Source: Candidatus Kaiserbacteria bacterium RIFCSPHIGHO2_12_FULL_53_13 (GTDB lineage: Bacteria; Patescibacteriota; Minisyncoccia; Phycocordibacterales; UBA2100). From it: a stretch of DNA of 33,539 bases. This document shows positions 1 to 33,539 of this stretch, in pieces. The stretch spans positions 7,981-41,519 of the forward strand of contig MFLP01000010.1 in assembly GCA_001781555.1 (NCBI GenBank), read 5' to 3'. The translations under genes were made by a program, and so were the position numbers. How positions within the stretch are numbered: position 1 is the first letter of the stretch; every line of letters begins with the position of its first letter. The notes beneath the pieces were generated by a model. The model ran no database searches. It was not told the origin of the DNA and saw only the letters and a program-made list of their open reading frames with translations.

Positions 1-2
1 TC

Positions 3-497
3 ATCTGGGGGGAAACCTTGAACGCGGCGCAGGCAAAGGCAGTGGCCGATTTTATCCAGATTCTCAAGAACTATTTCAATGTGTCAGTGAAAGATGAGGG
101 CGACCTTGTTGAAAATCGCGGCGCGCAGATCACTTACAGCGTGCTCGGTTTCCATGAAGATGTTGCGAAAAAATATGCGTTCGACCCTGATGATTCCAAA
201 CGCGGCGCGGCTCTCGCGGCCTTTCCGGCAGAAGTAAAGAAGTTCATGAGCGTCGGTATTGAGGTAACGCCTGCCGGTACGACAAGTTTTAATTTTATTC
301 TTGCCGGCAAGCACAAAGGTTTCAATATTGCGCGTTTCATCGAGCATGAGGGGTGGAAAAAAGAAGACTGTGTGTATGTGGGTGATGCGCTTTTCCCCGG
401 CGGCAATGATGAGAGTGTCATCGGTGTTATCCCGACGCATCCGGTAAAAGACCCCGACGAAACGTTCCTGTATATTCGGAACGATCTGTTATCCTAG
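3..497 (+). CDS. HAD-superfamily (IIB/phosphomannomutase-like) hydrolase, 5'-truncated by window edge
   Basis: Frame is open to the window start (IWGETLNAAQ...). C-terminal motif VYVGDALFPGGNDESV matches the HAD motif IV of the paralogue at 15754-16512. Ends in TAG. Confidence 0.75.
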   Translation: MWGETLNAAQAKAVADFIQILKNYFNVSVKDEGDLVENRGAQITYSVLGFHEDVAKKYAFDPDDSKRGAALAAFPAEVKKFMSVGIEVTPAGTTSFNFILAGKHKGFNIARFIEHEGWKKEDCVYVGDALFPGGNDESVIGVIPTHPVKDPDETFLYIRNDLLS

Positions 498-503
498 TCT
501 CTC

Positions 504-1259
504 ATGCAAAACGCGCTCAGCATTCATAAGCTCAAAAAGACGTACGGCAACGGCGTCGAGGCACTTAAAGGCGTGTCGCTCGAAGTCCCCGAAGGAGATT
601 TTTTCGCACTCCTAGGCCCCAACGGCGCGGGAAAAACCACTATCATCGGAGTCGTGACCGGTCTCGTGAATAAAACCGAGGGCACTGTTTCCGTCTTCGG
701 GCACGATATCGAGAAAGAGCCGGAAACAGCGCGTGCGCAGATAGGTGTGGTGCCGCAGGAAATCAATTTCAATCCGTTCGAGAAGTGTATTGATGTAGTC
801 GTCAATCAGGGAGGTTATTACGGTATTCCCCGCAAGACCGCCATTCCATACGCAGAACAACTGCTGAAAGACCTTGGCATATTCGACAAAAGAGACATGA
901 CCGGTTGGACGCTCTCTGGAGGAATGAAGCGACGACTTTTGATAGCGCGAGCCCTTATTCATCAGCCGCGATTTCTCATACTCGATGAGCCGACCGCCGG
1001 CGTAGACGTCGAGCTCCGGCGCGGGATGTGGGATTATCTCAAGACACTGACCGAAAAAGGCGTAACGATACTCCTCACGACGCACTATTTGGAAGAAGCC
1101 GAGCAGCTCTGCAAACATGTAGCCATCATCAACAAGGGAGAGATCGCTGCTTCGGGTACCATGGAAGAGGTGCTCGCACTGCATGACGGTGCAACTCCGA
1201 AAGACGGCTACCGCGGCGGGCGGCTTGAAGAAGTGTTCCTCAAACTAACTCGCGAATAA
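504..1259 (+). CDS. ABC transporter ATP-binding protein
   Basis: Walker A GPNGAGKTT, signature LSGGMKRRL, Walker B LILDEPTAGVD, H-loop TTHYLEEAE. Confidence 0.95.
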   Translation: MQNALSIHKLKKTYGNGVEALKGVSLEVPEGDFFALLGPNGAGKTTIIGVVTGLVNKTEGTVSVFGHDIEKEPETARAQIGVVPQEINFNPFEKCIDVVVNQGGYYGIPRKTAIPYAEQLLKDLGIFDKRDMTGWTLSGGMKRRLLIARALIHQPRFLILDEPTAGVDVELRRGMWDYLKTLTEKGVTILLTTHYLEEAEQLCKHVAIINKGEIAASGTMEEVLALHDGATPKDGYRGGRLEEVFLKLTRE

Positions 1260-1260
1260 T

Positions 1261-2037
1261 ATGAATTATTACCAGATGTGGGTTTCCTTCTATACCATCG
1301 TGCGCAAAGACATCGTGCGTATCTTCCGCATCTGGCCGCAGACTTTCTTGCCCTCCATTATTACCTCTATTCTTTACTTCCTCGTGTTCGGCAAAGTTCT
1401 GGGCGGACGCATCGGCGAAATCGGCGGCCACCCGTATATCACCTTTGTCGTCCCCGGCCTCGTCATGCTAGCCGTTGTGACGAACTCTTTCTCTAACGTT
1501 GCGACTACGTTCTTTCAAGCAAAATTCTTCGCGCGCAACATAGATGAGATCCTTGTCTCGCCAACCCCAGCGTGGGTCATAATCGCCGGATATGTCGCTG
1601 GCGGCATGGTGCGCGGAATAACCATCGGGCTCCTTGTGATCGTCGTTTCAGCTTTTTTCTCTCCGCTTCCCTTCACGCATCCGCTCATAATTCTCCTATT
1701 TCTCATCCTTTCAAGTCTTCTTTTCTCGCTCGCCGGACTTGTTAACGGGATTTATGCCAAGAGTTTCGACGGCATAACGATAGTCCCGACCTTCGTCCTG
1801 ACCCCGCTTGTCTATCTGGGCGGTGTATTTTATTCCGCACAAGCACTCCCTCCTCTTTGGCAGAAGCTCACGTTCGCGGACCCGATCTTCTACCTCATCA
1901 ACGGCTTCCGTGCAGGATTCATGGGATTCTCTGACATCTCGTTATCTTTAAGCATTGGTGTTCTAGCGGTGCTTATTGCCATACTTGTCGGCATTAACTG
2001 GTATTTCATCCGCACCGGGCTCGGCCTGAGGCAATAA
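1261..2037 (+). CDS. ABC-2 type transporter permease
   Basis: About six hydrophobic segments, directly downstream of the ATPase; ABC-2 permease-like sequence (YLGGVFYSAQALPPLWQKLTFADPIFYLINGFR). Confidence 0.9.
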   Translation: MNYYQMWVSFYTIVRKDIVRIFRIWPQTFLPSIITSILYFLVFGKVLGGRIGEIGGHPYITFVVPGLVMLAVVTNSFSNVATTFFQAKFFARNIDEILVSPTPAWVIIAGYVAGGMVRGITIGLLVIVVSAFFSPLPFTHPLIILLFLILSSLLFSLAGLVNGIYAKSFDGITIVPTFVLTPLVYLGGVFYSAQALPPLWQKLTFADPIFYLINGFRAGFMGFSDISLSLSIGVLAVLIAILVGINWYFIRTGLGLRQ

Positions 2038-2041
2038 GGGA

Positions 2042-3436
2042 TCAACCTTTGGCGATCTCGACCGCGAGGCCGATGTAATTCTCCGGCCGGAGCGCTTTGA
2101 GACGCTTCTTTACCTCGTCACTGACGGACAATCCATCGATGAACTCTGAGAAATCTGCAAGAGTCACCTGCTTGCCGCGCGTCAATTCTTTCAGTTTCTC
2201 ATAGGGCACCTCGACACCTTCCCGACGGAGCACCGTCTGGAACGCTTCCGCTAGAACTTCAGGGTGCGCTTGCAAATCCTCGAGCATCGCCTGTGCATTT
2301 ACATTTATTTTCCCTAGACCGCGCAAAAGCGATTTATAACCAATGAGCGAATGCGCGAACGCTGTTCCAAAAGTGCGTTTTACTGTTGAATCGGACAGGT
2401 CGCGCTGGAGGCGCGAGATGGGAAGCTTGCGCGAGAAGTGCTCGAATAACGCGTTCGCAACGCCGAAATTCCCTTCCGCATTCTCAAAATCGATAGGGTT
2501 CACCTTGTGCGGCATCGCGGATGAACCCACTTCCCCACCTTTGACCTTTTGCGTAATCCATCCGTCGCTGACGTATCGCCACATATCCTGCGAAAATCCG
2601 ATTAACACGGTGTTGACGCGCCGAAGATTATCAAAAAGTTCGGCGTACGTGTCGTGCGGCTCGATCTGCGTAATAGCATTGTTTAATTCCAACTTGATTT
2701 CTGACTTTGTATTAAACTGCTGAACGAACTTCTCGCTAAATATCTGCCAATCTACATCAGGAACCGACACAGTATGAGCATTGTAATTTCCAGTCGCGCC
2801 TGAAAATTTCACAAGAATGTGTGTCTTTTTTAATTGCTCGAGCTGGCGTGAGATCCGGGATTCAAATACGCGCATTTCCTTTCCGAACGTAGTTGGCGAA
2901 GCTGGCTGTCCGTGCGTTCGCGCGAGCATCGGAGTTGCGCCATACTTTTCAGAAAGGTCTGCGAGATTCTTACGCACATTTTCAATGGCGGGAATAAGTT
3001 CGACATCCAGGACATCGCCTAGAAGGAGCGCATACGCTATGTTATCCACATCTTCAGAAGTGAGCGCGAAATGCACGAGCTCGGATATATCGGCGAGAGA
3101 TGTCTCGGCTAACTTTAGCTTTAAATAATATTCAACTGCTTTAACGTCATGATTCGTTGCAAGAATCCCACCATATCCATACTTCTCTATCGCCTTTACA
3201 ATGCGTGCGTCATCAATAGAAATCCGCCAAAGATCGCGGAGAATGTCCTGCTCCTCTGCTGTCAATTTTCTAATGCCCAACTTTTTCTCTTCGGAGAGCG
3301 CTAGTAAATACTCGCACTCCACTCGAATACGCGCGCGGATAAGCGAAAATTCGCTAAAGCGCTCTGAAAATTGCTCAAGAAGATCGCGGTATCTTCCGTC
3401 TATCGAACTAATTGCAGTAAGTGGTTCAAATAGCAT
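2042..3436 (-). CDS. purB: Adenylosuccinate lyase
   Basis: Signature GSSAMPHKVNPIDFENAEGN; operon context; overlaps purC by 11 nt. Confidence 0.95.
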   Translation of the reverse strand: MLFEPLTAISSIDGRYRDLLEQFSERFSEFSLIRARIRVECEYLLALSEEKKLGIRKLTAEEQDILRDLWRISIDDARIVKAIEKYGYGGILATNHDVKAVEYYLKLKLAETSLADISELVHFALTSEDVDNIAYALLLGDVLDVELIPAIENVRKNLADLSEKYGATPMLARTHGQPASPTTFGKEMRVFESRISRQLEQLKKTHILVKFSGATGNYNAHTVSVPDVDWQIFSEKFVQQFNTKSEIKLELNNAITQIEPHDTYAELFDNLRRVNTVLIGFSQDMWRYVSDGWITQKVKGGEVGSSAMPHKVNPIDFENAEGNFGVANALFEHFSRKLPISRLQRDLSDSTVKRTFGTAFAHSLIGYKSLLRGLGKINVNAQAMLEDLQAHPEVLAEAFQTVLRREGVEVPYEKLKELTRGKQVTLADFSEFIDGLSVSDEVKKRLKALRPENYIGLAVEIAKG

Positions 3437-4370
3437 ATGATCTCAAATTTCTCTCGATCCGCGGCAATACTGGCGTCTCGCCTCTCACGAATTTCCCGCC
3501 CGTAATTTGCTCGTACATCTGAATATACCGGCGAGAGAGCTCTTCCACAAGTTCTTCCGGCGCTTCGGGAAGCGTAGCATCCTTGTACGGATCGCAATGT
3601 TCCCTGAACCACAAGCGCAGGAATTCCTTGTCGAAATATTCCGGCTCTTGTCCTGCGTCGATTCGCCCCTGGTACGAGCCGAGCTGCCAGAATCGCGAGG
3701 AATCCGGCGTATGTATCTCGTCGATGAGCGTGAGCGTTCCTTCGCCAGATGACGAATCGTCCGTTCCGAATTCATACTTTGTGTCGACAAGAATGAGTCC
3801 GTTCTTCAACGCAATCTCCTGGCCGCGCGCGAAGAGCGCGAGCGCGGTCGCTTTAACCTCATCGAAACGCGCTTGCGTGATTAATCCTTCGGCGACCATC
3901 TCCGAGGACGTGAGAGTGCGATCGTGCTTCTCTTCCTTGGTCGTAGGATCGAAGATAGGATGCGGTAGTTTCTGATTCTTTTTCATCCCGTCAGGGAGAG
4001 TGAGGCCGCCGAAAGTCCGCTCGCCTTTCGAATATCTGGTCCAGATAGATGTGCCGGTGACGCCGGTCAAATACCCGCGCACGACCGCTTCCACGGGAAC
4101 CGTCGTGCATTTTTTCGCCACGGTCACGTTGGGGTCCGGCACTGCAAGCATGTGATTCGGTACCATATCTTTCGTCTCTCTAAACCACCATGCGCTGATC
4201 TGGTTCAGAACCTGACCTTTCCACGGTATATGCGCGATTATCCTATCGAACGACGAATGCCTGTCGGTCGTTATAAGGAAAAGCTGGTCTTTCTGTTCGT
4301 ACACATCGCGCACTTTGCCGGTATATTTCTTACCGAGCCATTGGAAATCTGTTTTTTTGAGTATGTCCAT
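3426..4370 (-). CDS. purC: Phosphoribosylaminoimidazole-succinocarboxamide synthase
   Basis: SAICAR synthetase motifs GKVRDVYE, VEAVVRGYLTG, LILVDTKYEFG, DEIHTPDSSRFW. Confidence 0.95.
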   Translation of the reverse strand: MDILKKTDFQWLGKKYTGKVRDVYEQKDQLFLITTDRHSSFDRIIAHIPWKGQVLNQISAWWFRETKDMVPNHMLAVPDPNVTVAKKCTTVPVEAVVRGYLTGVTGTSIWTRYSKGERTFGGLTLPDGMKKNQKLPHPIFDPTTKEEKHDRTLTSSEMVAEGLITQARFDEVKATALALFARGQEIALKNGLILVDTKYEFGTDDSSSGEGTLTLIDEIHTPDSSRFWQLGSYQGRIDAGQEPEYFDKEFLRLWFREHCDPYKDATLPEAPEELVEELSRRYIQMYEQITGGKFVRGETPVLPRIERNLRSYAI

Positions 4371-4373
4371 ACA

Positions 4374-5411
4374 TTACTCCCAGTTCAGCTGACCTTTTAA
4401 TTCGACTTTTTTATTACCATCCCTTATCACTCCTATTTCGTAAGCATCAACGCCGAATCCCTCAAGGTGAGCAACCGCCTTATCCGCGAATCCTCCTTTT
4501 ACCACCGCCGTGATGCCGACACCCATATTGAAAGTTCTTAGCATGTCTACATCTTCCAAACGCCCAGATTTCTTAAGCGTCTTGAATATAGGCAAGATCT
4601 TAATCTTGCCTAAATCTATATGCGCGTTAAGGTCCTCTGGTAAAATTCTGTTCAGATTCTCTTGTATTCCGCCGCCTGTGATGTGAGCAAGCCCGACAAG
4701 ACCTTCCTCGCCGAACAAATCTTTAAGACAATTGTAATAGCATCGATGCGGAGTGAGTATCGTCTTGATGAATGACTGGCCATTGATTTGTTCGCTAAGT
4801 ATTTCAGGCGACGCTTCCATTAGTTTACGAACCAAAGAAAATCCATTTGTGTGGATTCCGCTAGATGCCAAGGCCAGAACGATATCGCCGGACTTGATTT
4901 TCGAGCCGTCAATAATATTCTCCTTATCGACGACTCCGACGACACTTGCCGTGAGAATGTAAGTTCCCTCTTCTACTACCCCCGGCTGTTCGGAAGTCTC
5001 TCCGCCCGTCAAAACACAGCCATTCTCCTTGCATGCCGATGACAATGACGATACGAGTTGCAAAATGGTTTCCTTCTCCATTTTCCCGCATACGATACAG
5101 TCTTGGACGGAAAGTGGTTTAGCCCCCATGACGATGCAATCGTTTATCAAGTGTCCAACAAGGTCGTAGCAAATCGTCTCAACGCTGTCGTTCTGAAGAG
5201 CAAGTCTTTGTTTAGTCCCCGGCTCTTCCGTCTTAAGCACGAGCACCGGATGTTTATATCCCTCGAAAACGCCATCAAACAAAGTCGCAAAAGCCCCTAT
5301 TTTATTTAGAACGCGCGAGTTGTCGCTATCTAATATCTTTCCCATCTGGCGCTTTGTGTCGTTAGCAATGTCTATATCCACTCCTGATTGCTTATAGGAG
5401 AATTTTCTCAT
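4374..5411 (-). CDS. purM: Phosphoribosylformylglycinamidine cyclo-ligase (AIR synthetase)
   Basis: PurM motifs YKQSGVDIDIAND, VLTGGETSEQPG, SSGIHTNGFSLVRK, HITGGGIQENLNRILP; overlaps purE by 4 nt. Confidence 0.95.
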   Translation of the reverse strand: MRKFSYKQSGVDIDIANDTKRQMGKILDSDNSRVLNKIGAFATLFDGVFEGYKHPVLVLKTEEPGTKQRLALQNDSVETICYDLVGHLINDCIVMGAKPLSVQDCIVCGKMEKETILQLVSSLSSACKENGCVLTGGETSEQPGVVEEGTYILTASVVGVVDKENIIDGSKIKSGDIVLALASSGIHTNGFSLVRKLMEASPEILSEQINGQSFIKTILTPHRCYYNCLKDLFGEEGLVGLAHITGGGIQENLNRILPEDLNAHIDLGKIKILPIFKTLKKSGRLEDVDMLRTFNMGVGITAVVKGGFADKAVAHLEGFGVDAYEIGVIRDGNKKVELKGQLNWE

Positions 5412-5932
5412 ATCAATCCCTGTTCTTCCAAATATTTCTTAAAGCCCTTCTCTTGCAGCTTATCGTCCTTTTTCAAGACATCCGCACCCAATTTTTCTTT
5501 ATATGCGCGCACTCTGTTCCGCACACCCATGTCCCCCGCTCCGATTATCTGCACCGCGAGAATGCCGGCATTTTTCGCCCCGTTGATGGCGACGGTCGCG
5601 ACCGGCACCCCCGGCGGCATCTGAGCCGTCGAAAAAAGCGCGTCAACGCCTTGCGCTGTTTTGTTCATGATAGGAACTCCGATGACGGGAAGCGCCGTAT
5701 TCGCCGCAACTACGCCCGCAAGGTGCGCGGCGCCTCCGGCGCCGCAGATGAATACCTTCACTCCACCCTCCTCGCCTTTCTTCACATATTCAACGACGGC
5801 TTCCGGCGTGCGGTGCGCCGATAGGACATGAACTTCGCTTCCGATGCCTAATTCCTCCAAGACCGTCGCTGCATCCTTCATGACCGGCAAATCCGAGTCC
5901 GAACCAATGATGATGCCGACCTGTGGTTTCAT
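5408..5932 (-). CDS. purE: 5-(carboxyamino)imidazole ribonucleotide mutase
   Basis: Motifs GSDSDLPVM, SAHRTPE, GAGGAAHLAGVVAANT. Confidence 0.95.
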   Translation of the reverse strand: MKPQVGIIIGSDSDLPVMKDAATVLEELGIGSEVHVLSAHRTPEAVVEYVKKGEEGGVKVFICGAGGAAHLAGVVAANTALPVIGVPIMNKTAQGVDALFSTAQMPPGVPVATVAINGAKNAGILAVQIIGAGDMGVRNRVRAYKEKLGADVLKKDDKLQEKGFKKYLEEQGLI

Positions 5933-5942
5933 ATGACTTACA

Positions 5943-6602
5943 TTATACCTTTTTAATAATATCTATCATGTCGAGAAGGTTATGAATGAGGTAGTCCGGC
6001 TTTGCCTCTTTAAGACGCCGTGTTGAATAGTAGCCGCCGGTTATCGCGACCGTCCTGATCCCGGCACGCTTACCGGCTTCTGCCTCTTCTGGCGAGTCGC
6101 CGATTATCAATATTTCATTCTTTTTATACGAGGACTTTTTCACGAGATAGGCAAGTTTGTCGGCTTTGTTTTTCCTCTCCATCGTCGCGTGCATGTCGTT
6201 CGTTATGACGCGAGAAAAATGATGTCCGATGCCGAGTCTTTCAAGCTGATTTTGTAACCCTTCTTTCGTGTGATTGCTCAAGATGACTGCTTCAATATTG
6301 CGATCTTTGAGAAATTGAAGCAACTGACGCGCACCGCCTCGCGTCCGTATCTTGGCGATCCGGGGTTCGTAGATGGAGTGGAAGAGCTTTTGCACATTTC
6401 TTGATTCGCGCGCGATTTCCTCTTCGCTAAACCCCATTGCAACAAAAAAATCTCTCACGGGCATTGTAAATTTCTCCCTATACGTTTTTATGTCTATTTG
6501 CTTACGACCTGTGCTTCTAAAAATGTGATTGTCGATATCGAGCGTTGCCTGCGTATCCGCAATGAGAACTCCATTCCAATCAAATACGACGAGTTTGATC
6601 AT
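5943..6602 (-). CDS. HAD-family hydrolase (phosphoglycolate phosphatase-like)
   Basis: Motif I FDWNGVLIAD, motif II ILSNHT, motif IV IIGDSPEEAEAGKRAGIRTVAITGGY; embedded in the pur operon. Confidence 0.85.
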   Translation of the reverse strand: MIKLVVFDWNGVLIADTQATLDIDNHIFRSTGRKQIDIKTYREKFTMPVRDFFVAMGFSEEEIARESRNVQKLFHSIYEPRIAKIRTRGGARQLLQFLKDRNIEAVILSNHTKEGLQNQLERLGIGHHFSRVITNDMHATMERKNKADKLAYLVKKSSYKKNEILIIGDSPEEAEAGKRAGIRTVAITGGYYSTRRLKEAKPDYLIHNLLDMIDIIKKV

Positions 6603-6604
6603 GA

Positions 6605-7525
6605 TTATCTGAAGTATCGCACCGCATTCTTGAATATCTGAAGACCGGGGCCCTCCGTAGGAATCTCTTTTCCCTCGCGGATGAAGCGTTCTTTGAGATA
6701 CGTCCAGTGAGGAAGCTGGGTGAATGAGACTGCGCGTTCGGGATGCGGCATGAGCCCCAAGACGCGGCCGCCATAGCCGGTGATGCCTGCGATGTTCTCG
6801 ATCGAGCCGTTCGGGTTCGCCGGCAAGTCAAAATGCTTTGCGGTCTCGCCTTTTACATACCGGAGCGCTATCGCGTTTTCTTTCTTGAGCTTCACGAGTG
6901 TATTCTCTGGCGCATAATATCTCCCCTCTCCATGAGCGATTGGGATGGAAAGTGATCTTATTCCGCTGAGCCACGGGCTGTCATTTTGCACTTCCACATC
7001 AACCCAGCGGCATACATAACGCGCCGAGTCGTTGGAGGTTAAAGCCCCCGGCAAGATGCCCGCACTTGTAATGATCTGAAACCCATTGCAAATACCTGCA
7101 AGCAAGGTATCCCGCGAGAGAAATTCCTCGATTTGTTCCCCCAGGTGGTGTCTGACGCGATTCGCATACGCTTTCCCGGAGCCGGTGTCATCGCCATATG
7201 AAAAACCGCCTGGAAAAACAATGATCTGCGCCCGATCGAGTATCGCGGGTCGCGCGATGATGTCATTGATGTGCACGATATCGGCGGATGCTCCAGAGAT
7301 TTCAAACGCCGTCTTTGTTTCGTCTTCAGTATTGAGACCGTAGCCCGAGAAAATTATGACGTGCGGTTTGCTAGAACTTCTTGCGAGCGAAAGCGAGTTA
7401 GAAGTTCTTGCACCCCGCTGTACTTTTTTATCTATCACACCCGCAACGCGCGTGGCCGAATAGGCCTTCCCTTGCCGGGCGAAGCGCGTTGCTTGGATAT
7501 CAGTTGTTGAAGTTCTTTTGTTCAT
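6605..7525 (-). CDS. purQ: FGAM synthase glutaminase subunit (PurQ), with an apparent N-terminal extension
   Basis: Class I glutaminase motif LLAGICNGFQ, PHPERA motif, HGEGRYY; downstream of purL. The conserved domain seems to start at KPHVIIFSGYG, about 53 aa after the ORF start. Confidence 0.9.
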   Translation of the reverse strand: MNKRTSTTDIQATRFARQGKAYSATRVAGVIDKKVQRGARTSNSLSLARSSSKPHVIIFSGYGLNTEDETKTAFEISGASADIVHINDIIARPAILDRAQIIVFPGGFSYGDDTGSGKAYANRVRHHLGEQIEEFLSRDTLLAGICNGFQIITSAGILPGALTSNDSARYVCRWVDVEVQNDSPWLSGIRSLSIPIAHGEGRYYAPENTLVKLKKENAIALRYVKGETAKHFDLPANPNGSIENIAGITGYGGRVLGLMPHPERAVSFTQLPHWTYLKERFIREGKEIPTEGPGLQIFKNAVRYFR

Positions 7526-7560
7526 AAAATATATTTCGTCATTAAAAAGTGCTGCTGGGG

Positions 7561-8892
7561 TTATAAGTCCTTGAATTTGCGACGGTAGGCATCGGTGAGT
7601 TTCGAAAGCGGCATATCTATCGATGGGCCCGGAAGTTTTATCGAGAGCGCGGGTTTATTTGAGACTTCGCCGATCCGGACATGCGGGATGTGCCGTATAA
7701 TACCCACGAACTCTTTCTCTGCGTCTGGTCGGATTGAAACGAGTATGCGTCCCTGACTTTCTGAGAACAGGATACTGTCTGCGCGGCGGGCCGCGCCGGG
7801 AATGTTTTCTATATCGACATCTGCGCCAAGCTGTCCGGCAATTGTCGTCTTCGCAAGTGCTACGGCAAGCCCGCCGCGCCCGACCCCTATCGCGGAGGCA
7901 GCAAGTCCGCGCGCAATTGATTCCGAGAGCAAATCGTATGCAGCCGCGTTCTTGTGGGCACTTACTTTCGGCACCGTATTCCCGACCAACTTCTTACCCT
8001 CCTTATCTCCAAGCCACGCAAAGTATTCCGAGGCGCCAAGTTCGTCGTCCGTCTCTCCCAACAAGTAGATCGCGTCGCCTGAGCATTTGAGATCAAGTGT
8101 GACAGATCGTTCGACGCTCGGAATAACGCCGATCGCTGAAATTAGGAGCGTGGGCGGTACGGCTATGTGCGTCGGTTTGCCATCCGCAGAAAAGCCTTCA
8201 AAGTCGTTATACATGCTGTCTTTGCCTGAAATAAACGGTGTTCCGTACGCTGTAGCGATGTCGAAACACGCCCTTGCAGCACGTTTCAGTTCATACAATC
8301 GTTCTGGAGTATCCGAACTCGACCAACAAAAATTATCAAGGATAGCGAGGTGATCGCGCGAGGCACCTGCGCAAATGGCATTGCGCACGGCAGTGTCTAT
8401 CGCGGTGGCGGCCATCGCATAGGTATCAATGTCGGAGTACCACGGGCAATACCCTTGTGAGAGAACAATGCCGCGGGATGAATCCGGAATGGGTTTCAAC
8501 ACAGCAGAGTCCGCATTCACTCGCCCCCTGCCCTGAAGCGGCTTCGTTACCGACGTGCCTTGCACTTCGTGATCGTATTGTTGTGATATCGGCGCGATGC
8601 TTCCCACATTGGCTCTGCTGATGATTTCTTCAAACGCAAGTTTTATGTCCACTCTTCGGATTTTTGCGGTGGGCTCTGTGTGCTTCCGCGAGACGGGCGC
8701 GCTTTTCTGGGCCTTGATCGGGCGACCGTCGTGAAGGAATCCCATATCTATATCCATTATTGTTTTGCCTTTGTACCGCACGACGCAGGAACCGGAATCG
8801 GTAAATGTGCCGATGCGCGTCGCCTCGACGTCATGCCTGTCCAAAAGTTTCTTCAACGCCGCCCATTTCTTTTTTGGCACAGCAAGAGTCAT
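7561..8892 (-). CDS. purL: FGAM synthase PurL, C-terminal portion (downstream of in-frame TAG)
   Basis: PurL C-terminal domain (SGKDSMYNDFEG, SQGYCPWYSDIDTYAMA, GRGGLAVALAK). Frame is continuous with 8944-10527 apart from one TAG. Confidence 0.85.
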   Translation of the reverse strand: MTLAVPKKKWAALKKLLDRHDVEATRIGTFTDSGSCVVRYKGKTIMDIDMGFLHDGRPIKAQKSAPVSRKHTEPTAKIRRVDIKLAFEEIISRANVGSIAPISQQYDHEVQGTSVTKPLQGRGRVNADSAVLKPIPDSSRGIVLSQGYCPWYSDIDTYAMAATAIDTAVRNAICAGASRDHLAILDNFCWSSSDTPERLYELKRAARACFDIATAYGTPFISGKDSMYNDFEGFSADGKPTHIAVPPTLLISAIGVIPSVERSVTLDLKCSGDAIYLLGETDDELGASEYFAWLGDKEGKKLVGNTVPKVSAHKNAAAYDLLSESIARGLAASAIGVGRGGLAVALAKTTIAGQLGADVDIENIPGAARRADSILFSESQGRILVSIRPDAEKEFVGIIRHIPHVRIGEVSNKPALSIKLPGPSIDMPLSKLTDAYRRKFKDL

Positions 8893-8943
8893 GCGCTCCT
8901 GCGATTCCGATATCCATATCTGCCACGGCGCGAGCCCTGGATA

Positions 8944-10527
8944 CTAGAGCGGGACTTTCTCCAAGTCGACGACGCATCCCCCACATTCCTTCGCCATCTC
9001 GGCAACGGAGCACGAGAGCCCGCCCGCGCCGTTGTCGGTGATGCTCGTGTATAGGCCCTTATCTCGTGCTTCGCGTACCAAAGCGTCGGAAAATTTCTTC
9101 TGGGTTATAGGATCGCCTATCTGCACGGCGGTAGCTGGGCTCCCGGAAGCGAGAGCTTCGGATGAGAATGTGGCGCCGTGTATACCATCGAGCCCGACGC
9201 GCCCGCCTATCATGACGATGTAATCTCCCGACCGCGCTCTTTTCTCATGCAATTTTCTGCTGCCTGATGTGCGAGGGATGAGACCGACGGTACCCGCAAA
9301 CACCAAGGGCTTCGCGTTGTAGCGCGCGTCCGTCGCGACAAAGCCCAACGGCGTAGGAACACCGCTCTGGTTTCCGCCTGAATTCACGCCTTTTACGACA
9401 CCTTCAAGGATCCGGCGTGCCGACAAGACCGGCCTTGTCCGTTCTTTATCTCTGAATAATTCAACTCTCTCATCCGGGTCCCCGACACAAAATCCATACA
9501 CGTTGGCTATCGGCTTCGCCCCCATTCCAAACCCGAGCGTGTCGCGATTGACGCCTACAATCCCCGTAATAGCACCTCCGAATGGGTCTAGTGCGGATGG
9601 AGAGTTGTGCGTTTCTACTTTGTGCGTGACGAGATGCTTCTCGTCGAATGCGATGCCGCCGGAATTATCGGTGAACACCGAAACGCAGAAATCGTTCTTT
9701 CCTTTTTCCGCGCGGATCTTTTGTGTCGCACCTTTTATATATCTTCGATAAATTCCGTCTCTCACTTCGTCTAACGGATCGGCAAAAATAGTGTGCTTGC
9801 AGTGTTCCGACCACGTCTGCGCCAGTGATTCGAGCTCAATGTCGGTGGGGTTCCTGCCGAGCTTCTTGAAATGGCTGCGGATAGTCTCAATATAATCGAG
9901 AGATAGCGCCAAGGGCCCGCGCCTGCTGCCATTCGTACTCTTGATTCCCTCTTTGCCGATGCGCACGAGTTCCGCTTTCCCGACATTGAGATTTATCTCA
10001 TCTGCTGCAACGTGCTCATGTAATTGCACTTTAGGTACAACGACAGGGATCCCGCTCTTCGCGTCTTTCGCGGACACGATACGCACACTCTCGATAAGCG
10101 GGTTGTGCAATTCCTGCGCTATTTTCTCCGCTTCATGCGCCGTGATTTTTCCAATCAAGAAAATGAATGCTGACGAATATACTTCTTCGCGACTCTTTAA
10201 TTTCCGCCCTAGGCAATCTTCTGCCATCTGCCCTGCGGTTTTACCTACATTGTCGGTGACGCCAGGGTGAAATCCTATCTCGATAGCATATTCATACGAG
10301 CGCGGCGCGAGGACGGTCCCGATGGAATATTCTTCCGTCACTGGATTCGTTAGGCATTTGGCTATGCGCTTCACTTCGTCCGAGCTTAGCTTCGCGTCTA
10401 TCGTATACGCGAGCGAAACCCCGACGCTCTGGAGAGAGGTGCGTGGGAACAGGGCCTTGAGACTCTTTAGATAACCGCGGGCGCGAGCGTCCTCAACAGT
10501 CGCTCTTACCGTGATTCTCTGCGGCAT
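8944..10527 (-). CDS. purL: FGAM synthase PurL (PurSL-type), N-terminal portion ending at in-frame TAG
   Basis: PurS-like N-terminus followed by [54 protein letters not shown]; truncated at DLEKVPL-TAG. Confidence 0.88.
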   Translation of the reverse strand: [527 protein letters not shown]

Positions 10528-10564
10528 TCCCTACACTATATACGAAACTCGCCGAAGTGAAAAA

Positions 10565-11065
10565 TCAGCGCTCCAGATCAACCCACCGGTAGCGAAGACC
10601 TTTCCATTCGTGCTCTTCTTCGAAAACCTTTCTCGTGAAAATGTGCTCGTAGGGCGGGAAAAAAGTGTCTGCCTCTTTTTCGTCGTCGATCTGTGTGAGG
10701 TAGAGCTTGTCGATGTATTTGAGCGCCTGTTCGTAGATCGAAGCGCCGCCGCCGATGCTTACCTCTTCAGAATCAAGTCCTTTAGCTATATCTATTGCCG
10801 CTTCTAATGAGCCCGCCGTGACCACGCCTTCGTGTTTCCATGAAGGGTCCTGTGTTACCACGATATTGGTGCGCCCCGGCAAGGGCCCTCCCAAATATCC
10901 CAATATCGATTCAAACGTCTTTCTTCCCATGATGATAGGGTGCCCGGAAGTCAATCGTTTAAAACGTTTCAAGTCGTCAGGGATATGCCACAGAAGTTTG
11001 CCGTCTTTCCCAAGCTCGCGTTTCTTCCCGATCGCTACTACTGCAGTGATAATAGGCTTTTTCAT
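10565..11065 (-). CDS. folA: Dihydrofolate reductase
   Basis: LLWHIPDDLKRFKRLTSGHPIIMGRKTFESI; GGGASIYEQAL. Confidence 0.95.
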   Translation of the reverse strand: MKKPIITAVVAIGKKRELGKDGKLLWHIPDDLKRFKRLTSGHPIIMGRKTFESILGYLGGPLPGRTNIVVTQDPSWKHEGVVTAGSLEAAIDIAKGLDSEEVSIGGGASIYEQALKYIDKLYLTQIDDEKEADTFFPPYEHIFTRKVFEEEHEWKGLRYRWVDLER

Positions 11066-11118
11066 GCACCGACTATATCATGCCGTTCTTCCACAATTCG
11101 TGTCACCTATTCATGGAT

Positions 11119-11151
11119 AAAAAGTGAAACGCCGGCGGGGGTGCCGGCGTG
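11119..11151 (-). terminator. Intrinsic terminator downstream of small ORF 11182-11343
   Basis: On the minus strand: CGCCGGC-ACCCCC-GCCGGCG stem followed by TTTCACTTTTT. Confidence 0.7.
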
Positions 11152-11181
11152 TCGGAAATTCTCGCGAAAGTGACGGCAATC

Positions 11182-11343
11182 TCAATTCCCCCAGAAAATC
11201 GCCTGCCACAGTAATGAAAGAGCGGCTGTCGCGGCGAGAAAGGCTACGGCAACCAGTCCCCAAGTCGCCACTTCTTCCCCTTCGACCTCAACCTCAATTG
11301 CTTGAGGAAGAGGAAACTTCGTCAAGTCAACAACGAATCTCAT
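11182..11343 (-). CDS. Small (53 aa) predicted single-TM membrane protein
   Basis: Read directly (below the ORF-track length cut-off): MRFVVDLTKFPLPQAIEVEVEGEEVATWGLVAVAFLAATAALSLLWQAIFWGN, TGA stop. Strong SD AGGAGG 5 nt before the ATG; followed by an intrinsic terminator. Confidence 0.65.
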   Translation of the reverse strand: MRFVVDLTKFPLPQAIEVEVEGEEVATWGLVAVAFLAATAALSLLWQAIFWGN

Positions 11344-11437
11344 CCTCTCCTCCTACAAATTTGGGCGCCACGTCCCAATGTCATTCACAATACCTGTCAA
11401 TGGAAAACGGTCAACGCATGAGGGTATAATAGCTTTC

Positions 11438-12112
11438 ATGCAATCTTATGAGGTGGAAGTGAAGGCGCTCCTTGGGAGCGCCGAGCGCATGGAAGAAGTA
11501 CGCCGCGCGATGAGAGCGGCTGACCCCGCATGCACACTTCAGTCTAGAAACAAGCAACTCAATCATTATTTCGAGGGCAACACACTCGGTAGATTATCCG
11601 AAACAGCGGCACAATATCTTTCCGCCGAAGCACGCGTTCGACTGCAGGACTTTGTTGCACGCGCAAAAGAATTCTCCGTCCGAACAAGGGAAAAAGACGG
11701 TGAAGTTTTTCTTGTAGTGAAGGTTTCCGTTGGAGACGACACGAGCGCGAACGGGGTCTCGCGAATGGAATTTGAGGAAAAAGTCCCGCTTACTCTCACA
11801 GAACTAGACGCGCTCGTGCTCTCCGCCGGATTCGCATATCAGGCAAAATGGTCGCGAGAACGTGAAGAATACGTATGCAAAGGCGTAAACGTCACACTGG
11901 ATAAAAATGCCGGGTATGGCTGGCTTGCCGAATTCGAGCGCGTCGTGGACGATCCGACGAAAGTGAACGAGGCGCAGAGAGACATACGAGCGCTTATGGA
12001 AACGCTCGGTGTCGCGGAATTGCCGCAGGATCGCTTAGAGAGGATGTTTGCGTTCTACAATGCACACTGGGAAGAGTACTACGGAACGGAAAAGATTTTT
12101 ATGATAGAGTAG
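11438..12112 (+). CDS. CYTH-domain protein (adenylate cyclase class IV/thiamine triphosphatase-like)
   Basis: EVEVKALL N-terminal motif, FEEKVPLTLTELDALVLSAGF, LAEFERVV. Start moved to the ATG at 11438 (MQSYEVEVKA), 7 nt after TATAAT. Confidence 0.7.
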   Translation: MQSYEVEVKALLGSAERMEEVRRAMRAADPACTLQSRNKQLNHYFEGNTLGRLSETAAQYLSAEARVRLQDFVARAKEFSVRTREKDGEVFLVVKVSVGDDTSANGVSRMEFEEKVPLTLTELDALVLSAGFAYQAKWSREREEYVCKGVNVTLDKNAGYGWLAEFERVVDDPTKVNEAQRDIRALMETLGVAELPQDRLERMFAFYNAHWEEYYGTEKIFMIE

Positions 12113-12118
12113 AAACCT

Positions 12119-12697
12119 ATGTTTCTCTCAGACGTCGACATCGAAAAAGCGGTCAGGAAGGGCCATATCGTACTCAAGCCGTTCGACAAGAAGCGCCTTC
12201 AGCCCGTCTCGTACGACATCCGGCTCGGCAATAAATTCATCGCCAACGATGAGAACGCGACACATTTCGTGGACCCGGTCCGCAAAATCTACGCGAAAAC
12301 CCGGGAGGCCGAAGTTAAAGACGGCCAAGAATTCGTGCTTCATCCGGGAATATCCGTTCTAGGAACATCTAAAGAATATTTCGGCTCCGACGACTATCTG
12401 ATACAGATCGGCGGAAAATCATCGCTTGCCCGCATCGGTCTCATGGTGCACAACACCGCGGGCATAATCAATCCGGGACATTTCCTACACGTCACGTTTG
12501 AAATGACTAATCAGAGCAACGTCCCCATCATCCTGCGACCCGGCATGGAAATCGCCCAGCTTACGTTCTCGACCCTCTCGTCGCCGCCTCGGCAAAATTA
12601 TTCGAGAACAGGCCGCTTCGTGAAGGATAATTGGAAACACTTCGTGCCTGCGAAATCGACCGCTAAAAGGAAAACCTCGAAGAAAAAGACGCGGTAG
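12119..12697 (+). CDS. dcd: dCTP deaminase / dUTPase-like
   Basis: LQPVSYDIRLGN, GKSSLARIGLMVHNTAGIINPGHFLHVTFEMTN; followed by thyA; Lys-rich C-terminal tail. Confidence 0.88.
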   Translation: MFLSDVDIEKAVRKGHIVLKPFDKKRLQPVSYDIRLGNKFIANDENATHFVDPVRKIYAKTREAEVKDGQEFVLHPGISVLGTSKEYFGSDDYLIQIGGKSSLARIGLMVHNTAGIINPGHFLHVTFEMTNQSNVPIILRPGMEIAQLTFSTLSSPPRQNYSRTGRFVKDNWKHFVPAKSTAKRKTSKKKTR

Positions 12698-12706
12698 AAT
12701 ACGCAT

Positions 12707-13672
12707 ATGAGCGCGCGCCATCCCGAATATCAATACCTCGACCTGATGCGGGAACTCCTCGATACGGGAGACAGACAGGTCGATGCCGGACATGGTAAAG
12801 CGCACTATGGCCTTTTCGGCCGTCAAATACGATTCGATCTCGCGGAGGGATTTCCACTGCTCACAACCAAAAAAGTTTACTGGAAGGGTGTTTTGCATGA
12901 GCTGTATTGGTTCATGTCGGGACAAACAAATATCAAATACCTCGTCGACAACGACGTCCACATTTGGGACGACTATCCTTATCGCATCTACGAGGAACAC
13001 GCGAGACGCGGGAAGTGGCCGAGTATGACGAAAGAGGAATTCGTCTCGAAGATAAAGAATAATGAGAAATTTGCTCTAGAGCACGGCAATCTTCCCCGCA
13101 TCTACGGCGAAATGTGGCGAAAGTGGCCCGCTAAAGACGGGCGCGGCATCGATCAGCTCGGCTGGGTCGTTCGAGAATTGCGGAATGACCCCGGTGCGCA
13201 CAACGCAATAGTCAGTTCATGGAATCCGGAGTTCCTATACACGATGGCAAAAGACGAAGAAGCGAACCACTTCCCCATCTGCCACAATATGTATCAAATG
13301 AATATCAAGCATGAAAAGGTCTCGCTTCAGCTCTACCAGCGAAGCGCGGATATCTTCCTCGGCGTCCCTTTCAACATCGCAAGCTACGCGCTCCTCACGC
13401 ACATCGTCGCGAAAATATTGGGACGCGAGGTGGGAGAATTCGTGCACACGTTCGGCGACGTGCACTTTTATGAAGACCATGAAGTGGCGATTCGGCAACA
13501 GCTTGAGCGCGAGCCAAAGCCGTTCCCCACGGTCAAGATAAATGATTTGGCGACAAGTCTCGATGCATTTAGACCCGAGCATGTTCTGCTTGAAGGATAC
13601 GACCCGCACCCTCCCATCAAGGCTGAACTGACGGTCGCCGGCTTCCGCAACCTGGAAAACAAGCCGGATTAA
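12707..13672 (+). CDS. thyA: Thymidylate synthase
   Basis: FPLLTTKKVYWKGVLHELYWFMSG, FPICHNMYQMNI (catalytic Cys), RSADIFLGVPFNIASYALL, HFYEDH. Confidence 0.96.
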   Translation: MSARHPEYQYLDLMRELLDTGDRQVDAGHGKAHYGLFGRQIRFDLAEGFPLLTTKKVYWKGVLHELYWFMSGQTNIKYLVDNDVHIWDDYPYRIYEEHARRGKWPSMTKEEFVSKIKNNEKFALEHGNLPRIYGEMWRKWPAKDGRGIDQLGWVVRELRNDPGAHNAIVSSWNPEFLYTMAKDEEANHFPICHNMYQMNIKHEKVSLQLYQRSADIFLGVPFNIASYALLTHIVAKILGREVGEFVHTFGDVHFYEDHEVAIRQQLEREPKPFPTVKINDLATSLDAFRPEHVLLEGYDPHPPIKAELTVAGFRNLENKPD

Positions 13673-13724
13673 ATATGGTATTGTGCAAGCATTGAATAAA
13701 AATTAGTGGTTAATTATCTTTATC

Positions 13725-14993
13725 ATGGATGAATATAAGCACATAAAGAAGCAAGACCCGGAAGTATTCGCCGCGATCGAAGGCGAGGAGAAGCGCGAAG
13801 CGGAGGGGCTTGAGCTTATTCCTTCGGAGAACTACGTCTCGAAGGCCGTCCGAGAAGCGAACAGTTCCATACTCACGAATAAGTATTCCGAAGGGTACCC
13901 CGGCAAGCGTTATTACGGCGGACAGAAGTACACCGACATGGTGGAGACGCTCGCCATTGAACGCGCGAAGAAACTCTTTGATGCAAAATATGCGAACGTC
14001 CAGACCCTAGGCGGCGCCAACGCGAACATCGCGATGTACTTCGCGCTTCTGAATCCCGGCGACACCGTGCTCGGCATGGATCTCTCACATGGCGGACACC
14101 TTACGCACGGCCATCCCGTCACCTATCTCACCAAGATTTTCAACTTCGTCCGCTACAAGATGAAGGATCCGGACACGGGCGAAATCGACTACGACGAAAT
14201 GCGCGAGACGGCTCTCAAAACGAAGCCGAAGATTGTGCTCGCCGGATTTTCCGCATACCCGCGCGAACTGAACTACGCGAAGTTTGTCGAGATAGCGCGC
14301 GAGGTCGGAGCGTACGCCGTCATGGATGTCGCGCACATCGCGGGCCTTATAGCTGGCCGCTCCGTGAAGAACCCGTTCGATGCCGGTTTCGATATTATGA
14401 CGACGACTACGCACAAGACCCTGCGCGGGCCTCGGGGCGGCATGATACTCACACGTGAAAGCGAAGAGATCGCGAAAAAAATCGACAAGATGGTATTCCC
14501 CGGTCTTCAGGGCGGCCCGCACATGAATAACATAGCGGCGAAAGCCGTCGCATTCGGCGAGGCGCTTCAGCCCGCGTTCCGCACCTATGCCGCACAGATC
14601 TTGAAGAACGCCAAGGCGATGGCCGAAGTGTTCAAAGCGCATGACATCCGATTGCTCACGGGCGGCACGGACAATCATCTCATCCTCGCCGATGTCTTCG
14701 GCTCGCTTCAGATCACCGGAAAGGACGCGGAAACGCTCCTTGATGCCGTCGGTATCACGCTCAACAAGAATTCTATAGCTGATGACACCCGCGGGCCGAT
14801 GGATCCGTCCGGTATCCGCTTCGGCACGCCGGCCATAACTACACGGAAATTCAAAGAGAAGGAGTGTGCACGCGTCGCCGAACTCATGGTGGTGGCGATG
14901 CAGAAACGTGCTGAACCGAATGTGCAAAAAGCGATCCGCGAAGAGATACGCGAGATGTGCTCGCGATTCCCCATCCCCGAGTCGCACGTGTAG
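13725..14993 (+). CDS. glyA: Serine hydroxymethyltransferase
   Basis: LIPSENYVS, NKYSEGYPGKRYYGG, DVAHIAGLIAG, TTTTHKTLRGPRGGMI. Confidence 0.97.
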   Translation: MDEYKHIKKQDPEVFAAIEGEEKREAEGLELIPSENYVSKAVREANSSILTNKYSEGYPGKRYYGGQKYTDMVETLAIERAKKLFDAKYANVQTLGGANANIAMYFALLNPGDTVLGMDLSHGGHLTHGHPVTYLTKIFNFVRYKMKDPDTGEIDYDEMRETALKTKPKIVLAGFSAYPRELNYAKFVEIAREVGAYAVMDVAHIAGLIAGRSVKNPFDAGFDIMTTTTHKTLRGPRGGMILTRESEEIAKKIDKMVFPGLQGGPHMNNIAAKAVAFGEALQPAFRTYAAQILKNAKAMAEVFKAHDIRLLTGGTDNHLILADVFGSLQITGKDAETLLDAVGITLNKNSIADDTRGPMDPSGIRFGTPAITTRKFKEKECARVAELMVVAMQKRAEPNVQKAIREEIREMCSRFPIPESHV

Positions 14994-15011
14994 CCAGAAA
15001 ACGGCACTAAA

Positions 15012-15635
15012 ATGGCGTATATACCGCACGTTGAGTTGTCGTATCTCGTTAAGCTCGTCGGCTACTCGGGCCTTTTCGGCATTGTGTTTGCCGAGACGGG
15101 TCTTTTCTTTGGATTCTTTCTTCCAGGTTCAAGTATGCTATTCACAGCAGGATTTCTCGCTTCGCAAGGGATATTTAACGTGTGGATACTCATGCCTCTT
15201 ATAACCCTTGCGGCTATTTTGGGAGACAGCGCTGGGTATTGGTTCGGTACGTATGTCGGGCATGCTTTCTTCAACCGTGAAGACTCGCGTTTCTTCCGAA
15301 AGGAATATGTGGAACGTACGCATGCATTTTATGAAAAACACGGCGTACGCGCCATTGTCCTCGCGCGCTTTGTACCTATAGTGCGCACCTTCGCTCCTAT
15401 ACTTGCCGGTGTTGCCTACATGCACTACCGCAAGTTCTTGAGCTACAACGTGATCGGAGGAGTATTGTGGGGCGCCGGCGTGACGTTCGCCGGATACTTT
15501 CTCGGAGAAAAGGTGCCCGGAATAGACCGGTATCTTACCACTATCATAATCGCCATCATTGTCATAACGTTCATACCTCTCGTTACAGAGTGGAAAAAGT
15601 CGAGCATTAAGAAGAAGAGCACGGATGAGATATGA
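15012..15635 (+). CDS. DedA/SNARE-associated-family membrane protein
   Basis: FAETGLFFGFFLPGSSMLFTAG, ALDGDSAGYWFG-like segment, ARFVPIVRTFAPILAGVAYM. Confidence 0.9.
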   Translation: MAYIPHVELSYLVKLVGYSGLFGIVFAETGLFFGFFLPGSSMLFTAGFLASQGIFNVWILMPLITLAAILGDSAGYWFGTYVGHAFFNREDSRFFRKEYVERTHAFYEKHGVRAIVLARFVPIVRTFAPILAGVAYMHYRKFLSYNVIGGVLWGAGVTFAGYFLGEKVPGIDRYLTTIIIAIIVITFIPLVTEWKKSSIKKKSTDEI

Positions 15636-15755
15636 ATCCCGTTAGAGACCGTGGTCGCTTAAAGTATTATTGTATTACATCATTGAATCCGATATGTCGA
15701 CACCAGAAATGAACATTGAGGCATCCGGTCGACCGCGACCGGTCTCTAACGGGAT
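15636..15755. repeat. Inverted-repeat-bounded element filling the DedA-HAD gap
   Basis: Perfect 16-bp inverted repeat ATCCCGTTAGAGACCG (15636-15651) / CGGTCTCTAACGGGAT (15740-15755); nested hairpin CCGGTCG-ACCG-CGACCGG. Confidence 0.75.
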
Positions 15756-16512
15756 GAAGCGTCCGCGAGCAGTTATCTTTGACCTTGATAATACCCTTGC
15801 ACGCAGTTTCGAGGCGCCTGCACTGGAGATGTCGCAAGGGCTTGAAAATATTCTGCGTCGCATTCCTGTCGCGGTAATGTCGGCCGCGAGTTTTGAACGA
15901 ATAGAGAAACATCTTTTGCCCGGATTCTCTGTATCTGCCGACAAGAACCGACTTTATCTTTTCCCCGTGAATGGCGCGGGATGCTACACGTGGGAAAACG
16001 GGGCATGGCGACCGCAGTATCATTTCGAGTTTACCTCCGAGGAACGGGCGAGGATACTTGCAGCGCTCAAGGGAAGCGTGGAGGAAACGGGGGTCGGCGC
16101 GGAGAGCCCGAAATACGGAAAACAAGTCGTGGATTATGACGGATACATCGCATTTACGGCTCTCGGGCTTGACGCACCGCGTGAGGAAAAGATCGCCTGG
16201 GACCCGGACGGCTCGAAGCGCAGAACACTTCGAGAATCATTGCAGAAAAAGATCCCAGACTTCGACGTCTACATCGGAGGAACAACTTCGATAGACATCA
16301 TGTGCAAGGGGGTGAATAAATCGTACGGCGTTATGTGGCTCGCGAAGCATCTCGGCGTCGAACCTTCCGACATGCTCTTCGTGGGCGATGCCCTTTACCC
16401 GGGCGGCAACGATGTGGTGGTCATCCCGACCGGCGTCCAGACTATCCAAGTCGCCGGCCCGCACGAAACGGAGACGGTAATTGAAGAGATACTTAAAGCA
16501 TGCTCCGGATAA
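15754..16512 (+). CDS. HAD-superfamily IIB hydrolase (phosphomannomutase-like)
   Basis: MKRPRAVIFDLDNTLARSF motif I; MLFVGDALYPGGNDVVVI motif IV. ORF is open upstream to 15670, but the homologous domain starts at 15754. Confidence 0.8.
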   Translation: MKRPRAVIFDLDNTLARSFEAPALEMSQGLENILRRIPVAVMSAASFERIEKHLLPGFSVSADKNRLYLFPVNGAGCYTWENGAWRPQYHFEFTSEERARILAALKGSVEETGVGAESPKYGKQVVDYDGYIAFTALGLDAPREEKIAWDPDGSKRRTLRESLQKKIPDFDVYIGGTTSIDIMCKGVNKSYGVMWLAKHLGVEPSDMLFVGDALYPGGNDVVVIPTGVQTIQVAGPHETETVIEEILKACSG

Positions 16513-16560
16513 TCGGATACCGCTCTAAAGGTCTCGTATTTTCCAGGATATAATAGCGGC

Positions 16561-18207
16561 ATGGATCTGCGCGCCGAGCTCGCTCGCATCGTCACAGGCG
16601 ATGTTCTCGACGATGCACAAACGCGGGAACAATACAGCCACGATACGAGCATCTTCGAGCGCACGCCGTCAGTCGTCGTGTACCCGAAAAACGCCGGTGA
16701 TGTCGAGGCGGTCGTGCGATACGTCCACGAAGCAAAATCAAAGGGTGAAAATGTATCCATAACCGCCCGCTCAGCGGGGACCGATATGTCCGGCGGCCCC
16801 TTGACCGATTCGATAGCGCTTGTCTTCACGAAATATATGAATGCTATCGGCGAGGTGCGCGGTGATTCGGCCGTCGCTGAACCCGGCGTGTATTACCGCG
16901 ACTTCGAGAAAGCAACGCTTGCACATGACGGATTGATACTTCCGTCATACCCCGCATCGCGCGAGCTCTGCGCACTCGGCGGCATGATATCGAATAATTC
17001 CGGCGGCGAGTTGACACTTAAGTATGGGAAGACGAACCGCTACGTTCGCGAACTTGATGTCGTTCTCTCCGACGGCTCACGAGCGACATTGCGGCCGCTT
17101 AGCATGAAAGAGCTCGACGCGAAGGAATCCGAAAATACGTTCGAGGGAGAAGTCTACCGTCGTCTGCATGCACTTATCGAGAAGAATGTGGATAAAATTG
17201 AAGCGGCACGACCGACGGTCACGAAGAATTCCGCCGGATACGCACTGTGGAACGTGATGGATAAACAGCGCGGCACGTTCGATCTAACGCAACTTATCGT
17301 CGGCTCGCAGGGCACGCTCGCATTCATTACAAAGGCGAAGCTAGGGCTCGTGCGCACGAAGGCGCATCGCGCGATGCTCGTCGTGTTCATCTCCGATCTG
17401 CGCGTTCTTCCCGAGATCGTCGGCCGCGTACTGAAATTCTCGCCGGAATCGTTCGAATCGTACGACGATCAGACGTTCAAACTCGCGGTGCGCTTCATAC
17501 CGCAGATCATCGGGCATCTCGGCCTCATCAAGATGATCGGTCTCGGGTTTGCATTCATACCGGAGATGTGGATGACCTTGACTGGCGGCGTACCGAAACT
17601 CATCCTAATGGCGGAATTCGCCGAAGATACGGGAGAAGAGGCTCGCGGCAAGGCGGATGCGGCACAAAGTGCACTTCAAGACCTCGCGCTCAAGACAAAG
17701 ATAGCCACAAACGAAATGCAGACGGCAAAATACTGGACTATACGACGCGAAAGCTTTTCCCTTCTACGGAAGACCCTGCACGGCCTTCACACTGCACCCT
17801 TTATCGATGACATTGTCGTTCATCCGGCGGATTACCCCGAATTCCTCCCCGAGTTGAATGTACTCCTGGGTCAGTACCATCTTCTCTACACGATCGCCGG
17901 GCACGCCGGAGACGGTAATTTCCATATCATTCCGTTGATGGACCTGAGCAAACCTGAGAACCGTAAGGCTATCCTCGAACTTCAACCGAAAGTATTTGAA
18001 TTGGTCGCGAAGTACCGCGGCTCTATCGACGGTGAACACAACGATGGCATAATACGCACGCCCTACCTGCCGATAATGTTCGGTCAAGATGTCTGCGACC
18101 TCTTCGCGGAAGTGAAGCGTATTTTCGATCCGCTCGGCATCCTCAATCCCGGTAAGAAAGTCGGTGGCACCATTGCAGATATCGAACGGAGCATGATAAC
18201 GAGATAG
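16561..18207 (+). CDS. FAD-binding oxidase (GlcD/D-lactate dehydrogenase family)
   Basis: PKNAGDVEAVVRYV, ARSAGTDMSGGPL, LGGMISNNSGGE, AGHAGDGNFHIIPLMD, ILNPGKKV. Confidence 0.88.
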   Translation: MDLRAELARIVTGDVLDDAQTREQYSHDTSIFERTPSVVVYPKNAGDVEAVVRYVHEAKSKGENVSITARSAGTDMSGGPLTDSIALVFTKYMNAIGEVRGDSAVAEPGVYYRDFEKATLAHDGLILPSYPASRELCALGGMISNNSGGELTLKYGKTNRYVRELDVVLSDGSRATLRPLSMKELDAKESENTFEGEVYRRLHALIEKNVDKIEAARPTVTKNSAGYALWNVMDKQRGTFDLTQLIVGSQGTLAFITKAKLGLVRTKAHRAMLVVFISDLRVLPEIVGRVLKFSPESFESYDDQTFKLAVRFIPQIIGHLGLIKMIGLGFAFIPEMWMTLTGGVPKLILMAEFAEDTGEEARGKADAAQSALQDLALKTKIATNEMQTAKYWTIRRESFSLLRKTLHGLHTAPFIDDIVVHPADYPEFLPELNVLLGQYHLLYTIAGHAGDGNFHIIPLMDLSKPENRKAILELQPKVFELVAKYRGSIDGEHNDGIIRTPYLPIMFGQDVCDLFAEVKRIFDPLGILNPGKKVGGTIADIERSMITR

Positions 18208-18272
18208 GATGAATCCACATCCTACATTTGTTTCCCCGTGATATACTCACGTTCCTTATCAATTTCATCGTC

Positions 18273-18827
18273 ATGCCCATGAATACACAAAACATCCTGG
18301 TCATCTACGGTAGTCTCCGGAAGCAGTCTTCCAACAAAGCGCTCGCACGCGCACTTTCCGAACTTGCTACGGAAAAAATGAAAGTAGAAGTCACTGGGCT
18401 CGATTCGCTTCCCTTTTATAATCAGGATTTGGAGAGTAATTTCCCGGCAGTTGCAAAAGATTTCAAGTCGAAGATCCGTGCCGCCGACGGCATCATCATC
18501 GTTACACCGGAATACAACCGCTCCGTCCCCGGGGTTCTCAAGAACATGCTCGACTGGACATCGCGCCCCTACGGCGATTCCGCGTGGGATGGGAAACCCG
18601 TGGGAATCCTCGGGACCTCGGTAGGTGCCATCGGCGCCGCGCTTGCGCAATACCACCTGAAGCAAATATTGAACTACCTCAACACCCATGTCATGGGCCA
18701 GCCGGAGTTCTACCTCAACGCGACCGATAAATTCGACGCGGAGGGCAAGCTCACCGACGAGTCGACAAAAGAACACGTAAAGAAATTCCTCGCGGCTTTT
18801 GAAGCGCACGTGGCAAAGATTACGTAG
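18273..18827 (+). CDS. NADPH-dependent FMN reductase family protein
   Basis: ILVIYGSLRKQSSNKALA, IIIVTPEYNRSVPGVLKNMLDWTSRP; likely start MPMNTQNIL or MNTQNIL. Confidence 0.88.
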   Translation: MPMNTQNILVIYGSLRKQSSNKALARALSELATEKMKVEVTGLDSLPFYNQDLESNFPAVAKDFKSKIRAADGIIIVTPEYNRSVPGVLKNMLDWTSRPYGDSAWDGKPVGILGTSVGAIGAALAQYHLKQILNYLNTHVMGQPEFYLNATDKFDAEGKLTDESTKEHVKKFLAAFEAHVAKIT

Positions 18828-19404
18828 AGGATGTGGTACTTCGGTCCCGCACGAACAGCATGACGACGATTAGGAACGCGAAGAGCGTGACGGTCATGAG
18901 CGGGAACGTCATGTAGCCGAACTCGAAGAGGAATCTCTGTGCGCAATCAGATGCCTGCGTAGCGCTCGCCGGACACGGGATGAGCGAAGACCCGCCAATC
19001 TGGAGGTAGTGTTGGTATAGAGCGACGATTCCGCCCGCGATCGAAAGCACGATGCTGTAAAGAGCGATGCCCCTGTCCTTCTTCCATATCGCGAGCGCGA
19101 AGAGAAGTACTTGGGGGTAGAGAAATATCCGCTGTACCCAGCAAAGCCCGCAAGGTGAGAAGCCGAGAACCTCGGAATAGAAGAGTGATAGTGCCGTCCC
19201 GCTCGCCGTAAGAATAAGTCCTATCCATAACCCCCACTTTCCGACGAATGCCGAGATGTCTTCGAGGTAGGCCTGCCAGCTGGCGGATTTCTTGCGAAGG
19301 AAAAATATCGTGAGAAGCGCCGCGCCCGCTATTTCCACTGCGAGGACAAGAAGCGAAAGCGCGTAATTTATCGTTTCAACCGGATACATATTCCGCCGCC
19401 ACAA
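18820..19404 (-). CDS. Disulfide bond formation protein B-like (DsbB/BdbC)
   Basis: SPCGLCWVQRIFLYPQ (CxxC), second Cys pair (IPCPASATQASDCAQ), four TM segments. Confidence 0.88.
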   Translation of the reverse strand: MWRRNMYPVETINYALSLLVLAVEIAGAALLTIFFLRKKSASWQAYLEDISAFVGKWGLWIGLILTASGTALSLFYSEVLGFSPCGLCWVQRIFLYPQVLLFALAIWKKDRGIALYSIVLSIAGGIVALYQHYLQIGGSSLIPCPASATQASDCAQRFLFEFGYMTFPLMTVTLFAFLIVVMLFVRDRSTTSST

Positions 19405-19424
19405 CAGGATACTTTATGATCGAC

Positions 19425-19847
19425 TCAAATGTCGGACGTAGGGTCATCCGTAGGAACAGGCTCACCCTCATCCTTTGACAGCGAACAGCCGCTCGCCGTG
19501 GAAAGCTCTTGCAGTGTCCGCTCACCCGTGAGAACCGCCCCATCCGGAAAGACCCATGTCGGATATCCTGTTATCCCTTTGTCTTTGCAGATCTGCGTCT
19601 GACCCTGGCCGTCCGGCGTCGAGCATTCGACATACGGTAAAAGACGCTTGGATTTCCCGAACATCTTGTTAGTCGCCTGACAGTGAGGGCACCAAAATGC
19701 TCCGTAGTAGACGACTCCCTTATCCTTGAGGCATTGCGCGAAGCTATCGAGTTTCCCTGGCTGGAGATTCACATATACGGAAACACCGACGCCGATTACT
19801 ATGAGCGTGAGCAGGATGAGCCAGAAGATTAGGGTTCCTTTCTTCAT
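19425..19847 (-). CDS. Membrane-anchored thioredoxin-like protein
   Basis: Start moved to MKKGTLIFW (N-terminal TM); AFWCPHCQATNKMF redox motif; ITGYPTWVFPDG cis-Pro motif. Confidence 0.85.
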   Translation of the reverse strand: MKKGTLIFWLILLTLIVIGVGVSVYVNLQPGKLDSFAQCLKDKGVVYYGAFWCPHCQATNKMFGKSKRLLPYVECSTPDGQGQTQICKDKGITGYPTWVFPDGAVLTGERTLQELSTASGCSLSKDEGEPVPTDDPTSDI

Positions 19848-19893
19848 GTCCGGGATTATACCACTGTCCGCAGCCGACTGATACAATGTCCTA

Positions 19894-21654
19894 GTGAAAA
19901 ACATATTCCGCAAGGAATTCCGGCCCCCGCTCGCGGTTTTGGCGCTACTTGCCGTTGGAGCAGCGTTCCCTGCATTCCCTTTCTGGGTAATTGCTATCGT
20001 CCTCGGCATCGCGAAAATCACATGGGATTCCATCGAAAAGATACGCGAGAAGAGCTACTCGCTCGACTACATCGCGCTCTTGGCGATGGTGGTATCTTTG
20101 TTCGCCCACCAGTACCTCGCCGGTGCTGTCGTAGCGCTCATGATCACGGGAGGCGAGGCGCTCGACGAGTACGCCTCCGCGCGCGCCGAGGGGGCTTTGC
20201 GCGGACTTGCTGAACGCATCCCCAAATTCTGCACCGTGCGCTCCGCCGATGGTTCTATCGCCGAAAAGCCGATACAGAATGTCGCAAGCGGCGAGACTAT
20301 CATCATCAAACCGAACGAGTTGATACCGCTCGACGGGACGATCCTTTCGTCCGAGGCACTTCTGAACGAGGCGAACTTGACCGGCGAGGCCGCTCCGGTG
20401 TCGTTCTCTAAGGGAGAGTTCGCAAAAAGCGGGGGCATCAACGTCGGAGAGATATTGGAGCTGGTCGTTGAGGGCGGCTTTGAAACATCGACATATATGC
20501 GCATCGTGCATCTCGTCGATGAAGCAAAGAAGCACCAGGCGCATATCGTCCGGCTCGCGGAGCAGGTCAACTTCCCCTTTACCGCGATAACGCTAGCGCT
20601 CGCCGCAGGCGCATACTTGCTCTCTCACGAGCTGTCGCGCTCGCTCGCCGTCCTAGTCATCGCTACGCCCTGCCCTCTCATCATCGCTGCCCCGGTCGCG
20701 TTCATCGGCGGGCTTTCGCGCGCAGCGCGCCGTAACATCATAGTGAAGCGCCCAGCGACGCTCGAAGAGCTTTCCCGCGCTAGTGTCGTGTTCTTCGATA
20801 AGACCGGCACGCTTACCCTGGGCGAAATATCACTCACTAAAATCGAGGTGCTCGCGGAGACGCGGACCGCGACGGAACTTCTAGCTGTCGCCTCGGCAAT
20901 CGAATTCCACTCCATCCATCCGCTCGCGCGCGCCATACAGACCGCCGGCTCTCTGCGCAAAGCACCTATACTTGAAGCGACGAACGTCGTGGAAACCATA
21001 GGCCATGGTATCGCCGGCGACGTGAAAGGCAGCCGCTACACCATCAGCAAGGCGGAGGGCACGCATGACGGCATCGCTCTTTCACTTCTTGAGGGCGAGC
21101 AGGAGGTAGCGCAGTTCCATTTCGAGGATGAAGTGAAAGAGAACGTCGCCGAGCTCTTCCGAGCGCTTGCGAAGCGCGGCATCTCGATACGATTGCTGAC
21201 GGGTGACAAGAGGGCGAACGCCGAGCGCCTCTTCGGTAAATTCGGCATAACGATACTCGCCGAGTGCACGCCGGAATCGAAATATGCCGCGATCGACAGC
21301 GCGAAAAACGGCGGGGCGACGGTTGTCATGGTGGGAGACGGACTGAACGACGCTCCAGCGCTTGCGCACGCGAACGTCGGCATCGTCTTCTCGGGTACCG
21401 AGAACAGTGCCGCGATAGAGGCCGCGAACGCTGTCATCCTAGGACGAGACGTGATGCTCATTGAATATCTCTTCGACACCGCAAGCCGCTCAATGCGCAT
21501 TGCGGGACAAAGCATCTGGGGCGGCGTCGCGCTTTCATCAGTCGGCATGCTATTCGCGGCGTTCGGCTTCATTCCGCCAGTAGCGGGGGCGCTCACGCAG
21601 GAAGTAATTGATGTGGCAGTTATATTGAACTCTCTGCGTACTGCTGTTCGTTAG
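19894..21654 (+). CDS. Heavy-metal P1B-type ATPase
   Basis: DKTGTLT phosphorylation motif, TPCPLIIAAPVA, MVGDGLNDAPALAHANVG; GTG start; no N-terminal metal-binding domain. Confidence 0.93.
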   Translation: MKNIFRKEFRPPLAVLALLAVGAAFPAFPFWVIAIVLGIAKITWDSIEKIREKSYSLDYIALLAMVVSLFAHQYLAGAVVALMITGGEALDEYASARAEGALRGLAERIPKFCTVRSADGSIAEKPIQNVASGETIIIKPNELIPLDGTILSSEALLNEANLTGEAAPVSFSKGEFAKSGGINVGEILELVVEGGFETSTYMRIVHLVDEAKKHQAHIVRLAEQVNFPFTAITLALAAGAYLLSHELSRSLAVLVIATPCPLIIAAPVAFIGGLSRAARRNIIVKRPATLEELSRASVVFFDKTGTLTLGEISLTKIEVLAETRTATELLAVASAIEFHSIHPLARAIQTAGSLRKAPILEATNVVETIGHGIAGDVKGSRYTISKAEGTHDGIALSLLEGEQEVAQFHFEDEVKENVAELFRALAKRGISIRLLTGDKRANAERLFGKFGITILAECTPESKYAAIDSAKNGGATVVMVGDGLNDAPALAHANVGIVFSGTENSAAIEAANAVILGRDVMLIEYLFDTASRSMRIAGQSIWGGVALSSVGMLFAAFGFIPPVAGALTQEVIDVAVILNSLRTAVR

Positions 21655-22063
21655 AGCGCGCTTTGACCGTGCACCGAGCGCATTTGCAGCCGACGGGCCT
21701 GATGAACTCGTCGAAATACTCTTCTCCGTAATCGATCGTGAGTTCTTCGCCTCTATCGATATCGCGTGCGGCGTGGATAAGAATGCGCCCGTTGCGTATA
21801 TCACCCTCGCAATTCGGCTCGCATGAATGATTGATATAGCGTGCAATGTTGGAACGCGATGCTCCGTCTATCGTCCACTTACGGTCTATCTCAAATAAGT
21901 ACCGGGAGGACATCGCGTCGGCGCGAGATGTCGCAACGCGCTTCCCGGTGTACTCAAGGACGAAATCGCCTTTCTTGAGCGGCGCTGTTGCAAAAAGCCC
22001 GTGTCCTAAGCCAGGCCGGGATTTTCTTATGGCAAAGCGCGCTTGAAGTATGTTCGTTCTCAT
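21620..22063 (-). CDS. SET-domain protein (lysine methyltransferase-like)
   Basis: GHGLFATAPLKKGDFVLEYTGKRV, ARYINHSCEPNCEGDI, EELTIDYGEEYF, post-SET-like GCKCARC. Confidence 0.9.
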   Translation of the reverse strand: MRTNILQARFAIRKSRPGLGHGLFATAPLKKGDFVLEYTGKRVATSRADAMSSRYLFEIDRKWTIDGASRSNIARYINHSCEPNCEGDIRNGRILIHAARDIDRGEELTIDYGEEYFDEFIRPVGCKCARCTVKARSNEQQYAESSI

Positions 22064-22205
22064 TTTTAGGAATTATTAGCGAACAGAGGTGCGAGTATAT
22101 CACAAAACTTGGTCACTTGTGAATAATTCCGATCAAGTTCGAAAATTGCAGGGTTATTTCCACCGATACTAGCTCCATTCCGCCCTAGGCTTTATACTAG
22201 TTCCT

Positions 22206-23468
22206 ATGGTAAAGCGTGAGAAACTCTCTGTCGAACCGTACAAAGGCGTCCGCGACTTCTATCCGGAAGACCAATTCCTCCTGCGCTACATATTCGAGCA
22301 CATGGAGCGCGTCTGCGAGCTTTTCGGCTACGAGGAATACGGTGCTTCAGTATTGGAACATGCGGAGTTATATCGAGGAAAGACTTCTGAAGAAATTGTA
22401 AGCGAGCAGACTTACACTTTCACAGATAGGGGCGAGCGCGAAGTGACGCTCCGCCCGGAAATGACGCCGACATTCGCGCGCATGATCGCGGCAAAAGCGC
22501 GTGAAGTTCCTCTCCCCGCTCGTTGGTACTCGATCGCGAACGTATTCCGCTACGAGCGGCCCCAACGCGGACGCTTGCGTGAACACTGGCAATTGAATGC
22601 GGACATCGTAGGGGTGGCCGGTGTAGAGGCAGACGCCGAGATAATCGCGATGGCGCACGGTATCATGCGTTCCCTTGGCGCCGATGAGAGGAACTTCGAG
22701 ATCCGCGTTTCCGACCGGAGAATTCTTGACGCCGTGTATGATTCCGTCGGCATCGAGAGCGGTCTGCGGTCTTCCATTACCCGACTTCTGGACAGACGCG
22801 CAAAAATGGATGATTTTAAGGAACAATTATCCGCCGCCGTCTCAAATAATGATAAGGCGGAGGCGCTTATGGAACATCTGGAACGCACGACGAGCACTGC
22901 TTACCTTGAGGAACTCCGCGCGCAACTTGAACACATGGGCGTGCGCAATATGGTTGTGGATACGAAAATAACACGAGGTTTCGACTATTACACCGGCATG
23001 ATATTTGAGGTTTATGACACTGACGAGAACAATAAGCGCTCGCTATTTGGAGGCGGACGCTACGATAATCTGCTCGCTCTCTTCGGCGGCGGTTCTATCC
23101 CCGCCGTCGGCTTCGGTATGGGCGACGTGACAACACGCGATTTTCTGGAGGCGCACAACTTGCTCCCAGTCTACGCTCCCGCAACAGAGTTGATGCTCTG
23201 TATCGTTGAGAAAAACGCGCTGCCGCACGCCATGAAACTCGCGCAAGAGCTTCGCCGAGAGGATGTGACCGTTGCCGTCAATTTCTCGGATAAGCGCGTG
23301 GGAGACCAGATCCGCCAAGCTGATAAAATGAAGATCCCATTCGTCATTGCGGTCGGAGCGCAGGAACGCGAATCTGGGCGTTATACGATAAAAAATCTCT
23401 CAAGCGGCAACGAGATAACTCTCCCTGCCGATCGCATTGCCGAGCACTTGTTCAGTTCGTTGGGCTAG
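22206..23468 (+). CDS. hisS: Histidyl-tRNA synthetase
   Basis: Class II motifs YKGVRDFYPED, TLRPEMTPTFAR, FRYERPQRGRLREHWQLNADIVG, GFDYYTGMIFEVYD, GGGRYDNLL. Confidence 0.96.
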   Translation: MVKREKLSVEPYKGVRDFYPEDQFLLRYIFEHMERVCELFGYEEYGASVLEHAELYRGKTSEEIVSEQTYTFTDRGEREVTLRPEMTPTFARMIAAKAREVPLPARWYSIANVFRYERPQRGRLREHWQLNADIVGVAGVEADAEIIAMAHGIMRSLGADERNFEIRVSDRRILDAVYDSVGIESGLRSSITRLLDRRAKMDDFKEQLSAAVSNNDKAEALMEHLERTTSTAYLEELRAQLEHMGVRNMVVDTKITRGFDYYTGMIFEVYDTDENNKRSLFGGGRYDNLLALFGGGSIPAVGFGMGDVTTRDFLEAHNLLPVYAPATELMLCIVEKNALPHAMKLAQELRREDVTVAVNFSDKRVGDQIRQADKMKIPFVIAVGAQERESGRYTIKNLSSGNEITLPADRIAEHLFSSLG

Positions 23469-23497
23469 TGGAAAATGTCCGGCGATACGCATATTGT

Positions 23498-24070
23498 ATG
23501 AGGACCGTTGTTTTTGATATAGAAACATCAAATTGGATGTCGGATACCGGCTCTTCAGACCCGGCCGATCTATCTATTGCCATAGTGTGCATACATGATT
23601 CAGAAACCGGTTACCATAGTTTTCTTGAGCCGGAACTGCCGCAACTCTGGAAAGTCCTTGAGAACACGGACCTCCTCGTCGGGTATAACTCAGACCACTT
23701 CGATATCCCGCTCCTCAACAAGTATTATCCGGGCAATCTCAAGCGGATTAAAAGCCTCGACCTAATGAAAGAAATACAGACGGTAGTCGGCCGCAGATTG
23801 CGTCTTGATGCTATTGCCGAGGGCACTTTAGGCAAGAAAAAATCAGGAGATGGCGCGCAATCGCTTAAATGGTGGCGGGACGGCGAGACTGATAAAGTCC
23901 GTGAATACTGCCTGAAAGATGTTGAGATCACAAAGGAGATATTCGAGTATGCCTTGGCGAATGGCCATGTAAAATACCGCGAACTCGGGAAAACCCGTGA
24001 AATAAAAATCGACACTTCAAAGTGGCTCAGCGGAGGCGGGAGCGCTCTTACCTATACCTTAGGATTTTAA
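23498..24070 (+). CDS. RNase H-like (YprB-type) 3'-5' exonuclease-family protein
   Basis: VVFDIETSNW, LLVGYNSDHFDIPLLNKY, YCLKDVEITKEIFEYA (DEDD-type motifs). Confidence 0.8.
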   Translation: MRTVVFDIETSNWMSDTGSSDPADLSIAIVCIHDSETGYHSFLEPELPQLWKVLENTDLLVGYNSDHFDIPLLNKYYPGNLKRIKSLDLMKEIQTVVGRRLRLDAIAEGTLGKKKSGDGAQSLKWWRDGETDKVREYCLKDVEITKEIFEYALANGHVKYRELGKTREIKIDTSKWLSGGGSALTYTLGF

Positions 24071-24076
24071 GGAAAA

Positions 24077-24101
24077 AGCGGGCCCGGAATACGGGCCCGC
24101 T
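24077..24101 (-). terminator. Intrinsic terminator of hisG-like gene
   Basis: AGCGGGCCCG-5 nt-CGGGCCCGCT perfect 10-bp stem, followed on the minus strand by TTTT. Confidence 0.85.
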
Positions 24102-24127
24102 AAAAGAACATCTCGTGCTCCGAAGGA

Positions 24128-25102
24128 TCACATCACCGTTGAGGGCAGCAGAATGACGAAATCTTCTGCTCTGTAGTCCAGCTCAAGAATGAGCTTGTTC
24201 ACATCCGCCGAGGGCACAATGGACGCGATCGAGCAGAACTTCGGGTCAGCGAGCGGCGTGACCGTCGGACTTTTCAAGGTCGGGAGGATTTTCAGTATCT
24301 GATCGAGGCAGCTCACGCGAGCATTCATGGCCAGATGCACCAGCCGCCGCGCTTCAAGCGTGCCCTTGAGAAGGCCCGCCAAGAGCAGTTGCAGTGATCT
24401 GAGCCGTTCGGTCTCGGGATCGTCCAGATTGCCGCCGAGAGTGAACTTGTTTCCGATGAGCACGGTACTCGAGTCGGAGATTTTTCCGCCTTCGATCTTC
24501 ACTAGCCTATTTCCATACAGTGTGCCGCCCGTCTCGACGAGCGCGACACCGAAAAGGTATTTCTGAAGATATACCAGTACTTCCGACGAACCCCGGGAAG
24601 GAATGACCCAAAAATTAAGTCCTTGCTCCCGGAGAAATGCCTCGGTTTGGGCGGGATAGTCGCTCACGATCATTTGCTCTTTTCTCACTTCCGCGATCCC
24701 TCCATGAGTTCCGAAGATGCCCAGCGGCCTCATGTCTTCCAAGGTCTTGATGGGATTATCGGCACGCGTGAACAACACGCACTGCGTTCCGTCGGCGGTT
24801 TGGCGGCTATACGGGAGTTCGGCACAGATCTCGATTGAAGGCTGCGGATTCTCGAGAATCACGTCCTTGCCCGTTATACCGAAGAGCGCAAGACCATCGC
24901 CGACCAATTCTGCGACCTGTTCCGGTCGGCAGAAAATTGCTCGGGTAATGTCGGGTATGCCTTCGACAACCGCCTCGATGGCTCGCGGATTTTCGCGCTT
25001 TACGATGATCCGCGCCTCGCACAACAGTTCGAGCGTTTGCGGCCCGAGATTTTTCCCTTCGGGCAATGCGATCGTAAGGTCTGATTTTTTACCGGATTTC
25101 AT
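24128..25102 (-). CDS. hisG: ATP phosphoribosyltransferase (HisG-like, long form)
   Basis: LTIALPEGKNLGPQTLELL, FGITGKDVILE, VETGGTLYGNRLVKIEGGKISDSSTVLIGN. ATG at 25102 preceded by SD AAGGA. Confidence 0.8.
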   Translation of the reverse strand: MKSGKKSDLTIALPEGKNLGPQTLELLCEARIIVKRENPRAIEAVVEGIPDITRAIFCRPEQVAELVGDGLALFGITGKDVILENPQPSIEICAELPYSRQTADGTQCVLFTRADNPIKTLEDMRPLGIFGTHGGIAEVRKEQMIVSDYPAQTEAFLREQGLNFWVIPSRGSSEVLVYLQKYLFGVALVETGGTLYGNRLVKIEGGKISDSSTVLIGNKFTLGGNLDDPETERLRSLQLLLAGLLKGTLEARRLVHLAMNARVSCLDQILKILPTLKSPTVTPLADPKFCSIASIVPSADVNKLILELDYRAEDFVILLPSTVM

Positions 25103-25152
25103 TTTCGTTCCTTTCAATGAGCAAGCTTCCTGTTCTGGGCACGGGAAACGAA

Positions 25153-25178
25153 AGCCCCCTCTCTCGCGAGAGGGGGCT
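25153..25178 (-). terminator. Strong hairpin between regulator and hisG (terminator/attenuator candidate)
   Basis: Perfect 11-bp stem AGCCCCCTCTC / GAGAGGGGGCT with a 4-nt loop; short T-rich stretch TTTCGTTT follows on the minus strand. Confidence 0.6.
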
Positions 25179-25206
25179 GATTTGATACGAATGATGAGGC
25201 ATCAAC

Positions 25207-25518
25207 TCAACTCTCTCTCGCCAGAGGAATTGAATGATGATGATGCAGGCGCGTGATGATAGTCCGATATCCCCCCTCCTTTCCATTGAGCCATTTGGAA
25301 ACTCGAGCGACCGTGGTCGAACTCAAGCCAGTCTTTTTTTCTATAATTGTGTACGGCACATTCTGCGCAAGTAATTCAGCAGTCTGATATCTCTTGGCGA
25401 ATTCCTCAATCTCATTTTCAGTCATCAAGTCACGCAGAAAACGCCTAGCCTCATCAGGAGTTTGTAGCGCCAAAATCGCCTGAATTAATTGTTTATTTTC
25501 CTTGTTATTCCAATCCAT
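25207..25518 (-). CDS. TrpR/YerC-family transcriptional regulator
   Basis: LMTENEIEEFAKRYQTAELLAQNVPYTIIEKKTGLSSTTVARVSKWLN matches the TrpR/YerC HTH; C-terminus ...RLHHHHSIPLARES. Confidence 0.9.
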   Translation of the reverse strand: MDWNNKENKQLIQAILALQTPDEARRFLRDLMTENEIEEFAKRYQTAELLAQNVPYTIIEKKTGLSSTTVARVSKWLNGKEGGYRTIITRLHHHHSIPLARES

Positions 25519-25524
25519 ACGGCC

Positions 25525-25560
25525 ACTTTAGCAAAGTGCAGTACTTTAGTCAAGTAAAGT
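25525..25560 (-). promoter_or_regulatory. Promoter with two overlapping palindromic operator-like sites upstream of the TrpR-like gene
   Basis: Minus strand: TTGACT (25548-25553), 17-nt spacer, TAAAGT (25525-25530), 6 nt, ATG. Palindromes ACTTTA-N6-TAAAGT (25543-25560) and ACTTT-N3-AAAGT (25525-25537). Confidence 0.7.
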
Positions 25561-25625
25561 TATGCACACGCATAAAGACCCTGCGAACAAGGGGTTTGCG
25601 GACGGGCCGTCGAACAATGCTTGTG

Positions 25626-25698
25626 TGCCTGGGCCCAGGATCGAACTGGGGACCCTTCGCTCTTCAGGCGAATGCTCTACCAACTGAGCTACCCAGGC
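25626..25698 (-). tRNA. tRNA-Phe (GAA)
   Basis: Cloverleaf GCCTGGG...CCCAGGC; anticodon loop CTGAAGA; TTCGATC T-loop. Confidence 0.95.
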
Positions 25699-25732
25699 GT
25701 CCGCGCAACTTTATCATATCGGGCGCATTTTT

Positions 25733-26050
25733 TCACTGAATTTTAGAACTCAGCATTGATGGAAGTTTTGATTGAAGCTCGCTCAGCATCTGGGTGAAGT
25801 CGCTTAGCTGCCCCTGCGCTTTGGCGCCCGTTCCCTGCACTTGATCGATCGTTTGCTGAACGCTCTGAACCATAGGAGCGAGATATGTCGAGTAGAGCCA
25901 GATAGGTGCAACGACAAGAATCAAAATGTAGAAAATGAACTTGATGATGCCGCCGAGGAACGCGTTGCGGCGCATGCTGTGGAGCATGCGATTGTTGTCT
26001 TTCGCCAGACGAAGGATTTCTTCCTGCATTTGTCTGTCGGCCTCTATCAC
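25733..26050 (-). CDS. Small membrane protein, one TM plus coiled coil
   Basis: MIEADRQMQEEILRLAKDNNRMLHSMRRNAFLGGIIKFIFYILILVVAPIW...; coding-like composition. Confidence 0.65.
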   Translation of the reverse strand: MIEADRQMQEEILRLAKDNNRMLHSMRRNAFLGGIIKFIFYILILVVAPIWLYSTYLAPMVQSVQQTIDQVQGTGAKAQGQLSDFTQMLSELQSKLPSMLSSKIQ

Positions 26051-26204
26051 GAACCCATTTTACCACATTATCTTGCTTGTGCCCCCGCCAGGAATGGGAC
26101 CACTGGGAAACCCGCGGTTTTCCCACTCCTTCCTCCACGGGGAACCGGCAGGTTCCCCGACCCCCTCCTGTTCGATTCCTGTCTTCGAAGACTAATTTCA
26201 CTGG

Positions 26205-26276
26205 TCCCCTCGACAGGAATCGAACCCATATCTTTCCCTTAGGACGGGACTGCTCTATCCATTGAGCTACGAGGGG
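26205..26276 (-). tRNA. tRNA-Arg (CCT)
   Basis: Cloverleaf CCCCTCG...CGAGGGG; anticodon loop GTCCTAA; T-arm ATGGGTTCGATTCCTGT. Confidence 0.92.
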
Positions 26277-26348
26277 CTAGCGAGAGGAGCGAAATAAAAA
26301 CTTGTTTTCATTTCCCCCGAACGACGACCCTGCAAGCTTCGCTTACGA

Positions 26349-26383
26349 GGGGCGCGTAGCCACTGTAGCATACGCGCCCCTAG
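26349..26383 (-). terminator. Hairpin downstream of glutaredoxin gene
   Basis: Perfect 11-bp stem AGGGGCGCGTA / TACGCGCCCCT, just past the stop codon. Confidence 0.5.
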
Positions 26384-26401
26384 CCGGAAAAACCGAGAAT
26401 G

Positions 26402-26653
26402 TTAGAGTCCCAAGAGGCGTCGAAGCTGTTCTTCGTCAAAACCGACTATCATTCTGTCGCCGACGTAAATCACCGGCACTCCCATCTGGCCGCTCTTTTG
26501 TATCATTTCCTGGCGCTTCGCGAGGTCGGTCGCGACGTTGTAATCCGTGAAAGCGACTTTGTTCGCTGTAAAGAAATCCTTAGCCGCGTGGCAGAAGTGA
26601 CACGTCGGCGTGCTGTATATAGTGACCTTTGCTTGTGTAGACATATTTGTCAT
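26402..26653 (-). CDS. Glutaredoxin-like protein
   Basis: MTNMSTQAKVTIYSTPTCHFCHAAKDFF...GVPVIYVGDRMIVGFDEEQLRRLLGL: CxxC, cis-Pro TVP-like and GFD motifs. Confidence 0.88.
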   Translation of the reverse strand: MTNMSTQAKVTIYSTPTCHFCHAAKDFFTANKVAFTDYNVATDLAKRQEMIQKSGQMGVPVIYVGDRMIVGFDEEQLRRLLGL

Positions 26654-26795
26654 GCGCTTATTGGATAATAAATGGAAAGTCAGTATAGCATATTTACTCC
26701 TCGCGCAATGTGGACAAACTCGCGTACGATTGTTAATTTTGTTAGATTTATCCTGCTGTAGCAAAGCGGGCCTGCCCGCCGAAGCTTTAGCGAAG

Positions 26796-26866
26796 GCGGG
26801 TATAGTTTAGTGGCAGAACGAATGCTTCCCAAGCATTAGATCGGAGTTCGATTCTCCGTACCCGCA
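26796..26866 (+). tRNA. tRNA-Gly (CCC)
   Basis: Cloverleaf GCGGGTA...TACCCGC; anticodon loop TTCCCAA; T-arm CGGAGTTCGATTCTCCG. Confidence 0.94.
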
Positions 26867-26940
26867 CATTTATTCACAACCTAAGCGAGACCTGCAGTCG
26901 CGCAGAGAACATCGCGCAATTTATTCCCAACTTCAGCGAG

Positions 26941-26998
26941 AAGACCTGGCTGTTTTTGATGGAGGAATCACTCAAACCATCAAAAACAGCCAGGTCTT
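26941..26998. repeat. Hairpin element A: perfect 22-bp inverted repeat, 14-nt loop
   Basis: AAGACCTGGCTGTTTTTGATGG / CCATCAAAAACAGCCAGGTCTT; directly after the ftsB-like stop. Confidence 0.9.
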
Positions 26999-27006
26999 TG
27001 AGTGTC

Positions 27007-27381
27007 CTACCACCAGGAAAACGCCCTGCTGAACCACTCCATGACCGGCGAAGTATCCTCTGTCGGAGCGGACGTCGGCGGGTCAACGATGATGACGAGC
27101 CCCTCCCCGCTTTTTGCCAGTCTGTATTGTTCTCGAAGGATCTCTTCCATTCCGCGAGAAGTCTTGAGCTTCAAAATATCGGCCTCCAATTGGATACGTC
27201 TCTGCGAAAGGTCGGCTAGTTGCGCCTCGGCTTCGACTCGTAGCGCTTTTGACTCGCGTTCTTTGCGATATACGCCCCATACTCCAGAAAAAGCGGCAAC
27301 AACTACTCCTAAAAGCGCAAGTAGAAGAAGTCGTCTCCCGAAAAGTCGAAGTGGGTCACGCCGTTGCTCAAATGTCCGCAT
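27007..27381 (-). CDS. FtsB/DivIC-like septum formation initiator
   Basis: Basic N-terminus, one TM (LLLLALLGVVVAAFSGVWGVY), coiled coil, REQYRLAKSGEGLVIIVDP motif. Confidence 0.8.
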   Translation of the reverse strand: MRTFEQRRDPLRLFGRRLLLLALLGVVVAAFSGVWGVYRKERESKALRVEAEAQLADLSQRRIQLEADILKLKTSRGMEEILREQYRLAKSGEGLVIIVDPPTSAPTEDTSPVMEWFSRAFSWW

Positions 27382-27407
27382 ACGTTATAATCTTATCATT
27401 ATCGTAT

Positions 27408-27542
27408 ATGAGTTTCCTTTTCCACCGAAACACCAAAAAGGTAATGAAGTATTTGTGGAGCGTGGTAGCCGTCCTCGTCATTTTGAGCATGGTCATCTTC
27501 TTCGCGCCTGGACTTGTCTCTCTGCTTTCTGGGAATTATTAA
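27408..27542 (+). CDS. 44-aa membrane microprotein divergent from ftsB-like gene
   Basis: MSFLFHRNTKKVMKYLWSVVAVLVILSMVIFFAPGLVSLLSGNY; ATG only 26 bp from the ftsB ATG; the ORF track extends it through the ftsB antisense. Confidence 0.65.
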   Translation: MSFLFHRNTKKVMKYLWSVVAVLVILSMVIFFAPGLVSLLSGNY

Positions 27543-27547
27543 AAGAG

Positions 27548-27655
27548 GCGCTCGCGAATATATGTCTCTGCGGGTACGGGGTTTCGCTGGCTCGCGAACC
27601 CCTGAAGTCTCGCCCCGTCGGGCTCCGAACCCCCGCATAGACATATATCCGCTCG
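27548..27655. repeat. Structured inverted-repeat element (~108 bp)
   Basis: Outer arms GCGAATATATGTCTCTGCGGG / CCCGCATAGACATATATCCGC (2 mismatches) enclosing GGGGTTTCGC...GCGAACCCC-type hairpins. Confidence 0.7.
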
Positions 27656-27816
27656 CTTAAATTGGAGAGAGAAATACTTTAAGAATTGGTTATTTTAGGA
27701 TTCCTGCCTCGGTTAGTTTCTCTGTAATCCTACGAATACCGCTAATTATAGTCATAAAATAAAGTTCTGCATCTGCAGGGAGTGTTATAATCGTGTCTTT
27801 AAACCAACTTAAGCGA

Positions 27817-27876
27817 AAAGGCCTTGTGGTTTTTAACGGTTTGAGCCACTCTTCCGTTAAAAACCACAAGGCCTTT
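27817..27876. repeat. Hairpin element B: perfect 23-bp inverted repeat, 14-nt loop
   Basis: AAAGGCCTTGTGGTTTTTAACGG / CCGTTAAAAACCACAAGGCCTTT; just after the lepA stop. Confidence 0.9.
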
Positions 27877-27886
27877 GAGCGACCCT

Positions 27887-29677
27887 TTAACTCTCACGTA
27901 TCACTTTAATAAACACCTCATGCGGAATATCAACTTTCCCGCGCGCAAGCATTTTCTTCTTGCCTCGTTTCTGCTTTTCAAGAAGTTTCATCTTGCGCGT
28001 TATATCACCGCCATAGAGATATCCGGTCACATCCTTACGCAATGCCGAGACACGACGCGCAGCGATGATGCGTCCCATTGATTTCGCCTGTATCTTCAAG
28101 ACGAAGAGCTGGCGCGGCAGAAGTTTCTCTAGTTTCTCCACCATCGCCTCCGCCTCGTGCTGGACGCGGCGGCGGCTTACGATGCGCGCGAAGGCGGGCA
28201 CCGGCTCCTCCGCGACCAGAACATCCAAACGTACTACGTCCGCATCGCGAAATCCGATAAGTTCGTATGATAGAGAGGCGAATCCGGATGAGATGCTTTT
28301 CAATTTGTCAAAAAATCCACGCATAAGCTCCCGCAAGGGCATGTCGGCAGTAAGCTTCATCTTGCCGTCGGGCAGAGTCTCGGTCTCTCCAACTGTAGCT
28401 TCGTGTTCGTAGAGCAACTGCGCAACGCCGCCTAAAACCGCCGGGGGTGCAATTACGAATATCTTTGCCCACAATTCCCTAACCCTCTTTGCGGTCCCGT
28501 CATCGGGAAACCGCGCAGGTGAATAGACTTCTTCGCGCACGCCGTTCATGTGCGTAACTTCGTACACGGTGGTCGGCATCGTAACGACGAGGTTGAGAGT
28601 GAATTCGCGCCGCAGGCGCTCGATGATTATCTCCAGATGGAGCATTCCCAAAAATCCGCACCGGAAACCCTTTCCCATAATTCCAGATGATTCTTCTTCG
28701 TACGAAAGAGACGAGTCGGAAAGGCGCAAACGCTCGAGCGACTGGCGCAGGAGGACCAGGTCATCCTGGCTTTCCGGATATACGCTCGCCCACACAACCG
28801 GCGTGGGCTTGAAAAACCCCGGAAGCGCCGGAGCCGGATTGCGAAGAGATACGACCGTATCGCCCACGGACGCAATGCCCGGCTTTTTTATGCCCGTCAC
28901 GATATAGCCGATTTCCCCATCGGACAATACATCGCACGGCGATTCTTGAGGCATAAGCCAGCCTACTTCAAGCGCGATAAAGTCGGCATCCGCCGCGCAC
29001 AGGCGAAGTGAATCGCCTTTCTTTACCCGCCCCCCGAATATGCGCGCGTAAATTATGACACCTCTGTGATCCGAGTACCCAAAATCGAAAACCAGCGCCT
29101 GTACGCGCTCATCCGTCTCTTTAGGCGGAGGTATGCGTTCAACAATTGCATCGAGTACCGCTCCTACGCCCTCTCCGGTCTTTCCCGAAGCCGGCAATAC
29201 ATCGGATTCGGGGCATCCGAGGAGCAAGGCAAGTTCGCTTGTTATGTCACCCACTCTGGCGTTCGGCGCGTCGATCTTTGAAACGACCGGGACGATCACG
29301 AGTCCCAAGCTTTTAGCGACCGCGAGTACGGAAAGCGTCTGCGCTTCCACTCCCTGTGTTGCGTCAACCAGAAGCACTACGCCCTCGACCGCGGTGAGGG
29401 CGCGGGATACCTCATAAGAAAAATCTACATGACCCGGCGTATCTATCAAGTTGATTATGTATTCCGTTCTTCGGGTAGAGTGTCGCCAATGCATCCGCAC
29501 GGGCTGCATTTTGATAGTAATGCCGCGCTCGCGTTCAAGTTCCATGCGGTCAAGCACCTGCTCCTGCATGTGCCGGGGCGGAATGGTGCCGGTAAGTTCG
29601 AGCATGCGGTCGGCCAGGGTGGATTTCCCATGATCGATATGGGCGATGATGCTGAAATTTCTGATCGTATCAGACAT
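27887..29677 (-). CDS. lepA: Elongation factor 4
   Basis: AHIDHGKSTLADRMLELTG, DTPGHVDFSYEVSRAL, C-terminal GGDITRKMKLLEKQKRGKKKM. Confidence 0.97.
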   Translation of the reverse strand: MSDTIRNFSIIAHIDHGKSTLADRMLELTGTIPPRHMQEQVLDRMELERERGITIKMQPVRMHWRHSTRRTEYIINLIDTPGHVDFSYEVSRALTAVEGVVLLVDATQGVEAQTLSVLAVAKSLGLVIVPVVSKIDAPNARVGDITSELALLLGCPESDVLPASGKTGEGVGAVLDAIVERIPPPKETDERVQALVFDFGYSDHRGVIIYARIFGGRVKKGDSLRLCAADADFIALEVGWLMPQESPCDVLSDGEIGYIVTGIKKPGIASVGDTVVSLRNPAPALPGFFKPTPVVWASVYPESQDDLVLLRQSLERLRLSDSSLSYEEESSGIMGKGFRCGFLGMLHLEIIIERLRREFTLNLVVTMPTTVYEVTHMNGVREEVYSPARFPDDGTAKRVRELWAKIFVIAPPAVLGGVAQLLYEHEATVGETETLPDGKMKLTADMPLRELMRGFFDKLKSISSGFASLSYELIGFRDADVVRLDVLVAEEPVPAFARIVSRRRVQHEAEAMVEKLEKLLPRQLFVLKIQAKSMGRIIAARRVSALRKDVTGYLYGGDITRKMKLLEKQKRGKKKMLARGKVDIPHEVFIKVIRES

Positions 29678-29695
29678 GATGGTATGCGGCGTCTT

Positions 29696-31399
29696 CTACA
29701 GTTCGGTATCTTCCTCCGCGGAAGCGGCAAGTGTCACCTCGCCTGCCGGACGCACGGGCTTGCGCCAGAGCCGCGCACGCAACGCCCCTACCGTTTCGAT
29801 GTATTCGGGGTTCCTGAGGAGCGCATACGCGAACCCTGCCACTATAAGCCCGGAGACGCCCGCCGCAAACCCGCGCGTGAAGACGGAGAGCAGAGTGGAA
29901 GCGAACGTGATCGGGCTCATGAGCGCGAGCATTGAGTAGGCAGCTACGCCTCCCGAGAACGCCGCGACGAGAGCTTGCGCGAGTGAGCGCCTTATCTTAG
30001 CGAAGAAACCCGGGAATGTGCGCTCGAAATTGAGAGCGAGGATGAAAGTTCCCGCTATAGTGGCGGTCGCATACGCGAACGGAAGAGCGAGCACGATGCT
30101 GCCCGGGATGTCTTCGACGCGCAGGAGAGACTGTATGAAAAAAAGGACAGAAGTGTTCTGGAAAACATGTATGAATATCTGTCCCAAGCCGATGGTCCCG
30201 AGAGCGATGCCGCCGGAAATGACGAACGGAATGAAGGTGCGGCCGGCCGCGTAGTAACCGCGAACAAGAAGAAGCATGAGCCCCTGGCTCGCGAGCGCGA
30301 GGGAGAGTACCGCGAGAGCGGCGGCCGTGAGGCGCGTATCAGTCCAGTCGAATGCGCCGCTTCCGAGAACCGTCCGCACGATGTGCGCGCGCAGGACGAT
30401 GACAAGAACCGTCGCTGGCAAGGACCAGAAGAGCACGTGCCGGGCCGCCGTCGCGATGTGGCCGATGAACTCGGCCCGTCTGCCGTTCGAGAGCGCAAGA
30501 GCGAGCGTCGGGAACGCGGCGACGGAGTATGACGCGCCTATTATCGCAAGCGGCACCGCCTGTAGATTGTAAGCGAACATGAATACGGCGATTGAGCCGG
30601 TCGCGAGTGTCGCGGCGAGCACGGTGAGGCCGATGAACGCGAATTGACTCATCGAGAGCGCGAGTGCGCGCGGCACCGACATCGCCGCAGTGCGAATAAG
30701 CGCGCGCGGCACCGAGAGCCGCGGAATCCTCCTGAAGAATCCGTCCCGCATGATGGATGGCAACTGTATGCCGGCATGAAGCACGGCGCCCACGACGACT
30801 CCCCATGCGAGCCCAGTGATGCCCCAGAGAGGATAGAACGCCACGATGCCGATGATAATGCCGATATTGTAGAGCAAAGGAGAGACCGCGTAGAGCGCGT
30901 AACGATTACGCGTCTGCGTTATCGCCGCAAAGATATTCGAGAATCCGAGCAAGACCGGCTGAAGGAGCATAATGCGCGTAAGAGCGACGAGCGTCGGCAA
31001 GAGTCCGGCTTCGGCGAATTGCGGGTAGAGCGCGCCGAGGATGCGCGGAGCGAGGAATGCCGCAAGTGTGCCGACGAAAACGGCAAGAATGGAAAATCCG
31101 ACGAAGACCGTGTCTATGTAATCTTTCTGCTCGGCGCTATCGCGGCGCGAAAGCTCCGGAATGAGCATGTAGACGGACACGAGCGCACCGAGGCACACGA
31201 AAATGAGGTCTGGTATCCGGAATGCGGCATAGTAGATATCGAGCTCGGTGCCCGCACCGAACTCGTGCGCGAGAAGCCGGTCGCGCAAGAGAGCGAGCAG
31301 AGACGAAAGCATCGCGCATACGGCGAGCACATATACTGCCGCATGAAGTCCACGCACCTCGGAAGAAAGAAACCGAAGTCCCTCATTAATCTTCGGCAT
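29696..31399 (-). CDS. murJ: MurJ/MviN-family lipid II flippase
   Basis: ~14 TM segments; ALLRDRLLAHEFGAGTELDIYYAAFRIPD N-terminal motif. Confidence 0.9.
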   Translation of the reverse strand: MPKINEGLRFLSSEVRGLHAAVYVLAVCAMLSSLLALLRDRLLAHEFGAGTELDIYYAAFRIPDLIFVCLGALVSVYMLIPELSRRDSAEQKDYIDTVFVGFSILAVFVGTLAAFLAPRILGALYPQFAEAGLLPTLVALTRIMLLQPVLLGFSNIFAAITQTRNRYALYAVSPLLYNIGIIIGIVAFYPLWGITGLAWGVVVGAVLHAGIQLPSIMRDGFFRRIPRLSVPRALIRTAAMSVPRALALSMSQFAFIGLTVLAATLATGSIAVFMFAYNLQAVPLAIIGASYSVAAFPTLALALSNGRRAEFIGHIATAARHVLFWSLPATVLVIVLRAHIVRTVLGSGAFDWTDTRLTAAALAVLSLALASQGLMLLLVRGYYAAGRTFIPFVISGGIALGTIGLGQIFIHVFQNTSVLFFIQSLLRVEDIPGSIVLALPFAYATATIAGTFILALNFERTFPGFFAKIRRSLAQALVAAFSGGVAAYSMLALMSPITFASTLLSVFTRGFAAGVSGLIVAGFAYALLRNPEYIETVGALRARLWRKPVRPAGEVTLAASAEEDTEL

Positions 31400-31405
31400 A
31401 TGTAG

Positions 31406-33538
31406 CTATTTTCGAGTCGGTATTTTTTCAGAAGACTCTTCCGGAAATAGCGGCTTCCCGGCGCGGAGATCTTCAAGGAACCGAACTATTGTCTGTTGCC
31501 CGGGATCCAACTTGTTTAGTTCTGTGAATGCCTGAAGTGCCTCTTGCGTCATGCCCTGCCTGTAATATGAAAGGCCAAGCACATAGATAGCATTGGCATA
31601 TTGCGGTTCTAGCGAAATGGCTTGCTTCAGCGCCGTCACTGCATCGGTGTAATCCTCGCCGCCGTACGCGATAATGCCCAGGTTGTACCAGGCGAGAGGG
31701 TCTTCCTGCGCGTATTGCGCGGCCTGTGCCGCCACCGGTATCGCATTCTTGAAATCGCTCTTTGAAGCATATATCTGCGATGCCAAGTAATAAGCGGGGG
31801 CGAAATCCGCCTTAAGCTGGACCGCGGAAGCCAGATTCCTGAGTGCCGCATCAGAATTGTTCAGCAAGAGTTCAAGCTGTGCCAATTGCAGGAACGGCAA
31901 AGGGTTCGATGGAGATGCAGCTTGTGCGCGTGAATAGGCAGAGCGCGCATTCGCATATGCGCCCTCTACGTTCGCACCAGCCAAATTGCTATAGAGAGAC
32001 GCCAGAGCAAGCCAGTTCTGATAGTCATTGCTGTTGATAGATACGGCGTTCAGGGCGTATTCTATGGTCTGCGAGATCTTCGTCTGCAGAAGAACTCGTG
32101 ATTCCTCATTTTCCGGATCGGCGTCAGCGATCATTTTCTGCAATTGCAAGAGACCGAGTTCGACAGCAGCACGTTGAGCACGGTCACTCTCCGGTGAAAT
32201 ACGTGCGGATGCAAGCACGAGCTCGGAGGCCTGTGCTATATCTCCCGAATCGTTATATAACAAGATCCCGCGATTAAGAATTGCGTCCGAAGCCAGTACG
32301 CGGCCCATGCCAAACCCAGTGTAGACAACGATAAAACCGAAAACAAGGATAACGAGCGTGCGTGCCGGTCCCGCCAATCTCCCCGACCTGACGCTCCATG
32401 TTTGCGTGGTAATGAGCCCGATACATCCGGCAAGCGCTATCAGGAGCCCGAGAGAAAGGAACGGGATAATGCTTAGAGCCGGACCCGGCACATACAGCAC
32501 AAAGAAGCCGAACAAAAATACTGTCGCAAGAGCGAGCGGTTCAACGACGCTCCCGTACATCGAGAGAGGCGGAGAGGCGGAAGAAGATCTGCCGAAAAGA
32601 ATCGCCCATGTAATCCACAAAAGTGCGGCAAAAAGCGCCAGCCAAGCCAAAATGCCAGCAATTCCCACGGTGATGAATGATGTTGGTATCAAGCCGATAC
32701 CTGTGCTGAAATCTGTATTCCAAAACGGCGTGGTGTTGATATCAGCCGGCTTATACAAGCCCCACTCATGAGTAAACGTGTTCGGTCCAGCTCCAAAAAA
32801 AAGTGTAGCAGGACGCACGAGCACTTGCTGGCCTACCTGGAACGTCCCCTGCCACGACGGACGAACCTCAAGGCTCGAAATGCGCACTGCCGATGGAAGG
32901 GCATTGTTGACAAAACTACCGAAGAAAACGAAGAGAGCGGACAGGAGAATAAGAGCTACCCACAGCGCATTGCGGCGTAATGACGAGAAAATGGTTTCGT
33001 TTAGGCGATTGCTTTTAATTAAGCGATGGATGAGGAAGACGAGAGAAATACTGCCGACCGCTATCCAAACATCGAAAAAATTAAGGACAACGAGCAAAAG
33101 AAGGGACACGGCGGCAAGACCAGCAAAAAGATAGCCCCATACCCCTTCCCCTGCCGGACTTTTTACAAGCGCGGTCCCGAGAAATGCTAAGAAACCCAGA
33201 AGTATCGCGAGGTCGTGCCAACTTCCGAAAAGATTTCCCGTTTGCCACGTCAATGCACCCGCGAACGAAAGCGCCGTCGGAAAGAATAAGTGCAAAACCA
33301 GCAGAACTACGAGAACAAGACTTCCCAGAAAAAACGCGCGGAGCGCGTCAATGCTTCGCAGAGGATTCTCCGAGAACGCGAGTGAAGAAAGCGCGAGCGC
33401 GGAAAACCAGATGCATGCCGCTGCAAGAGTGTCCTGCTCGACGCCAGTACCGAAAAGCGACAATGATGTCGCTCCCGTTATGAGGGTGGAGACCAGATAT
33501 GCAAGCGGCAAAAGGGTGCCAGCGACGAGAATAAAGCG
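31406..33538 (-). CDS. O-antigen ligase-like/TPR membrane protein, 5'-truncated by window edge
   Basis: Multi-TM N-terminal half with GAGPNTFTHEWGLYKP, C-terminal TPR repeats (ALAWYNLGIIAYGGEDYTDAVTALKQAISLEPQYANAIYVLG). Frame is open beyond the TTG at 33511 to the window end. Confidence 0.8.
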   Translation of the reverse strand, partial: RFILVAGTLLPLAYLVSTLITGATSLSLFGTGVEQDTLAAACIWFSALALSSLAFSENPLRSIDALRAFFLGSLVLVVLLVLHLFFPTALSFAGALTWQTGNLFGSWHDLAILLGFLAFLGTALVKSPAGEGVWGYLFAGLAAVSLLLLVVLNFFDVWIAVGSISLVFLIHRLIKSNRLNETIFSSLRRNALWVALILLSALFVFFGSFVNNALPSAVRISSLEVRPSWQGTFQVGQQVLVRPATLFFGAGPNTFTHEWGLYKPADINTTPFWNTDFSTGIGLIPTSFITVGIAGILAWLALFAALLWITWAILFGRSSSASPPLSMYGSVVEPLALATVFLFGFFVLYVPGPALSIIPFLSLGLLIALAGCIGLITTQTWSVRSGRLAGPARTLVILVFGFIVVYTGFGMGRVLASDAILNRGILLYNDSGDIAQASELVLASARISPESDRAQRAAVELGLLQLQKMIADADPENEESRVLLQTKISQTIEYALNAVSINSNDYQNWLALASLYSNLAGANVEGAYANARSAYSRAQAASPSNPLPFLQLAQLELLLNNSDAALRNLASAVQLKADFAPAYYLASQIYASKSDFKNAIPVAAQAAQYAQEDPLAWYNLGIIAYGGEDYTDAVTALKQAISLEPQYANAIYVLGLSYYRQGMTQEALQAFTELNKLDPGQQTIVRFLEDLRAGKPLFPEESSEKIPTRK

Positions 33539-33539
33539 T

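Follow-up and report, generated by a model that had tools for sequence, protein, structure and literature searches.

Why should the gene for a predicted repressor end in a run of histidine codons, a short distance ahead of a perfect hairpin and of hisG? The question is raised by a locus of Candidatus Kaiserbacteria bacterium RIFCSPHIGHO2_12_FULL_53_13, from which we analyzed one stretch of 33,539 nt (the window). An original prediction, made from the sequence alone, had proposed that the end of the regulator gene serves as the leader peptide of a histidine attenuator. Joint conservation and compensatory covariation in comparative sequence support this proposal, and we consider it about 90% probable that the locus is a His attenuator of the ribosome-mediated kind, with the repressor gene hisR in the role of leader ORF.

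Elements of the hisR-hisG locus

The elements of the locus are listed below in the order in which they would be transcribed.

25543..25560, minus strand: HisR operator 1, ACTTTACTTGACTAAAGT, which matches the published core TTTAnnnnnnTAAA exactly; includes the -35 element TTGACT (25553-25548)
25525..25542, minus strand: HisR operator 2, ACTGCACTTTGCTAAAGT, an imperfect copy that overlies the -10 element TAAAGT (25530-25525)
25207..25518, minus strand: hisR (YerC/YecD, TrpR family), predicted repressor gene, 103 aa, with TIGR02531 and Pfam Trp_repressor matches
25234..25245, minus strand: four His codons (CAT x4) in frame in hisR, the presumed regulatory codons
25223..25235, minus strand: strand 1 (S1), predicted to form a local hairpin with strand 2 directly after the His run; moderate covariation
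25199..25221, minus strand: strand 2 (S2), 5' arm of the antiterminator; spans the final codons of HisR, its stop codon, and a few bases beyond
25166..25188, minus strand: strand 3 region, antiterminator 3' arm, the 3' portion of which is the terminator 5' arm
25153..25178, minus strand: intrinsic terminator hairpin (strands 3:4), perfect 11 bp with a loop of 4, AGCCCCCTCTCGCGAGAGAGGGGGCT
25114..25122, minus strand: boxA-like GCTCATTGA, directly upstream of the hisG ribosome-binding site
24128..25102, minus strand: hisG, ATP phosphoribosyltransferase, long form, the presumed attenuated target

HisR of the window matches TIGR02531 over residues 6 to 91 (HMM score of 65 bits, with a cut-off of 42.2) and Pfam Trp_repressor over residues 9 to 91. 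With the family domain set at residues 6 to 91, residues 92 to 103 (HHHHSIPLARES) form a 12-residue extension. Ashniev et al. (PMC9413887) gave the TrpR-family regulator YerC the name HisR and reported the operator consensus cacTTTAnnnnnnTAAAgtg and autoregulated hisR-his operons. The operator recurs upstream of hisR in relatives, and its core is exact in the window at 25560-25543. The hisR promoter (TTGACT-17-TAAAGT) ends only 6 nt ahead of the ATG, and the hisR mRNA is therefore probably leaderless. Since the predicted operator overlaps this promoter, repression and attenuation would be layered, with HisR, through possibly histidine-dependent DNA binding at its own promoter, as the repressor layer.

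The four CAT codons in frame near the 3' end of the regulator gene (25245-25234, minus strand) and the perfect 11-bp hairpin ahead of hisG (25178-25153, minus strand) were both confirmed. RNA folding, which had been suggested as a check, gave z = -4.45, and none of 200 shuffles was equally good. The hairpin is followed by TTTCGTTT, T-rich at 25152-25143 on the minus strand, with a T-tract interrupted by CG; this region has three terminator-like sites, compared with 0.7 in shuffles. As predicted, GCGAGAG of the hisR tail is complementary to CTCTCGC of the hairpin 5' arm, and the tail:hairpin duplex of the window has z = -4.8. This antiterminator pairing held up, though over a longer extent than first proposed (arms 25221-25199 and 25188-25166), and the element now also takes in the promoter and operators at 25525-25560. 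A second frame with His codons (ATG CCT CAT CAT, start at 25202) is missing in relatives, looks like a product of chance, and was dropped. The hisS gene does lie nearby (22206-23468, at a distance of about 1.7 kb), but it is encoded by the plus strand and converges with hisG; membership of hisS in the hisG operon was rejected because of this opposite orientation. A separate hisG promoter, named beforehand as a case that would speak against attenuation, was not apparent: no promoter-like site was seen on the hisG side in the 50 nt past the hairpin, and the sole other promoter-like match on the minus strand lies within hisR (25285-25256), at about chance level.

Conservation of the tail and of its pairing

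We then compared the locus with relatives fetched by protein similarity (entries L002 and L035 correspond to a single locus). The His tail and the terminator are present at about 60 diverse Patescibacteria loci, on contigs labeled Kaiser-, Ryan-, Uhr-, Kerfeld-, Falkow-, Nomura-, Specht-, Moran-, and Berkelbacteria, among others. The extension in relatives usually has two or three His residues followed by ...ARGS, ...RRGLS, or ...GKGLS. The His run, the hairpin, and the antiterminator pairing are kept together across many of these lineages, as the original prediction required of its relatives. Pairing between the tail codons and the 5' arm of the terminator has z < -2 in 61/64 tail loci, and the tail is the best-pairing window within its own gene in 60/63. 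Mean duplex energies were -19.9 kcal/mol for cognate partners versus -13.4 kcal/mol for swapped ones (5000 permutations, minimum -14.9).

In a 51-sequence alignment, 18 of the 22 antiterminator pairs showed two-sided compensatory change (181 cells), a level reached by none of 500 shuffles, and 90.5% of the antiterminator cells were paired versus 75.5% after shuffling. The effect was gone when partners were slid by 1 to 3 columns, with about 52% of cells paired after a one-column slide. Two-sided change was found in 7/13 terminator pairs of the same alignment. Covariation gives the strand 1:2 hairpin no more than moderate support: 74% of its cells are paired, its covariation score exceeds that of all shuffles, and its median z is -1.6, while its two-sided change in 7/11 pairs is a count matched by 143/500 shuffles. 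Because the loci are related, the covariation counts do not represent independent events; safeguards against this kinship are the control with slid partners and the diversity of helices (e.g., L052, L072, L085, and L106). A conserved A.C mismatch breaks the antiterminator in most of the aligned sequences. Plain RNAalifold on alignment A1 recovered the terminator alone, as one would expect of mutually exclusive folds, and the antiterminator was therefore tested as a named structure. In three loci (L006, L008, and L013), the terminator hairpin looks duplicated or tandemly extended.

Could the hairpin be a plain, unconditional terminator of hisR, with hisG having its own promoter and the complementarity arising by chance from low-complexity GA/CT sequence? 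We regard this as very unlikely. The two-sided covariation of the antiterminator speaks against it, as does the finding of this RNA ahead of hisS together with separate His leaders, even if a GC-rich perfect hairpin followed by T's is typical of an ordinary terminator; the energy difference between cognate and swapped partners speaks against chance, however readily purine-rich tails pair with C/T-rich arms; and the 50 nt past the hairpin hold nothing promoter-like.

Another explanation, more improbable still, takes the His-rich tail as a feature of the HisR protein (metal binding, ligand sensing, or DNA contact) that is kept for its amino acids. The tail is indeed translated as part of HisR and its HHH resembles a metal-binding motif, but it is the codons, and not the residues alone, that are conserved: among sequence pairs sharing the residue, codon identity at conserved tail positions is 0.90 for Leu and 0.92 for Ser, compared with about 0.2 to 0.3 for most Leu and Ser residues in the body. 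An earlier stop codon in L054 and L057 leaves strand 2 as untranslated RNA, and L088 has a frameshift yet retains the DNA element. The tail is also predicted to be disordered, the last eight residues (96 to 103) of the window HisR having a pLDDT below 50 in an AlphaFold2 model, and a folded protein element was rejected on this ground. Free-standing copies without any HisR and the avoidance of His elsewhere in hisR likewise argue against a protein feature. By these comparisons, the tail is conserved as RNA rather than as protein.

The distribution of His codons fits ribosome-mediated attenuation. Over 63 loci, His accounts for 151/735 codons (21%) just upstream of S2 versus 4/5079 (0.1%) in the gene body, and 57/63 loci have two or more His codons in that upstream segment. 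When the family domain is taken as the body, His makes up 5/5666 residues in HisR proteins with a tail versus 30/1898 in tail-less ones (p about 7e-14). This depletion agrees with the need to avoid early stalling in a leader, but it could be partly inherited, since tail-bearing proteins mostly form one large tree group. The His content of the downstream products is 1.7%. The first His codon lies at a median of 18 nt from S2, and S2 ends at a median of -1 relative to the stop codon. From this geometry, and with the ribosome footprint at its generally known size, strand 1 would be partly or wholly covered by a ribosome stalled at the His run, and strand 2 by one that terminates.

Tail-less HisR genes are found upstream of obg-like GTPase genes or upstream of HisG, mostly of the short form, and a further ORF. 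The case of a hisR-hisG pair lacking the His run, which would have weighed against the original prediction, does exist in a minority (L012, L015, L017, L023, and L087); there HisG is mostly of the short form and is followed by a further ORF, and there is no attenuator. These loci look like a different operon type and not like counter-examples. Another locus, L011, has kept the hairpin and has one His codon. We computed a HisR tree from which the tail columns were left out; on it, the distribution of the tail requires 10 changes versus 21 with shuffled labels. This tree has few columns and many open forks, and L032 is wrongly scored as tail-less in it because its contig ends. Tail-bearing rows are mostly in one group with scattered tail-less members, a pattern consistent with a single gain and several losses.

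Proposed mechanism and relation to known systems

The sequence itself presents an operator on the hisR promoter, a 3' His run, mutually exclusive antiterminator and terminator structures, and a downstream target. We propose that, when charged tRNA-His is ample, the ribosome would reach the hisR stop codon and cover strand 2, the terminator would form, and hisR mRNA alone would be made. When His-tRNA is scarce, the ribosome would stall at the CAT run and cover strand 1; the freed strand 2 would capture the nascent strand 3, and RNA polymerase would continue into hisG. At the promoter, a further layer of control would come from HisR as a DNA-binding repressor.

Before strand 4 is made, the strand 2:3 pairing is the best fold of the window RNA (-26.1 kcal/mol, changing to -0.4 with a ribosome at the stop codon). 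Once strand 4 is made, equilibrium folding favors the terminator at the ribosome positions tried, including the His codons. A switch explained by equilibrium folding alone was rejected on this basis, and it follows that the switch must be kinetic, which would need a ribosome closely trailing RNA polymerase. Least credible of the alternatives is some other tRNA- or protein-dependent antitermination on the same hairpin (T-box-like, or HisR binding its own RNA): T-boxes target hisS and his genes in other phyla, but no Rfam family gave a match, T-box and His_leader included, the His_leader covariance model (RF00514) having been run on the window and 12 related loci, and the translated His run conserved in HisR-tail and stand-alone forms would be left unexplained.

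Taken as ribosome-mediated attenuation, the locus likely represents one gene with two independent histidine sensors, namely, a repressor protein that acts at the promoter and last codons whose stalling acts on the next gene. Its body would have lost its His codons so that stalling is confined to the regulatory run, and the whole would descend from an ancient event that joined a stand-alone His leader to a repressor gene; the fused form would have spread over many Patescibacteria lineages and been lost several times.

The design shares with the his operon leader of gammaproteobacteria (hisL, RF00514) the His run, the alternative 2:3 and 3:4 folds (with a predicted 1:2 fold), the intrinsic terminator, and the proposed stalling logic. 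However, hisL encodes a dedicated short peptide, whereas the leader ORF here is a complete 103-aa predicted DNA-binding repressor. His leader peptides precede hisS and hisZ in Bacillus (PMC2965389), and candidate his attenuators were described in Firmicutes (PMC9413887); like L158, L161, and L163, these combine a stand-alone leader with a terminator ahead of hisS or his genes, but they belong to another phylum and have no regulator gene as leader. The HisR (YerC) regulons of PMC9413887 have in common with our loci the TrpR-family regulator, the operator consensus, and the autoregulated hisR-his operons; Patescibacteria are not among the phyla listed there, and no C-terminal leader function is described. 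Attenuators were sought in that study at operons without HisR control, and HisR and attenuation were therefore treated as alternatives, unlike in the Patescibacteria loci, which combine both in one gene. In Chlamydia trpRBA, too, a TrpR-family repressor gene is followed by a predicted attenuator and then by the target genes trpBA (PMC6504234), but the leader peptide is annotated as intergenic, outside trpR, and is not firmly validated. Within a literature search that left subscription journals largely outside, we found no description of leader-peptide attenuation in Patescibacteria or of a repressor gene in the role of leader ORF. Classical leader-peptide attenuation of his genes and HisR repressors are already known, and what appears new is the repressor gene as leader ORF. 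A full-length transcription factor used as a leader peptide would unite two control layers that are usually separate, and in many tiny-genome Patescibacteria the last dozen HisR codons would double as a built-in histidine sensor.

Target genes and free-standing copies

HisD was not found in the genome of the window (88.5% complete), and HisA/HisF gave no match over the cut-off; hisG is therefore an orphan step here. In relatives, hisG stands beside hisI or PRPP-synthetase-like genes, as part of a partial pathway. The common theme of the predicted targets is histidine: those behind HisR tails include hisG and hisI, although some have no known His role. A histidine-racemase-like gene follows HisR in L062, where the tail is degraded. 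A tRNA-His gene lies directly behind a HisR-tail attenuator in three lineages (L041:3508-3580, L042:3498-3570, and L043:3496-3568), where tRNA-His supply itself may be under attenuation. Boxes resembling boxA (TGCTCWTTGA or GTTCTTTRA) occur directly ahead of the ribosome-binding site of the target gene, often following a small hairpin, in 26/62 loci versus 5.8 expected by shuffling.

A covariance model built from the antiterminator was run on a phylum sample and a class sample of genomes, and it matched 33/380 and 34/384 of them, respectively. Many of the matches are HisR tails; the tail-less controls L012 and L015-L030 gave no match. Other matches lack HisR and have instead a short free ORF, as in the following examples.

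L161: stand-alone His leader MKFIITQNIRHHHARFSCERGLH, before hisS
L158: stand-alone His leader MKFQQSLNSIRHHHSHNLLRKRIELML, before hisS
L114: short free ORF MNLTFAKSYHHNFLFFGRGLS, before a GCS2-like gene, a family that is also a HisR-tail target

A stand-alone His leader with the same RNA also precedes hisS in L163, and hisS is the second gene after the free leader in L124. The antiterminator had z < -2 in 16/16 free-leader loci tested, though these were found with a model of the antiterminator. Weak matches without clear His leaders (L135, L137, L138, L140, L141, and L166-L169) were not counted as evidence. In Patescibacteria, attenuation appears to be widespread and modular: a single RNA design, attached to a repressor gene or to a free leader, precedes hisS, tRNA-His, hisG, and genes of unassigned role.

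One unnamed family is a frequent target (L049:3427-4311, L033, L034, L046, L071, L075, L079, L086, L010, L114, L153-L155, and L164). The members scanned had no Pfam match over the cut-off, and an AlphaFold2 model (pLDDT 90) is similar in structure to glutamate-cysteine ligases (2gwc, TM 0.74). This GCS2-like family is possibly a gamma-glutamyl ligase linked to His supply, and a response to His-tRNA would offer a functional handle on such unnamed families in mostly uncultured bacteria. Before members of this family in L153, L154, and L155 (near 1501-1612), the leaders have NWHYH or NWHYY codons in place of a His run, which suggests retuning toward aromatic amino acids.

Two of the weak matches, L135 and L141 (near 1501-1611), have Leu-rich short frames (TLLLI and TLLLL), that of L141 lying immediately upstream of a tRNA-Val gene; they may represent a related element for a different amino acid. 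Finally, the model matched the 3' ends of long non-HisR ORFs in L099:590-681 (minus strand) and L134:1501-1602 (271 and 422 codons), which end in SHHASPL and NHRDHPL, respectively, and are possible further leaders embedded in other genes.
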